A stretch of DNA of 64,000 nucleotides from Pseudoroseomonas cervicalis (GTDB lineage: Bacteria; Pseudomonadota; Alphaproteobacteria; Acetobacterales; Acetobacteraceae): contig NZ_JAUTAJ010000004.1 of NCBI RefSeq assembly GCF_030818485.1, positions 434,001 to 498,000 of the forward strand, read 5' to 3'. Shown here piece after piece: positions 1-64,000 of this stretch (its first letter is position 1; each line of letters begins with the position of its first letter). A program made the position numbers and the translations under genes. A model generated the notes under the pieces. It saw only the letters and a program-made list of their open reading frames with translations, did no database searches and had not been told where the DNA came from.

Positions 1-2
1 AC

Positions 3-893
<891 letters not shown>

Positions 894-917
894 GCCGCCA
901 CAGCGGCGCTGTGAACC

Positions 918-949
918 GCCCGGGGAAGCCCTGCTTCCCCGGGCTTTTT
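918..949 (+). terminator. Intrinsic terminator of lon
   Basis: A perfect 11-bp stem (gcccggggaag at 918-928 with cttccccgggc at 934-944) with a 5-base loop is followed directly by five T. It lies 24 bases past the lon stop and separates lon from the HU gene. Confidence 0.9.
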
Positions 950-1045
950 CATGCCCCGGGCGTCAGCCTGGCCGGGGGCGTCGTGGCCTCGACGCATCAG
1001 CGCAACAAATTGCCGCCCGGCGGGCCGCCGCGCCGCAGCGTGGCG

Positions 1046-1075
1046 TTGACGCCGCAAAATGCCGCTGCCTAGTGT
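1046..1075 (+). promoter_or_regulatory. Sigma-70-type promoter of the HU gene
   Basis: TTGACG at 1046-1051 and TAGTGT at 1070-1075 are separated by 18 bases. This predicts a start near 1082 and a leader of about 47 bases before the GTG start of HU. It is the best match between the lon terminator and HU. Confidence 0.6.
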
Positions 1076-1128
1076 CGCGCTGGAAGGGTGCGGCCCATGG
1101 CCGGTGCCAGAAGGCGGGGGATGAACAG

Positions 1129-1401
1129 GTGAACAAGCAGGATCTCGTCGCGGTCGTCGCGGAGACCGGGGAGCTGTCCAAGGCCAAGGCCAGCGAAGTG
1201 CTGGACGCGGTGTTCGATGCCATCAGCCAGTCGCTGAAGGCCAAGCAGGAGGTGCGGCTGGTGGGCTTCGGCACCTTCTCCACCTCGCGCCGCAAGGCCG
1301 GGAAGGGGCGCAATCCGCGGACGGGGGAGGAGATCGAGATCGCCGCCACCACCATGGTGCGCTTCAAGGCCGGCAAGGCGCTGAAGGACGGGCTGGGCTG
1401 A
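1129..1401 (+). CDS. hupB: DNA-binding protein HU
   Basis: HU is a small dimeric nucleoid protein that bends and compacts DNA. The product from the GTG at 1129 is 90 residues, the normal HU length, beginning VNKQDLVAVVAE. The family signature region is present: GFGTFSTSRRKAGKGRNP followed by TGEEIEI and the FKAGKALKDGL tail. An in-frame ATG at 1072 would add 19 residues not typical of HU, whereas aaggcggggg at 1111-1120 gives a purine-rich ribosome site just upstream of 1129, so I prefer the GTG. It has its own promoter and terminator and is monocistronic between lon and the tRNAs. Confidence 0.93.
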   Translation: MNKQDLVAVVAETGELSKAKASEVLDAVFDAISQSLKAKQEVRLVGFGTFSTSRRKAGKGRNPRTGEEIEIAATTMVRFKAGKALKDGLG

Positions 1402-1438
1402 GCGCGCTCCTGCGCCGCAGGGCCAGGAGGGGACGGGG

Positions 1439-1467
1439 AAAGGGTCGGCGGCAGCCGGCCCTTTTTT
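1439..1467 (+). terminator. Intrinsic terminator of the HU gene
   Basis: The arm at 1440-1449 pairs with gccggccctt at 1454-1463 around a short loop (one G-U pair), ending in six T at 1462-1467. It lies 38 bases after the HU stop. Confidence 0.85.
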
Positions 1468-1559
1468 CATGGCCGTGTGCCGGGGCGGGGCAGGGGCGCC
1501 AGGCCGCTTTTTGGGCTTGGCGCCGCCCCCGCGGCGGGGCTAAGCGCGGTGTGCTGTGC

Positions 1560-1631
1560 GGGCACTTAGCTCAGCGGTAGAGCGCCTCGCTTACACCGAG
1601 GATGTCGGCGGTTCGAATCCGTCAGTGCCCA
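1560..1631 (+). tRNA. tRNA-Val (anticodon TAC)
   Basis: The cloverleaf can be drawn completely. Acceptor GGGCACT (1560-1566) pairs with AGTGCCC (1624-1630) and A1631 is the discriminator. The anticodon stem CCTCG/CGAGG encloses the loop CTTACAC with anticodon TAC at 1592-1594. The T arm carries GGTTCGAATCC. No CCA is encoded. It decodes GUA/GUG. A weak promoter (TTGGCG at 1517, TAAGCG at 1541) may precede it. Confidence 0.95.
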
Positions 1632-1677
1632 TTCGGTTCTCCATCAAATCAATGCACGAAAAAGCGGTTTTGGTGCG

Positions 1678-1706
1678 TTGACAGGAGGGGAGCGGGGCCG
1701 TATTTC
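1678..1706 (+). promoter_or_regulatory. Consensus promoter of tRNA-Asp
   Basis: A perfect -35 TTGACA (1678-1683) and TATTTC (1701-1706) are separated by 17 bases. The predicted start near 1713 is 13 bases before the mature tRNA-Asp 5' end. The second tRNA therefore need not depend on read-through from tRNA-Val. Confidence 0.8.
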
Positions 1707-1725
1707 CCGCCCCACGACGACGCAA

Positions 1726-1802
1726 GCGGGTGTAGCTCAGTCGGTTAGAGCGCCGGCCTGTCACGCCGGAGGTCGCGGGTTCGAGCCCCGTCACTCGCGC
1801 CA
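1726..1802 (+). tRNA. tRNA-Asp (anticodon GTC)
   Basis: Acceptor GCGGGTG (1726-1732) pairs with CACTCGC (1792-1798), including one G-U. G1799 is the discriminator and CCA (1800-1802) is encoded. The anticodon stem CCGGC/GCCGG encloses CTGTCAC with GTC at 1760-1762. The T arm is GCGGGTTCGAGCCCCG. An intrinsic terminator follows within 15 bases. Confidence 0.96.
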
Positions 1803-1813
1803 TCGTCTTAGGC

Positions 1814-1848
1814 AAAAACGCCGCCCTGGGTGACCAGGGCGGCGTTTT
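1814..1848 (+). terminator. Intrinsic terminator after tRNA-Asp
   Basis: A near-perfect stem (aaacgccgccctgg with ccagggcggcgttt) around a gtga loop, flanked by A-run and T-run, ends the tRNA unit. It also separates it from the nuo operon. Confidence 0.9.
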
Positions 1849-2027
1849 GTCATTCCGAGCCTTTCCGTCTTTCAATGTTCCGCAATGCCCAGGGGGCTAT
1901 GGCGAACCGGCCGCTTGGGGGGTAATGTCCGCCCAGCGTTGCGCTGCGGCATGCCCCGCGGCGTGGCTGGCTATGCGCTCCCCTGCGCAGGCCATACTGG
2001 GCCGCGGGCCCGAGGGACGGATGCATC

Positions 2028-2396
2028 ATGACCCAGCCCCTGCTGGCGAACTATTTCCCGATCCTGGTCTTCCTGGCCATTGCCGCCGCCATCGCGGTGG
2101 CGATGGTGGGTGGCAGCGTGCTGGCGGCCCGCCAGAAACCCTATGCGGAGAAGGTCTCCGCCTATGAGTGCGGCTTCGAGCCGTTCGACGACACGCGCCG
2201 GCGCTTCGATGTGCGATTCTACCTGGTCGCCATCCTGTTCATCATCTTCGACCTGGAAGTGGCCTTCCTGTTCCCCTGGGCGGTCTCGCTCGGGCAGATC
2301 GGCTGGTTCGGCTTCCTGTCGATGATGGCGTTCCTGGGCGTGCTCACGGTCGGCTTCATCTATGAGTGGCGCAAGGGCGCCCTGGACTGGGAGTGA
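2028..2396 (+). CDS. nuoA: NADH-quinone oxidoreductase subunit A
   Basis: NuoA is a small membrane-arm subunit of complex I at the junction with the quinone site. The 122-residue product has three hydrophobic helices (about 9-33, 64-86, 92-114). It contains the conserved loop [20 protein letters not shown] with the Cys of the ND3 loop, then [13 protein letters not shown]. The ATG is preceded by gaggga about 12 bases upstream. It opens a 14-gene operon in the standard A-to-N order. I found no convincing -35/-10 in the 180 bases upstream. Confidence 0.97.
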
Positions 2397-2404
2397 GCGG
2401 GCGG

Positions 2405-2959
2405 ATGAGCGCGAACGAACAGCTGGCCTGGAACAGCCAGGCCCTGCCGCCGGGTGCCGAGCAGGACGCCGTCATCAAGGGCGTCTCCGGCGAGATCGAG
2501 GACAAGGGCTTCATCGTCGCCAACCTGGACAAGGTGGTGAACTGGGCGCGCACCGGCAGCCTCTGGCCGATGACCTTCGGCCTGGCCTGCTGCGCCGTGC
2601 CGATGATCCACGCCTATATGCCGCGTTACGATCTGGATCGCTTCGGCGTGATCCCGCGCGGCTCGCCGCGCCAGTCGGACGTGATGATCGTGGCCGGCAC
2701 GCTGACCAACAAGATGGCCCCCGCTTTGCGCAAGGTCTATGACCAGATGGCCGAGCCGCGCTGGGTCATCTCCATGGGCAGCTGCGCCAATGGCGGCGGC
2801 TATTACCATTACAGCTACAGCGTGGTGCGCGGCTGCGACCGCGTCGTGCCGGTCGATGTCTATGTCCCCGGTTGCCCGCCGACGGCCGAGGCGCTGGTCT
2901 ACGGCATCCTGCAGCTGCAGAAGAAGATCCGCCGGACGGGGAGCATCCTGCGTGGCTGA
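2405..2959 (+). CDS. nuoB: NADH-quinone oxidoreductase subunit B
   Basis: NuoB is a peripheral-arm subunit that holds the terminal [4Fe-4S] cluster N2, the donor to quinone. The N2 ligands are visible: the tandem cysteines in [11 protein letters not shown], the Cys in [14 protein letters not shown] and the Cys in [12 protein letters not shown]. The start at 2405 ([10 protein letters not shown], 184 residues) lies 8 bases after nuoA. The more upstream ATG at 2366 would overlap nuoA by 31 bases and add 13 non-conserved residues. The 3' end overlaps nuoC by 8 bases. Confidence 0.97.
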
Positions 2960-3617
2960 CGAAACCGCCCTGGAACCGGCGGAGGCGCCGCGCGCGCCGA
3001 CCGCCCAGGAAGCCCTGCTGGCCACCGTGCTCGGCGCCGTGCCGGAGGGGGTGGTCACCGCCTCCCGCATCGCCCGCGGCGAGGAGATCGAGCTGCGCAT
3101 CCGCCGCGAGGCGCTGCACGCCGTGCTGCAGATGCTGCGCGACGATCCGCGCCTGGCCTTCGAGCAGTGCATGGATATCTGCGGCGTCGACTGGCCGACC
3201 CGCGCGGCGCGCTTCGACGTCGTCTACAACCTGCTGTCGCTGACCCATAACCACCGCATCCGTGTCATCACCGAGACCGATGCGGCGACGCCGGTGGCGA
3301 CGGTCTGCGATCTCTGGCCCTCCGCCACCTGGTTCGAGCGCGAGGCCTGGGACATGTACGGCATCGTCTTCGACGGCCAGCCCGACCTTCGCCGCATCCT
3401 GACGGATTACGGCTTCGAGGGGCATCCGCTGCGCAAGGACTTCCCGCTGACCGGCTTCGTCGAGGTCCGCTACGATTCCGAGCGGCAGCAGGTGGTCTAT
3501 GAGCCCGTCAAGCTGCAGCAGGATTTCCGCAATTTCGATTTCCTCTCGCCCTGGGAAGGCATGACCACGCTGCCCGGCGACGAGAAGGTGCATCTCAACC
3601 GGATCACCCGCGAATGA
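2952..3617 (+). CDS. nuoC: NADH-quinone oxidoreductase subunit C
   Basis: NuoC (30-kDa subunit) is a scaffold of the quinone module. The product from the GTG at 2952 is 221 residues beginning VADETALEP. The family signature ERLAWDMYGI-like [18 protein letters not shown] and the following [20 protein letters not shown] are present. It is separate from nuoD, unlike the E. coli fusion. An ATG at 2739 in the same frame lies deep inside nuoB and gives an unlikely N-terminus. The stop overlaps the nuoD ATG in an ATGA arrangement, so translation is probably coupled. Confidence 0.95.
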
Positions 3618-4831
3618 GCCTCAGCACCGACGACACCCCGGCCGCCGGCGGCACGCGCACGGTCGAGATCGACAGCCACACCATCAATTTCGGCCCGCAG
3701 CATCCGGCGGCGCATGGCGTGCTGCGCCTGATCCTGGAGATGCAGGGCGAGGTGGTGGAGCGCGCCGACCCGCATATCGGCCTGCTGCATCGCGGCACCG
3801 AGAAGCTGATCGAGCACAAGAGCTACCTGCAGGCGCTGCCCTATTTCGACCGGCTCGACTATGTCGCCCCGATGGCGCAGGAGCATTGCTTCGCCCTGGC
3901 GACGGAGAAGCTGCTCGGCATCGAGGCGCCGATCCGCGCGCAGTACATTCGCGTGCTGTTCGCCGAGATCAGCCGCATCCTGAACCACATCCTGAACATC
4001 ACCACCTATGCGCTGGATGTGGGCGCGACGACGCCCTCGCTCTGGGGCTTCGAGCAGCGCGAGATCCTGCTGGAATTCTACGACGCCACCTCGGGCTCGC
4101 ATTACCACGCGAACTACTTCCGGGCGGGCGGCGTGGCCAAGGATCTGCCGGCGGGGCTCACCGACCGCATCGCCGGCTGGGCCGAGCAATTCCCGAAATT
4201 CGTCGATGATGTGGAGCGGCTGCTGACCGGCAACCGCATCTTCAAGCAGCGCACCGTCGATATCGGCGTCATGACGGCCGAGGAGGCGATGGCCTGGGGC
4301 TTCTCCGGCCCCTGCATCCGCGCCTCGGGTTGCGCCTGGGATCTGCGCCGCAGCCAGCCCTATGACGTCTATGACCAGCTGGATTTCGAGATCCCGGTGG
4401 GCAGCCATGGCGATTGCTATGAGCGCTACCTGGTGCGCATCGCGGAGATGCGCGAGAGCCTGAAGATCATCAAGCAGTGCCTGGCGCAGATGCCGGGCGG
4501 CCCGATCAAGGTCGCCGACAGCAAGATCGCGCCGCCGAAGCGGGCGGAGATGAAGCGCTCGATGGAAGCGCTGATCCACCACTTCAAGCTGTATTCCGAG
4601 GGCTACCACGTGCCCGAGGGCTCGACCTACACGGCGGTCGAGGCGCCGAAGGGCGAGTTCGGCGTGTTCCTGGTGGCCGACGGCACCAACCGCCCCTATC
4701 GCTGCAAGATCCGCGCCCCCGGCTTCGCCCATCTGCAGGCGATGGAGAAGCTGTCCAAGGGCCACATGCTGGCCGACGCCGTGTCCGTCATCGGCAGCCT
4801 GGATATCGTGTTCGGAGAGATCGACCGGTGA
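3614..4831 (+). CDS. nuoD: NADH-quinone oxidoreductase subunit D
   Basis: NuoD (49-kDa subunit) forms the quinone-binding cavity together with NuoB. The 405-residue product carries [18 protein letters not shown] near the N-terminus, [14 protein letters not shown], and the C-terminal [15 protein letters not shown] and [18 protein letters not shown] typical of the family. The hydrogenase-type Ni ligands are absent, as expected. It starts inside the nuoC stop (ATGA) and its own stop overlaps the nuoE GTG. Confidence 0.98.
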
Positions 4832-5490
4832 GCGCCCCGCATTCGCACCACCATGAGGAGCCGGCGAGCTTCGCCTTCGACGCCGAGAGCGAGGCGCAGA
4901 TCGCGAAGATCCTGAAGCGCTACCCGGAAGGCAAGCAGGCCAGCGGCGTCATCCCGCTGCTCTATGTCGCGCAGAAGCAGATGGGCCGCGCCACCGGCAG
5001 CGCCTGGGTGCCGCGGGTCGCGATGGACACCATCGCCGAGCGGCTCGGCATGGCGCCGATCCGTGTCTACGAGGTCGCCACCTTCTACTTCATGTTCAAC
5101 ACCAAGCCGATCGGCCGGTTCCACCTGCAGGTCTGCGGCACGACGCCCTGCTGGCTGCGCGGCTCGGACGAGGTGCTGCGGGCCTGCAAGGATGCCGGCG
5201 CGCTGTCCGGCTATGGCGACACCAGCGAGGATGGTCTGTTCACCCTGACCGAGGTGGAATGCCTCGGCGGCTGCGTGAACGCGCCCATCCTGCAGGTGGA
5301 TGACGATTACTACGAAGACCTGGACTACGAGAGCACGGTCAAGCTGATCGAGGCGCTGAAGCGCGGCGAGCGGCCGCAGCCCGGCAGCGCCAAGGGCCGC
5401 CTCTGCTCCGCGCCGGAAGGCGGGGCGGAGACGCTGCTCGACATTCCGCTGATGGACGCGCCGGCCGGTGGCCGGCCGGTGAAGGAGTGA
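4828..5490 (+). CDS. nuoE: NADH-quinone oxidoreductase subunit E
   Basis: NuoE (24-kDa subunit) carries the off-pathway [2Fe-2S] cluster N1a in the NADH module. From the GTG at 4828, overlapping the nuoD TGA, the product is 220 residues starting [12 protein letters not shown]. Cluster ligands appear as [12 protein letters not shown] and [12 protein letters not shown]-terminal tail of about 40 residues after EALKRGERP is low-complexity and resembles other alphaproteobacterial NuoE tails. The frame is open much further upstream inside nuoD, but that part has no NuoE similarity. Confidence 0.95.
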
Positions 5491-5494
5491 GACC

Positions 5495-6802
5495 ATGGCG
5501 CTGAGCGACAAGGACCGCATCTTCACCAACCTCTACGGCATCCATCACTGGGGGCTGAAGGAGGCGCAGCGGCGCGGCAATTGGGACGGCACCGCCGCCA
5601 TCATCGCCAAGGGGCGGGACTGGATCATCGAGGAGATGAAGCAGTCGGGCCTGCGCGGCCGTGGCGGCGCCGGCTTCCCCACCGGCATGAAGTGGAGCTT
5701 CATGCCGAAATCGAACCCGGATGGGCGTCCCTCCTACCTCGTGGTCAATTGCGACGAGTCGGAGCCTGGCACCTGCAAGGACCGCGACATCGTCCGCAAC
5801 GATCCGCACACGCTGATCGAGGGTTGCCTGATCGCCGGCGTCGCCATGGGCGCGCATGCCGGCTACATCTACATCCGCGGCGAATACTATAACGAGCACC
5901 TGGTGCTGCAGGCGGCGATCGACGAGGCCTATGAGGCCGGTCTGCTCGGCGCCAATGCCGCCGGCTCGGGCTGGGATTTCGACCTCTACGTGCATCGCGG
6001 CGCCGGCGCCTATATCTGCGGCGAAGAGACGGCGCTGATCGAGAGCCTGGAGGGCAAGAAGGGCATGCCCCGGCTGAAGCCGCCCTTCCCGGCGGCGGTC
6101 GGCCTCTATGGCTGCCCGACCACGGTGAACAATGTCGAGACCATCGCGGTGGTGCCGACCATCCTGCGCCGCGGGGCTTCCTGGTTCTCCTCCTTTGGCC
6201 GGCCGCGCAATTCCGGCACCAAGGTGTTCTGCATCCAGGGCCATGTGAACAAGCCCTGCAATGTGGAAGCCGAGATGAGCATCCCGATGCGGGAGCTGAT
6301 CGAGCGCTATGCCGGCGGCGTGCGCGGCGGCTGGGACAATCTGCTGGCGGTGATCCCGGGCGGGTCGTCCACCCCGCTGCTGCCCAAGCATATCTGCGAC
6401 GACGTGCTGATGGATTTCGACGCGCTGCGCGAGCACAAATCCGGCCTCGGCACCGCCGGCGTGATCGTCATGGACAAGTCCACCGACATCATCAAGGCGA
6501 TCGCCCGGCTGGCGCAGTTCTACAAGCATGAGAGCTGCGGCCAGTGCACCCCCTGCCGCGAGGGCATGGGCTGGCAGAAGCGCCTGATGGACCGCATGGT
6601 CGAGGGCCGCGCCGAGATCGAGGAGATCGACCTGCTGGAGGGCGTCACCCGGCAGATCGAGGGTCACACCATCTGCGCGCTGGCCGATGGCGGCGTGTGG
6701 CCGGTGCAGGGGCTGATCCGCCACTTCCGCCCGCTGATGGAAGAGCGCATCCGCCAGTACAAGCAGAAGCACAGCGGCGGCATGCCGCTGGCGGCGGAGT
6801 AA
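5495..6802 (+). CDS. nuoF: NADH-quinone oxidoreductase subunit F
   Basis: NuoF (51-kDa subunit) binds NADH and FMN and carries cluster N3, the entry point for electrons. The 435-residue product shows the nucleotide/FMN glycine-rich stretch [15 protein letters not shown], the [19 protein letters not shown] motif, and N3 ligands in [15 protein letters not shown] plus a later Cys in HTICALADG. The ATG at 5495 is four bases after nuoE, with aaggag just upstream. Confidence 0.98.
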
Positions 6803-6808
6803 GCGGCC

Positions 6809-8872
6809 ATGGCCAAGGTTACGATCGACGGGATCGAGGTCGAGGTCCCCAACGGCGCCACCGTGCTGCAGGCCTGCGAGGCGGCGGGGAAGGAAATTCC
6901 CCGCTTCTGCTACCATGAGCGCCTGTCGGTGGCCGGCAATTGCCGCATGTGCCTGGTCGAGGTGGAGAAGGCGCCGAAGCCCGTCGCCTCCTGCGCCTAT
7001 CCGGTCGCCGATGGCATGAAGGTCTTCACGGATAGCGAGCTGGTGCGCAACGCCCGCCGCAACGTGATGGAATTCCTGCTGATCAACCATCCGCTCGACT
7101 GCCCGATCTGCGACCAGGGCGGCGAGTGCGACCTGCAGGACCAGGCGACGGCCTATGGCGGCCAGGGCGGCCGCTACCGCGAGCAGAAGCGCGCGGTGAA
7201 GGACAAGTATATGGGTCCGCTGGTCAAGACGATCATGACCCGCTGCATCCAGTGCACCCGCTGCGTGCGCTTCGCGACCGAGGTCGCGGGCGTGCCCGAG
7301 CTGGGCGCCACCGGCCGCGGCGAGGACATGCAGATCGGCACCTATGTCGAGAAGGCGCTGACCACCGAGCTGTCCGGCAATTTGATCGACATCTGCCCGG
7401 TGGGCGCGCTGACCAGCCGGCCCTACGCCTTCGTCTCCCGCCCCTGGGAGCTGCGCAAGACCGACAGCATCGATGTGCTGGACGCGGTGGGTGCGAATAT
7501 CCGCATCGACACGCGCGGGCCTGAGGTGCTGCGCATCATGCCGCGCACCAATGAGGATGTGAACGAGGAGTGGATGGCCGATCGTGGCCGCTTCTCCTTC
7601 GACGGGCTGAAGCGCAAGCGGCTGGATCGTCCCTGGATCCGCGAGAACGGCAAGCTTCGCCCCGCCGGCTGGGAAGAGGCCTTCGGGGTCATCGCGGCCA
7701 AGTTCAAGAACCTGCCGGGCAACCGGCTGGGCGCCGTCGCCGGCGACCTGGTCGATGCCGAGAGCGCTTTCGCGCTGCGCGAGCTGATGGTGGGGCTGGG
7801 CTCGGCCAATCTCGATTGCCGCCAGGATGGCGCGGCGATCGACGTGTCGCGCCGCGACCACTACCTGTTCAATTCGGGCATCGCCGGCATCGACGAGGCG
7901 GATGCGCTGCTGATCATCGGCAGCAATCCGCGCCAGGAAGCCCCGGTGCTGAATGCGCGCATCCGCAGGCGCTGGGCCTCGGGCGCGCTGAAGGTGGCCT
8001 ATATCGGGCCCGAGGGGCTGAACCTCACCTACAAGGCGGAGCATCTGGGGGAGGGGCCGCAGGCCCTCTCCACCCTGCTCTCCGGCACCGGTGCGTTTGC
8101 CGAGGTGCTGAAGGGCGCCAGCAAGCCGATGATCATCCTGGGCCGCGCGGCCATCGCCCGCCCGGATGGCGCGGCGGTGCTGGCCGCCGCCTGGGAGCTG
8201 GCGAAGCAGACCGGTGCGCTGACGCCGGAATGGCACGGCTTCAACCTGCTGCATCTGTTCGGCGGCCAGGTCGGCGCGCTGGAGGCCGGCTTCGTGCCCG
8301 GCCCGGGCGGGCTGGACCTCGCCGGCATGCTGGGCGGCGGAGTGGACGCGCTCTGGCTGCTGGGCGCCGACGGTTTCGACCCGGCGCTGATCCCGGCCGA
8401 GACCTTCGTGGTCTATCAGGGCCATCACGGTGACCGGGCGGCGGCGCGGGCGGATGTCATCCTCCCCGGCGCGGCCTACACCGAGAAGGAAGCGACCTAC
8501 GTCAACACCGAGGGCCGCGTGCAGCGCGGCCGCCTGGCGGTGCATCCGCCGGGCGAGGCGCGGGAGGATTGGCGCATCCTGCGCGCCGCCGGCGCTGCCC
8601 TCGGCGTGGCGATGCAGTTCGACAGCCTGGAGGCGCTGCGCGAGCGGCTGGTCGCCGCCAACCCGGTCTTCGGCATGGTCGATGGCCGCATCGCCGGCGG
8701 CTGCGCCGACACCACCGGCCCCTCGGCCGGCGGGGCGAGCCTGGGCTCGGACGCCTTCACCCTGGCGCTGACCGATTACTGGCAGGCCGATCCGATCAGC
8801 CGCGCCTCGGACACCATGGCCGAGTGCAGCCGCATCTACAGCGACGCCACGCCCAAGCTGGCGGCGGAGTAA
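6809..8872 (+). CDS. nuoG: NADH-quinone oxidoreductase subunit G
   Basis: NuoG (75-kDa subunit) passes electrons through [2Fe-2S] N1b and the [4Fe-4S] clusters N5 and N4. In 687 residues it has an N-terminal ferredoxin domain (RFCYHERLSVAGNCRMCLVE), the His/Cys N5 ligands in HPLDCPICDQGGECDLQD, and N4 ligands in CIQCTRCVRF with a distal CPVGALTSRP. A molybdopterin-oxidoreductase-like domain without cofactor function follows. I did not see the extra Cys set for the N7 cluster. It starts 6 bases after nuoF. Confidence 0.97.
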   Translation: MAKVTIDGIEVEVPNGATVLQACEAAGKEIPRFCYHERLSVAGNCRMCLVEVEKAPKPVASCAYPVADGMKVFTDSELVRNARRNVMEFLLINHPLDCPICDQGGECDLQDQATAYGGQGGRYREQKRAVKDKYMGPLVKTIMTRCIQCTRCVRFATEVAGVPELGATGRGEDMQIGTYVEKALTTELSGNLIDICPVGALTSRPYAFVSRPWELRKTDSIDVLDAVGANIRIDTRGPEVLRIMPRTNEDVNEEWMADRGRFSFDGLKRKRLDRPWIRENGKLRPAGWEEAFGVIAAKFKNLPGNRLGAVAGDLVDAESAFALRELMVGLGSANLDCRQDGAAIDVSRRDHYLFNSGIAGIDEADALLIIGSNPRQEAPVLNARIRRRWASGALKVAYIGPEGLNLTYKAEHLGEGPQALSTLLSGTGAFAEVLKGASKPMIILGRAAIARPDGAAVLAAAWELAKQTGALTPEWHGFNLLHLFGGQVGALEAGFVPGPGGLDLAGMLGGGVDALWLLGADGFDPALIPAETFVVYQGHHGDRAAARADVILPGAAYTEKEATYVNTEGRVQRGRLAVHPPGEAREDWRILRAAGAALGVAMQFDSLEALRERLVAANPVFGMVDGRIAGGCADTTGPSAGGASLGSDAFTLALTDYWQADPISRASDTMAECSRIYSDATPKLAAE

Positions 8873-8878
8873 GCAGGC

Positions 8879-9889
8879 ATGGACGCTTTCCTCGCTTCCC
8901 CGATCGGGATCCTGGCGATCACCGTCGCCCAGACCCTGGCGCTGCTGGTGCCGCTGCTGATCGGCGTCGCCTACATGACCTATGCCGAGCGCAAGATCAT
9001 GGCGGCGATGCAGATGCGGAAGGGGCCGAATGTGGTGGGCCCCTTCGGCCTGCTGCAGCCCTTCGCCGACGCGCTGAAGATGCTGCTGAAGGAGACCATC
9101 ATTCCTTCCGGCGCCAACCGGGCGCTGTTCATCTTCGGCCCGATGCTGACGCTGATCCTGGCGCTGATCGCCTGGGCGGTGATCCCGGTGAATGAGGGCT
9201 GGGCGATCGCCGACATCAATGTCGGTGTGCTCTACCTGCTGGCGATCTCCTCGCTCGGCGTCTATGGCATCGTCATCGCCGGCTGGGCCTCGAATTCGAA
9301 GTATGCGTTCCTCGGCGCGCTGCGCTCGGCGGCGCAGATGGTGTCCTACGAAGTCTCGATGGGCCTGGTCATCGTGACCGTGCTGCTCTGCGTGGGCAGC
9401 CTGAACCTGACGCAGATCGTGCTGGCGCAGAAGACGGTGTGGTTCGCCATCCCGCTCTTCCCGATGTTCATCATCTTCTTCATCTCGACGCTCGCCGAGA
9501 CCAACCGCCCGCCCTTCGACCTGGCCGAGGGCGAGTCGGAGCTGGTGGCGGGCTTCATGGTGGAATACTCCTCCATGACCTACGCCCTGTTCTTCCTGGG
9601 CGAATACGCCAACATGATCCTCATGTCGGCGATGACCACCATCCTGTTCCTGGGTGGCTGGCTGCCGCCGATGGACATCGCGCCCTTCAACTGGGTGCCG
9701 GGGCCGATCTGGTTCATCCTGAAGATCTGCCTCTGCCTGTTCACCTTCGTCTGGGTGCGCGCGACCTTCCCGCGCTACCGCTACGACCAGCTGATGCGTC
9801 TCGGCTGGAAGGTGTTCCTGCCCTTCAGCCTGGTCTGGCTGGTGCTGACCGCCTTCGTGCTGAAGATCATGGGGTGGCTGCCGGCATGA
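8879..9889 (+). CDS. nuoH: NADH-quinone oxidoreductase subunit H
   Basis: NuoH (ND1) is the membrane subunit that forms the quinone entry channel. The 336-residue product has about eight hydrophobic helices. It contains the signatures [40 protein letters not shown] and [18 protein letters not shown]. The ATG is 6 bases after nuoG. The next gene, nuoI, follows after 74 bases, the first sizeable gap in the operon. Confidence 0.98.
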
Positions 9890-9963
9890 CCCGCGAAAGC
9901 TTCTTCGTGACGACCCTTGTCCAACCCGGAAGCGCGGGCTACCCCCGCGCGGCGAGGTGAGAG

Positions 9964-10455
9964 ATGGCGACGCTGGACCGCATGGCGCGCAGCTTCCTGC
10001 TGGCCGAGCTGGCCTCGGGCATGGCGCTGACGCTCAAGTATTTCTTCGCGCCGAACAAGGGCACGATCAACTATCCCAATGAGAAGACGGCGCTGTCGCC
10101 GCGCTTCAAGGGGGAGCACGCGCTGCGCCGCTACGCCAATGGCGAAGAGCGCTGCATCGCCTGCAAGCTGTGCGAGGCCGTCTGCCCGGCGCTGGCCATT
10201 ACCATCGAGGCCGAGCCGCGCGAGGATGGCAGCCGCCGCACCACGCGCTACGACATCGACATGACGAAATGCATCTATTGCGGGCTGTGCGAGGAAGCCT
10301 GCCCGGTGGATGCCATCGTCGAGGGGCCGAATTTCGAGTTCGCGACCGAGACGCGCGAGGAGCTGATCTACAACAAGGATCGGCTGCTCTCGAATGGCGA
10401 CCGGTGGGAGCCGGAGATCGCCCGGCGGCTCGAGCTCGACGCCCCCTACCGTTGA
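9964..10455 (+). CDS. nuoI: NADH-quinone oxidoreductase subunit I
   Basis: NuoI (23-kDa subunit) carries the two [4Fe-4S] clusters N6a and N6b that lead electrons to NuoB. The 163-residue product has two CxxCxxCxxxCP motifs, [12 protein letters not shown] and [12 protein letters not shown]. The start has gaggtgagag upstream. A hairpin lies just past the stop before nuoJ. Confidence 0.98.
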
Positions 10456-10463
10456 ATTCCGCG

Positions 10464-10500
10464 GCGGGGAGGGGTCCGGTCGTGTCCCTCCCCGCGGCTT
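10464..10500 (+). terminator. Hairpin in the nuoI-nuoJ gap, possible attenuator
   Basis: Arms at 10464-10473 and 10486-10495 form a perfect 10-bp G+C stem with a 12-base loop, followed by gcggctttcc. The short, mixed T-tract makes it a weak terminator. It sits inside the operon, so it may lower rather than stop transcription into nuoJ-N, or stabilise the upstream mRNA 3' end. Confidence 0.45.
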
Positions 10501-10582
10501 TCCTTCACGGCCCCGTCCTCCTGCCAGGACGGCTCATTCGGAACGGTGCCATGATGCTGCATCTGCACGCGGGCGGGCTGCG

Positions 10583-11317
10583 ATGATCGCCGCACTCGCC
10601 TTCTATGTCTTCGCGGCCATCCTGATCGCGTCCGCGGTCATGGTGGTGACCAGCCGGAACCCCGTGCACAGCGTGCTGTTCCTGATCCTGGCGTTCTTCA
10701 ACGCCGCGGCGCTGTTCCTGATCGCGGGGGCCGAATTCCTGGCGATGATCCTGGTCATCGTCTATGTCGGCGCGGTCGCGGTCCTGTTCCTGTTCATCGT
10801 CATGATGCTGGACATCGACTTCGCGCGGCTGCGCGAGGGCTTCCAGCGCTATGCGCCGATCGGCGCGGTGATCGGGGCCATCCTCTTCCTCGAGCTGCTC
10901 TTCGTCTTCGGCTCCTGGCAGTTCGCGCCCGACGCGGCGGCGCTGCGGCTGAACCCGGCCCCCGATGCCGGGGTGAGCAACACCGAGGCGCTCGGCCTGC
11001 TGGTCTATACGGACTACGTCTTCCTGTTCCAGGTGGCGGGGCTGATCCTGCTGGTCGCGATGATCGGCGCCATCGTGCTGACGCTGCGCGACAAGCCGGC
11101 CAACAGCAAGCGCCAGGACATCGCGGTGCAGGTGGCGCGCGGCGAGGCGGTGACGATGAAGCAGGTGCCGGCGCGCGCCGGCCTCGGCCAGCTTGGCATC
11201 CTGCGGCGCCCGCTGCCGGAGGCGGAGAAGCCCAAGGCGCTGACGCATGACGGGCATGGCGCTCACGGCCACGGGGCCCATGGGCATGACGACCACCATG
11301 GCGGGGGGCACCACTGA
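10583..11317 (+). CDS. nuoJ: NADH-quinone oxidoreductase subunit J
   Basis: NuoJ (ND6) is a membrane-arm subunit with the pi-bulge helix that links quinone chemistry to the proton path. From ATG 10583 ([17 protein letters not shown]) it has 244 residues and five hydrophobic helices. It includes [21 protein letters not shown] in two overlapping stretches. After the last helix a charged cytoplasmic tail of about 75 residues ends in a His/Gly-rich segment (roughly residues 218-244, with about eleven His). An in-frame ATG far upstream would start inside nuoI and is rejected. The stop is one base before the nuoK ATG. Confidence 0.95.
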
Positions 11318-11318
11318 G

Positions 11319-11630
11319 ATGCTGAGCGTCGGCCTTGGCCATTACCTCACGGTGAGCGCGATCCTGCTCGTGCTCGGCGTGTTCGGCATCTTCCTGAACC
11401 GGAAGAACGTCATCGTCATCCTGATGGCGATCGAGCTGATCCTGCTCTCGGTGAACCTGAACCTGGTGGCCTTCTCGGCCGTGCTGCAGGACCTCACCGG
11501 TCAGGTCTTCACCATGTTCGTCCTCACGGTCGCCGCCGCCGAGGCGGCGATCGGCCTGGCCATCGTGGTCATCTATTTCCGCAACCGCGGCAGCATCGAG
11601 GTGGAGGATATCTCCACCCTGAAGGGTTAA
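11319..11630 (+). CDS. nuoK: NADH-quinone oxidoreductase subunit K
   Basis: NuoK (ND4L) is a three-helix membrane subunit with glutamates of the proton path. From ATG 11319 ([14 protein letters not shown]) it has 103 residues, the normal length, with Glu in [18 protein letters not shown] and in [14 protein letters not shown] ribosome site, gcggggggca, lies within the end of nuoJ. A longer form from 11247 would translate the overlapping His-codon region of nuoJ in another frame and is unlikely. Confidence 0.95.
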
Positions 11631-11635
11631 GGCGC

Positions 11636-13552
11636 ATGTTCGTCGGTGCCGTCTTCTTCCCGCTGCTGGGCGCGTCCATCTCCGGCTTCTTCGGCCGCTG
11701 GATCGGCGACAAGCCCGCGCAATGGGCGACCGTGATCTGCATGGCGCTGGCCGCCTTCTGCGGCCTCTCGGCCTTCGCGCAGGTCGCGCTCGGCCACGCC
11801 CCGGCCACGGTCGAGATCCTGACCTGGCTCGATGTCGGCGGGCTGCAGCTCTCCTGGGCGCTGCGCTACGACACGCTGTCGGCGATGATGGTGGGCATGG
11901 TCACGCTGATCTCGACCATGATCCACCTCTACAGCGTCGGCTACATGTCGCATGACCCGACGCAGCCGCGCTTCTTCGCCTATCTCTCGCTGTTCACCTT
12001 CATGATGCTCATGCTGGTGACGGCCGACAATCTGCTGCAGCTGTTCTTCGGCTGGGAGGGCGTGGGCCTCGCGAGCTACCTGCTGATCGGCTACTGGTAC
12101 GAGAAGGAGAGCGCCAACCGCGCGGCGATGAAGGCCTTCATCGTCAACCGCGTGGGCGATCTGTTCTTCATGCTCGGCATGGCGCTGACCTTCTGGACCT
12201 TCGGCTCCATCGAGTTCAACACCATCTTCCAGGGTGTCGAGGCGGCGCGGCTTCTCACCTTCGCGGGCTTCCCCGTGCTCGAGGTGATCGCGCTGCTGTT
12301 CTTCCTGGGTGCGATGGGCAAGTCGGCGCAGATCGGCCTGCACACCTGGCTGCCGGACGCGATGGAGGGGCCGACCCCGGTCTCCGCCCTGATCCACGCG
12401 GCCACCATGGTGACGGCGGGCGTCTTCCTGATGGCGCGCATGTCGCCGCTGGTCGAATACGCGCCGAACGTGCTGGGCTTCGTCACCGTGATCGGCGCGA
12501 CCACGGCGATCTTCGCCGCCTCGGTCGGCATGGTGCAGAACGACATCAAGCGGGTCATCGCCTATTCGACCTGCTCGCAGCTCGGCTACATGTTCTTCGC
12601 GGTCGGCGTCGGCGCCTATCAGGCGGCGGTGTTCCACCTCTTCACCCACGCCTTCTTCAAGGCGCTGCTGTTCCTGGGCGCGGGCTCCGTCATCCACGCC
12701 ATGTCGGACGAGCAGGATATCCGCCGCATGGGCGGCATCTGGAAGAAGATCCCGGTCACCTACGCCATGTTCTGGATCGGCTCCCTGGCGCTGGCCGGCG
12801 TGCCCTTCTTCGCCGGCTACTACTCCAAGGACATGATCCTGGAGGCGGCCTTCGCCGGCCATGGCTGGACGGCGAAGTATGCCTTCATCATGGGCATGGC
12901 CGCGGCCTTCCTGACCGCCTTCTACTCCTGGCGGCTGATCATCATGACCTTCCACGGCACGCCGCGCGCCGACCATCACACGATGGAGCATGTGCATGAG
13001 AGCCCGGCGGTCATGCTGATCCCGCTCTTCGTGCTGGCGCTGGGCGCGCTGTTCACGGGTGCCTATTTCTACGACAACTTCGTCGGCCATCACTGGGCGG
13101 AGTTCTGGAACGGCGCCATCGTCAACGCGCCGCACAACCACATCATGCACGAGGCGCATGAGGTGCCGTCCTGGGTGCCGCTGGCGCCAACGGTGGCCGG
13201 CATCCTGGGCATCGCCCTGGCCTATGTGTTCTACATGTTCGCCCCCGGCATCCCGGGGCGGATCGCGGCGGCGGTGCCGGGTCTGTACCGCTTCCTGCTG
13301 AACAAGTGGTATTTCGACGAGCTGTATGACCGGCTCTTCGTCCGCCCCGCGCGCTGCCTGGCGCAGCTGCTGTGGAAGGTGGGCGATGTGAAGATCATCG
13401 ACGGCATGCCGAACGGCGCCGCCAGCCTCACCGCGCAGGCCTCCGGCCGGGTGGTGAAGCTGCAATCGGGGCGGGTGGCGAACTACGCCTTCGCGATGAT
13501 CATCGGGCTTGTCCTCTTCGTCTCCATCTTCCTCTTTGGGGTCGGCCGATGA
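11636..13552 (+). CDS. nuoL: NADH-quinone oxidoreductase subunit L
   Basis: NuoL (ND5) is the distal antiporter-like proton-pumping subunit. The 638-residue product has about 16 hydrophobic helices. The conserved helix around [20 protein letters not shown] and then [18 protein letters not shown] hold the channel lysine and histidine. The C-terminal lateral helix region is present. It starts 5 bases after nuoK and its TGA overlaps the nuoM ATG. Confidence 0.97.
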
Positions 13553-15060
13553 ACGCCGCGGGTTTCCCCCTGCTGTCGCTGCTCACCTTCCTGCCGCTGG
13601 TGGGCGCGGCCATCATCCTGTTCGTGCGGGGGGAGGAGGCGGCGATCGCCTCCAACGCCCGCTGGACGGCGCTGTGGACCAGCCTGATCACCTTCGGCCT
13701 GTCGCTGATCCTGTGGTTCCAGTTCGACAAGTCGACGGCGGATTTCCAGTTCGTTGAGCAGCTGGACTGGATGCCGCAATTCGGCCTCGGCTACCACATG
13801 GGCGTCGACGGCATCTCGGTGCTGTTCGTGCTGCTCTCGACCGCCCTGGTGCCGCTCTGCATCCTCGCCTCCTGGGAGGCGGTGCAGAGCCGGGTGCGCG
13901 AATACATGATCGCCTTCCTGGTCCTCGAGACGATGATGGTCGGCATGTTCAGCACGCTGGACATGGTGCTGTTCTACATCTTCTTCGAGGGCGTGCTGAT
14001 CCCGATGTTCCTGATCATCGGGGTGTGGGGCGGGGCGCGGCGCGTCTATGCCGCCTACAAGCTGTTCCTCTACACGCTGCTCGGCTCGCTGCTGATGCTG
14101 CTGGCGATGCTGCTGCTCTGGTACCAGGCCGGCACCAGCTACATCCCGGCGCTGTTCGAGCTGCGCATCCCCGAGCATGTGCAGACCTGGCTGTTCCTGG
14201 CCTTCCTCGCCTCCTTCGCCGTGAAGGTGCCGATGTGGCCGGTGCACACCTGGCTGCCGGACGCGCATGTCGAGGCGCCGACCGCGGGCTCGGTCATCCT
14301 GGCCGGCGTGCTGCTGAAGATGGGCGCCTATGGCTTCCTGCGCTTCTCGCTGCCGCTGCTGCCACAGGCGACCGAGTTCTTCGCGCCGCTGATCTTCGCG
14401 CTCTCGGTCATCGCCGTGGTCTACACCTCGCTGGTGGCGCTGGCGCAGGAGGACATGAAGAAGCTGATCGCCTATTCCTCGGTCGCCCATATGGGCATCG
14501 TGACGATCGGCATCTTCACCCTGAACCATCAGGGCATCTCCGGCGCCATCTTCCAGATGCTGAGCCATGGCGTGGTCTCCGGCGCGCTCTTCCTCTGCGT
14601 CGGCGTGCTGTATGACCGCGTCCACAGCCGCGAGATCCTGCGCTATGGCGGCGTCGCCAAGGTGATGCCCTCCTACGCCATGGTGTTCATGCTGTTCACC
14701 ATGGGCTCGGTCGCGCTGCCCGGCACCGCCGGCTTCCCGGGCGAGTTCCTGGTGATCGTCGGCGCCTGGAACGCCAATCCCTGGGTGGCGCTGGGCGCCG
14801 GCCTCGGCATGATCCTGGGCGCGGGCTACATGCTCTACCTCTATCGCCGCGTCATCTTCAGCAAGATCACGCGCGAGGACCTGAAGGCGCTGCTGGATCT
14901 CAGCCCGCGCGAATACGTCACCTTCGCGCCGCTGATCCTGCTGACGCTGTGGATGGGGATCTATCCCTCCTCCTTCCTCTCCTTCTTCGAGGCCAGCGTC
15001 GCGGCGCTCGTCACGCGGCATGAAGCCGCGATGGCGCTGCCGCGCCTGGCCGGGATGTGA
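13549..15060 (+). CDS. nuoM: NADH-quinone oxidoreductase subunit M
   Basis: NuoM (ND4) is the second antiporter-like proton-pumping subunit. From ATG 13549 ([16 protein letters not shown]) it has 503 residues and about 14 helices. The channel segments [20 protein letters not shown] and [20 protein letters not shown] are present, and the buried glutamate lies in [11 protein letters not shown]. The start lies inside the nuoL stop (ATGA), suggesting coupling. Confidence 0.97.
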
Positions 15061-15065
15061 CGGGC

Positions 15066-16484
15066 ATGAACTGGACCCTCATCCTCCCCGAGCTGGCGCT
15101 GTCGCTGGTCGGGCTGGTCGCCCTGGTGGCGGGCGTGCTGCCGAAGCGCGACACCCACCAGGCCATCAACATGGCGGTGCTGGGCGGGCTGCTGCTCGCC
15201 GGCGTGCTGGTGATGATGCAGCCCGAGGGCGTGGCCTTCGCCGGGCAGTATGTCTCCGACGCCTTCACCCGCTTCATGAAGCTGCTGGTGGTGGCGGGCG
15301 CCGCGCTCGGCCTGCTGCTGGCGATGGACTGGAACGTGAAGGAGGGCCTGGCCCGCTTCGAGTTCCCGCTGCTGCTGCTGTTCAGCACCGTCGGCATGAT
15401 GGTGATGATCTCGGCCAACGACCTGATCGCGCTCTATATGGGGCTCGAGCTGCTGTCGCTGTCGCTCTACGTGATCGCAGCCTTCAACCGCGACAGCGAG
15501 CGTTCGGCCGAGGCGGGGCTGAAGTATTTCGTGCTGGGCTCGCTGGCCTCGGGCCTGCTGCTCTACGGCTCCAGCCTGATCTATGGCTTCTCCGGCTCGA
15601 CCAATTTCGACCGCATCGCCGATGCGCTGGGGGCGACCGATGGCGCGCCCTTCGGCCTCGTCGTGGGTCTGGTCTTCGTGCTGGCGGCGCTGGCCTTCAA
15701 GGTCTCGGCCGTGCCGTTCCACATGTGGACGCCGGATGTGTATGAGGGCGCGCCGACCCCGGTGACGGCCTTCTTCGCCTCCGCCCCCAAGGTCGCGGCC
15801 ATCGCGCTGCTGACCCGCGTGGCGGCCGGGCCCTTCGGCGACCTGATCGGCCAGTGGCAGCAGGTGATCATCCTGACCTCGCTGGGCTCGATGATCCTGG
15901 GCGCGCTGGCGGCGATCGGGCAGAAGAACATCAAGCGGCTGATGGCCTATTCCTCCATCGGCCATGTCGGCTACGCGCTGATGGGCCTGGCCGTCGGCAG
16001 CGAGCTCGGCCTGCGCGGGTTGCTGCTCTACATGGCGATCTACCTCTTCACCAATGTCGGCGCCTTTGCCGTGCTGGTGGCGATGCGGCGCAAGGGCCGC
16101 GCGCTGGAGGGGATCGACGACCTGGCCGGCCTCGGCAAGTCGGATCCGGCGATGGCGCTGGCCATGGCGCTGTTCATGCTGTCCATGGCGGGCATCCCGC
16201 CGCTGGCCGGCTTCTTCGGCAAGCTCTACGTCTTCCTGGCCGCGGTGCAGGGCGGGTTCTGGACGCTGGCGGTGATCGGCGTGCTGACCTCCGCCGTCTC
16301 GGCCTACTATTATCTGCGCGTGATCAAGGTGATGTATTTCGACGCCGGCGAGGCGCTGGACCCGCGTCCGGCCAGCCTGTCGGTGGTCCTGGCCGGCACG
16401 GGCCTGTTCACCACCTTCTTCTTCCTGTTCCCGGCGCCGTTCCTGGCCGCCGCGCAGGCCGCCGTCGCCGCGCTGATGGGCTGA
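15066..16484 (+). CDS. nuoN: NADH-quinone oxidoreductase subunit N
   Basis: NuoN (ND2) is the third antiporter-like subunit. From ATG 15066 (MNWTLILPELALSLVG) it has 472 residues and about 14 helices, with AFKVSAVPFHMWTPDVYEG and APTPVTAFFASAPKVAA. A GTG at 15057 overlapping the nuoM stop would add only three residues and is equally possible. It is the last nuo gene. The terminator palindrome at 16536 follows. Confidence 0.96.
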   Translation: MNWTLILPELALSLVGLVALVAGVLPKRDTHQAINMAVLGGLLLAGVLVMMQPEGVAFAGQYVSDAFTRFMKLLVVAGAALGLLLAMDWNVKEGLARFEFPLLLLFSTVGMMVMISANDLIALYMGLELLSLSLYVIAAFNRDSERSAEAGLKYFVLGSLASGLLLYGSSLIYGFSGSTNFDRIADALGATDGAPFGLVVGLVFVLAALAFKVSAVPFHMWTPDVYEGAPTPVTAFFASAPKVAAIALLTRVAAGPFGDLIGQWQQVIILTSLGSMILGALAAIGQKNIKRLMAYSSIGHVGYALMGLAVGSELGLRGLLLYMAIYLFTNVGAFAVLVAMRRKGRALEGIDDLAGLGKSDPAMALAMALFMLSMAGIPPLAGFFGKLYVFLAAVQGGFWTLAVIGVLTSAVSAYYYLRVIKVMYFDAGEALDPRPASLSVVLAGTGLFTTFFFLFPAPFLAAAQAAVAALMG

Positions 16485-16510
16485 GAGAGACCCCGTCTCC
16501 CTCCGCCCGC

Positions 16511-16569
16511 GGCAGCCTGATAGAAAAAGATGGGGGTCCGGGGGAATTCCTTCCCCCGGACTCTTTTTT
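16511..16569 (+). repeat. Dispersed intergenic element, copy 1, with terminator palindrome
   Basis: ggcagcctgatagaaaaaga leads into the palindrome: arm gtccgggggaa (16536-16546), loop ttcc, arm ttcccccggac (16551-16561), then tctttttt. It acts as an intrinsic terminator for the nuo operon. The layout (GGCAGC, A-rich run, GGGGTCC, GAATTC-centred stem, T-run) is shared with the copies at 31929 and 47281. Confidence 0.85.
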
Positions 16570-16581
16570 GTTGGGACCGCG

Positions 16582-17307
16582 ATGACCTGGCGCCTGTCGA
16601 TCCATGACGAGCTTCCCAGCACCCAGGATCTGGTGCTGACCGCCGCCCAGGATGGAGAGGCGGGGGGCCTGGCCGTGCTGGCCCGCCGGCAGAGCGCCGG
16701 CCGCGGCACGCAGGGCCGCCCCTGGCGCTCCCCCCAGGGCAATCTCTTTCTGTCGGTCCTGCTGCGCCCGGCGGGCCCGGCGCGGGACCTCCCGCAATGG
16801 TCGCTGCTGGCCGGGCTGGCGGTGGCCGACACCATCTCCGCCTATCTCCCGGACCCTGCGGCGCTGCGGCTGAAATGGCCGAATGACGTGCTGCTGGACG
16901 GTGCGAAGGCCGCCGGCATCCTGACCCAGGGGCAGCCGGATGCGGCGGGCGGCATCGCCTGGCTGGTCTTCGGCATCGGCGTGAACCTGGCCGAGGCCCC
17001 GGTGCTGCCCGATCGCCCGACCGCCAGCCTGGCCCAGCATGCCGGGCAGGCGCCGGAGCCGGTGGCCTTTGCCTGGGCGCTGCTGGCGCGGCTGGATCAT
17101 TGGCGGGCGCGGCAGGAGGCGGAGGGCTTCGCGCCGATCCGCGCCGCCTGGGTGGCGCGCGGCCCCGCCCTGCAGGCGCCGCTGGCCCTGCAGCGGCCGG
17201 AGGGGCGGATGGAAGGCCTCTACCAGGGGTTGACCGAGGATGGGCGATTGCTGCTATGCAGCAAGGACGGCCCCATTGTCGTGGCCTCGGGCGAGATCGC
17301 CGGCTAG
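16582..17307 (+). CDS. birA: Biotin--[acetyl-CoA-carboxylase] ligase
   Basis: BirA activates biotin with ATP and attaches it to the biotin carboxyl carrier protein of acetyl-CoA carboxylase. The 241-residue product has the biotinyl-AMP signature ARRQSAGRGTQGRPWRS (about 36-52), the catalytic-core KWPNDVLLDG and the IGVNLAEAP strand. There is no N-terminal winged-helix domain, so this is the non-regulatory class and not a truncation. Between nuoN and coaX is its usual place in alphaproteobacteria. Confidence 0.93.
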   Translation: MTWRLSIHDELPSTQDLVLTAAQDGEAGGLAVLARRQSAGRGTQGRPWRSPQGNLFLSVLLRPAGPARDLPQWSLLAGLAVADTISAYLPDPAALRLKWPNDVLLDGAKAAGILTQGQPDAAGGIAWLVFGIGVNLAEAPVLPDRPTASLAQHAGQAPEPVAFAWALLARLDHWRARQEAEGFAPIRAAWVARGPALQAPLALQRPEGRMEGLYQGLTEDGRLLLCSKDGPIVVASGEIAG

Positions 17308-17358
17308 AGCGCCGGCGGGACAGGCAAAGGCCGCCATCCGGCCAGGAAGGAATGCCCG

Positions 17359-18177
17359 ATGCTGCTCGCCATCGACGCCGGCAACACCAATGTCGTCTTC
17401 GCCATCCATGATGGCACCGCCTGGCGCGGCCGCTGGCGCATCCGCACCGATGCGGCGCGCACCAGCGACGAATATGCGGTGTGGCTGCTGGCGCTGCTCG
17501 GCCATGCGGGGCTGCGGGCCGGTGACATTTCCCGCTGCGTGCTGGGCACGGTGGTGCCGGCGGCGCTGTACAATCTGCGCCGGCTCTGCCGCGAATGGTT
17601 CGATTGCGAGCCGCTGGTGGCGCGCGCGCCGCTGGATTGGGGCTTCCCCATCCGGGTCGACCAGCCGGAGGAGGTGGGCGCCGACCGGCTGCTGAACGCG
17701 CTCGCCGCCCATCACCATTACCGCGGCCCGCTGGTGGTGATCGATTTCGGCACCGCCACCACCTTCGACGTGGTGGATTCGGATGGCGGCTATCTGGGTG
17801 GGGTGATCGCGCCGGGCATCAACCTGTCGATCGAGGCGCTGCACAAGGCCGCGGCCCGGCTGCCGCGCATCGGCATCGGCCGTCCCCAATCCGTGATCGG
17901 CACCGCCACCGTTCCGGCGATGCAATCCGGCATCTTCTGGGGCTATGTGGGTCTGGTGGAAGGCATTGTCGCCCGCATCCGCGCCGAATATGGCGCCCCG
18001 CTCAAGGTCATCGGCACCGGTGGCCTGGCCCCGCTCTTCGCCGAGGGCACCCCGGTGCTGGAGACCACCGACCCCGATATCACGCTGGAAGGGTTGCGCC
18101 TGTTGGCGGAGCGCAACGCCATCCCCATCTTCCAACGCACGAGTTTGCCTGACGCGCTCCGGTCCGAAGCGGATTGA
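17359..18177 (+). CDS. coaX: Type III pantothenate kinase
   Basis: CoaX phosphorylates pantothenate, the first step of coenzyme A synthesis, and is not feedback-inhibited by CoA. The 272-residue product has the ASKHA-fold phosphate motifs [15 protein letters not shown] (residues 2-16) and [14 protein letters not shown] (around 127-140), and [16 protein letters not shown] ribosome site, aaggaatg, precedes the ATG. The last step of the pathway, coaE, is also in this window near the right end. Confidence 0.95.
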
Positions 18178-18255
18178 GACGATGCGAGGGCCCAGGAACC
18201 TGCCCCGAGGGGCAATGATTAAACAAACAACAACACTTCCAACTGGCGAGTATCT

Positions 18256-19917
18256 ATGGATCTGGACAACGGAGATTTTGCCTTCATCCCGCTGGGCGGG
18301 ACGGGGGAGATCGGACTCAACCTGAACGTCTACCGATGCGACGGGCAGCTTCTGGCCGTCGATTGCGGCATCGGCTTCGGCGGCGCGGAGCAGCCCGAGG
18401 CCGAGGTGATGGTGCCCGACCCGGCCTGGCTGGCCGAGCGGCGCGACCAGCTGGTCGGCCTGGTGATCACCCATGCGCATGAGGACCATATCGGCGCGGT
18501 CGCGCCGCTCTGGCCGCATCTGCGCTGCCCGGTCTATGCCAGCCCCTTCACCGCCGCCGTGCTGCGCCGCAAGCTGGGCGAGGCCGGCCTTCTGCACCAG
18601 GTGAAGCTGGTCACCGTGCCGCTGGGCGGCTCGGTCGAGCTCGGCCCCTTCGGGCTGCGCTTCATCCGGGTGACGCATTCGGTGCCGGAGCCGCAATCGC
18701 TGGCGATCCGCACCCGCTACGGCACGGTGCTGCACACCGGCGACTGGAAGCTGGACCCCGACCCGCTGGTGGGCGAGCCGGCCGATGAGGCCGCCTTCGC
18801 CGCCCTCGGCGAGGAGGGCGTGCTGGCCATGGTCTGCGACAGCACCAATGCGCTGGTCGAGGGCCATTCCGGCAGCGAGGGGGAGGTGCGCCGCAACATG
18901 ACGGCGCTGATCCGCCAGCTGAAGGGGCGCATCGCCGTCACCTGCTTCGCCACCAACATCGCCCGGATCGAGAGCGTGGCGCTGGCCGCCAAGGCCGCCG
19001 GGCGCCAGGTGGCGCTGTTCGGCCGCAGCCTGCGCAATGCCGAGGCCGCGGCGCGGGAATGCGGCTACCTCAAGGAGGTGCCGCCCTTCCTGACCGAGGA
19101 TGACGCGGATGACGTGCCCGACGACCAGCTGCTGATCATCTGCACCGGCAGCCAGGGCGAGCCGCGCTCGGCCATGGCGAAGATCGCCGCCGACACCCAT
19201 CCCCGCATCTCGCTGGGGGAGGGGGATACGGTGATCTTCTCCTCGCGCATGATCCCGGGCAATGAGCGCGCCATCCTGCGCATGCAGGACGACCTCGCCC
19301 GTGGCGGCTGCAAGGTGATGACGGCCGATGACCACATGGTGCATGTCTCCGGCCATCCGGCGCGGGACGAGCTGAAGCGCCTCTACAGCCTGGTGAAGCC
19401 GCGCTTCGCCGTGCCGGTGCATGGCGAGTGGCGCCACCTGCAGGAGCATGCGGCGCTGGCCCGGCAGATGGGCTCCACCCCCGTGCTGGTCGAGGATGGC
19501 GATGTGCTGCGCCTGGCGCCGCTGGCCGGCGGCAATGCCGCGCCGGAGGTGGTGGAGGGCGTGCCCACCGGCCAGCTGGTGCTGGATGGCGAGCGGCTGC
19601 TGCCGCTGGAGGGCGGCGTGCTCGGCGCCCGCCGGCGCATGCTGTTCAACGGCATCGTCGTGGCCTCGCTGGCGGTCGATCCGTCGGGGCGGGTGCTGGG
19701 GCAGCCGCAGGTCTCGGCCCCCGGCCTGTTCGACATGGCCGATGTCGAGCCGGCGCAGATCGCCGATGAGCTGGCGCGGCTGGTGACCGAGCTGCCGCCG
19801 GAGCTGAAGCGCGAGGATGACACGCTGCGCGATGCCGCGCGCACCGTGCTGCGCAAGGCAGTCTCCCGCCGGCTGCGCAAGCGCCCGGCGGTGGAAATCC
19901 ACCTGCTGCGCGTCTGA
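18256..19917 (+). CDS. rnj: Ribonuclease J
   Basis: RNase J is a metallo-beta-lactamase/beta-CASP ribonuclease with 5'-to-3' exo- and endonuclease activity in rRNA and mRNA processing. The 553-residue product shows the zinc motif THAHEDHIGAVAP (about residues 73-85), the second His motif TGDWKLDPDP, the beta-CASP region starting ICTGSQGEPRSAM, and the HVSGHPARDELK and VPVHGEWRHL histidines. The 78-base gap after coaX is unusually A-rich for this genome (attaaacaaacaacaaca), possibly an unstructured ribosome-loading region. A G+C hairpin follows the stop. Confidence 0.94.
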   Translation: MDLDNGDFAFIPLGGTGEIGLNLNVYRCDGQLLAVDCGIGFGGAEQPEAEVMVPDPAWLAERRDQLVGLVITHAHEDHIGAVAPLWPHLRCPVYASPFTAAVLRRKLGEAGLLHQVKLVTVPLGGSVELGPFGLRFIRVTHSVPEPQSLAIRTRYGTVLHTGDWKLDPDPLVGEPADEAAFAALGEEGVLAMVCDSTNALVEGHSGSEGEVRRNMTALIRQLKGRIAVTCFATNIARIESVALAAKAAGRQVALFGRSLRNAEAAARECGYLKEVPPFLTEDDADDVPDDQLLIICTGSQGEPRSAMAKIAADTHPRISLGEGDTVIFSSRMIPGNERAILRMQDDLARGGCKVMTADDHMVHVSGHPARDELKRLYSLVKPRFAVPVHGEWRHLQEHAALARQMGSTPVLVEDGDVLRLAPLAGGNAAPEVVEGVPTGQLVLDGERLLPLEGGVLGARRRMLFNGIVVASLAVDPSGRVLGQPQVSAPGLFDMADVEPAQIADELARLVTELPPELKREDDTLRDAARTVLRKAVSRRLRKRPAVEIHLLRV

Positions 19918-19926
19918 CGCGACGGG

Positions 19927-19959
19927 GCCGGCAGGGGGCTGGTGGCCCCCTGCGCCGGC
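19927..19959. terminator. Hairpin between convergent rnj and acyltransferase genes
   Basis: The arm gcaggggg (19931-19938) pairs with ccccctgc (19946-19953). The stem extends by gccg/ccggc around a one-base bulge. There is no T-run. It occupies the whole gap between two convergent genes and could serve both strands. Confidence 0.5.
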
Positions 19960-21129
19960 TCAGCGCGCCCTGGCTTCCGCCGTCGCCGGCGAGGAGCGGG
20001 GCGTGGTGGGCGCGAAGGGCGGCAGGGCCCGCGCCAGATGATGCGCCGGGCGCTCCACCAGCCGGAACATCAGCGCGGCCACGGGCAGCGACAGCAGCAC
20101 GGCCAGGGCGCCGATCTGCCAGGGCTCGGCCCGGTCGCGCAGCGCATGGGTCAGCGCCAGCAGCACCGGCATATGCGCCAGGTACAGGCTGAAAGAAATC
20201 TTCCCCAGCCAGAGCAGGCCCGGATGCCGCAGCGAGCGGGCGAAGGGCCCGTCGCGCTGCGCCAGCAGGATCAGCAGGGCGGAGCCGGCGATCACGCCGT
20301 AATCATGCGCCGCCATCGCCATGACCAGCACGGCGAGGCCGGCGGCCAGCGCCTGGGCGCTGTCCAGGGTCTTCGGCGGGCGCAGCGCCAGCACGGCGCC
20401 GGTGGCGAAGGCGGGCAGGAAGCCGGCGCTGGCCGCGAAGGTGGCGGGCAGGCTGCCGCCCAGCGAGACCTGGCCCTCCGGCATGCCGGCCAGCCGCGCC
20501 ACGCCGGCGCCGAGCAGGGCGATGGCCAGCAGCCATTCGGGGCGGTGCCGCAGCAGCAGGGCCAGCGGCAGCAGCAGGGCGATGCGCCATTCATGCACCA
20601 GCGACCACAGCACCGGGTTCAGCTGGAAACCGTCGCCATGCCGCAGCAGCAGCGCCTGGCCGAGCAGGTCGGGCCAGTTCCAGGGGGCGGCCCAGGCGGC
20701 GCCGGCGACGATATGCGGGCTGCCCGGCGGCAGGGGCGCGCGCCAGGTCAGGCTCTGCAGCGCTGCCGAGAGCAGCAGCGCGCCCAGCACCGGCAGGCCG
20801 AGCCGCAGCGCCCGCTGCACCGCGTAATGCGCCCAGCCCGGCCAGGAGAGCACGCTGCCGGGGCTTCGCGCCTCCTGCCGGGCCAGCGCCCGGGTCAGCA
20901 CATAGCCGCTGAGCACGAAGAAGAAGACCACCGCCTGCCGGCCCGTGGCCAGCGGGCGCAAGGGGGTCTCGGCCACCGCCCAGACCAGCCAGCGGGGCAG
21001 GTCGGGCAGGGTCAGCCACACATGGTGCAGCACGACGATCAGGGCGGCGATGCCGCGCAGCGAATCGAGTTCCACCAGCCGGGCGGCGGGTGGGCGGGCG
21101 GTGGTCGAGGCAGGAAGATCGGCCGGCAT
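19960..21129 (-). CDS. Acyltransferase 3 family membrane protein
   Basis: The family transfers acyl groups (often O-acetyl) to surface glycans or other extracytoplasmic substrates. The 389-residue product from ATG 21129 has about ten hydrophobic helices. The typical N-terminal motif is LVELDSLRGIAALIVVLHHVW, in which the His pair is the proposed active site, followed by GRQAVVFFFVLSGYVLTRALAR. GGGAG-type bases lie 4-8 bases before the ATG, whereas a TTG start at 21162 lacks such a site. The substrate cannot be read from sequence and no glycan cluster surrounds it. It is convergent with rnj. Confidence 0.85.
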   Translation of the reverse strand: MPADLPASTTARPPAARLVELDSLRGIAALIVVLHHVWLTLPDLPRWLVWAVAETPLRPLATGRQAVVFFFVLSGYVLTRALARQEARSPGSVLSWPGWAHYAVQRALRLGLPVLGALLLSAALQSLTWRAPLPPGSPHIVAGAAWAAPWNWPDLLGQALLLRHGDGFQLNPVLWSLVHEWRIALLLPLALLLRHRPEWLLAIALLGAGVARLAGMPEGQVSLGGSLPATFAASAGFLPAFATGAVLALRPPKTLDSAQALAAGLAVLVMAMAAHDYGVIAGSALLILLAQRDGPFARSLRHPGLLWLGKISFSLYLAHMPVLLALTHALRDRAEPWQIGALAVLLSLPVAALMFRLVERPAHHLARALPPFAPTTPRSSPATAEARAR

Positions 21130-21382
21130 GGCGCTCCCGGATCCGGACGGGCCAACGCGCAAGGCGGCGGCCGGGGACGGTGAGATGCGGTCATCGGCGG
21201 TGGACCGCAGGCGGGCCCCTCAGCTTGGGCGAGGGGATGGCAGGGCCAACCCCCGATCACGCACTCGGTTGCGCCGCACCCATCACGGTGGGGCGAGCCC
21301 CCCTCCCGCCGCGGGGCAGGCCGGCCCTTCCTCGCCGCCGCGCCAGCGCCTATGTCCCCGGAGCGACGGAGGGAAGGCTGCG

Positions 21383-21643
21383 ATGAACTGGTTCACCGGC
21401 TTCATGGTGTATTTTCTGGTCTGGTGGACGGTGCTGTTCGCCATGCTGCCGATCGGCGTGCGGCCGGATGCCGAGGGCCAGGCGCCCGGCAATTGGCGCG
21501 GCGCGCCGGCGGCGCCGATGCTGGGCCGCAAGGTGGTGTGGACCACCATCGCGGCGACGCTGATCTTCGCCGGAATCTATGCGCTGGTGACCAGCGACTA
21601 TCTCAGCTTCCGCCAGGGCTGGCTGGCGATGCCTGGGGATTGA
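21383..21643 (+). CDS. DUF1467-family small membrane protein
   Basis: The 86-residue product has two hydrophobic segments (about 5-25 and 51-70) joined by a polar loop with LPIGVRPDAEGQ and GAPAAPMLGRKVVWTT. This pattern matches the uncharacterised DUF1467 proteins that alphaproteobacteria encode between rnj and proS. gagggaaggc gives a ribosome site before ATG 21383. The frame is open for 400 bases upstream, but that part is antisense to the acyltransferase. Function unknown; inner-membrane location is inferred from the helices. Confidence 0.85.
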   Translation: MNWFTGFMVYFLVWWTVLFAMLPIGVRPDAEGQAPGNWRGAPAAPMLGRKVVWTTIAATLIFAGIYALVTSDYLSFRQGWLAMPGD

Positions 21644-21737
21644 GCAGATTCGCGGCATCCGGAGCGTCGTCTGCATAGAAATCGCGCAGACATGCTTCGT
21701 CCGCCTGTTTTTTCGGCGAATCCGATTTGTTTTTGCG

Positions 21738-21766
21738 TTGCAGCGAAGGGGGGCTCGGCGCACGAT
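21738..21766 (+). promoter_or_regulatory. Possible promoter of the small RNA
   Basis: TTGCAG (21738-21743) and CACGAT (21761-21766) are 17 bases apart. The -10 is poor (it keeps A2, A5 and T6). The predicted start falls at 21772-21774, exactly at the base of the first hairpin of the sRNA candidate. Confidence 0.35.
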
Positions 21767-21772
21767 CAGTCC

Positions 21773-21859
21773 CAGGAAGAGAGCTGGTTCTCTTCCTGCC
21801 GTGTGACTGGCGTTTCCTCCCTAAACTCGGGCCGCACCTTCGGTGTGGCCCTTTTTTTT
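21773..21859 (+). ncRNA. Candidate small RNA with exposed CCUCCC and intrinsic terminator
   Basis: Three parts follow one another. A perfect 10-bp hairpin has arms 21773-21782 and 21789-21798 with loop gctggt. A single-stranded stretch contains gtttcctccctaaac (21812-21826). A terminator hairpin (21829-21851, nine to ten pairs) has a T8 tail (21852-21859). A G+C stem plus U8 is the kind of 3' end Hfq-bound sRNAs have, and a CCUCCC stretch can pair with Shine-Dalgarno sequences, as in several alphaproteobacterial sRNA families. No CDS is convincing here. It could also be only a 3' UTR terminator of the DUF1467 gene, but that lies 130 bases upstream. Confidence 0.55.
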
Positions 21860-22073
21860 GCTTGTATCGGCCGCGAACCGAGCCGGGCAAGCCAAATCGG
21901 CGGGACCGGTCCAGAATTCTTTCCGAATTGTGCGTTTCCATAAGCTTTTGCGCATTTTTGCTGCGCTGCGGCATGGATCGGCGACGCAAAGGGCGCCGCG
22001 CGCCGCGGCCCCTGGCATAACGCCGCGCGCGCCTCTACCTTCCGCGCGCCGTAGTCCGACCGGAGCTGAACCC
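21860..22073 (+). other. Intergenic leader region of proS
   Basis: Between the sRNA terminator and the proS TTG are 214 bases. The first half is A+T-richer than the rest of the window (agaattctttccgaattgtg near 21912). I see no clear promoter and no supported gene. Short open frames here have atypical compositions and I regard them as spurious. Confidence 0.5.
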
Positions 22074-23384
22074 TTGCGCCTCTCCCGCGCCTTCCTGCCC
22101 ACCCTGAAAGAAGTCCCCGCCGAGGCCGCCATCGCCTCGCACAAGCTGATGCTGCGGGCCGGCATGATCCGCCAGACCTCGGCGGGCATCTATGCCTGGC
22201 TGCCGCTCGGCCTGCGCGTGCTGCAGAAGGTCAGCCAGATCGTGCGCGAGGAGCAGGACGCCGCCGGCGCCCAGGAGATCCTGATGCCGACCATCCAGAG
22301 CGCCGAGCTCTGGAAGCAGTCCGGCCGCTATGACGACTATGGCAAGGAGATGCTGCGCATCACCGACCGGCACGACCGGGAGATGCTGTTCGGCCCGACC
22401 AACGAGGAAATGGTCACCGACATCTTCAAGAGCTACGCCCGCTCCTATCGCGACCTGCCGCGCAACCTCTACCACATCCAGTGGAAGTTCCGGGACGAGA
22501 TCCGCCCCCGCTTCGGCGTGATGCGCGGCCGCGAATTCCTGATGAAGGACGCCTATTCCTTCGACATCGATGCCGAGGCGGCGCGGCTCTCCTACAAGAA
22601 GATGTTCGTGGCCTATCTGCGCACCTTCGCGCGGATGGGGCTGAAGGCCATCCCGATGCGCGCCGATACCGGCCCGATCGGCGGCGACCTCTCCCATGAA
22701 TTCATCATCCTGGCCGAGACCGGCGAGAGCCAGGTCTATCTGCACAAGGACCTGCTGGAGTTCGACGTTCTGGCCCAGAAGCCCGATTACGAGGGCGACC
22801 TGAACCCGATCGTCGATTTCTGGACCAGCCGCTACGCCGCCACCGACGAGATGCATGACGAGGCCGCCTGGAACGCGCTGGGCGCGGAGAACCAAGTTTC
22901 CGCCCGCGGCATCGAGGTCGGCCACATCTTCTACTTCGGCGAGAAATATTCCAAGTCGATGGGCCTCACCGTCGCCGGGCCGGATGGCAATCCGCTGATC
23001 CCGCAGATGGGCAGCTATGGCATCGGCGTCTCCCGCCTGCTGGGCGCGCTGATCGAGGCCAACCACGATGATGCCGGCATCAAATGGCCGGATGCGGTCG
23101 CGCCCTTCCGCTGCGCCATCCTGAACCTGAAGCCCGGTGACCTGGCCACCGACGCGCTGTCGGAAAAGCTCTACGCCTCGCTCGGCGGCGATGCCGTCTA
23201 TGACGATCGCGGCGAGCGGGCGGGGGTGAAGTTCAACGATGCCGACCTGGCCGGCTATCCCTGGCAGGCCATCATCGGCCCGCGCGGCGCCGCCAATGGC
23301 ATGATCGAGCTGAAGCGCCGCGCCACCGGCGAGCGGCAGGAGGTCTCGATCGAGGCCGCGCTCGCGCAGATCCTGGGCAAGTAG
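22074..23384 (+). CDS. proS: Prolyl-tRNA synthetase (short, alphaproteobacterial type)
   Basis: ProS charges tRNA-Pro. The 436-residue product lacks the roughly 180-residue editing insertion of E. coli ProS, which is normal for the alphaproteobacterial type and not a deletion. Class II motifs are visible: [36 protein letters not shown] (motif 2) and [17 protein letters not shown] (motif 3). I start it at the TTG 22074 (read as [17 protein letters not shown]) because homologues begin MRLSR-FLPTLKE and ggag lies 8 bases upstream. No ATG precedes the conserved N-terminus in a plausible place. Confidence 0.95.
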
Positions 23385-23391
23385 GCCGCTG

Positions 23392-24654
23392 ATGTTCGGT
23401 GCCTTCGAGCGGAAGGTGGCGTTCCGCTACCTGCGGGCGCGCAAGGGCGAGCGCTTCGTCTCGGTCATCGCCACCTTCTCGCTGGTGGGCATCGCGCTCG
23501 GCGTCGCCACGCTGATCATCGTGATGAGCGTGATGAACGGCTTCCGGCAGGAGCTGCTGGGCCGCATCCTGGGGCTGAACGGGCATCTCGGCATCCATGC
23601 CGCCGCCTCCGGCCCCGGCGGCGGGCTGCGCGACTATGATTCGATCGCCGAGCGGGTGCGGCAGATGGCGGGGGTGGCCAGCGCCACCCCGATCGTCGAG
23701 GGCCAGGTGCTGATGACCAGCGAGGCCGGCGGCGCCACCGGCGGCATCGCCCGCGGCATCAGGCCCGAGGATCTGCGCGCCCGGCCGCTGCTGGCCGGCA
23801 ATATCCGCGCCGGCAGCCTGGACAATTTCCAGGGGGATGATGCCATCCTGATCGGCACGCGGCTGGCGCAGAAGCTCGGCATCGGCGTCGGTTCCAAGCT
23901 CACCCTGGTCTCGCCGCAGGGGCGCAGCACCGTCATCGGCACCGTGCCGCGGCTCAAGGCCTATACGGTCGTGGCGCTGTTCGAGGCCGGGATGAACGAT
24001 TACGACAGCGGCTATGTCTTCCTGCCGCTGCCGGCGGCGCAGGTCTATTTCCAGCTGCGCGACGCCGCCTCGATGATCGAGGTCTTCGTCAACGACCCCG
24101 ACAATGTGCGGGCGGTGACGCGGGAGATCGTGCGCGGCCTCTCCCCCCTGCCGGTGCGGGTGCTGGACTGGCAGGCGGCCAATTCCTCCTTCTTCGCGGC
24201 GGTGCAGGTGGAGCGGAACGTGATGTTCCTGATCCTGACGCTGATCATCATCGTCGCCGCCTTCAACATCGTCTCCTCGCTGATCATGCTGGTGAAGGAC
24301 AAGGGGCGCGACATCGCCATCCTGCGCACCATGGGCGCCACCAGCGGCGCGGTGATGCGGATCTTCCTGCTCTGCGGCACCTCGATCGGCGTGCTCGGCA
24401 CGACCATCGGCTTCGCCCTCGGCCTGGTCTTCTGCATCAACATCGAGCACATCCGCCAGGCGCTGCAATCGCTGACCGGCACGCAGCTCTTCAGCCCGGA
24501 AGTGTATTTCCTGACCCGGCTGCCGGCGGTGGTCGATCCGGGGGAGGTGACGCAGGTGGTGCTGATGGGCCTCGGCCTGTCGCTGCTGGCCACCCTCTAC
24601 CCCTCCTGGCGCGCCGCGAAGACCGATCCGGTGGAGGCGCTGCGCAATGAGTGA
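23392..24654 (+). CDS. lolC: Lipoprotein-releasing ABC transporter permease LolC/E
   Basis: This permease extracts outer-membrane lipoproteins from the inner membrane for the carrier LolA. The 420-residue product has the FtsX/MacB topology: a helix at about 24-49, a periplasmic domain of about 220 residues, then three helices (about 275-300, 320-345, 380-405). The N-terminal [20 protein letters not shown] and the segment [15 protein letters not shown] are characteristic. A single LolC/E-type permease next to lolD is usual in alphaproteobacteria, so whether to call it LolC or LolE is arbitrary. It overlaps lolD by 8 bases. Confidence 0.94.
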
Positions 24655-25327
24655 GCTTCGCCTGCATCTCGACCATGTCGAGCGCCGCTACCGCACCGAG
24701 GCCGGGGAGCTTCCCGTGCTGCGCGGCGCGGAACTCCGCCTGCATGCCGGGGAGATCGTGGCCCTGGTCGCGCCCTCGGGCACCGGCAAATCCACCCTGC
24801 TGCATCTGGCGGGGCTGCTGGAGCGTCCCGATGGCGGCGAGGTGCATATCGCCGGCCAGGCCACCGGCGGGCTGAAGGACGAGGCGCGCAGCGGGCTGCG
24901 CGGCCGCGCCATCGGCTTCGTCTACCAGTTCCACCACCTGCTGCCGGAATTCACCGCGCTCGAGAATGTGGTGATGCCGCAAATGGCGATCGGCACGGCC
25001 GAGAAGCCGGCGAGCGCCCGCGCCGCCGAGCTGCTGGGCCGCTTCGGGCTGGCGCATCGCGCGCATCACCGCCCGGGCCGGCTCTCGGGCGGCGAGCAGC
25101 AGCGTGTCGCCATCGCGCGTGCATTGGCCAACCGCCCCGGCCTGCTGCTGGCCGATGAGCCCACCGGCAATCTCGACGTCGCCACCTCCGACATCGTCTT
25201 TGGCGAGCTTTTGGAGGCGGTGCGGCATGACGGGCTGGCGGCGCTGATCGCCACCCACAATCCCGAACTGGCCCGGCGCATGGACCGGGTGGTGACGCTG
25301 CGCGACGGGCGCGTGGTCGATGCCTGA
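24647..25327 (+). CDS. lolD: Lipoprotein-releasing ABC transporter ATPase LolD
   Basis: LolD powers the LolC/E permease. The 226-residue product has Walker [12 protein letters not shown] (about 42-52), the Q-loop at [18 protein letters not shown] (this LolD-typical stretch distinguishes it from other ATPases), signature [15 protein letters not shown], Walker [13 protein letters not shown] and the switch His in LIATHNPEL. It overlaps lolC upstream and the glycosyltransferase-like gene downstream by 8 bases each. Confidence 0.96.
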
Positions 25328-26234
25328 GGCGGCGAAGCCCGAAGCGCCGCCGGTGGTGGTGCGGCTGAAGGCCAGCAGCGGCCTCGGCAACCGCATGTTC
25401 CAATGCCTCTTCGCCTACCGCCTGGCCGCCGAGCTGCATGTGCCGGTGACCGGCGATGGCGTGCCGGAATGGGGCATCGCGCATGAGGAGGTGGCGCTGC
25501 CGCGCCCCTCGGTGTTTCTCCAGGGGCACCGGCCCAGCCTGCTCGGGCTGAAGCGGCTGGTGCGGCTCGGCCTGCTGCGCGGCATCGAGACCAATTGCCT
25601 GGCCTGCCGGCTGGAGCTGCTGCCGCCGCGCGAGGCCGCGAAGGCGCTGTTCCGCGACCAGGGCGCCGAGCCGCTGCGGCTGCCGCCCGACGCGCTGCTG
25701 ATCAATGTGCGCGCCGCCGAGATCCTGGACGGGCGGCACAAGGATTACCGCCCGCTGCCGCTGGCCTTCTATGAGCGGCTGATCCGCGAGACGAAGCTGC
25801 GCCCGGTCTTCATGGGCCAGCTGGCCGACGACCCCTACAGCCAGGCGCTGCGGGCGCGTTTCCCGCAGGCGGAGTTCCACGCCTCGCGCGGGGCGATGGC
25901 GGATTTCGCCACGCTGCGCGCGGCCCGGCATGTGGTGATGTCGGTCAGCACCTTCTCCTGGCTGGCCTGCTGGCTGTCCGAGGCGCAGACCATCCACATG
26001 CCGCTGATCGGCTTCTTCCACCCGAAGCGGCGGCCGGAGCTCGACCTCTTCCCGGTCGACGAGCCGCGCTACCGCTTCCACGCCTTCCCCGCCGATGCCT
26101 GGACCGGCTCGGCCGAGCAGCTGCGCCAGACCATCGAGGGGGCGGAGGCCGGCAAGCGCGTCAGCACCCGCTATGTCGCGGGGCTGGTGCATGGCATCCA
26201 ATGGCCGGAGCCGGCCGCCGCCCCGCCGGGCTGA
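25320..26234 (+). CDS. GT11-like (alpha-1,2-fucosyltransferase-like) protein
   Basis: The 304-residue product has [21 protein letters not shown] at residues 19-40, which closely matches the N-terminal GLGNQMFQYAFARAL motif of family GT11. The C-terminal third has [16 protein letters not shown] and PLIGFFHP near 208-235, like the GT11 STFSWWAAWL motif. The GDP-fucose signature HxRRGDY is not kept: the equivalent place reads [15 protein letters not shown] near 128-142. The donor may therefore differ or activity may be lost. It has no signal peptide. It starts 8 bases inside lolD and dnaE follows after 28 bases, so it seems co-transcribed with both. Confident of the fold family, not of the substrate. 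Confidence 0.7.
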
Positions 26235-26262
26235 GCGGCCGCGCCCCGCAGGAGACTTCCCG

Positions 26263-29200
26263 ATGGGCAGCTTCGTCCACCTGCATGTCCATTCCGCCTA
26301 TTCGCTGGCCGAGGGCGCCATCAAGGCGGAGAAGCTGGCCGAGCTGGCGAAGGCCGGCGGCATGCCCGCCGTCGCCCTGACCGACACGGCCAACATGTTC
26401 GGCGCGCTGGAATTCTCCAAGGCCTGCTCGGGCAAGGGGGTGCAGCCGATCATGGGCTGCCAGCTCTTCCTCAGCCGCGGCGCCGCTGATGACCGGGCCG
26501 AGGTGCTGCGCCTGCCGCCCGACCCGGTGGTGGCGCTGGCGATGGATGCCGAGGGGCTGGAGAACGTCCAGCGCCTCTCCTCCCAGGGTTTCCTGCGCGA
26601 CGACCCCTCCGGCCGCCCCACCGTCACGCTGGAGCTGCTGAAGCAGCACGCCGCCGGTGTCACCCTGCTGACCGGGCCCAGCACCACCGGCCCGCTCGGC
26701 CGGCTGCTGCTGGAAGGCCGCCGCGACGCGGCGCTGCGCCTGCTGCAGGAGCTGAAGGAAAGCTTTGGCGGGGACCGGCTGGTGGTGGAGCTGACCCGCC
26801 ACGGGCTGGAGATCGAGCGCGCCCTGGACCCGGCGCTGGTGGCGCTGGCGGATGCCGCCGGCCTGCCGCTGGCCGCCGCCAACGACATCTACTTCGCCAA
26901 GTCGGAGATGTATGAGGCGCATGACGCGCTGCTCTGCATCGCCGAGGGGCGGACGCTGGCCGAGCCCGATCGCCGCCGCGTGACACCCGAGCATTACTTC
27001 AAATCGGCCGAGGCGATGCGGGCCCTGTTCAAGGACCTGCCGGAGGCCTGCGACAACACCCTGGCCATCGCCCGCCGCTGCGCCATCATGGCGGAGAACC
27101 GCAAGCCCGAGCTGCCGATCTGCCCCAAGGTGCAGCCCGGCATGACCGAGGCCGAGACGGTGCGCGACATGGCCAGGCGCGGGCTGGAAGCGCGGCTGGA
27201 CGCGCAGGCGACGCCGGAGGCCGAGCGCCCGACCTATCGCACGCGGCTGGAATTCGAGCTCGACATCATCGAGAAGATGGGCTTCTCGGGCTATTTCCTG
27301 ATCGTCGCCGATTTCATCCAATGGGCCAAGCAGCAGGGCATCCCGGTGGGGCCGGGGCGCGGCTCGGGCGCCGGCTCGGTGGCCGCCTGGGCGCTGCTGA
27401 TCACCGATCTCGATCCCTTGCGCTTCGGCCTGCTCTTCGAGCGCTTCCTGAACCCCGAACGCGTCTCGATGCCGGATTTCGACATCGATTTCTGCCAGGA
27501 CCGGCGCGACGAGGTGATCCAGTATGTGCGCCGCGAATATGGCGAGGACCGCGTCGCGCAGATCATCACCTTCGGCCGGCTGCAGGCCAAGGCGGTGGTG
27601 CGCGATGTCGGGCGCGTCATGGGCATGCCCTATGGGCAGGTCAACAAGATCGCCGAGCTGATCCCCTTCAACCCGGCCAAGCCGATCACCCTGCAGCAGG
27701 CGCTCGATGGCGAGCCGCGGCTGCAGGAGATGCGCCAGGCCGATGAGATGGTCGACCGGCTGATGGAAACCGCGCTGGTGCTGGAGGGGCTGTACCGCAA
27801 CGCCTCGACCCACGCGGCCGGCGTCGTCATCGGCCGCAAGCCGCTGATCGACACGGTGGCGCTGTATCGCGACCCGCGCTCCGACATGCTGGTGACGCAG
27901 TATTCCATGAAATACGTGGAAAATGCCTCGCTGGTGAAGTTCGACTTCCTCGGCCTGAAGACGCTGACCGTGCTGCAGCGCGCGGTCGAGATCCTGGCCG
28001 AGCAGGGCATCACCATCGACCTCGCCGCCCTGCCGCTGGACGACGCCAGGACCTACGAGATGCTGGCGCGCGGCGATTCCGCCGGCGTGTTCCAGTTCGA
28101 AGGCCAGGGCATGCGCGAATGCCTGCGCATGATGCGCCCCGACCGGTTCGAGGATCTGATCGCCGCCGTCTCGCTCTACCGCCCCGGCCCGATGGCGAAC
28201 ATCCCGGCCTATTGCGCCCGCAAGCATGGCGAGGCCTGGGAGCCGGTGCATCCGGCGATGCGCCACCTGGTCGAGGAGACCTATGGCATCCTGGTCTACC
28301 AGGAGCAGGTCATGCAGATCAGCCAGGACGTGGCTGGCTACAGCCTCGGCGGCGCCGACCTGCTGCGCCGCGCCATGGGCAAGAAGATCCGCTCCGAGAT
28401 GGAGGCACAGAGAAAAATCTTCGTCGATGGCGCGGTGAAGAACGGCGTGCCGGAGGGCAAGGCCGGCGAGATCTTCGACCTGATGGAGAAATTCGCGGAA
28501 TACGGCTTCAACAAGTCGCACGCCGCCGCCTACGCCCTGGTCGCCTATCACACCGCCTATCTGAAGGCGAACTACCCGGTGGCCTTCCTGGCCGCCTCGA
28601 TGACGCTCGACCTCGACAAGACCGAGAAGCTGGCCAACCACATGCAGGAGGCCTCGCGCCTCGGCATCCCGGTGCTGCCGCCGGACGTCAACCGCTCCGC
28701 CGCCGATTTCCGCGTGGAGTTCCTGGAGGATGGCCGCCAGGCGATCCGCTTCGCCCTCGCCGCGGTGAAGCGCGTCGGCATGCAGGCGATGAAGGACATG
28801 GTGCGCGCCCGCGACGAGAAGGGGCCGTTCCGCTCCATCGCCGAATTCGCCGGGCGGGTGGACCCGAAGCTGCTGAACAAGATGCAGCTGGAGAATCTGG
28901 CCCGCGCCGGCGCCTTCGACAGCCTGGAGAAGAACCGCGCCCGCATGACCATGGCGGCCGAGGTGGTGCTGCGCCGCGCCCAATCCTCGGCCGAGGAGCG
29001 CAATTCCAGCCAGATCGGCCTGTTCGGCGGCGGCGATTCGCGGCCCGAGCCGCTGCGCCTGCCCAATGTCCCGGACTGGCCGGAGCTGGAGCGCCTGACC
29101 CAGGAGGCCGAGGCGGTGGGTTTCCACCTCTCCGCCCATCCGCTCGACACCTACAAGGAGGTGCTGAGGAAGCTGCGGGTGACGCCGATCGCCCAGCTCC

Positions 29201-29706
29201 AGGCCAGGGCCGAGGCCGGGGCGGCGGTGCTGAAGATCGCCGGCACGGTGGTGAATGCGAAGGAGCGCACCACCCGCACCGGCAGCCGCATGGCCTGGCT
29301 GAAGCTTTCCGATTCCAGCGGCAGCACCGAGGTGACGCTGTTTTCCGAGGTGCTGCTGCGCGCCCGCCCGATCCTGGGCGAGGGCAATGCCGTGCTGGTG
29401 ACCTGCGAGGCGCGGATGGAGGGCGAGACGCTGCGCCTGACCGCCCAGGGCATCGAGGAGCTGGACAAGGCGGCGAGCGGCGTCGGCCAGCAGGTCCGCC
29501 TCTGGATCGAGGATGCCGCCGCCGTCGAGCCGATCCGCGAGATGCTGGCGCGCGAGGGCCAGGGGCGCGGCCGCGTCATCCTGATCCCCCGCCTGGGCGA
29601 GGGGCAGGAGCTGGAGGTGGTGCTGCCCGGCGCCTGGAATGTCTCGCCGCGCCTGGCCCAGGCGCTGAAGGTGGTGCCCGGCATCGCCGAGGTGCAGACC
29701 GGCTGA
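26263..29706 (+). CDS. dnaE: DNA polymerase III alpha subunit
   Basis: DnaE is the replicative polymerase. From ATG 26263 (MGSFVHLHVHSAYSL) with gcaggag upstream it has 1147 residues, near the family norm. Domains in order: PHP (1-270), palm with catalytic aspartates in PDFDIDF (D405, D407), [14 protein letters not shown] just before it, fingers, a tandem helix-hairpin-helix around FAGRVDPKLLNKMQLENLA, the beta-clamp motif SQIGLFGG (about 914-922), and a C-terminal OB fold starting LKIAGTVVNAKERTTRTG. The frame is open 168 bases further up inside the preceding gene, without DnaE similarity. The proofreading subunit gene, dnaQ, is at 60333. Confidence 0.97.
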   Translation: MGSFVHLHVHSAYSLAEGAIKAEKLAELAKAGGMPAVALTDTANMFGALEFSKACSGKGVQPIMGCQLFLSRGAADDRAEVLRLPPDPVVALAMDAEGLENVQRLSSQGFLRDDPSGRPTVTLELLKQHAAGVTLLTGPSTTGPLGRLLLEGRRDAALRLLQELKESFGGDRLVVELTRHGLEIERALDPALVALADAAGLPLAAANDIYFAKSEMYEAHDALLCIAEGRTLAEPDRRRVTPEHYFKSAEAMRALFKDLPEACDNTLAIARRCAIMAENRKPELPICPKVQPGMTEAETVRDMARRGLEARLDAQATPEAERPTYRTRLEFELDIIEKMGFSGYFLIVADFIQWAKQQGIPVGPGRGSGAGSVAAWALLITDLDPLRFGLLFERFLNPERVSMPDFDIDFCQDRRDEVIQYVRREYGEDRVAQIITFGRLQAKAVVRDVGRVMGMPYGQVNKIAELIPFNPAKPITLQQALDGEPRLQEMRQADEMVDRLMETALVLEGLYRNASTHAAGVVIGRKPLIDTVALYRDPRSDMLVTQYSMKYVENASLVKFDFLGLKTLTVLQRAVEILAEQGITIDLAALPLDDARTYEMLARGDSAGVFQFEGQGMRECLRMMRPDRFEDLIAAVSLYRPGPMANIPAYCARKHGEAWEPVHPAMRHLVEETYGILVYQEQVMQISQDVAGYSLGGADLLRRAMGKKIRSEMEAQRKIFVDGAVKNGVPEGKAGEIFDLMEKFAEYGFNKSHAAAYALVAYHTAYLKANYPVAFLAASMTLDLDKTEKLANHMQEASRLGIPVLPPDVNRSAADFRVEFLEDGRQAIRFALAAVKRVGMQAMKDMVRARDEKGPFRSIAEFAGRVDPKLLNKMQLENLARAGAFDSLEKNRARMTMAAEVVLRRAQSSAEERNSSQIGLFGGGDSRPEPLRLPNVPDWPELERLTQEAEAVGFHLSAHPLDTYKEVLRKLRVTPIAQLQARAEAGAAVLKIAGTVVNAKERTTRTGSRMAWLKLSDSSGSTEVTLFSEVLLRARPILGEGNAVLVTCEARMEGETLRLTAQGIEELDKAASGVGQQVRLWIEDAAAVEPIREMLAREGQGRGRVILIPRLGEGQELEVVLPGAWNVSPRLAQALKVVPGIAEVQTG

Positions 29707-29799
29707 GCGCCGCGGGAAGGGTGAGGCCGGCGGCTGAACCCTTTCTTCATCGCCAGGAGGGAGGCTGGCGGCCGGACAATTGCCGGATCCCGACCTGCC

Positions 29800-31890
29800 A
29801 TGGCCGTCTCGCGCCACTCCATCGTCACGCTGATCGGCCTGATCTGCGCGGTGCCGCTGCTCACCAGCCTCGGCTTCTCCGCCCTGATGCTGCATGACGC
29901 CGCCAGCCGCTATGGCGCGGCCGGGCGGGCGGTGCAGACGGCGGCGCTGGACGGGGCGGTGTTCAACGCCATGCAGCTGCTGCGCGGCACGGCGGGGGAG
30001 CTGCTGACCCTGGCCCAGGCGGAGGAGCGGCCGGGGGCCGAGATGGATCGCCGCTACCAGGCGGCGCGGGCCGAGGTGCTGGCGACCCTGGCGCGGCTGG
30101 AGGCCGCCCCGGGCCGGCCGGAGGCCGAGCGCGCCGCCCTGGCCCCGGTGCGCGCCCGGATGCAGGAGATGGAGGAGGGCTACGCCCTGGCCCGCCAGCA
30201 GGCCGAGCGCCCGCTGGCCGGACGCGACCAGCCGCAGGTCACGCGCGGCATCCTGGCGGCGCGCGGCGTGGCCGATGCGCTGGGCGATGTGGGCGAGATC
30301 CTCGCCACTGAGATGCGCCTGACCGATGGCGAATTCGCCGAGCTGGTGGCGGTGCGGCAGATGGCCTGGGAGGCGCGCTCGGCCTATGGCGCGCAATGCA
30401 CCGCGACGCGGGCGGCGATGCTGACTGGCCGGCCGGCCGGGCCCGCCGTGCAGACCGAGCTGGGCCGGCTGCGCGCCCGCTACGCCCTGGCCATGGAGCA
30501 GCTGACCGGGCTGCTGCGCCGGCCCGAGGCCGCGGCCTCGCTGCGCGCCGCGCTGCAGACGGCGCGGGCGGAGGTCGAGACCGCGCAGCAATGGATCGGC
30601 CAGAACCTGGCCCGGCTGGAGGGCGCCGGCGGCCAGCCGCTGATGTCCGCCACCGCCTGGAGCGAGCGCTGCTCCGTCCCCTATGCGCCGCTGGTCGGCA
30701 TCGGCCTGGCCGCGCTGCAGGAGGCCGGCGCGCATGCCGCCGCCCTGCGCGCCGACGGGCTGCAGGATGTCGTGCTGTTCGCGGCGCTGCTGGGCGCCGG
30801 GCTGCTGCTGGGGCTGGTCGCGCTGCTGCTGCTGCGCCGCCGCCTGGCCCGGCCGGTCGGCCAGCTGCGCCAGGCGCTGCAGCGCATCGCCGGCGGCGAC
30901 CTGGCGACCCCGGTGGCGGTGCCCGCCGCGCGCGACGAGTTCCGCCAGCTGGGCGAGGCGCTGGAGGCGCAGCGCCGCGGCGCCGCCGAGGCCGAGGCGA
31001 TGCGCGGCGCCGAGCAGGCCCGCCAGCGCCAGGAGGCCGAGCGCGCTGCCGCCGTGGCCCGGCTCTGCCAGGATTTCGAGGGGGATGTGGCGCAGGCGCT
31101 GCAGGCGCTGGAGCAGGCCGGCGGCCGGCTGGAGCAGACCGCGGCGGCGCTGCAGCAGCAGGCCGGCGGCTCGGAGCGCGAGGCCGCCCATGCCGCCGGC
31201 TCGGCCGGCACGGCGACGGAGAGCGTCAACACCGTGGCGGCGGCGACCGAGGAGCTGGGCGCCTCGATCCGCGAGATCGCCAGCCGCGTCCAGGCCTCCG
31301 CCACCGAGGCGCGGCGCGTGCTGGAGGAGGCGGAGCGCAGCGGCGCCGCGGTGCAGGCGCTGAGCAGCGCCGCCGAGCGCATCGGCGAGGTGATCGGGCT
31401 GATCCGCAGCATCGCCGGCCAGACCAATCTGCTGGCGCTGAACGCGACGATCGAGGCGGCGCGCGCCGGCGAGGCCGGCAAGGGCTTCGCCGTGGTGGCG
31501 GGCGAGGTGAAGAATCTGGCCAGCGAGACGGCCCGCGCCACCGATGGCATCGCGACGCTGGTGGGGGAGATCCAGTCCGCCACCTCCGGCACGGTGGCGG
31601 CGATGCAGGCCATCGCCGCCGGCATTGCCAGCATCGACGGCGCCGCCGCCGCCATCGCCGCGGCGGTGGAGCAGCAGAGCGTGGCGACGCAGGAGATCTC
31701 CCGCAGCGTGCAGCTGGCCGCCCAGGGCACGCAGGAGGTGACGCGCTCCATCGCCTCGGTGGCGGAGGGCAGCGTGCAGACCCGCTCCGCCTCCGGCGTC
31801 ATGGACCAGGCGGTGCAGGATCTCTCCGGCACCAGCCGGGCGCTGCGCCAGCGGGTGGAGCGTTTCCTGCAGGGCGTGCGCGCCGCCTGA
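29800..31890 (+). CDS. Methyl-accepting chemotaxis protein
   Basis: This is a membrane chemoreceptor that signals to CheA. The 696-residue product has helix 1 at about 8-30, a helical periplasmic sensor of about 290 residues, helix 2 at about 323-346, and a HAMP domain ([20 protein letters not shown]). The signalling domain has its hairpin tip at about 530-570, read as [20 protein letters not shown] then [13 protein letters not shown]. No C-terminal CheR-binding pentapeptide is present. The sensor has no motif I recognise. No che genes are nearby, so it is an orphan receptor. A copy of the dispersed terminator element follows. Confidence 0.93.
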
Positions 31891-31928
31891 GGCGGGGGCA
31901 GGGCCGCCCCGCCTCCCCACCAGGCCGC

Positions 31929-31986
31929 GGCAGCACGGAAGAAAGGAAGGGGGTCCAGGGGGAATTCATTCCCCCTGGCCTTTTCT
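31929..31986. repeat. Dispersed intergenic element, copy 2, with terminator palindrome
   Basis: ggcagcacggaagaaaggaa leads to the palindrome ccagggggaa (31955-31964) / ttccccctgg (31969-31978), then ccttttcttg. It lies between the convergent chemoreceptor and GNAT genes. Its stem is symmetric, but the T-run serves the + strand. The layout is the same as the copies at 16511 and 47281. Confidence 0.85.
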
Positions 31987-31990
31987 TGCT

Positions 31991-32497
31991 TCAGTCCTCG
32001 TCAGCCAGCAGCGCCCAGCGCTCATGGTCCCGCCACAGCCCGCCGATGCGGAGATAGCGCGGCGAAAACCCTTCCAGACGGAAGCCCAGCCTTTGCACCA
32101 GGGCGCGGGAGGCGGCATTGCCCGGCTGGATATTGGCCTCCAGCCGGTGCAGGCCGAGCGGGCCGAAGGCGTGGGCGATGGCCAGGCGCAGCGCCTCGGT
32201 CATCAGCCCCTGCCGGGCGAAGCGCGCCGTGCCGTAATAGCCCAGGAAGGCCGATTGGAAGGCGCCGCCGACGATCTGGTTCAGATTGACCACCCCGGCG
32301 ATGCCGCCCGTGCGCGCCTCGATGGCGACCAGGCCGAGATTGGGGCCGGTCAGCTGGCGCTGGAACCAGGCCTCGAAGCCGGGCTGGTCGGTGAAGGGCT
32401 CGACCCAGGGGGCGTGCAGCGCGCGGCTCTCGCGATTGGCCTCGATCAGGGCGGCGGCGTCGCTGGCCTGGGCGGGGCGGAGGATCAGGCGGGTCAT
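31991..32497 (-). CDS. GNAT N-acetyltransferase, RimJ/RimL type
   Basis: The 168-residue product from ATG 32497 (MTRLILRPAQASDAA) has the GNAT acetyl-CoA-binding region around GYYGTARFARQGLMTEALRL and the family ending HRLEANIQPGNAASRALVQRLGF. This is the arrangement of RimJ/RimL-like enzymes that acetylate protein N-termini or small amines. A GTG at 32509 would add four residues. The substrate cannot be inferred. It is divergent from rpsB, with the rpsB promoter lying 57 bases upstream of its start on the other strand. Confidence 0.85.
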   Translation of the reverse strand: MTRLILRPAQASDAAALIEANRESRALHAPWVEPFTDQPGFEAWFQRQLTGPNLGLVAIEARTGGIAGVVNLNQIVGGAFQSAFLGYYGTARFARQGLMTEALRLAIAHAFGPLGLHRLEANIQPGNAASRALVQRLGFRLEGFSPRYLRIGGLWRDHERWALLADED

Positions 32498-32553
32498 GGC
32501 GGGCCGCACTCTGCCGGCCCGGGCGGCGCCGGCAAAGGGGGGCCAGCCATTCC

Positions 32554-32582
32554 TTGCCAGGTGCGGCCCCGCCCTCTATATC
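32554..32582 (+). promoter_or_regulatory. Sigma-70-type promoter of the rpsB-tsf operon
   Basis: TTGCCA (32554-32559) and TATATC (32577-32582) are separated by exactly 17 bases. The predicted start near 32589 gives a leader of about 144 bases before the rpsB ATG. Confidence 0.8.
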
Positions 32583-32641
32583 CCGCCGCGCCGGCCCGGG
32601 ACGTCCCCCGGGCGGGCAAATCCGCACGCGGTGCGCCCTTC

Positions 32642-32711
32642 CATCCCGTCCCGGGATGAACGGGTCCGGTCCCCCGAGAGGGGGGTGAGCGCCGCGGAGG
32701 CCCAACCGGAC
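32642..32711 (+). promoter_or_regulatory. Structured rpsB leader, possible S2 autoregulatory site
   Basis: Two elements lie in the leader. The first is a perfect 7-bp hairpin (32642-32648 with 32652-32658, 3-base loop). The second is a long-range stem, gtccggt (32664-32670) with accggac (32705-32711), that encloses a cccccgagaggggg hairpin at 32671-32684. Ribosomal protein operons are commonly controlled by such leaders, and S2 is known to repress its own operon in E. coli. That S2 binds here is inference. Confidence 0.45.
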
Positions 32712-32732
32712 GTGTTTTGAAGGAAGATCGCC

Positions 32733-33542
32733 ATGGCGATGCCCGAAGTTTCCCTGCGCCAGCTGCTCGAGGCCGGTGTCCATTTCGGCCACCACACCCG
32801 CCGCTGGAACCCGCGCATGGCGCCGTACATCTTCGGCGTGCGCAACCAGGTGCACATCCTGGACCTGCAGCAGACCGTGCCGATGATGGACCGCGCGCTG
32901 CGCGCCATCCGTGACGTCGTCGCCGGCGGCGGCCGCGTGCTGTTCGTGGGCACCAAGAAGTCGGCGGCCGAGTATGTGGCCGAGGCCGCGACCCGCTGCG
33001 GCCAGTACTATGTGAACCACCGTTGGCTCGGCGGCATGCTGACCAACTGGAAGACCATCACCGGCTCCATCAAGCGCCTGAAGCAGATGGACGAGCAGCT
33101 CGGCGGCAACACCCAGGGCCTCACCAAGAAGGAAGTCCTGATGCTGACGCGCGAGCGCGAGAAGCTCGACCGCGCGCTGGGCGGCATCCGCGAGATGGGC
33201 GGCCTGCCGGACATCATCTTCGTCATCGACGTGGTGAAGGAGAAGCTGGCGATCGAGGAGGCCAACAAGCTCGGCATCCCGGTGGTCGCCGTGGTCGACT
33301 CCAACGCCGATCCCGAGGGCGTGGCCTTCCCGATCCCGGGCAATGACGACGCCATCCGCGCCATCAACCTGTATTGCGACATGGTCGCCGCCGCCGTGTT
33401 CGACGGCATCAGCGCCGAGCTGCAGGCCTCCGGCGTCGATCTCGGCTCGGTCGAGGAGCTGCCGGCCGAGGAGCTGGCCGCCGTCGAGGCCGCCGAGGCC
33501 CCGGCCGAGGCCGGCGACGCCGCCCCGGCGGCCCAGGCCTGA
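32733..33542 (+). CDS. rpsB: 30S ribosomal protein S2
   Basis: S2 binds at the neck of the 30S subunit late in assembly and is needed for S1 binding. The 269-residue product has the typical start [45 protein letters not shown] and [16 protein letters not shown]. The Ala/Glu/Pro-rich C-terminal extension of about 35 residues is common in alphaproteobacteria. gaaggaag precedes the ATG. tsf follows after 30 bases. Confidence 0.98.
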
Positions 33543-33572
33543 CACCGCAGATCGGCAGACAGGAGCATTTCC

Positions 33573-34484
33573 ATGGCTGAAATCACCGCCGCGATGGTTC
33601 GCGACCTGCGCGAGAAGACCGGCGCGGGCATGATGGACTGCAAGAAGGCCCTGGTGGAGAACAATGGCGACGCCGAGGCGGCGATCGACTGGCTGCGCAA
33701 GAAGGGCCTCGCCGCCGCGGCGAAGAAGTCCGGCCGCGTGGCCGCCGAGGGCCTGGTCGGCACCGCCACCGGCCCGCAGGTCGGCGGCATGGTCGAGGTG
33801 AACGCCGAGACCGACTTCGTCGCCCGCAACGAGCTGTTCCAGAACTTCGTGGCCGAGGTCGCGGGTCTGGTGCTCTCGGTGGGCGAGGATGTCGAGGCGC
33901 TGAAGGCGGCCACCTATCCGGGCACCACCCACACGGTGCAGGACGAGCTGACCCGCCTGATCGCCACCATCGGCGAGAACATGACGATCCGCCGCGCCAA
34001 GCGCTTCAGCGTGTCCTCGGGCGCCGTGGCTTCCTATGTCCACTCCGCCGTGAAGCCGGGCCTCGGCAAGATCGGCGTGCTGGTGGCGCTGGAAGCCGCC
34101 TCCGAGATCGAGGCGCTGGAGACGCTGGGCCGCCAGATCGGCATGCATGTCGCCGCGACCCGCCCCGAGGCGCTGGACGTCTCCGCCGTCGACCCCTCCG
34201 CTCTCGAGCGCGAGAAGGCGGTGCTGAGCGAGCAGGCCCGCGCCTCCGGCAAGCCGGACGCCATCATCGAGAAGATGGTCGAGGGCCGCGTCCGCAAATA
34301 CTACGAGGAAGTGGTGCTGCTGGAGCAGGTCTGGGTGCATGACGGCGAGAGCCGCGTGAAGGCCGTGGTGCAGAAGGCCGGCGCCAAGCTGACCGGCTTC
34401 GCCCGCTTCCAGCTCGGCGAGGGCATCGAGAAGCAGACCAGCGACTTCGCCGCCGAGGTCGCCGCCGCCGCCGGCACGGTCTGA
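33573..34484 (+). CDS. tsf: Elongation factor Ts
   Basis: EF-Ts is the nucleotide exchange factor that regenerates EF-Tu-GTP. The 303-residue product has the N-terminal UBA-like module [19 protein letters not shown], the EF-Tu contact [12 protein letters not shown] (TDFVA is the signature) and the coiled-coil/dimerisation region. aggagcatttcc lies upstream of the ATG. A terminator hairpin follows, so rpsB-tsf may be a separate unit from pyrH. Confidence 0.98.
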
Positions 34485-34506
34485 GACCGCGCTGAGAGAC
34501 CCGATC

Positions 34507-34538
34507 GGGGGTGCCGGCCTGCGCCGGTGCCCCCGTTT
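34507..34538 (+). terminator. Hairpin terminator after tsf
   Basis: A 12-bp stem, gggggtgccggc (34507-34518) with gccggtgccccc (34523-34534), has two G-U pairs and a ctgc loop and is followed by gtttgg. The T-run is short, so termination may be partial. Confidence 0.65.
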
Positions 34539-34719
34539 GGTTGAAGGGCGCCGCTTTCTCCCCGCCCGTCCGGGCGGCGGGGGAGGGGGCGCCCGACCGC
34601 GATCCTGCCCGGCCGGTGCAACCCTCCGGCCGGTCGCGGCCTTGCCGCAGGCGGGGGCGCTGCCTATCGTGCCCCGCCTCGCCCGCCCTGCTTCGCCAAC
34701 AGACGCCGGAACCACGCCC

Positions 34720-35439
34720 ATGCCCGCCCCGATCTACAAGCGCGTCCTGCTCAAGCTGTCGGGCGAGGCTCTGATGGGCGGCCGGGAATACGGGCTGGAC
34801 ACCGCGACGGTCCGCGCCATCGCCGCCGACATCAAGGGCGTGGTGGATCTCGGCGTCGAGGTCTGCGTGGTGGTGGGCGGCGGCAACATCTTCCGCGGCG
34901 TCGCCGGCGCCTCCTCCGGCATGGACCGCGCCCAGGCCGACAGCATGGGCATGCTGGCGACCGTGATGAACGCGCTGGCGATGCAGAGCGCGCTGGAGCG
35001 GATCGAGGTGCCGACCCGGGTGCAGTCGGCCATCCCGATGAGCAGCGTCTGCGAGCCCTTCATCCGCCGCCGCGCCGAGCGGCATATGGAGAAGGGGCGG
35101 GTGGTGATCTTCGCCGCGGGCTCGGGCAACCCCTTCTTCACCACCGACACCGCGGCCGCGCTGCGCGCCGCCGAGATGCGCTGCGACGCCCTGTTCAAGG
35201 GCACCCAGGTGGATGGTGTCTACTCGGCCGATCCGCGCAAGAACCCGCAGGCCGAGCGCTACACGACGCTGACCTATCTCGACATGCTGGCGCGCGACCT
35301 GGCGGTGATGGATGCCGCCGCGATCAGCCTGGCGCGCGAGAACAAGCTGCCGATCATCGTCTTCAACATCCATGAGCCGGGCGCCTTCACCGCCGTGATG
35401 CAGGGCGAGGGGCGCTTCACCACGGTCGTGGACCAGTAA
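34720..35439 (+). CDS. pyrH: Uridylate kinase
   Basis: PyrH phosphorylates UMP to UDP in pyrimidine synthesis. From ATG 34720 ([18 protein letters not shown]) it has 239 residues, the normal length. KLSGEALMG and [11 protein letters not shown] are the nucleotide-binding loops and [16 protein letters not shown] is the amino-acid-kinase signature. The frame is open 183 bases further up, but that stretch is low-complexity G+C. frr follows after 18 bases. Confidence 0.97.
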
Positions 35440-35457
35440 GAGAAGGAGGGCCGCGCC

Positions 35458-36030
35458 ATGGCCGCACCTGCCGATCTGAACACGCTCAAGCAGGATCTCT
35501 CGCGCCGCATGGATGGCGCGCTCGAGGTGCTGAAGAAGGAATTCTCCGGCCTGCGCACCGGCCGCGCCTCGCCCGCGCTGCTGGAGCCGATCCGCGTCGA
35601 GGTCTATGGCGCGAACCAGCCGCTGAACCAGGTGGCCAATGTCTCGGTCGCCGGCCCCGGCCTGCTGGCCGTGCAGGTCTGGGACCGCTCGGCCGCCAAG
35701 GCCGTGGAGATCGCGATCCGCGATTCCGGCCTCGGCCTGAACCCGCAGACCGAGGGCCAGACCATCCGCGTGCCGCTGCCGCCGCTGACGCAGGAGCGCC
35801 GCAACGAGCTGGCCAAGCAGGCGCACAAATATGCCGAGGCCGCCAAGGTCGCGGTGCGCGGCGTGCGCCGCGACGGCATGGAATCGATCAAGGGCTGGGA
35901 GAAGAAGTCCGAGATCGGCAAGGACGACGCGGCGAAGTGGTCCGACGAGGTGCAGAAGCTGACCGACCAGACGATCAAGAAGGTCGATGAGCTGCTGGCC
36001 GAGAAGGAAAAGGACATCAAGGCGGTCTGA
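35458..36030 (+). CDS. frr: Ribosome recycling factor
   Basis: With EF-G, this factor splits post-termination ribosomes. The 190-residue product has the family core LKKEFSGLRTGRASPALLEP, GLNPQTEGQTIRVPLPPLTQ and the C-terminal helix with WSDEVQKLTDQTIKKVDELL. gaaggagggc lies before the ATG. Confidence 0.97.
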   Translation: MAAPADLNTLKQDLSRRMDGALEVLKKEFSGLRTGRASPALLEPIRVEVYGANQPLNQVANVSVAGPGLLAVQVWDRSAAKAVEIAIRDSGLGLNPQTEGQTIRVPLPPLTQERRNELAKQAHKYAEAAKVAVRGVRRDGMESIKGWEKKSEIGKDDAAKWSDEVQKLTDQTIKKVDELLAEKEKDIKAV

Positions 36031-36038
36031 GCCCGAGC

Positions 36039-36812
36039 ATGAGCGCGGCGCCCCTCAACCAATCGCAGGCCGGCGCCGCAATGGCGATGCCCGCCCCTGC
36101 CGGGCCGGAAACCGGCCCGGTCCATGTCGGCCTCATCATGGACGGCAACCGCCGCTGGGCGAAGGGGCGCGGCCTGCCGCGCGCCCTCGGCCACAAGGCG
36201 GGGGTGGAGGCGGTGCGCCGCACCCTGCGCGCCGCCGCCGATGCCGGGATCGGCTGGCTCACCCTCTTCGCCTTCTCCTCGGAGAACTGGCAGCGCTCGG
36301 CCGATGAGGTGCGCGACCTCACCGGCCTGCTGCGCCTGTATCTGCGGCTGGAGGTCGCGACGCTGGCCCGCAATGGCGTGCGGCTGCGCGTCATCGGCGA
36401 GCGCGAGCGCTTCGGCGCCGACACCGTCGCCGCGATCGAGGAGGCCGAGGCCGCCACCGCCCACAACACAAGGCTGAACCTGACCGTCGCGCTCTCCTAT
36501 GGCGCGCGGGCGGAGATCGCCGCCGCGGCGCGGTCGCTCGCCGCCGAGGTCGCCGCCGGAAGGCTGGCGCCGGAGGCGGTGGATGAGGCGGCGCTGGCCG
36601 CCCGGCTGTCCACCGCCGGCATGCCGGATCCGGATTTGATCATCCGCACCTCGGGCGAGCAGCGCCTGTCCAACTTCCTGCTGTGGCAGGCCGCCTATGC
36701 CGAGTTCGTCTTCCTCGACGTGCTCTGGCCGGATTTCGAGGCGGCGCATCTCGACCAGGCCCTGGCCGAGTTCCGCCGCCGCAGCCGCCGCTTCGGCAGC
36801 GGCGCGGCCTGA
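36039..36812 (+). CDS. uppS: Undecaprenyl diphosphate synthase
   Basis: This cis-prenyltransferase makes the C55 carrier lipid for peptidoglycan and other glycans. The 257-residue product has HVGLIMDGNRRWAKGRGLPR with catalytic Asp35, LFAFSSENWQRS and the C-terminal signature RTSGEQRLSNFLLWQAAYAE. The first 28 residues are low-complexity, and a downstream start at 36081 (MAMPAPAGPE) is possible. It sits 8 bases after frr and 3 bases before cdsA. Confidence 0.96.
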   Translation: MSAAPLNQSQAGAAMAMPAPAGPETGPVHVGLIMDGNRRWAKGRGLPRALGHKAGVEAVRRTLRAAADAGIGWLTLFAFSSENWQRSADEVRDLTGLLRLYLRLEVATLARNGVRLRVIGERERFGADTVAAIEEAEAATAHNTRLNLTVALSYGARAEIAAAARSLAAEVAAGRLAPEAVDEAALAARLSTAGMPDPDLIIRTSGEQRLSNFLLWQAAYAEFVFLDVLWPDFEAAHLDQALAEFRRRSRRFGSGAA

Positions 36813-36815
36813 GCC

Positions 36816-37694
36816 ATGGCGGATCCCGTGCCTGAGCCCAGCGCCGCCGCGCAATCCGCCAAGCGCTGGCGCGACCTGAAGAAGCGTGCCCTCTCCGCCG
36901 CCGTGCTGGGGCCGGGCGCCCTGCTGTGCATCTGGCTCGGCGCGCTGCCCTGGACGGCGCTGATGACGCTGGCCATCGCGCTGCTCTCCTGGGAATGGGT
37001 GCGGCTGTGCGGGCTGCGCAGCCGCGCCTGGCCGGGCATCGCCGTGCCGCTCACCGTCGGCGCCGCCTGCGGCCTGGCCGTGTTCAGCCTGCCCGTGCCA
37101 GGGCTGGCGGTGCTGCTGGCCGGTTTCCTCGGCACCTGGATCGCCGCGCCCCGGCTGCGCCGCCGTGGCGGCGGGGCGCCGCCGCCGACCAGCTGGCTGG
37201 CGCTTGGCGTGCTCTATATCGGGCTCGCCGGCATCGCGCTGATCGAGCTGCGGCATGACAATGAGGCCGGGCGGAACAACGTCCTGTTCCTGATCTTCGT
37301 GGTCTGGGCCAGCGATATCGGCGCCTATCTGGTCGGCCGCATGCTGGGCGGGCCGAAGCTGGCGCCGGCCATCTCGCCGGGCAAGACCTGGTCGGGCGCG
37401 GTGGGCGGGCTGCTCTGCTGCATGCTGGTGGGCTGGCTGGCCGCCGATTTCCTGGTGCCCGGCAACCCGCCGGCGCTGAAGGTGCTGGCCGTGGCCGCCC
37501 TGCTCGGCGTCGCGACCCAGCTGGGCGACCTGCTGGAGAGCGCGGTGAAGCGGCATTTCGGGGTGAAGGATTCCTCCATGCTGATCCCCGGCCATGGCGG
37601 CGTGCTGGACCGGCTGGACGGGCTGCTGGCCGCCGCCCCGGTCGCCGCGCTGCTGGCCTTCGCCGTGGGCTATGGCGTGCCGCTATGGCGGTGA
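36816..37694 (+). CDS. cdsA: Phosphatidate cytidylyltransferase
   Basis: CdsA makes CDP-diacylglycerol from phosphatidate and CTP at the inner membrane. The 292-residue product is largely hydrophobic (about seven helices). It ends with the family signature: AVKRHFGVKDSSMLIPGHGG at about 245-264, followed by VLDRLDG. VWASDIGAYLVGRMLGG and SPGKTWSG are also conserved. It overlaps dxr by 10 bases. Confidence 0.95.
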   Translation: MADPVPEPSAAAQSAKRWRDLKKRALSAAVLGPGALLCIWLGALPWTALMTLAIALLSWEWVRLCGLRSRAWPGIAVPLTVGAACGLAVFSLPVPGLAVLLAGFLGTWIAAPRLRRRGGGAPPPTSWLALGVLYIGLAGIALIELRHDNEAGRNNVLFLIFVVWASDIGAYLVGRMLGGPKLAPAISPGKTWSGAVGGLLCCMLVGWLAADFLVPGNPPALKVLAVAALLGVATQLGDLLESAVKRHFGVKDSSMLIPGHGGVLDRLDGLLAAAPVAALLAFAVGYGVPLWR

Positions 37695-38878
37695 CGCTGA
37701 TGGTGGGGCAGGGGGCGCCGAGGCGCGTCAGCATCCTGGGCAGCACCGGCTCGGTCGGGCGCAGCACCGTGGCGCTGCTGGACGCCGCCGCGCCGGGCGA
37801 ATTCGCCGTGGTGGCGCTGGTCGCCGGCCAGGATGCCGCCGGCCTGGCCGAACAGGCGCTGCGCCTGCGCCCCGAGATCGCCGTGCTGGCCGAGGAACGG
37901 GCGCTGCCCGAGCTGCGCGCGCGCCTGGCCGGCAGCGGCATCGCCTGCGCTGGCGGCCGCGAAGCGGTGCTGGAGGCGGCCGCCCGCCCGGCCGACTGGA
38001 CCATGGCCGCCATCGTCGGCGCCGCCGGGCTTGGCCCGGTGCTGGCGGCCCTCGGCCAGGGCGCCACCCTGGCGCTGGCCAACAAGGAGGCGCTGGTCTG
38101 CGCCGGCGACATCGTGCTGCAGGCGGCGGCGCGGCATGGCGCCACCCTGCTGCCGGTCGATTCCGAGCACAACGCCATCTTCCAGGTGCTGGAGGCCGCC
38201 GAGCCGGCGGCGATCGAGCGCATCATCCTGACCGCCTCGGGCGGGCCCTTCCGCGAGGCCAGCCTGGAGCAGATGGCGCGCGCCACGCCCGAGCAGGCGG
38301 TGCGCCACCCGGTCTGGTCGATGGGCGCCAAGATCAGCATCGACAGCGCCACCATGATGAACAAGGGGCTGGAGCTGATCGAGGCGGCGCGTCTCTTCCC
38401 GGTGCCCGAGGAACGCCTCGGCGTGCTGGTCCACCCGCAATCGGCGGTGCACGGGCTGGTGCAGTATCGCGACGGCTCGCTGCTGGCGCAGCTCGGCACG
38501 CCGGACATGCGCACCCCCATCGCCCATGCGCTGGCCTGGCCGCGCCGCATGGCGGTGGAGCTGCCGCGGCTCGACCTCGCCGCCCTCGGCCGGCTCGACT
38601 TCGCCGAGCCCGACCTCGCGCGCTTTCCGGCGCTGCGCCTGGCCCGCGAAGCCTTGCGGGCGGGAAGCGGAGCCCCCACCATTCTGAATGCCGCGAATGA
38701 GGTGGCGGTGGGGCTGTTCCTGGAGCGGCGCCTCGGCTTCCTCGACATCGCCGCGGTGGTCGAGGACACGCTCGCCGCGCTGGGCGCGCCGGCGGTGCCC
38801 GATCTCGACGCCGTGCTGGCGCTGGACGCGGCCGCCCGGCAGGATGCCCAGGCCCGCGCGGCCCGCCGCGCGGCCTGA
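37685..38878 (+). CDS. dxr: 1-deoxy-D-xylulose 5-phosphate reductoisomerase
   Basis: Dxr makes 2-C-methyl-D-erythritol 4-phosphate, the committed step of the non-mevalonate isoprenoid pathway that feeds UppS next door. The 397-residue product shows the NADPH loop ILGSTGSVGRSTVALLD, LALANKEALVCAG, the metal/substrate region PVDSEHNAIFQ, TASGGPFRE and SIDSATMMNKGLELIEA. The ATG lies within the 3' end of cdsA. An in-frame Met at residue 6 is an alternative start. Confidence 0.97.
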   Translation: MAVTLMVGQGAPRRVSILGSTGSVGRSTVALLDAAAPGEFAVVALVAGQDAAGLAEQALRLRPEIAVLAEERALPELRARLAGSGIACAGGREAVLEAAARPADWTMAAIVGAAGLGPVLAALGQGATLALANKEALVCAGDIVLQAAARHGATLLPVDSEHNAIFQVLEAAEPAAIERIILTASGGPFREASLEQMARATPEQAVRHPVWSMGAKISIDSATMMNKGLELIEAARLFPVPEERLGVLVHPQSAVHGLVQYRDGSLLAQLGTPDMRTPIAHALAWPRRMAVELPRLDLAALGRLDFAEPDLARFPALRLAREALRAGSGAPTILNAANEVAVGLFLERRLGFLDIAAVVEDTLAALGAPAVPDLDAVLALDAAARQDAQARAARRAA

Positions 38879-38989
38879 GGCAAGGCGGCCCGCCGGGCCG
38901 CCCCTTGCGGTGGCGCGCCGCGCCGACCGAACCACGTCCCGGCCCGTGCCGGGCACGCCCTGGCCCGTGCCGGGGCAGGAGACGCGATC

Positions 38990-40099
38990 TTGGACCTGTT
39001 GCCTGAGCCCTTCCGCTCGATCCTCGCCTTCATCCTGGTGCTGGGCGTGCTCGTCTTCATCCACGAGATGGGCCACTACCTGGCGGCGCGCTGGCGCGGC
39101 GTGCATGTGGAGGCCTTCTCCATCGGCTTCGGCCGGGTGCTGAAGAGCTGGACCGACCGGCGCGGCACCGAATGGCGTGTCTCCCTGCTGCCGCTCGGCG
39201 GCTATGTGAAGCTGCACGGCCAGGAAGGGCCGGATGACGCGACGCCCGAGCAGCGCGCCGCCTGGCGCCCGGGCCAGACCTTCCATGAGAAGCCGGTGCG
39301 CGACCGCGCCATCGTCGTCGCCGCCGGGCCGATCGCCAATTTCCTGCTCGCCGCCGTGCTGTTCGCCGGCCTCTACATGACGGTGGGCCAGCCGCAGCCC
39401 AGCGCCAATGTCGGCGCCGTGGTGGCCGGCAGCGCCGCCGAGCGGGCGGGGCTGCGCGCCGGCGACCGCATCCTGACGCTGGACGGGCGGGAGGTGACGC
39501 GCTTCGAGCAGGTGCAGGCGCATATCCAGCCGCGCGCCGGGCAGAGCGTCGAGATCCGCATCCGCCGCGACGGGCAGGAGGAGGTGCTGCGCGCCACCCC
39601 CGATGCGCGGGAAAGCCAGGGCGTGACCTCGGGCGTGCTGGGCATCTCGGGCGGGGCGCCGGAATTCAGCCGGCTCGACCCGGTCAGCGCGCTGGTCGCC
39701 GGCACGGTGCAGACCTGGGACGTGACGGCGCAGACACTGGCCGGGCTGTGGCAGATGGTCACCGGCAGCCGCGGCACCGAGGAGCTGGGCGGGCCGCTGC
39801 GCATCGCGCAGATCTCCGGCCAGGTGGCGCAGCTCGGCCTGGCCAGCCTTGTCTCCTTCATGGCGATCCTCTCGGTCAATCTGGCGCTGATCAACCTGTT
39901 CCCGATCCCGGTGCTGGATGGCGGCCATCTGCTGTTCTACGCGGCGGAGGCGATCCGCGGCCGGCCGCTGCCGCCGCGCGCCATCGAATACGGCTTCCGC
40001 GCCGGCTTCGCGGTGCTGATCATGCTGTTCGTCTTCGCCACCTGGAACGACCTGTCGAGCCTCGGCGTGGTGCGCTGGGTGAGCGGGCTGGTGGGCTGA
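38990..40099 (+). CDS. rseP: RseP-type site-2 membrane metalloprotease
   Basis: RseP cleaves membrane-embedded anti-sigma factors and signal-peptide remnants. The 369-residue product has the zinc motif FIHEMGHYLAA (H25, E26, H29) in the first helix, a PDZ domain (about 140-205, beginning AGSAAERAGLRAGDRILTLDG) and the second motif INLFPIPVLDGGHLLFY. The start is a TTG at 38990 with ggggcaggaga ending 7 bases upstream. No ATG fits. A G+C hairpin without T-run lies in the 111-base gap after dxr. Confidence 0.95.
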   Translation: MDLLPEPFRSILAFILVLGVLVFIHEMGHYLAARWRGVHVEAFSIGFGRVLKSWTDRRGTEWRVSLLPLGGYVKLHGQEGPDDATPEQRAAWRPGQTFHEKPVRDRAIVVAAGPIANFLLAAVLFAGLYMTVGQPQPSANVGAVVAGSAAERAGLRAGDRILTLDGREVTRFEQVQAHIQPRAGQSVEIRIRRDGQEEVLRATPDARESQGVTSGVLGISGGAPEFSRLDPVSALVAGTVQTWDVTAQTLAGLWQMVTGSRGTEELGGPLRIAQISGQVAQLGLASLVSFMAILSVNLALINLFPIPVLDGGHLLFYAAEAIRGRPLPPRAIEYGFRAGFAVLIMLFVFATWNDLSSLGVVRWVSGLVG

Positions 40100-40113
40100 G
40101 CCGGCCCGGCCGG

Positions 40114-40147
40114 GCCGGGCGCCCCCGCCCGCCCGGCTTTTCTTTTC
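40114..40147 (+). terminator. Terminator-like hairpin between rseP and bamA
   Basis: gccgggc (40114-40120) pairs with gcccggc (40131-40137) and is followed by ttttctttt. The region is so G/C-repetitive that alternative stems exist, but the T-tract is clear. Confidence 0.55.
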
Positions 40148-40296
40148 AGCGTGTTGCAACCCGTGATGGGTTTGGTCCGCAAGGGGGTGGCGGGGCGCCG
40201 CGTTAACGGTTAGTCTCCCGCGGCCCGAGACGCCGCGTTTTCGGCGGCATCGCCGGCACCTTCTCAGGCCCCCTTCAACCGGCCCGGATCCGACCT

Positions 40297-42627
40297 TTGA
40301 ACGCTACCCGCGCTCTTCTGCTCGCCGCCACCTGCCTCGTGCCCGTGCTGCTGCCGCCCGACGTGCAGGCCCAGACGCGCAACCCGCCGCGGCGCGGGGC
40401 CGCCCAGCAACCCGCCGCGAATGGCTATGTCAGCCAGATCGACGTGCAGGGGAACCAGCGCATCGAGGCGGACACCATCCGCTCCTACATGCTGCTGCAG
40501 CCGGGCGATGCCTTCGACTCGGACCGGCTGGACCGCAGCCTGCGCACCCTCTTCGCCACCGGCCTGTTCCGGGACGTGAAGCTGAGCCGCCAGGGCGATC
40601 GCATCCTGGTGCAGGTGCAGGAGAACCCGATCGTCAACCGGGTGGCCTTCGAGGGCAACAGCAAGCTGTCCGACGACACGCTGCGCCCCGAGGTGCAGCT
40701 GCGCCCGCGCGCCGTGTTCACCCCGGCGACGGCCCAGGCCGACCGGCAGCGCCTGCTGGAGCTCTATGCCCGCCGCGGCCGCTTCGCCGCGCGCGTCGAG
40801 CCCAAGGTCATCGAGCTGGACCAGAACCGCGTCGACGTGGTCTTCGAGATCACCGAGAACGACGCGGCGCTGATCAGCCGCATCAATTTCGTGGGCAATG
40901 AGGCCTTCTCCGACAGCCGGCTGAAGGAGGTCGTCTCCTCCCGCGAGGCCGCCTGGTACCGGCCCTTCAGCTCCTCCGACACCTATGAGCCGGAGCGGCT
41001 GAATTTCGACCGCGAGCTGCTGCGCCGCTACTATCAGCGCCAGGGCTATGCCGATGTCGAGGTGACCGGCGCCGCCGCCGAGCTGGCGCCGGACCGCAGC
41101 GGCTTCTTCGTCACCTACACGCTGCGCGAGGGCCCGCGCTATCGCGTCGGCGAGGTGGCGATCAATTCCAGCCTGCGCAACGTGACCGCCGACCGGCTGC
41201 GCCCGACGCTCGAGATCTATTCGGGCGACTGGTATGATGGCGATGCCGTCGAGCGCATGACCCAGGCGCTGATCGACGAGGCGAACCTGGCCGGCGCGCC
41301 CTTCGTCGAGGTCGAGCCGCGCATCACGCGCAACCGCGACGCCAAGACCATCGACATCGCCTTCGAGGTGCGCGAGGGCCCCCGCCAGTATGTCGAGCGC
41401 ATCGACATCAACGGCAACACCCGCACCCAGGACCGCGTCATCCGCCGCGAGATGCGCCTGGCCGAGGGCGACGCCTTCAACGCCGCGCAGATGCGCCGCT
41501 CGCGCCAGCGCATCCGCGACCTGGGCTATTTCAACGATGTCCAGATCACGCCGGTGCCGGGCTCCAGCCCCGACCGCGTGAACCTGAACACCACGGTGTC
41601 CGAGCGCGCCACCGGCGAGATCTCGATCGGTGGCGGCTACTCCACCGATTCCGGCGCGCTGGCCGATTTCGGCATCCGCGAGCGCAACATCCTCGGCACC
41701 GGCATCGATGCCCGCGCCAACACGACGATCGCGCAGCGCCGCAGCCAGATCGACCTGTCGGTCACCGACCCGTCCTTCCTCGACCGCAACCTCTCGGTCG
41801 GCGCCGACGTGTTCTACGTGGTGCGCGACCTGACCGATTATTCGGGCTATGAGGAGCGCCGCGCCGGCTTCAGCCTGCGCGCCGGCTATGAGTTCAACGA
41901 GCGGCTGCGCCAGTCCTGGGCCTACACCCTGTCGCGGCGCAACGTGTTCAACGTGAACAACGACGCCTCGGTCTATATCCGCGAGCAGCGCGGCGTGACG
42001 GTGCTGTCGCAGATCGGCCAGACGCTGACCTACGACACGCGCGATTCCCGCCTCGACCCGCGCGAGGGCTATGTGCTGCGGCTCGGCACCGACCTGGCCG
42101 GCCTCGGCGGCGACGTGTCCTATATCCGCCTGCGCGTCGATGGCAGCTACTACATCCCGTTCGAGCGCTGGCTGGGCGATCCGGACTATGTGCTGGCGAT
42201 CTCGGCCAGCGCCGGCCACCTGGCCAATTACGGCGGCAAGCGCGAGCGCATCATCGACCGCTTCTTCCTGGGCGGCGAGAATCTGCGCGGCTTCGCGGTG
42301 GCCGGCGCCGGCCCGCGCGACGTCAGCACCGATGACGCGCTGGGCGGCCGCACCATGTGGACGCAGACCACCGAGATGCGCTTCCCGCTTCCGGTGCCGT
42401 CGGAGCTCGGCCTGCTCGGCCGCGCCTTCGTCGATGTCGGCTCGCTCAGCGACAGCTCGTCCGGTCCCAATATCGTCGACGATGGCGCGCCCCGCGTGGG
42501 CGCCGGCGTCGGCATCTCGTGGCGCAGCCCGTTCGGCCTGATCAACATCGATCTGGCCCAGGCCGTGGTGAAGAAGTCCTACGACGAGACGCAGGTCTTC
42601 CGCTTCGGCTTCGGCACGCGCTTCTGA
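40297..42627 (+). CDS. bamA: Outer membrane protein assembly factor BamA
   Basis: BamA inserts beta-barrel proteins into the outer membrane. The 776-residue product starts with a TTG ([22 protein letters not shown]), has a signal peptide cleaved near VQA-QT (about residue 28), five POTRA domains (about 40-430) and a 16-strand barrel ending in the aromatic residue of FRFGFGTRF. Barrel hallmarks include [13 protein letters not shown], the VRGF-like [10 protein letters not shown] and the [14 protein letters not shown] strand. It lies between rseP and ompH. Confidence 0.96.
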
Positions 42628-42650
42628 GCTATCCCACGGAGTTCCCGATC

Positions 42651-43424
42651 ATGGCGCGTCGCGCTGCCGCAACGCTTGCGGCGATCCTGATGTCGACCAC
42701 CCTGCTCTCCGGCGCCGCCCTGGCGCAGCAGAACCAGGAGTGGTTCGTCCCCAACCAGGGCCAGGGGGGTGCGCAGCAGCAGCGCCCGGCCCAGGCGCCG
42801 CGCCAGCAGCCGGCGCAGCAGCCGCGCCAGCAGGTGCAGGCCAATCCGGCGCCGCTGCCGCCCGGCGAGCAGCCGCCGGCCGCCGTCATCGGCATCGTCG
42901 ACGTGCCCGAGGTGCAGCGCAACTCCACCGCCTTCAACCAGGTGCGGGAAGAGATCGAGAAGCGCCGCCAGAAGCTGAACGAGGACCTGCAGCGCGAGCA
43001 GAATCGCTGGCGCGAGGAGCAGCAGCAGCTGGCCAACCAGCGCAACACGCTGTCGCAGGAGGAGCTCCGCAACAAGGAGCGCGACCTGCAGGACCGCGTG
43101 ACCGACGCGCAGCGCATCTTCCGCGACCGCAGCCGCAACATCGAGCAGGCGGCGCAGCAGGCGCTGCAGGAGATCGAGCGGGCGTTGGCGACGGTGATCC
43201 GCCAGGTCTCGGCCAGCCGCAAGGTCAACCTGGTGCTGCCGCGCCCGGTGGTGATCTACAACGACCCGGCCTTCGACCTGACCGACGAGATCTCCACCCA
43301 GCTGAACCGGGTGCTGCGCTCGGTGAACATGCCGGCGGAGGAGAACGCCGCCCCGGCGCCGGCCGCCGCGCCGGCGCGTCAGGGCCAGGGCCAGGGCCAG
43401 GGTCAGGCGCCGCGGCGGAACTGA
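42651..43424 (+). CDS. OmpH/Skp family periplasmic chaperone
   Basis: Skp-type chaperones hold unfolded outer-membrane proteins for BamA, its neighbour. From ATG 42651 the product is 257 residues. A signal peptide (about 1-25, ending GAALA-QQ) is followed by a Gln/Pro-rich low-complexity segment (about 26-75). The OmpH domain ([17 protein letters not shown]) has a long charged coiled coil (about 98-175) and the C-terminal [18 protein letters not shown]. The tail is a GQ repeat. The Gln-rich linker and tail make it longer than E. coli Skp (161). The frame is open upstream inside bamA, but that is a shadow. Confidence 0.92.
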
Positions 43425-43429
43425 CCGCC

Positions 43430-44515
43430 ATGGCGGACCCGCGCTTCCACCCCGCCTCGGGCACGCACAGCCTGGCGCGCATCGCCGAGGCGGCGGGCGC
43501 GCCCATCGCCGCCGGGGGGGAGCGCCTGTTCGCAGGCGTCGCCCCGCTGGCCGAGGCGGGGCCGGAGCAGGTCGCCTTCCTCGACGGCCGCAAGCATCTG
43601 CCGGCGCTGCGTGAGAGCCGCGCCGGCGCCGTGCTGCTGCGCCCCGAATTTGCCGACCAGGTGCCGGAGGGCTGCGCGGCGCTGGCCGTCGCCTCGCCGC
43701 ATCTGGGCTTCGCGCGCGTCGCCGCGCTGTTCCACCCGCCGCTGGCGCCATCCCCGGGCATCCACCCCACCGCCATGGTCGCGCCCGATGCCGAGATCGG
43801 CCCGGGCAGCGAGATCGGCGCCTATGCCGTGATCGGCGCCGGCGCCGTGCTGGGCGCGCGCGCCTATGTCGGGCCGCATGCGGTGGTGGGCCCCGGCTGC
43901 GTCTTCGGCGAGGATGCCCGCATCCACGCCCACGCCAGCGCGATCTGCTGCATTGCCGGGCACCGGGTGACGCTGCATCACGGCGCCCGGGTGGGGCAGG
44001 AGGGCTTCGGCTTCGCCCCCACCCCGGAGGGGCGCTTCGTCACCATCCCGCAGCTCGGCCGCGTGCTGCTGGAGGATGAGGTGGAGATCGGCGCCAATAG
44101 CTGCGTCGACCGCGGCGCGCTGGGCGACACGGTGATCGGCCGGGGCACGCGGCTCGACAATCTGGTGCAGATCGGCCACAACGTGGTGACCGGCCGCGGC
44201 TGCGTCATCGTGGCGCAGGTCGGCATCTCGGGCTCCACCCGTCTCGGCGACTACGTCACCATCGCCGGGCAGGCGGGGCTGACCGGGCATCTGAGCATCG
44301 GCAGCCAGGCGCGCATCGGCGCCCAGGCCGGCGTCCAGGCGGATGTGCCGGCCGGGCAGGATGTCACCGGCTCGCCCGCCATGCCGGTGAAGGACGCCCT
44401 GCGGGCGGCTCTCCATCTCCGCAGGATCGGCGCCCGCAAGGGGCCGGAGAACACCGCCGCTTCGCGGGCGGAACAGGCAGGGGCGCCGCAGCGGCGCCCG
44501 TCACAAACGGACTGA
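43430..44515 (+). CDS. lpxD: UDP-3-O-(3-hydroxymyristoyl)glucosamine N-acyltransferase
   Basis: LpxD adds the second acyl chain in lipid A synthesis. From ATG 43430 ([18 protein letters not shown]) it has 361 residues: an N-terminal uridine-binding domain (to about 105), a left-handed beta-helix of hexapeptide repeats ([20 protein letters not shown] onward), and a C-terminal helix. [20 protein letters not shown] and the [21 protein letters not shown] stretch are typical, the latter spanning the acyl-carrier-binding region. It starts 5 bases after ompH. Confidence 0.96.
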
Positions 44516-44520
44516 TCGGC

Positions 44521-45009
44521 ATGGACCAGCAAGAACAGCCCCCGACCGACGGGGCGCCGACGCAGAAGATGGATTCCTGCGACATCGCCCGCGTGATGCG
44601 CGCGATCCCGCACCGCTACCCCTTCCTGCTGGTCGACCGCGTGGTGGACATGGTGCTGGGCGAGAGCGCCACCGGCATCAAGAACGTCACCATCAACGAG
44701 AATTTCTTCCAGGGCCATTTCCCGGCGCATCCGGTGATGCCGGGCGTGCTGATCATCGAGGCGATGGCGCAGACCGCCGCCGTGCTGGTGGTCGAGACGC
44801 TGGGCCCCAGCGCGCATGGCAAGATCGTCTATTTCATGAGCATCGAGAACGCCAAGTTCCGCCGCCCCGTCGGGCCCGGCGACCAGCTGCGCATCCATAT
44901 CGTCAAGGAGCGGCAGCGCGGCGCGGTGTGGAAGTTCAACGCGGTGGCCAAGGTCGACGGCGTGGCCGTGGCGGAAGCCAGCTACGCCGCCATGATCATG
45001 GATCGCTGA
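44521..45009 (+). CDS. fabZ: 3-hydroxyacyl-[acyl-carrier-protein] dehydratase
   Basis: FabZ dehydrates 3-hydroxyacyl-ACP in fatty acid elongation and so competes with LpxA/LpxD for the same substrate, which explains its place here. The 162-residue product has [13 protein letters not shown], catalytic His66 in [14 protein letters not shown] and catalytic Glu80 in [12 protein letters not shown]. The first 18 residues are a non-conserved polar extension. It is 5 bases after lpxD and 4 before lpxA. Confidence 0.97.
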
Positions 45010-45013
45010 GCGG

Positions 45014-45889
45014 ATGCCCGAGAGCGTGACCGACACCGCCCCGATCGCCACCCGCCAGATCCATCCCAGCGCCGAGATCCACCCGACCGCCATCGTCGCG
45101 GCGGGCGCCAGCATCGGCGCCGGCTGCCGCATCGGCCCCTATTGCATCATCGGCCCGGACGCGGTGCTGGGCGAGGGCGTGGTGCTGGAGGCGCATGTCA
45201 CCATCGATGGCCATGCCGAGATCGGCGAGAAGGTGCAGGTCAGCCCCTTCGCGACCATCGGCCTGGCGCCGCAGGACCTGAAATACCGCGGCCAGCCGAC
45301 CCGCGTCGTCATCGGCGCCCGCAGCATGATCCGCGAGCATGCGACGGTGCATCGCGGCAGCGTCGGCGGCCATGGCGTGACCACGGTCGGCGCCGACTGC
45401 CTGCTGATGGTCAACGCCCATGTCGGGCATGACAGCACGCTGGACCACCATGTGATCCTGGCCAACAACGTCATGCTCGGCGGCCATGTGCAGATCGCCG
45501 ACACGGTGTTCGTGGGCGGGGGCGCGGCCATCCACCAGTTCGTGCGCATCGGCCGCCAGGTGGTGGTGGGCGGCATGAGCGGCGTCGAGGCCGACATCAT
45601 CCCCTTCGGCGCCGTCATGGGCAACCGCGCGCGGCTGACCGGGCTGAACCTGATCGGGCTGAAGCGCCGCGGTTTCCCGCGCCCGCAGATCCACCAGCTG
45701 CGCGCCGCCTATCGCAGCCTGTTCCGCACCGCCGGCAATTTCCAGGAGCGGGTGGACACCACCGAGGCCGAGCTGGGGGCCGACCCCGCGGTCGCCGAGA
45801 TCATCGCCTTCATCCGCGCCGACAGCCATCGCGGCCTGTGCCGCGCCGGCCGCGAGCTGCTGGTCGAGGATGATGAGGCCGAAGGCTGA
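45014..45889 (+). CDS. lpxA: Acyl-ACP--UDP-N-acetylglucosamine O-acyltransferase
   Basis: LpxA catalyses the first step of lipid A synthesis. The 291-residue product has a short N-terminal extension, the hexapeptide-repeat helix (IHPSAEIHPTAIVAAGASIG), the catalytic region LLMVNAHVGHDSTLD (the second His, about residue 139, corresponds to E. coli His125), AAIHQFVRIGRQ and the C-terminal helical domain starting LTGLNLIGLKRRGF. It is 4 bases before lpxI. Confidence 0.97.
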   Translation: MPESVTDTAPIATRQIHPSAEIHPTAIVAAGASIGAGCRIGPYCIIGPDAVLGEGVVLEAHVTIDGHAEIGEKVQVSPFATIGLAPQDLKYRGQPTRVVIGARSMIREHATVHRGSVGGHGVTTVGADCLLMVNAHVGHDSTLDHHVILANNVMLGGHVQIADTVFVGGGAAIHQFVRIGRQVVVGGMSGVEADIIPFGAVMGNRARLTGLNLIGLKRRGFPRPQIHQLRAAYRSLFRTAGNFQERVDTTEAELGADPAVAEIIAFIRADSHRGLCRAGRELLVEDDEAEG

Positions 45890-45893
45890 GCCG

Positions 45894-46757
45894 ATGGACG
45901 CCCCGCCGCTCGGCATGATCGTCGGCGGCGGGCTGATGCCGCAGCGCGCCGCCGCCGCCGCCCTGGCCGCCGGGCGCCGCCCGCATGTGGTGGTGCTGGA
46001 GGGCTTCGGCGATCCGCGCGATTATGCCGCCTATCCGCATATCGTCTGCCGCCTCGGCGCCGCAGGGCGGATGCTGGACTGGCTGCGCGATGCCGGCTGC
46101 CGCGAGCTGGTGCTGGCCGGCCAGGTGAAGCGGCCGAGCTTCCTGTCGCTGCGGCCCGATGCCGGCGCCGCCCGGCTGCTGCCGCGCATCGGCATGAAGG
46201 CCTTTGGCGGCGATGACAGCCTGCTGAACGCCGTGCTGCGGGTGCTGGCGGAGGAGGGCTTCCAGCCGCTCGCCGCCCAGGCGCTGCTGGCGGAGCTGCT
46301 GGTGCAGGCGCCCGGCCAGCTCGGCCTGGTGGCGCCGGACGCCCAGGCGGTGCAGGATATCCGCCGCGGCGTGCAGGTGCTGCGCACCATGGGCGCGGCC
46401 GATGTCGGCCAGGGCTGCGTGGTGCAACAAGGCCTGGTGCTGGCGGTCGAGGCGATCGAGGGCACGGATGCCATGCTGGCGCGCGCCGGCACGTTGCGGC
46501 GCGAGGGGCCGGGCGGCGTCTTCGTCAAGATCCTGAAGCCTGGCCAGGACCGGCGCGTCGACCTGCCCACCGTCGGCCCGGACACGATCCGCGCCGTGGC
46601 TGAGGCCGGGCTGCGCGGCATTGCCATCGAGGCCAAGGGCACCATCGTCATCGACCGGGCGGAGAGTGTGGCGGCCGCCGATGCGGCAGGGCTGTTCCTG
46701 CTGGCCATCGACCCCGCCGCCGCCGACTGGACCCAGAACGAGGAGAGCATCGCATGA
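45894..46757 (+). CDS. lpxI: UDP-2,3-diacylglucosamine pyrophosphatase LpxI
   Basis: LpxI hydrolyses UDP-2,3-diacylglucosamine to lipid X and replaces LpxH in many alphaproteobacteria. The 287-residue product begins [16 protein letters not shown]. It has [15 protein letters not shown] and the C-terminal DUF1009 core with [20 protein letters not shown], which holds the conserved metal-site aspartates. An upstream ATG at 45870 would overlap lpxA by 20 bases. The ATG of gloA overlaps its stop. lpxB, normally next, is not here. Confidence 0.93.
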
Positions 46758-47167
46758 GCAGCTTCCTGCACACCATGATCCGGGTCGGCGACCTGGAGCG
46801 CAGCGTCGACTTCTACACCCGCCTGCTGGGCATGAAGGAGCTGCGCCGCAACGACGTTCCCGACGGCAAGTACACGCTGGTCTTCGTGGGCTACGCCCCG
46901 GAGAGCACCGGCGCCGGGGTGATCGAGCTGACCTACAATTACGGCGTCGACAAGTACGAGCTGGGCAATGCCTTCGGCCATCTGGCGATCGGCGTGCCCG
47001 ACATCTACGCCACCTGCGACGCGCTGCGCGCCGCCGGCGCCAAGATCACCCGCGAGCCGGGCCCGGTGAAGTTCGGCACCACGGTGATCGCCTTCGTCGA
47101 GGATCCGGACGGTTACAAGATCGAGCTGATCGAGCGGAAATCCGCCGAAGCCGGCACCAAAGGCTAA
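46754..47167 (+). CDS. gloA: Lactoylglutathione lyase (glyoxalase I)
   Basis: GloA isomerises the hemithioacetal of methylglyoxal and glutathione to S-lactoylglutathione. The 137-residue product is a single VOC-fold chain whose four metal ligands are all in place: His6 (FLHTMIRV), Glu58 (VIELTYN), His76 (FGHLAIGV) and the Glu of GYKIELIER. Length and motifs match the Ni-type bacterial enzymes. Its ATG overlaps the lpxI stop, so it is translated as part of the lipid A operon. A dispersed repeat with a terminator follows. Confidence 0.95.
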
Positions 47168-47180
47168 TTTCTTTCGGTCT

Positions 47181-47338
47181 GCCGTTTTTTTCGGGCTGCC
47201 GCCGTCCCGTTGAGAGGCGGGACACGACACTGGGCCGGAGCGGATGCTGCGAGTGCGGCGACCCCGTCGCGGCCCTGACCGGCAGCTGGCAGAAAAAAGA
47301 AGGGGTCCAGGGGAATTCATTCCCCTGGCCTTTTTTTA
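47181..47338 (+). repeat. Composite intergenic repeat, copy 3 with terminator palindrome
   Basis: The gap between gloA and the convergent hydrolase consists of three repeat modules. A tcgggctgccgcc module (47191-47203) carries a gtcccg/cgggac hairpin. A second module runs from gcgacc (47258) through ctgaccggcagctgg. The terminator module is an A-rich run, then ccaggggaa (47307-47315) / ttcccctgg (47320-47328) and cctttttttat. The first two modules recur at 60102-60382 and the third at 16511 and 31929. The T-run suits termination after gloA. Confidence 0.8.
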
Positions 47339-48154
47339 TGCTGTTCGGGTCGCCTCTTCGATCAGCACCCGGGCGGTGTGGCAGAGCAGCCCGTCCGGCG
47401 CGCGCAGCGCCTCGGGCACCGCCTCGTGGTCCAGGCCGGGCAGGGGCAGCAGCGGGCCGGCGCCGCCATCCTCCTGGCGCAGCGCGTGGAAGGCGCGGGA
47501 TTGCTGGCGCAGGGCCCCGGGCTCGGCCTCGCCGAAGGCGATGGCGAAGGGCTTGCGCGCCACCGGCAGGCGCTGGGGTGAGAGCACCTCGACCTCGAGC
47601 GGGGTGAGGCCGAGGGCCTCCTCCATGCCGCCAAGGTCGTAGAGGCCGGAGAGGCCGAGTCCCGCGGTGACGCGCGGATGGCCCAGCAGCATGGCCGCCA
47701 GATGCGCGCCGGAGCCCCAGCCGCAGAGCAGCACCGGCCCGGCGATGCCGTGCAGCGGCCCCTGGCCAGCCAGCCAGTCCAGCGCCTTGTGCAGCTGGCG
47801 CACCACGCGGGTCAGGCTGGATTCGGGCACCGGGGAGTGGCCGGGCAGGGCGGCGGACCAGCCATGCGCCATCAGCCCTTCGGCGACGGCGGCGAAGCCC
47901 TGGCGGCTGCCGCGCCAGCCGCCGCCATGCAGCAGCACCAGGCAGGGCGCGCCGGGGCTGACGGCCGGGAACAGGTCGAAGCGGCATTCCGGGGCGGCGG
48001 CGTAGGGCAGGTCCAGCCTTCCGGGGCGGGCGGCGCGCAGCGCGGCGGAGTCGGCCTGGCGCTGCCGGGCGAGCTCGGGGCCGGCCAGGCCGGGCCCGGC
48101 GCGGGTGACGCGGCCCTGCGCCGGCAGGCGCGGGGCGGAGGGGGTGGCGATCAT
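47336..48154 (-). CDS. Alpha/beta hydrolase, kynurenine formamidase/esterase-like
   Basis: The 272-residue product from ATG 48154 (MIATPSAPRLPAQGR) has the oxyanion-hole motif LVLLHGGGWRGS (about 73-84) of the hormone-sensitive-lipase/formamidase group and a C-terminal LPGLDHEAVPEAL that could hold the catalytic His. At the nucleophile elbow, where GxSxG is expected, it reads CGWGSGAHLAAM: Gly147 occupies the Ser position and Ser148 is one residue late. It may be inactive or use a shifted serine. The start is uncertain, with no clear ribosome site and no upstream ATG. No operon partner. It is divergent from minC. Confidence 0.7.
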   Translation of the reverse strand: MIATPSAPRLPAQGRVTRAGPGLAGPELARQRQADSAALRAARPGRLDLPYAAAPECRFDLFPAVSPGAPCLVLLHGGGWRGSRQGFAAVAEGLMAHGWSAALPGHSPVPESSLTRVVRQLHKALDWLAGQGPLHGIAGPVLLCGWGSGAHLAAMLLGHPRVTAGLGLSGLYDLGGMEEALGLTPLEVEVLSPQRLPVARKPFAIAFGEAEPGALRQQSRAFHALRQEDGGAGPLLPLPGLDHEAVPEALRAPDGLLCHTARVLIEEATRTA

Positions 48155-48371
48155 GCGCGCAGCGCGGCGCCGGGCAGCCTTGCGGGGGTGGGGCGGCGGC
48201 GGCGGATCGGCTGCGGCATCGGACGGCTCCAGGGGTTTGGACGGAAGCCTTGCAACCTTCGTGCCGCGCCAGGGGGCCGTTGCGACCGGTCCGGCTGCCG
48301 GGCGCTGTGTCCCGCTGCCCACGACGCGGCGCAAAAATCGTGCGATGCCTGTGTCTTGCGCGGCCTGCGCC

Positions 48372-48400
48372 TTCGCCCTGGCGCGGTGCTTCTGTATAAA
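48372..48400 (+). promoter_or_regulatory. Candidate promoter of minCDE
   Basis: TTCGCC (48372-48377) and TATAAA (48395-48400) are 17 bases apart. The -10 is strong, the -35 poor. The predicted start near 48407 gives a leader of about 136 bases. Apart from this I see nothing convincing in the 388-base gap 48155-48542. An open frame running through it is G+C composition, not a gene. Confidence 0.45.
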
Positions 48401-48542
48401 TGAAGAATTCCTGGCGAAGGGAGGACCGACCGGTGGCAGAATGCCGCACCGGTGGGGGCCGCCCAGCCGGATGCCAGCGACCCGCCGCCCGATCCGCCGC
48501 TCCCTTTCGGGGCCGGCCCAGCCAGGACCGTCACCGCAGAAG

Positions 48543-49296
48543 ATGTCAGCACCGGCCATCAACCCCCGCCTCGAACCTTTCCGGCTGCGTGGGGCGAATT
48601 TCAACCTGCTGGTGCTGCGGCTGCTCGATCCGCGGGCGGAGGTGATCGTGCCCGCGATCGCCGACCAGTTCCGCCGTGCCCCGGGCTTCCTGCGCTTCGC
48701 GCCGCTGGTGCTCGGCCTCGACGACCTGAACGTGGCGCCGCATGAGGTGGATTTCGCGACGCTGGCGGGCGAGCTGCGGGCGATCGAGATCATGCCGATC
48801 GGCACGATCGGCGGCTCGCCGGAGCTGCGCGCCGCGGCGCAGGGCGCCGGGCTGCCGCCGCTGCGCGCCGCCGGGGGCGGGGAGGAGAAGGTGCCGCTGC
48901 CCGAGCCGGGGCCCGCGGCCAGCGCCGAGCCCCCGCCGCCGCCGCCCCTGCCACCCGGCACGGCGCGGCCGACCATGATCATCGACCATGCGGTGCGCGC
49001 GGGGCCAGCGCATCTGGGCGCAGGGCGCCGACCTGATCGTCAATGGCACGGTCAATCCAGGCGCCGAGGTGATCGCGGATGGCAATCTGCACGTCTATGG
49101 CGCGCTGCGCGGCCGGGCCATCGCCGGCGGCGCGGACAATATGGAAGCGCGGGTCTTCGCGCTGAATTTCGACCCGGAGCTGGTCTCCATCGCGGGCTAT
49201 TACGCGGTGCGGGAAGGGCTGACGGAGGCCCCGATCGGCAAGCCCGTGCAGGTGCGGCTGATCGGCGAGAACATGCGGTTCGACCGGCTGGGCTGA
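48543..49296 (+). pseudogene. minC: Septum site-determining protein MinC, frameshifted
   Basis: MinC inhibits FtsZ assembly away from mid-cell. The N-terminal FtsZ-binding domain is read from ATG 48543 (MSAPAINPRLEPFRLRGANF) to MIIDHAVRAG at about 49001. The C-terminal MinD-binding/dimerisation domain (QRIWAQGADLIVNGTVNPG, later LHVYGALRGRAIAGG) continues in the next frame to the TGA at 49294-49296. Removing one base in ggggcc at 49001-49006 would restore 250 codons. Unrepaired, the first frame runs out of phase to 49340, past the minD start. It could be a true mutation, a phase-variable tract or a sequence error in a homopolymer. minD and minE are intact. Confidence 0.9.
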
Positions 49297-49327
49297 GCCC
49301 TGTCCCGGCAGAGAGGAGAGACACTCT

Positions 49328-50146
49328 ATGGCGCAAGTGATCGTGGTGACGTCCGGCAAGGGAGGGGTCGGCAAGACCACAAGCTCTGCCGCCTTCGCCA
49401 CAGGTCTCGCCCAGACCGGCAAGAAGACGGTGGTCATCGACTTCGATGTCGGGCTGCGCAACCTTGACCTGATCATGGGCGTCGAGCGGCGCGTGGTGTT
49501 CGACATCGTCAACGTCATCAGCGGCGAGGCGAAGCTGAACCAGGCGCTGATCCGCGACAAGCGGGTCGACACCCTCTCGATCCTCCCCGCCTCCCAGACG
49601 CGCGACAAGGACGCGCTGACCAAGGAAGGCGTGGCGCAGATCATCGACGAGCTGAGCCAGGAATTCGACTACATCCTGTGCGACAGCCCGGCCGGCATCG
49701 AGAAGGGCGCGCTGCTGTCGCTCTATTTCGCCGACCAGGCGATCGTCGTCACCAACCCCGAGGTTTCCTCGGTGCGCGATTCCGACCGCATCCTCGGCGT
49801 GCTGCAGTCGAAGTCGCGCCGCGCCGAGGAGAAGAAGGAGCCGGTGAAGGAGCATCTGCTGGTCACCCGCTACGCGCCCGAGCGCGTCGAGCGGGGCGAG
49901 ATGCTGAAGCTCGAGGATATCCGCGAGATCCTGGCGATCCCGCTGCTGGGCGTGATCCCGGAGAGCGAGAGCGTGCTGAAGGCGTCCAACACCGGCAATC
50001 CGGTGATCCTGGACGATGGCAGCAATGCCGGCCAGGCCTACAAGGATGCGGTCGCCCGCTTCCTGGGCGAGGACCGGCCGCACCGCTTCATCGACCCGGA
50101 GAAGAAGGGTTTCCTGTCCCGTCTGTTCGGGGGGAGGGCTGCATGA
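49328..50146 (+). CDS. minD: Septum site-determining ATPase MinD
   Basis: MinD is a membrane-binding ATPase that carries MinC and oscillates with MinE. The 272-residue product has the deviant Walker A SGKGGVGKTTSS (K11 and K16), the switch IDFDVGLRNLDLIMG, Walker B-like YILCDSPAGIE, and a C-terminal amphipathic membrane-targeting helix EKKGFLSRLFGG. aggagaga lies 7 bases before the ATG. It starts 31 bases after the minC stop and overlaps minE by 4 bases. Confidence 0.97.
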   Translation: MAQVIVVTSGKGGVGKTTSSAAFATGLAQTGKKTVVIDFDVGLRNLDLIMGVERRVVFDIVNVISGEAKLNQALIRDKRVDTLSILPASQTRDKDALTKEGVAQIIDELSQEFDYILCDSPAGIEKGALLSLYFADQAIVVTNPEVSSVRDSDRILGVLQSKSRRAEEKKEPVKEHLLVTRYAPERVERGEMLKLEDIREILAIPLLGVIPESESVLKASNTGNPVILDDGSNAGQAYKDAVARFLGEDRPHRFIDPEKKGFLSRLFGGRAA

Positions 50147-50448
50147 GCTGGCTCGACGTCTTCCGCGGCACCCGCAAACCGGCCCCCGTGACCCCGGCGG
50201 GGGCGGCCAAGGAGCGGTTGCAGATCGTCCTCGCCCATGAGCGCATCAGCCGCACCGGCGATGATTTCCTGCCGCGCCTGCAGCGCGAGCTGATCCAGGT
50301 CGTGGCGCGCTATGTCGCCATCGACCCGAAGGCGGTGAATGTCTCCCTCGACCGCGGGGGCGACATGAGCACGCTGGCGATCGAGGTGGAATTGCCGGCC
50401 CCCGCCGGCGAGAAGCCCGGCGCCGAGGCCGGCCAGAAGGCGTCCTGA
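50143..50448 (+). CDS. minE: Cell division topological specificity factor MinE
   Basis: MinE stimulates MinD ATPase and drives pole-to-pole oscillation. The 101-residue product has the N-terminal membrane helix MSWLDVFRG, the anti-MinCD segment AKERLQIVLAHERISR, and the dimerisation domain LQRELIQVVARYVAID with LAIEVELP. The 15-residue Ala/Gly tail is not conserved. Its ATG lies in the minD stop (ATGA). The stop codons of minE and of the convergent transporter lie in a 7-bp inverted repeat, tgagcgg/ccgctca (50446-50452, 50485-50491). Confidence 0.95.
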   Translation: MSWLDVFRGTRKPAPVTPAGAAKERLQIVLAHERISRTGDDFLPRLQRELIQVVARYVAIDPKAVNVSLDRGGDMSTLAIEVELPAPAGEKPGAEAGQKAS

Positions 50449-50488
50449 GCGGCTTCCCCAAGACCCCCCGGCTTCGGCGCGGCCCCGC

Positions 50489-51352
50489 TCAGCGGCCGCG
50501 CCGCACCAGATAGAGGGTGGCCGCCAGCATGGCCAGCGTGCCGGCCAGCAGCTCCCAGCCCGGGCGTTCCGCATAGACCGCCCAGCCGATCGCCGCGCTG
50601 GCGGGGATCTGCGCATATTCCACCGGCGCCAGCAGCCCGACCTCCGCCCGCCGCGCCGCGGCCGAGGCGGCCAGATCCGCGCCCAGCGCGAACAGCGTGC
50701 CGCCCAGCAGCATCAGCAGCGCGAACAGGCTCGGCGTCTGCCAGACGAAGGCGGAGACGGGGCCCCAGAACAGCACCGAGATCATGGCGTACCAGGCGAC
50801 CACGCGGGCCGGCGGCTCGGTGGCGGAGAGCGCCTTGAAGGTGATCAGCACCAGCCCGCTGCACAGGCCCGCCGCCAGCGCCGCCGGCGTGCCGAGGGAG
50901 AGGGTGCCGCCCGGCTGGGCGATGATCAGCACGCCGAGGAAGCCGATGCCGGCGGCGAGCGCCCGGTCGCGGCGGATCTTCTCATGCAGCAGGAGGGCGG
51001 CCAGCGGCAGCACCCAGAGCGGGCGGGCGCTCATCATCGCCACCGCATCGGCCAGCGGCAGCAGCAGGATGGCGATCAGCTGCAGCAGGAAGGTGGCGAT
51101 GCCGGCGGCGCCGCGCGCCAGATGCAGGCGCGGCCGGCGGGTGGAGAGCGCGGCGAGCGGCCCGCTGCGCAGGATCCAGGGCAGCAGAAAGGCCAGGGTG
51201 ATCAGCCCGCGGGCGAAGGGCACCAGGGGAACCGGCAGCCCCTCGCGCAGCGCCGCGCGGTAGCAGGCATTGACGCCCGCCCCGCACAGCGCCGCCAGCA
51301 GCATCAGCCCCATCCCCGTCAGGGCGGCGGAGGGGGCGCGCCCTGGCGACAT
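50489..51352 (-). CDS. EamA/DMT-family transporter
   Basis: DMT permeases export or import small metabolites. The 287-residue product has ten hydrophobic helices in two EamA halves (N-terminal half ending EKIRRDRALAAGIGFLGVLI, second half ending AERPGWELLAGTLAMLAATL). These half-ends follow the usual E-x4-WxxxGxxLI pattern. The substrate is unknown. Its ATG overlaps the stop of the 62-residue gene upstream in a TGATG arrangement, indicating coupled translation. Confidence 0.9.
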   Translation of the reverse strand: MSPGRAPSAALTGMGLMLLAALCGAGVNACYRAALREGLPVPLVPFARGLITLAFLLPWILRSGPLAALSTRRPRLHLARGAAGIATFLLQLIAILLLPLADAVAMMSARPLWVLPLAALLLHEKIRRDRALAAGIGFLGVLIIAQPGGTLSLGTPAALAAGLCSGLVLITFKALSATEPPARVVAWYAMISVLFWGPVSAFVWQTPSLFALLMLLGGTLFALGADLAASAAARRAEVGLLAPVEYAQIPASAAIGWAVYAERPGWELLAGTLAMLAATLYLVRRGR

Positions 51353-51540
51353 CAGCGGCGCGGGGCCAGCTCGGTCTCCAGCGCCTTGATCTTGGCGGTC
51401 AGCGATTCCCGCAGCGCCGGGGAGGCGTGCGACTTCATGCCGGCCAGCGCCTCCTTCAGCTCGCGCAGCTGGCGCTTCTTTTCCTCGAGATTGCGGGAGA
51501 TCGGGCGATTGCCGGAGATCTGGCCGTCAAAGGCGCGCAT
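51352..51540 (-). CDS. Small coiled-coil protein, unknown function
   Basis: The 62-residue product, MRAFDGQISGNRPISRN followed by a heptad-like helix (LEEKKRQLRELKEALAGMKS, then LRESLTAKIKALETELAPRR), is very rich in Lys, Arg, Glu and Leu and looks like a short dimeric coiled coil. No domain is recognised and it has no signal or membrane segment. It ends in TGATG with the transporter, which supports it being a real, translated gene. A role tied to the transporter is only a guess from position. Confidence 0.6.
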   Translation of the reverse strand: MRAFDGQISGNRPISRNLEEKKRQLRELKEALAGMKSHASPALRESLTAKIKALETELAPRR

Positions 51541-51640
51541 GGCAGGGTTTCCTCATGTCCGGAAGGAGGCCGCCCCGGGGCCGCCCCCTTCGGACGGGGG
51601 GCGGGGCCGGGCAGGGCTGGGCGGCGTGGGTGGAAGGGGG

Positions 51641-52093
51641 CTAGAGACCGTTCAGCTTGCGCAGCAGCCGCGTCAGCACGGCGCGCTCGCTGGCCGAGAG
51701 GGGTGCGGCGAGCCGCTCCTCATGCTCGGCGATGCGCGCCTTGAAGGGCGGCAGCAGGGCCTGTCCGGCCTCGCTCAGATGCAGCGCCTGGGCGCGGCGG
51801 TCGCCGCTGACCGCATGCCGCTCCACCAGCCCGCGCTCGGCCAGGCGCTGCACCGCCGGGCTGAGGGTGGATTTGTCGAGCCCCGCCGCCTGCGCCAGCT
51901 GTCCCAGCGTGATGCCGGGATTGGCCTCGACCAGGCAGAGGAGCGCGAATTCGCCGGAGGTGATGCCGTATTCGGCGGTGCTCTCGGTGAAGTCGAGCAG
52001 CATGCGGGTATGGGCGCGGCGCAGCAGATGCCCGAGCAACCCCGGCAGGGGGCCCAGATCGATCGCTTCCTGCCTGGCACGCGCTGCATCCAT
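51641..52093 (-). CDS. MarR-family transcriptional regulator
   Basis: The 150-residue product from ATG 52093 (MDAARARQEAIDLGPL) has the MarR winged helix: ITSGEFALLCLVEANPGITL, then LGQLAQAAGLDKSTLSPAVQ (recognition helix), RLAERGLVERHAVSGDRRAQ (wing with DxR) and the C-terminal dimerisation helix. A GTG at 52168 would add 25 Cys/Ala-rich residues and is rejected. A palindrome upstream (52148-52165) may be its own operator. Its target could be itself, the transporter downstream, or genes elsewhere. Confidence 0.88.
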   Translation of the reverse strand: MDAARARQEAIDLGPLPGLLGHLLRRAHTRMLLDFTESTAEYGITSGEFALLCLVEANPGITLGQLAQAAGLDKSTLSPAVQRLAERGLVERHAVSGDRRAQALHLSEAGQALLPPFKARIAEHEERLAAPLSASERAVLTRLLRKLNGL

Positions 52094-52147
52094 GCGGCCC
52101 AGGATAGCGCAGCCACCGGGGGCGCGGAACGCCGAAGCGGCGCGGCA

Positions 52148-52165
52148 TCCACAGCTTTCTGTGGA
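52148..52165. promoter_or_regulatory. Candidate MarR operator palindrome
   Basis: tccacag (52148-52154) and ctgtgga (52159-52165) form a perfect inverted repeat with a 4-base centre, 55 bases upstream of the MarR start. MarR proteins bind such 16-20 base palindromes near their own promoter. A G+C hairpin with 8-bp arms (52167-52174 and 52179-52186), abutting the tamB stop, lies beside it and more likely belongs to the tamB 3' end. Confidence 0.4.
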
Positions 52166-52185
52166 CACCGCGCCGCGCGGCGCGG

Positions 52186-55100
52186 TCAGTACTCGAATTC
52201 GTAGGACAGTCCGACGCGCTCGCCATCCTCGCCGCCGGTGCTGCTCTCCAGCTTCAGCCGCGGCGTCAGCTCCACCTCGACGCCGACGCGCGGGCCGCCA
52301 TCGGTGCCCTGCTCGACATTCAGATAGACACCCTGGCCGAGATAGCCGCCGGCATTCAGCGAGGGGTTCTCAAGCCCCCCCTGATTGTTGCCGACGCCCA
52401 GCCGGTCGAGGCCGAGCCGGTCCGCCAGCCGGCCCAGGAAACCGCGCCCGCCGCCCGGGGCGACGCCCGCCAGCGTCGCCGCGCCGCCGGCCAGCTGGGC
52501 GATCTCCAGCGGCGAGAGCCGGTCGACGGGACGGTTGAACAGCAGCCGCGCCAGCACCTCGTCCTGCGGCAGCTCGGGCTCCGAGGTGAAGCTGATGACC
52601 GGGCTGCTGGGCTGGCCGGTGATGCTGACGGTGATGGTGACACCCTGGGCGGTGGTGCTGGCCTCGAAATCCAGCGAGGGGGTCAGCGCGCCGTCGAAGG
52701 TGAGGTCGCCCTTGCTGAAGGTCAGCCGACGGTCGAGCAGCTGGAAGGTGCCGCGCCGCAGGTTGAAGGCGCCATCCGTCTGCACATCGGCCGCGGTGCC
52801 GCCGACATGCAGCCGCCCGCCCAGCTCGGCATCCAGGCCGCGGCCGCGGATCAGGATGGATTGCGGCGCCTCCACCGTGATGTCGAGCGCGATCGGCGCC
52901 GGCGGCGGGCCGGGGGCGGCGGGCGGCGGCGCGCCGGCGCCGCGCTCGCGCACCTCGCCCAGCGTCGCGACGCCGCCGCCCGGCAGGGCCTGCGGGATGT
53001 TCACCGCCACCCGCCGCAGCCGCACCGTGCCGCCCAGCGCCGGATTTTCCTGCAAGGGGCCGGTGAAGCGCAGATCGGCATCCAGCAGCGCCGTCACCAG
53101 CTCGCTCTGCACCGGCGTCGCGTCGCGCGCGGTGATGGCGATGTCGAGCGGGATGCCCGGCGCCAGCGGCTCGGCCTGGCCGGTGATGCGGAGAGTGCCG
53201 GTGCCGGCGCGCGCGGTGATGCCCTCGATCACCACGCGCTGGCCATCGGCGCGGATGCGGCCCTGGATGCCGGTCAGCCGCAGCCCGTAGAGCGGGTTGC
53301 GGATGTCGCCGCCCGAGAGGGTGGCGCCGCCGGTCAGCACCGGCGCGCCCAGCGTGCCGCTGGCCCCCGCATCCAGCGCCAGCCTGCCGGTGACGCGGTT
53401 GGCGCCGCCGCCGAGGCTGGGGGCCAGCAGCGGCTGCAGATTGGCATTGCCGCGCAGGCTGGCATTCAGCGGCGCATCCGCGCCGGGCCCCTGCGGCAGG
53501 CTGGCGGTGGCGTCCAGCGTCACCAGCTGGCCCATGCGCAGCGCCGCCTCGGCGCGGATGGCGCCGCTGCCGGCGCGCTGCAGCTGCACCCGCAGGCTCG
53601 CCGCCGGCCAGCCCTGCGACCAGGGGGCGGTGACCTGCAGCCCGGTGCCGTTCAGCGTCGCGTTCACCTCCGGCGCGCTGGTCGGGCCGGTGATGCGCGC
53701 CTCGCCCACCACCGTGCCGGAGAGCCGCGGCTCGGGCACGAACATGTTCACCAGCGAGGCCGGCAGGGCGGCCAGCGCCACGCGCAGATCGGCCCGCTCC
53801 GGCCCCCAGCGGCCGCTCAGGGTGAAATTGCCGGCCGGGCGGGCGGCCAGCCGCAGCCCGGGGATCTCCACCGCGCCGGAGGGCGGCAGCAGGATGGCGC
53901 CGGGCGCGGCCAGGCGGATGCCCATCTCGCCCTGCGCCGCCTCGAAGCGCGCGATGTCGAGGCGCATGCCCTGCTCGTTGCGGGTGAAGCGGCCCTGGCC
54001 CTGCACATCGGCCTGCGGCAGCCTGCCCTGCACCTGCCAGTCCAGCGCCGCGTCGGTGCCCTTCAGCGTCATGCTGGCCGCGTAGTTCTTGCCGCCGAGC
54101 GCGATGCGCTGCGTCTCGGCGCGGGCGTCGAAGGCCTGCAGCCCCTCCGGCGTCGGGTTCAGCCGGGCGCGCAGGCGGAAGCCGCCGGCGATCTCCTGGC
54201 CGATCAGGCCGGAAAGCGGGGCGAGGTTCTGCGCCTCCGCCTCCAGGCTGCCATCGAAGCGGGTGGTGGTGGTGTTCAGGCTGCCCTCGGCCTTGGCCTG
54301 CACCGGGCCGAAGGTCAGGCTGGCGGCGTCCAGCCGCACCATCTCGCCCTGCTGCGCCGCGCGCAGATCGAGCGAGACCGGCTGGCCCTCGGCGCGGCCG
54401 GTCAGCCGGATGGTGCCGGCCAGGCCGCTGACCGAGGGGATCTCGGCGGCCAGATGCGGCTCTTCGATGCGCCGCCCGGCGGCCACCAGGCCGGGGCTGG
54501 TCACCTCCAGCCGGATGGCGGGGTCGGCGGCGGGGCCGGTGATGCGGGCCTCCAGCCGGGCGGGGCCGGAGAGCTCCGGGCGCAGCCTTTGCAGCTCCGG
54601 CAGTTCCAGCAGGGCGGTGAGGTCGAGCACCTGCCACCCGGTGCCGCTGGCCTGCAGCCGGGCGCCCTGGCCGCGCACATCGAGGGAATCGATGCGGAAG
54701 ATCGTGCCGCGGTAATCGGCCTCCGGCGCCGGGCCGAGCGCGCCGGAGAGCGGCTCGGGCGCCGTGAGGCCCTGTGGCCGCAGCGCCGCCTGGATGCGCT
54801 CGCCCTCCTCCACCGTGGCGGTCAGGGTCAGCGCCTGCCAGCCGAAGCCGGCGGGGATGAGATCGCCCAGCACCGCGGAGGGGGCCAGCCGCGCCTCGGC
54901 CTGCAGCCTGGCCAGGTTGCCCTGGGCGGTGATCTCGCCGGCGCGGGTGGAGAGGCGCAGCGAAGCCAGCTCCGGCTGGCCGCCGGCCGGCAGCTTCGCG
55001 TCGATGGCGAAGTCGACGGCGCGCACCGGCTCGGGCGCCAGCGGCGCCGGGGCGTCCAGATGGCCCCGCAGCGCCAGCGCGCCGCCGCCCTGGGCATCCA

Positions 55101-55920
55101 GCGCCAATTGCCCCTCGGCATTGAAGCCGGCCTGGCCGCCGAAATCGGCGCTGGCGCGCAGAGCGGCGCCGCTGGCCGGCCCGTCCAGCGACAGGCGCAG
55201 CTCGGCCGGCGCGGTGGCGATGCCGAGCGCGGTGGCCAGCACACCCCCCGCCGGCTCGGCGACCCGGAGATCGGCCTTCAGCGCCGCCTGCGGGTCGAGG
55301 GCGAGGTCGAGATCGAGCCGCCCCTCCGCCTCCAGCCGCTGCACGCCGAGCTTCGCCTGCAACGCGGCGGCGACCAGGCTGGCCTGGCCCTCGGCCGAGA
55401 GGGCGAAGAAGGGGGCGGGGCCATGCTCCTCGACGGTGGCCGCCACCAGCTCGCGCGGGATCTCGATGCGGGCGATGGAAAGCCGCTCCAGCCGCAGCGC
55501 CACGGGCAAATTGGGCAGGGTCGGGATCGGCCCGCCCTCGGAAGGGGTCGGCTCGGGCGGCGGCGCGTTCGGGTCGCTCTCCGGCAGGCGCAGCAGCGCG
55601 ATGCGGGCGGCCTGCAGCGTCTCGATGCGCAGCTCGCGGCTGAGCAGGGCGCGCAGGTCGATGTCGAGCCGCGCCTGCTCCACCTCCAGCCAGACGCCCT
55701 TGGCATCGGCCATGCGCAGCCGGGCGAAGCCGGGGGCGCCGGGGATCGGGCCGTGCAGCCCCTCGATGGTGAGGCCGGGCACGAAGCGCTGCGCCAGATC
55801 GGCGATCAGCTTCTGTCCCGGCGCGGTGTTGGCCGCCGCCAGCACGCCGCCCAGCAGCAGCACCGGCAGCAGAATCAGGAAGGCCAGGAGCCCGAGGCCC
55901 CAACGCAGCACGCGGCGCAT
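52186..55920 (-). CDS. tamB: Translocation and assembly module protein TamB
   Basis: TamB spans the periplasm, works with TamA in outer-membrane assembly and, as an AsmA-like protein, may move phospholipids. The 1244-residue product has one N-terminal inner-membrane helix (about 7-30), a very long beta-rich region of repeating short strands, and the DUF490 C-terminal domain (FDGALTPSLDFEASTTAQGV, LPQDEVLARLLFNRPVDRLS) that ends in GLSYEFEY with terminal aromatics for barrel insertion. Its ATG overlaps the tamA stop (TGATG). Confidence 0.94.
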   Translation of the reverse strand: MRRVLRWGLGLLAFLILLPVLLLGGVLAAANTAPGQKLIADLAQRFVPGLTIEGLHGPIPGAPGFARLRMADAKGVWLEVEQARLDIDLRALLSRELRIETLQAARIALLRLPESDPNAPPPEPTPSEGGPIPTLPNLPVALRLERLSIARIEIPRELVAATVEEHGPAPFFALSAEGQASLVAAALQAKLGVQRLEAEGRLDLDLALDPQAALKADLRVAEPAGGVLATALGIATAPAELRLSLDGPASGAALRASADFGGQAGFNAEGQLALDAQGGGALALRGHLDAPAPLAPEPVRAVDFAIDAKLPAGGQPELASLRLSTRAGEITAQGNLARLQAEARLAPSAVLGDLIPAGFGWQALTLTATVEEGERIQAALRPQGLTAPEPLSGALGPAPEADYRGTIFRIDSLDVRGQGARLQASGTGWQVLDLTALLELPELQRLRPELSGPARLEARITGPAADPAIRLEVTSPGLVAAGRRIEEPHLAAEIPSVSGLAGTIRLTGRAEGQPVSLDLRAAQQGEMVRLDAASLTFGPVQAKAEGSLNTTTTRFDGSLEAEAQNLAPLSGLIGQEIAGGFRLRARLNPTPEGLQAFDARAETQRIALGGKNYAASMTLKGTDAALDWQVQGRLPQADVQGQGRFTRNEQGMRLDIARFEAAQGEMGIRLAAPGAILLPPSGAVEIPGLRLAARPAGNFTLSGRWGPERADLRVALAALPASLVNMFVPEPRLSGTVVGEARITGPTSAPEVNATLNGTGLQVTAPWSQGWPAASLRVQLQRAGSGAIRAEAALRMGQLVTLDATASLPQGPGADAPLNASLRGNANLQPLLAPSLGGGANRVTGRLALDAGASGTLGAPVLTGGATLSGGDIRNPLYGLRLTGIQGRIRADGQRVVIEGITARAGTGTLRITGQAEPLAPGIPLDIAITARDATPVQSELVTALLDADLRFTGPLQENPALGGTVRLRRVAVNIPQALPGGGVATLGEVRERGAGAPPPAAPGPPPAPIALDITVEAPQSILIRGRGLDAELGGRLHVGGTAADVQTDGAFNLRRGTFQLLDRRLTFSKGDLTFDGALTPSLDFEASTTAQGVTITVSITGQPSSPVISFTSEPELPQDEVLARLLFNRPVDRLSPLEIAQLAGGAATLAGVAPGGGRGFLGRLADRLGLDRLGVGNNQGGLENPSLNAGGYLGQGVYLNVEQGTDGGPRVGVEVELTPRLKLESSTGGEDGERVGLSYEFEY

Positions 55921-57836
55921 CAGAAGGCCTGCCCGATGCCGAGATAGAGGCCGAAGGCGCTGTCGCCCCGCTCGCGGTTCAGCGGCAGCGCGACATCGGC
56001 GCGCAGCGGGCCGATGCCCGTCAGGTAGCGCACGCCGAGGCCGGCGCCGAATTTCATGTTGTCGAAGGCCGGCGTCTGGTCGCGGGTGACCGAGCCGGCA
56101 TCGAGGAAGGCCGCCATGCCGAAGGCGCCGCTGATGCGCTGGCGCAGCTCGATGCTGCCCTCGACCTGGGAGAGGCCGCCGGCAGGCTCGTTGGAGGCGG
56201 TGCGCGGCCCGATCGACTGGTAGTCATAGCCGCGCACCGAGCCGCCGCCGCCCGAATAGAAGCGCTTGTCCGGCGGCACGCCGCCGAAGCTGGCGCCGAC
56301 GATGCTGCCCACCGCGGCGCGCAGCGCCAGCACGCTGCCCTTGTCGCCGGAGAGGTCGAAATAGGTGCTGCCCTGGGCACGCAGCCGGGTGAAGGCGTTG
56401 CTCTCCCCCAGGCTGTAGATCGGGTTGACCAGCAGCGTGGCGCGCAGGCCGCGCGTCGGGTTCAGCGGGCTGTCCACATCGGTCCAGCGCAGCGAGCCCA
56501 GCACGCCCACCAGCTGGTAGTCGGTGGTGCTGCCATCCTGCGTCACACGGCTGAATTCCAGCTGCGGCCCGGCGCTGATCGTCAGCCTGGGCGAGACGGT
56601 GCGCTCCAGCGTGGCGCCGAGGGTGAAGGCGTCGCGGTCATAGGCATCGGGGCGCTCGCGCAGGGCGGCGATGTCGAAGGTCAGGCTCTGGTTGCGCCCG
56701 GCGAACCAGGGGGTGCGCAGGCTGGCCGAGACCTTGCCGCCGGTGTCGCTGGTATCGCCCGTGGTGCCGAGCCGGTTGACCTCCGCCTCCAGCCGCAGCC
56801 GCTCGGCGCCGCCGAACAGGTTGCGGTGTTCCCAGTAGGTGCTGAAGGTGGGGCCGTAGCGGGTCTCGTAGGCGGCGCTGAAGCCGATGGCGCGCAAAGG
56901 CCGCTCGATCACCGTATAGGTCAGCGGCAGGCGGCCATCCTCGTCCAGCCGGTCGGCGGCGCGGGCGCGCACCGTGCTGAACACGCCGAGGCTGAGCAGG
57001 TCCTGGCGTGTCTTGTTCACCCGCTCCTGGCTGTAGGTCTGCCCCTCCAGCGGCGCCACGATGCGGCCGAGCAGGGCGCTGTCGGTGCGCCGCTCCCCGG
57101 TCACGCCGGGGCGGGCGAATTGCGCGCGCGGGCCGGGGGCGACCACGAAGGTCACCTCCATGCGCTTCGTGTCATGGTCCACCGTGACGCGGCGGCGCAC
57201 CCGGGCGAAGGGGTGGCCGGCATCCTGCAGCGCCTTGGTCAGCCGCCCCTCGGCATCCAGGATCGGCTGGGCGCGGGCGGGGCTGTCGGCGGCGAGGCCG
57301 GTCTCCCCGGCATCGGCCAGCGAGGCGCCATCCGGCTCGGCCTGCAGCCGCACCGGGTCCAGCCGGTATTGCGGCCCGCGCTCGACGGTGATGGTGATCG
57401 GGATCGGCCCGGCCCCGGCCGGGCGGGATGACAGCCGGTCGGCCAGGCCGGGCGTGTCCGGCGGGGTGCCATCGACCAGGATGGTGGCGCGGCCGGCGTA
57501 ATAGCCCTCCGAGCGCAGCGCGTCGCGCATATTGCCCGACTCGGCGATGGCGCGGCTGACCAGGCCGTAGGTATCGACAGGCGCCCGCTCCCGCAGCTGC
57601 TCCAGCGCCGAGGCGCGGGAGATGGCGTCGTCCAGCGCCTCATCCCCGGTCTCCGGCAGGGTCACGCTGTACTCGACGCGCTGCTCCTCGGACTCCGCCT
57701 CCGGTGTGGTCGCCTCCGCCGGCACGGCACTGTCCGCAGCCGGCTGCGCCGCCGCCTGCACCAGACCGAGAAGGGGAAGTGCCAGCCCTGCACCGGCCAT
57801 GAGGATCATCAGGGGAAGGGAGGATTTGAGACGCAT
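55920..57836 (-). CDS. tamA: Translocation and assembly module protein TamA
   Basis: TamA is an Omp85-family outer-membrane protein paired with TamB. The 638-residue product has a signal peptide (about 1-30, ending VQAAAQ), three POTRA-like domains (about 52-330) and a 16-strand barrel with the Omp85 motif VRGYDYQSIGPR and the terminal strand FGLYLGIGQAF ending in Phe. It is divergent from the amidohydrolase with only 25 bases between the start codons. No Shine-Dalgarno is visible, so its mRNA start is unclear. Confidence 0.93.
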   Translation of the reverse strand: MRLKSSLPLMILMAGAGLALPLLGLVQAAAQPAADSAVPAEATTPEAESEEQRVEYSVTLPETGDEALDDAISRASALEQLRERAPVDTYGLVSRAIAESGNMRDALRSEGYYAGRATILVDGTPPDTPGLADRLSSRPAGAGPIPITITVERGPQYRLDPVRLQAEPDGASLADAGETGLAADSPARAQPILDAEGRLTKALQDAGHPFARVRRRVTVDHDTKRMEVTFVVAPGPRAQFARPGVTGERRTDSALLGRIVAPLEGQTYSQERVNKTRQDLLSLGVFSTVRARAADRLDEDGRLPLTYTVIERPLRAIGFSAAYETRYGPTFSTYWEHRNLFGGAERLRLEAEVNRLGTTGDTSDTGGKVSASLRTPWFAGRNQSLTFDIAALRERPDAYDRDAFTLGATLERTVSPRLTISAGPQLEFSRVTQDGSTTDYQLVGVLGSLRWTDVDSPLNPTRGLRATLLVNPIYSLGESNAFTRLRAQGSTYFDLSGDKGSVLALRAAVGSIVGASFGGVPPDKRFYSGGGGSVRGYDYQSIGPRTASNEPAGGLSQVEGSIELRQRISGAFGMAAFLDAGSVTRDQTPAFDNMKFGAGLGVRYLTGIGPLRADVALPLNRERGDSAFGLYLGIGQAF

Positions 57837-57854
57837 CGGCTTAAGCGGTATGCC
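57826..57854 (+). promoter_or_regulatory. Candidate promoter for a leaderless amidohydrolase mRNA
   Basis: TTGAGA (57826-57831, within the first codons of tamA on the other strand) and TATGCC (57849-57854) are 17 bases apart. The predicted start is base 57861 or 57862, the latter being the A of the ATG. No ribosome site precedes that ATG. Confidence 0.5.
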
Positions 57855-57861
57855 CTAGCAC

Positions 57862-59019
57862 ATGGATCCGACCCTTGCCGAAACACTGACGCGTTGGCGC
57901 AGGCATCTCCACGCCAATCCCAGCCTCACCCTGAACGAGGGGCCGACCGCCGCCTTCGTGGTGGAGCGGCTGAAGGAGCTCGGCGTGACGGAGATCGTCG
58001 AGGGGGTGGGCGGGCATGGCGTGGTGGCCACGCTGCACCGGCCCGGCAGCAATCGCAGCGTCGGGCTGCGCGCCGATATGGACGCGCTGCCGATCGAGGA
58101 AGCGGCGCAGGACCTGCCCTGGCGCAGCACCCATCCCGGCGTGATGCATGCCTGCGGGCATGATGGCCACACCACCGCGCTGCTCGGCGCCGCGGCGCTG
58201 CTGCTCCGGGACGAAAGCTGGACCGGCACGGTGCGGCTGGTGTTCCAGCCGGCCGAGGAGGGTGGCGGCGGCGCCGCCTCCATGGTGCGGGACGGGCTGT
58301 TCCAGCGCTTCCCGATGGACCGCATCTTCGGCTGGCACAACTGGCCCGGCCTCGCCGCCGGCACCATCGCGGTGCATGACAGCGCGGTGATGGCCGCCGG
58401 CAACCGCTTCGAGTTGGTGATCGACGGCCATGCCGGCCATGCCGCGCTGCCGCATCTGACGCGCGACCCGATCGTCGCGGCCGGCCACGCCATCGTTGCC
58501 TGCCAGTCCATCGTGGCGCGCAATTTGGACCCGATGGCGACCGGCGTGGTCAGCCTGACGGTGATCGAGGGCGGCGAAGCGCAGAACCAGATCGCCGCCC
58601 GCGTGGTGATCAAGGGCAGCATGCGCTTCCTGACCGAGGAGGTCGGCGAACAGATCCGCGACGGGCTGCGGCGCGTCGCCGCCGGCATCTCCGCCACCTT
58701 CGGCGTGAAGGCCGAGGCCGTGATCGGCGGCGGCGTGCCGGTGACCACCAACCACCCCGAGGCGCGCGAGCTGGCGGCCGAGGCGGCGGGCGCCGTCACC
58801 ACGCTGCGCCGCGACATCGGCCCGGCGATGACGGGGGAGGATTTCTCCCATTTCCTGAATGTCGTGCCGGGCGCCTTCGTGTGGATCGGCAACGGCCCGG
58901 CCGAGGGCGGCTGCGAGCTGCACAACCCGCATTACGATTTCAACGATGCGGTGCTGCCGGTGGCCAGCAATTTCCTGGCCGAGACCGCCCGCCGCGCCCT
59001 GGCGAAGGAGCCGGGCTGA
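57862..59019 (+). CDS. M20-family amidohydrolase
   Basis: These di-metal enzymes hydrolyse N-acyl amino acids, hippurate or related amides. The 385-residue product has metal and catalytic motifs in order: GLRADMDALPI, MHACGHDGHTTALLG (Cys98, His100), FQPAEEGGGGA (Glu132/133), the lid domain with GHAGHAALPHLTRDPI, and a C-terminal MTGEDFSHFLNVVPGAF with HNPHYDFNDAVLP. All are typical of the hippurate hydrolase/IAA-amidohydrolase group. The exact substrate is unknown. It has no signal peptide. Divergent from tamA; two hairpins follow it. Confidence 0.92.
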   Translation: MDPTLAETLTRWRRHLHANPSLTLNEGPTAAFVVERLKELGVTEIVEGVGGHGVVATLHRPGSNRSVGLRADMDALPIEEAAQDLPWRSTHPGVMHACGHDGHTTALLGAAALLLRDESWTGTVRLVFQPAEEGGGGAASMVRDGLFQRFPMDRIFGWHNWPGLAAGTIAVHDSAVMAAGNRFELVIDGHAGHAALPHLTRDPIVAAGHAIVACQSIVARNLDPMATGVVSLTVIEGGEAQNQIAARVVIKGSMRFLTEEVGEQIRDGLRRVAAGISATFGVKAEAVIGGGVPVTTNHPEARELAAEAAGAVTTLRRDIGPAMTGEDFSHFLNVVPGAFVWIGNGPAEGGCELHNPHYDFNDAVLPVASNFLAETARRALAKEPG

Positions 59020-59114
59020 CCGCCACGCTTCCCGGCGGCGGCCGGGCCCAGGCGGGGCGACGAGGGGGCGGGGGCGTGCGCACTCATCCCCGTCCAACGC
59101 CCTGTCCGCGCCGC

Positions 59115-59163
59115 GGTTGCACCCCCGGTGCAACCCGCCTAACCCGGAGGGCGCCTCCGGGTT
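59115..59163 (+). other. Two tandem perfect hairpins upstream of the aldo/keto reductase gene
   Basis: Hairpin A pairs ggttgcacc (59115-59123) with ggtgcaacc (59127-59135) around ccc. Hairpin B pairs aacccggagg (59141-59150) with cctccgggtt (59154-59163) around gcg. Neither has a T-run. They lie in the 251-base gap after the amidohydrolase and could be transcript 3' ends or protein-binding sites. I see no promoter of quality in the rest of the gap. Confidence 0.6.
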
Positions 59164-59270
59164 CCCGCATACCCGCCCCGAAAAATCGCGATGCGCTTCC
59201 ATCCGGGGCAGGGCTTGCGCCGCCCCGCTTCCGCCCCTGATCCTGCCGCGGACAGACGGAAGGATATCCG

Positions 59271-60101
59271 ATGATTCCCACGCTCAAGACCGACCGCATC
59301 AGCATCCCGAAGCTCGGCCTCGGCACCTGGAAGCTGGCCGGGGCCGAGGGCCAGGCCGCGGTCGAAAGCGCCATCGCGCTGGGCTATCGCCATATCGACA
59401 CCGCCGACCGCTACGGCAATGAGGAGGCGGTGGGCGCCGGGCTGAAGGCCTCCGGCGTCGCGCGGGGCGATCTCTTCGTCACCAGCAAGGTGTGGTTCGA
59501 CAATCTGGCCCCCGATTCCATCCGCCGCTCGCTGGATGGCTCGCTGCGCAAGCTCGGCACCGACCATCTGGACCTGTTCCTGGTGCATTGGCCGACGCCG
59601 CAGATCGACCTCGCCGCCGTGGCGCGCACCATGCAGGCGGTGACGGATGAGGGGCTGACGCGGCATTGGGGTGTCTCCAACTTCCCGCCCGCGCTGATGC
59701 GGCAGCTGGAGGAGCTGGGCGCGAAGCCCGCCTGCCTGCAGGTCGAGTACCACGCGACCCTGTCGCAGCAGCTTCTGCTCGACTGGTGCCGCCCGCGCGG
59801 CATCGCGCTGACCGCCTATTCGCCGCTCGGCCAGGGCGCGCTGGCCGATGAGCCGGTGCTGGAGCGGATCGGCCGCAAGCATGGCGCCAGCGCCCAGCAG
59901 GTGGCGCTGGCCTGGCTGCTGCGGCAGGAGGGTGTGGTGGCCATCCCCAAGGCCGGCCGCCGCGAATCCCAGCAGGCCAATCTCGACGCCGTGCCGCTGG
60001 CCGCCAAGCTGGACGTCGAGGACGTCGCCGCCATCGACGCCCTGCCGAAGGACCGCCGCCGCGTGAACCCCGACTTCGCCCCCGCCTGGGATTCTTTGTA
60101 A
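59271..60101 (+). CDS. Aldo/keto reductase
   Basis: This is an NADPH-dependent oxidoreductase of the 2,5-diketo-D-gluconate reductase-like group. The 276-residue product has the catalytic tetrad Asp43, Tyr48 (HIDTADRYGNEEAVG), Lys73 (VTSKVWFDN) and His106 (LFLVHWPTP). It also has the family patterns HWGVSNFPPALMRQLEE and the cofactor segment VVAIPKAGRRESQQANLDAV. ggaaggatatccg precedes the ATG. It stands alone; the substrate is not evident. A repeat-rich gap follows its stop immediately. Confidence 0.92.
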   Translation: MIPTLKTDRISIPKLGLGTWKLAGAEGQAAVESAIALGYRHIDTADRYGNEEAVGAGLKASGVARGDLFVTSKVWFDNLAPDSIRRSLDGSLRKLGTDHLDLFLVHWPTPQIDLAAVARTMQAVTDEGLTRHWGVSNFPPALMRQLEELGAKPACLQVEYHATLSQQLLLDWCRPRGIALTAYSPLGQGALADEPVLERIGRKHGASAQQVALAWLLRQEGVVAIPKAGRRESQQANLDAVPLAAKLDVEDVAAIDALPKDRRRVNPDFAPAWDSL

Positions 60102-60239
60102 GGCTGCCGCCGTCTGGTGGGGAGGCGGGGCGCTGCAGCTCCGCCGCTCCGCCGGTGGCGGAGGTGTGCGGCCTGCGGCGGCTGCGTCCATTTTCTGTCG
60201 GGCTGCCGCCATCTGGTGGGGAGGCGGGGCGCTGCAGCT
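60102..60239 (+). repeat. Direct repeat pair, 39 bases, period 99
   Basis: A 39-base unit beginning ggctgccgcc and ending gctgcagct occurs at 60102-60140 and 60201-60239 with one mismatch (60112 g, 60211 a). The sequences after each unit also share gcggcggctgcg. The first unit begins directly after the TAA of the aldo/keto reductase. The same head module (tcgggctgccgcc) occurs at 47191 after gloA. Confidence 0.85.
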
Positions 60240-60320
60240 TCCCCGCCTCACTGGCGCTGGGTGCGCGAGGGTTGCGGCGGCTGCGCCCTGCGGCTCTCGC
60301 CGTGTCAGGCCGGGCCTGCA

Positions 60321-60382
60321 GCGACCGCCGTCTCAGCCCTGACCGGCAGCTGGAAGAGAACCGGCAGCTGGCAAAAGAGAAG
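60321..60382 (+). repeat. Degenerate copy of the composite intergenic repeat, overlapping dnaQ
   Basis: From gcgacc (60321) through ctgaccggcagctgg the sequence matches 47258-47289 nearly base for base. An ccggcagctgg unit is then repeated (60361-60371) before a caaaagaga A-rich run like that at 47290-47300. The terminator palindrome itself is not recognisable. The part from 60333 on encodes the last residues of dnaQ on the other strand. Confidence 0.7.
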
Positions 60383-61058
60383 ACCAGAGGGGTTCCTTGA
60401 TCTTGGCCAGGAAGGCGGCGTGGGCGGCGAGTTCCGCCTCGCTGGGCTGGATCGGGCGGGGCTGGCGGGCGACCGGGGCGGCGTCGATCTGCAGCACCAC
60501 GGGGGTGGAGACGGCCGGGCGGCTGGCCAGTTCCAGCCCCGGCTGCTTGCCGCCCATCAGCTCCAGATAGACCTGCGCCAGCAGCTGCACGTCGAGCAGC
60601 GCGTTGTGCGCGGTGCGCATGGAATTGTCGATGCCGTAGCGCCGGCACAGCGCGTCCAGGCTGTTGGGCAGGCCGGGGAAGCGCTTCTTCGCCATGGCCA
60701 GCGTGTCGACCATGCGGGCGCGGTCCAGCACCTTGTGGCCGGCCTTCTTCAGCTCCCAGTCCAGGAAGCCGAAATCGAAGGGCGCGTTGTGCGCGATGAT
60801 CGGGTCGTCGCCCAGGAAGTCCAGCATGGCGGGGGCGATCTCGGCGAATTTCGGCTTGCCGATCAGCATCTCGCGCGTGAAGCCATGCACCTTGGTGGCT
60901 TCCTCGGGCACGTCGCGCTCCGGGTCGATCAGCATGTGGAAATGCCGCCCCGTGGGCACCAGATTGACGATCTCCACCGCCGCCACTTCCAGCACGCGGT
61001 CGCCGGTCAGCGGGTCGAAGCCGGTGGTCTCGGTGTCGAGGACGAGGGCGCGGCTCAT
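60333..61058 (-). CDS. dnaQ: DNA polymerase III epsilon subunit (proofreading exonuclease)
   Basis: DnaQ is the 3'-5' proofreading exonuclease of the replicase. The 241-residue product has Exo I VLDTETTGFDP (Asp7, Glu9), Exo II HNAPFDFGFLD and Exo III RTAHNALLDVQLLAQVY with the DnaQ-type His. The linker and the C-terminal AHAAFLAKIKEPLW (ending at Trp225) correspond to the alpha-binding end of homologues. The final 16 residues (SSLLPAAGSLPAAGQG) are encoded by intergenic-repeat sequence and are probably an acquired tail. coaE and aroE, its usual neighbours, lie further right on the same strand. Confidence 0.94.
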   Translation of the reverse strand: MSRALVLDTETTGFDPLTGDRVLEVAAVEIVNLVPTGRHFHMLIDPERDVPEEATKVHGFTREMLIGKPKFAEIAPAMLDFLGDDPIIAHNAPFDFGFLDWELKKAGHKVLDRARMVDTLAMAKKRFPGLPNSLDALCRRYGIDNSMRTAHNALLDVQLLAQVYLELMGGKQPGLELASRPAVSTPVVLQIDAAPVARQPRPIQPSEAELAAHAAFLAKIKEPLWSSLLPAAGSLPAAGQG

Positions 61059-61162
61059 CGCGGGCGGTCTCCTGGGCGCTGGCCCGCCGGGCCTGCGGCG
61101 CCGGGGGCGTGCGGGCCTGTCTCCCGCAAAACCCCTCGGCCCGCAAGCGCCGCCGCGGCTTC

Positions 61163-62014
61163 TCAGCCGGGCAGGAAGCGGCGGATCAGCTCCGCGATCT
61201 CGCGGTGATGCGTCTCCAGCGCGAAATGGCCGGTGTCCAGCAGATGCAGCTCGGCCCTGGGCAGGTCGCGGCGATAGGCCTCGGCGCCCGCCGGCAGGAA
61301 ATAGGCGTCATTGCGGCCCCAGGCCGCCAGCAAAGGCGGCTGGTGCTGGCGGAAATAGGCCTGGAAGGCCGGGTAGAGCGCGACATTGGTGCGGTAGCTC
61401 AGGATCAGGTCGAGCTGGATCTCGGCCGCCTCCGCCCGGTGCATGTAGAGCTGGTCCAGCCCGTAGCCGTCCGGGGCGACGCGCCCTTCCGGCGCGCCAT
61501 CGACATACTGGCTGCGGATGAACTCGTCGCTCAGCGCGGCGCGGCAGGCCGCGCGGTTCGCGGGCGTGGGCTCCCGCCAATAGGTCTGCCAGGCTTCCCA
61601 TTCGCGGCTCAGCCCTTCCTCATAGGCATTGCCGTTCTGGGTGATGATGGCGGTGACGCGCTCCGGATGCGCCATGGCCAGGCGCAGCCCGACCGGCGCG
61701 CCATAGTCGAAGACGTAGAGCGCGTAGCGCTCGAGCCCGAGCGCCTCGGTGAAGCCGGTGATCACCTCGGCGAGCGTGTCGAAGCTATAGTCGAATTCGC
61801 CGCGCGCGGGCGCCCTTGTCTGGCCGAAGCCGGGCAGGTCGGGCGCAATCACTCGATAGCGGTCGGCCAGCAGCGGGATCAGGTCGCGGAACATGTGGCT
61901 GGCGCTGGGGAAGCCGTGCAGCAGCAGCAGCACCGGCGCATCGGCCGGCCCGGCCTCGCGGTAGAAGATGTCGGCCGGACCGACGGCCTGGCGGCGGTAA
62001 TGGATCGCGGTCAT
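61163..62014 (-). CDS. Alpha/beta hydrolase, haloalkane dehalogenase/epoxide hydrolase-like
   Basis: The 283-residue product from ATG 62014 (MTAIHYRRQAVGPADIFYRE) has oxyanion motif LLLHGFPSASHMF, a nucleophile elbow VFDYGAPVG with Asp103 in place of Ser, the acid in WGRNDAYFLPAGAEA and catalytic His in LLDTGHFALETHH. An aspartate nucleophile is the mark of haloalkane dehalogenases and epoxide hydrolases. The true substrate is unknown. aggaggt 4 bases before the ATG is a full ribosome site, the best in this part of the window. It is divergent from the LysR gene, which probably controls it. Confidence 0.88.
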   Translation of the reverse strand: MTAIHYRRQAVGPADIFYREAGPADAPVLLLLHGFPSASHMFRDLIPLLADRYRVIAPDLPGFGQTRAPARGEFDYSFDTLAEVITGFTEALGLERYALYVFDYGAPVGLRLAMAHPERVTAIITQNGNAYEEGLSREWEAWQTYWREPTPANRAACRAALSDEFIRSQYVDGAPEGRVAPDGYGLDQLYMHRAEAAEIQLDLILSYRTNVALYPAFQAYFRQHQPPLLAAWGRNDAYFLPAGAEAYRRDLPRAELHLLDTGHFALETHHREIAELIRRFLPG

Positions 62015-62130
62015 GGGACCTCCTGAGCCTGTGCGGCGCGCTGGCGCCGCCTGAGGCCCGGGAGGTAGTCCCTTGCGCCAAACGTCTGAATGCGCGCTGG
62101 ATGACCGGCTCGATTGCAGGATCTGAAAGA

Positions 62131-63060
62131 ATGGACCGGCTGGACGCGATGGCGCTGGCGCTGGCGGCGCTGGAGGAGGGGTCGCTGGCCGCCGCCGCGC
62201 GGCGCCTCGGCCGCTCGGCGGCGGCGGCCACCCGCGCCGTCGCGATGCTGGAGGCGGAGGCGGGCGAGGCGCTGCTGCTGCGCTCCACCCGTGGCCTGCG
62301 CCCGACCGAGGCCGGGGAGCGCCACGCCAGCGCCTGGCGCGACGCGCTCGCCCGCCTGGCGGAGGCGCGGCGCGACGCGGCGCCCGGCGCCATCGCGGGC
62401 CCCCTGGTGCTGACCGCGCCGGAGCTGTTCGGGCGCCTGGCCGTGGCGCCGGTGCTGGAGGGTTTCCTGGCGGCGCATCCGGCGGTCTCGGCACGGCTGC
62501 TGCTGCTGAACCGGATGGCCGATCTGCTGGCCGAGGGCATCGACCTCGCCATCCGCCTGGCGCCGCTGGCCGACAGCCAGCTGGTCTCGGCGCGGCTGGG
62601 GGAGGTGCAGCCGGTGCTCTGCGCCGCGCCCGCCTATCTCGACCGCCATGGCGCGCCGGGCGCGCCCGCCGAGCTGGAGGGCCATGCCTGCATCGGGCTG
62701 AACCCGGATGGCCATCGCGAGCTGTGGAGCTTCCGCCAGCGCCCTGGCAGCGGCGGGTTGCGCTCGGTGCCGGTGCAGACACGGCTTTCCGTCACCAGCG
62801 CCGCCGCGGCGCTGGAGGCCGCCCTGCGCGGCGCCGGGCTGGTGCGGGCGCTGAGCTACCAGGTGGCGGCACCGCTGGCCGAGGGCAGGCTGCGCCGCGT
62901 GCTGGTGCCCTGGATGCCGGAGGCGGTGCCGGTGGCGATGCTGTTCCGCCCGCATCCGCGCCCCTGGTCGCCGGTGCGCGGCTTTGTCGACCATGCGGTG
63001 CCGCGGCTGCGGGCGGAGCTGGCGCGGATCGCGGCGGTGATGCGGGGGCTGGAGGGGTAG
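62131..63060 (+). CDS. LysR-family transcriptional regulator
   Basis: The 309-residue product from ATG 62131 (MDRLDAMALALAALEEGS) has the LysR winged helix (AAAARRLGRSAAAATRAVAM, then LEAEAGEALLLRSTRGLRPT) and a periplasmic-binding-like effector domain (GPLVLTAPELFGRLAVAPVL). The divergent layout with the hydrolase (116 bases between starts) suggests it regulates that gene and itself. I could not pick a clear T-N11-A box; a ttgcgccaa element lies at about 62073. It ends 6 bases before the convergent coaE stop. Confidence 0.88.
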   Translation: MDRLDAMALALAALEEGSLAAAARRLGRSAAAATRAVAMLEAEAGEALLLRSTRGLRPTEAGERHASAWRDALARLAEARRDAAPGAIAGPLVLTAPELFGRLAVAPVLEGFLAAHPAVSARLLLLNRMADLLAEGIDLAIRLAPLADSQLVSARLGEVQPVLCAAPAYLDRHGAPGAPAELEGHACIGLNPDGHRELWSFRQRPGSGGLRSVPVQTRLSVTSAAAALEAALRGAGLVRALSYQVAAPLAEGRLRRVLVPWMPEAVPVAMLFRPHPRPWSPVRGFVDHAVPRLRAELARIAAVMRGLEG

Positions 63061-63066
63061 GGGGGC

Positions 63067-63651
63067 CTACCGGTACCGCTCCAGCAGCCGCCGGATCGCC
63101 CGCCGCGCATGGGCGCGCGACAGGCCGGTGCGGATGACATGGTCGGCGCGGCGGCGCTTCTCGGCATCCGGCGTCTGGCGGGCCAGGATGGCGGCCAGCC
63201 GCTCCGGCGTCATGCCCGGGCGGCGCAGCACCCGCGCCCGCTGCGTCGCGGCGGGGGCGGAGACCACCACCACCGCGTCGCAGCGCGCCTCGCCGCGCGT
63301 CTCGAACAGCAGCGGGATGTCCAGCACTACCAGGCGCCGGCCGGCGCGCCGGGCGCGGGCCAGGAAGCGGCGCTCCTCGTCGCGCACCAGCGGGTGGACG
63401 ATGCGCTCCAGCCGCGCCAGCGCCGCGCGGTCGCCGAGCACGGCGCGGCGCAGCGCCTCGCGGTCCACCGCGCCGTCGCGCAAGGTGCCGGGAAAGGCGC
63501 GGCCGATCGGCGCCACGGCGCGGCCGCCTTTGGCCTGCAGCCGGTGCACCGCGGCATCGGCGTCGAAGACCGGCACGCCATGGCGGCGGAAGGTGGCGGC
63601 GGCGGTGGATTTGCCCATGCCGATGCCGCCGGTCAGGCCGAGGATCTTCAC
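63067..63651 (-). CDS. coaE: Dephospho-CoA kinase
   Basis: CoaE performs the last step of coenzyme A synthesis. From the GTG at 63651 ([16 protein letters not shown]) the product is 194 residues, the normal length, with a P-loop at residues 7-16, [10 protein letters not shown], and [15 protein letters not shown]. gggagggcgg lies just before the GTG. A longer frame from 63852 would run through the end of aroE and is rejected. It is 19 bases after aroE on the same strand. Confidence 0.95.
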
Positions 63652-63670
63652 CGCCCGCCCTCCCGCCCGC

Positions 63671-64000
63671 TCAGGCGGTTTTCGGGATGTCGGCGGCGAG
63701 CAGGGCGCGCAGCTCGGCATCGACCGCGGGACGGGCGCCGAACCAGGCCTCGAAGCCCGGCCGCGCCTGGTGCAGCAGCATGCCGAGCCCATCCACCGCC
63801 CGCAGCCCGCGGGCGCGGGCGGCGGCCAGCAGCGGTGTCTCCAGCGGCACATAGACGGCGTCCGCCACCACGGCGCGGGCCGGCAGCGGCGCCAGGTCGA
63901 GGGCCAGCGGCGGCTGGCCGGCCATGCCGAGGCTGGTGGTGTTGACCAGCAGCGCGGCCTCCGCCAGCGGCGGGGCGTCCGCCACCGCGATGGGGCCGCC
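63671..64000 (-). CDS. aroE: Shikimate dehydrogenase, C-terminal part (5' end outside window)
   Basis: AroE reduces 3-dehydroshikimate with NADPH in aromatic amino acid synthesis. The frame is open to the window edge, so only the last 109 codons are seen. They contain [38 protein letters not shown] and the C-terminal signature [23 protein letters not shown] at 63985 lies within the conserved fold and is not the start. It precedes coaE, the standard order. Confidence 0.93.

Follow-up and report, generated by a model that had tools for sequence, protein, structure and literature searches.

Very probable assembly origin of the frameshift between the two domains of chromosomal minC in Pseudoroseomonas cervicalis

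Introduction

The closest described counterpart of the locus studied here is the chromosomal MinC of Pseudoroseomonas/Teichococcus (Acetobacteraceae) minCDE operons. The two share both Pfam domains, the linker between them, the minC-minD-minE gene order and the sequence of both MinC pieces. They differ in that the domains of the locus analyzed here are offset by one base and lie in different frames. A literature search for Roseomonas with minCDE returned nothing.

Single-base insertions that break conserved genes are also known from another source, as residual indels of long-read assemblies after window-wise polishing with Racon and the like. The default Racon window is 500 bases. An excerpt of one paper describes the Racon consensus as computed in non-overlapping windows (PMC11232133), and an excerpt on VeChat states a window of 500 bases (PMC9636371). 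In the portions of the literature retrieved, no description of assembly errors right past multiples of 500 was found.

Here we analyze a 64,000-nucleotide stretch of the P. cervicalis genome (hereafter the window; positions 434001-498000 of contig C4). The genome itself is referred to as G000, its nearest relative as G010, and two other genomes used for comparison as G016 and G005.

Results

The minC domains lie in two frames upstream of intact minD and minE

A sequence-only reading of the window had claimed that the two domains of minC are in different frames while minD and minE are intact. Open reading frames and Pfam matches confirmed this arrangement:

48543..49004, plus strand: minC N-terminal (FtsZ-binding) domain and linker, frame 0 (PF05209, residues 13-84, E 2.3e-9)
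49001..49006, plus strand: GGGGCC site, where the nearest relative has one base fewer (net), judged by alignment and relatives' codons
49006..49296, plus strand: minC C-terminal (dimerisation and MinD-binding) domain with stop codon, in the other frame (PF03775; open reading frame 48988-49296)
49328..50146, plus strand: minD, intact (open reading frame of 272 amino acids; CbiA and AAA_31 domains)
50143..50448, plus strand: minE, intact, overlapping the end of minD (PF03776, E 4.8e-20)

The MinC_N frame extends from the ATG at 48543 up to HAVRAG at about 49004, and its PF05209 match scores 37.7 bits (cut-off 27.3). The MinC_C domain, in the frame opened at ATG 48988, matches PF03775 with 92.2 bits (cut-off 33.2; E 2.4e-26); its coding part ends at 49293, followed by a stop codon at 49294-49296. 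The gene thus has both MinC domains and lies directly upstream of minD and minE, and as assembled it has no single reading frame for the two domains. The N-domain frame stays open past the junction, with its stop only at 49338-49340.

The surplus base had been placed in GGGGCC at 49001-49006 and taken for a G. The site is upheld, the identity of the base is not: GGGGCC of the window corresponds to GGGGC in G010, and in other relatives the glycine codon before CAG is either GGC or GGG, so the extra base cannot be assigned to one letter. In contig coordinates the site is C4:483001-483006, just past a multiple of 500.

Most related loci read through the site in one frame

Beginning where the linker ends, the DNA of G010 (contig stretch L019) is 96% identical to the window (1719/1783), which is one base longer at GGGGCC. 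In the genus, the N and C pieces of the chromosomal copy are in one frame in 14 of 16 other genomes; in the remaining two, a contig end cuts the locus before the N domain. The 14 include G010, which carries an N run in the linker upstream of the site, and its reading was tested only outside that run; at the GGGGCC site itself it has a single frame. The G010 contig contains 48 kb of N in 400 kb.

Checking the same site in related strains, as the sequence-only reading had proposed, was extended to 110 related loci, assembled from two sets (30 and 80) with some records in both. At 98 loci the N-domain match and the C domain share one open frame, and seven loci are cut by a contig end. At four more the frame is open with the N-domain match absent at the search sensitivity used, and at one the frame is open with only a weak N match, in another frame. 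No clear split of minC was found among the 110. In addition, a database MinC of 250 amino acids (P0001) matches both pieces exactly, the complete N piece (154 residues) forming its start and residues 7-102 of the C piece its end; its cluster holds four member sequences from two contigs, the longest of 2377 bases. Among the matches listed there is also a 186-residue protein of Pseudoroseomonas wenyumeiae with MinC_N only (P0071, contig of 3.45 Mb). Within the linker its tail seems to leave the frame, which may be due to a similar error in another assembly.

These comparisons bear on two biological interpretations. The first, raised in the sequence-only reading, is a programmed frame change, by which slippage of the ribosome or polymerase would yield some full-length and some truncated MinC. 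The short G run at the junction speaks for it. A programmed frame change should, however, be conserved in relatives, and the judgeable related loci read the site in one frame, 98 of the 110 being continuous; nor is there an early stop past the site in the N-domain frame. We consider this explanation unsupported and exceedingly improbable. The second interpretation takes the two pieces for separate genuine genes, with a stand-alone C-terminal domain encoded from ATG 48988 onward. This ATG does open a frame of 102 amino acids, and short MinC_C-only proteins exist in the database (among the best 120 of 256 matches). The top two of these (P0121 and P0122), however, come from the G010 contig with the N run in the linker, while some of the others, among the matches listed, are labelled partial and many are on short contigs. 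A ribosome-binding site before 48988 is not evident by eye, and no such split occurs at any of the 110 loci. A true split therefore has hardly any probability. Since the judgeable related loci are continuous, both interpretations were rejected.

Neither minC domain shows decay

Codons of the two pieces were compared with those of G010. The N domain (first 109 codons) contains 11 synonymous and no non-synonymous differences, and the C domain (96 codons after the site) contains seven and none. The linker (24 codons before the site) has five synonymous and one non-synonymous difference; for minD the corresponding numbers are 17 and three. Judged by these substitutions, neither minC domain has decayed. 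The break, if real, would be very young.

A second Min set resides on a plasmid-like contig

The genome contains a second minC, which encodes a protein of 248 amino acids with both domains and is located on the 120-kb plasmid-like contig C1 (L001, 1072-2999). It is followed by a diverged minD (282 amino acids) and, in place of minE, by a gene for 81 amino acids with no Pfam family match at E 0.01. A 93.5% identical stretch is present on plasmid pL11-D of P. cervicalis PL22-11A, where the order is minC, minD, a hypothetical gene, an HTH regulator and replication initiator A. The MinD of the second set belongs to a group of its own in the tree (15 rows, support 100/100), and two MinC_C matches are found in 14 of the 16 other genomes of the genus as well. 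Close relatives of the second minC-minD pair thus lie on plasmids, one of them beside a replication initiator gene. The part of the literature returned by a search on a second minC/minD copy held nothing relevant.

A true chromosomal break would, given this second intact minC, still leave the genome with a minC. One could suppose that chromosomal minC is truly broken and that the MinC encoded beside the diverged plasmid-like minD serves the chromosomal MinD-MinE oscillator. If this were true, control of the division site would have been handed over from chromosome to plasmid; we regard it as very unlikely. The sequence-only reading had also allowed for a truncated MinC, with MinD and MinE in some other use. 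The undecayed domains and the second intact minC-minD pair, which is not visible from the window, speak against that option.

Dispersed palindromic elements, about 55 bases long and with a core resembling CGGGGGAATGAATTCCCCCG, were noted as well. Three are in the window (16517-16558, 31942-31985 and 47281-47334); 12 were counted in 464 kb of this genome, nine in 400 kb of G010, and four and two in 400 kb of G016 and G005, respectively.

One-base insertions are in excess just past multiples of 500

Isolated one-base differences were extracted from blastn alignments. In a region around the site (region B, with 346,736 bases aligned and events kept if the 30 neighbouring bases held no more than 6 mismatches), 11 of 49 G000 insertions relative to G010, that of minC included, fall at residues 0-9 modulo 500, with 0.98 expected (binomial p 3e-9, uncorrected for the choice of bin, the pattern having been first noticed in region B and then tested on it). 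Only one of 47 deletions falls there, and only two of the same 49 insertions when G010 coordinates are used. An insertion near a block border accompanied by an excess of such insertions, as a block-border error would produce, is thus found in region B.

A second count used a different filter and took in positions -2 to +14 around multiples of 500. For G000 insertions it gave 10/58 against G010 (2.0 expected), 8/37 against G016 (1.3) and 7/40 against G005 (1.4); the respective deletions gave 2/50, 2/37 and 0/40. Control comparisons of G016 with G005 in both directions gave 2/67, 3/62, 0/62 and 0/66 (2.1 to 2.3 expected). Less clean in the same range were events missing from G010, counted in G010 coordinates (6/57, 1.9 expected), and G016 against G000 (4/38, 1.3 expected).

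Independent replication in further regions was weak or absent. Region A (C4:1-200000, 118,623 aligned bases) has a weak excess, 2/23 at residues 0-9 (p 0.077), and region C (C4:1100001-1300000, 123,459 aligned bases) has none (1/21, 0.42 expected). When periods from 100 to 2000 were scanned with the insertions of regions A and B together, 500 ranked first, with a phase-corrected p of 9.6e-7, or about 0.002 once corrected for 1901 periods; in region B alone, period 125 ranked first and 500 second. The best deletion periods reached only 0.004 to 0.015. For the 13 events at residues 0-9 in regions A and B, the residue climbs along the contig (rho 0.76, p 0.003), as expected if block borders were fixed before the extra bases came in.

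Other conserved genes of the contig look frameshifted

A first frameshift census was set aside, many reference open reading frames being in false frames, and was repeated with a filter on G+C content by codon position. In conserved open reading frames of the 464 kb around the site, the filtered census yielded 13 distinct calls in G000. Six of them, including minC, start 0-9 bases past a multiple of 500 in contig coordinates; the call at 267003 is one of the six and has a short first stretch (40 residues), and the calls at 267003 and 339005 are absent from the isolated insertions listed against G010. The other seven start outside this range, several being unrelated to the 500-base pattern. In six of these seven the first stretch is only 22 to 68 residues long and loosely placed; the seventh, at C4:580407, marks the loose edge of a break, and the base inserted in that break aligns at C4:580509. 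By this test there were two to seven calls for G000, zero to three for the controls G016 and G005, and one for G010.

Further conserved genes with an apparent frameshift, due to one base inserted just past multiples of 500, lie near C4 positions 297000, 501500, 580500 and 581000, and one gene near C4:580500-581000 was apparently hit just past two successive multiples. A possible extra base at C4:454003 (window position 20003) is in a poorly aligned stretch, where 10 neighbouring mismatches led the region B filter to discard it; it falls in the 3' part of a 400-amino-acid open reading frame on the minus strand (19960-21162). Completeness of G000 is 95.1, other genomes of the genus having 97-100 in 15 of 16 cases and 71 in one.

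Discussion

The minC frameshift is, we conclude, very probably an assembly error rather than biology. The position of the site, the excess of insertions just past multiples of 500 around the window, the intact relatives, the exactly matching intact protein and the undecayed domains all favour this explanation, and of the options named in the sequence-only reading it is the sequencing error that they bear out. The rival to be weighed against it is a true and very recent one-base insertion inactivating chromosomal minC, made tolerable by the second minC-minD pair or by a mild effect of MinC loss. Short single-base runs do gain bases by slippage, and with a second intact pair in the genome the loss might be borne. 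Against a true insertion stand the same location just past a multiple of 500 amid an excess of such insertions, the lack of decay in either domain and the existence of the intact protein. We consider a true insertion unlikely.

An assembly error could have arisen as follows. If the contig consensus was derived block by block, each block being about 500 bases long, the polishing would occasionally have added a spurious base where a block begins, and one of these would have landed between the two minC domains. Such a base at a block border would account for the position of the frameshift, its rarity and the lack of decay. This block-wise polishing mechanism is inferred. As with errors of window-wise polishing, the insertions of G000 follow block position rather than gene, a likeness to Racon-type polishing in general.

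For similar finds there is a cheap check, namely whether an apparent frameshift lies just past a multiple of 500 in contig coordinates. Since other genes of G000 look likewise affected, frameshifts reported from this genome should be treated with caution. Reading the frameshift as an artefact removes the false lead of a split MinC; in the living strain, the chromosomal minCDE operon is most likely intact and ordinary.
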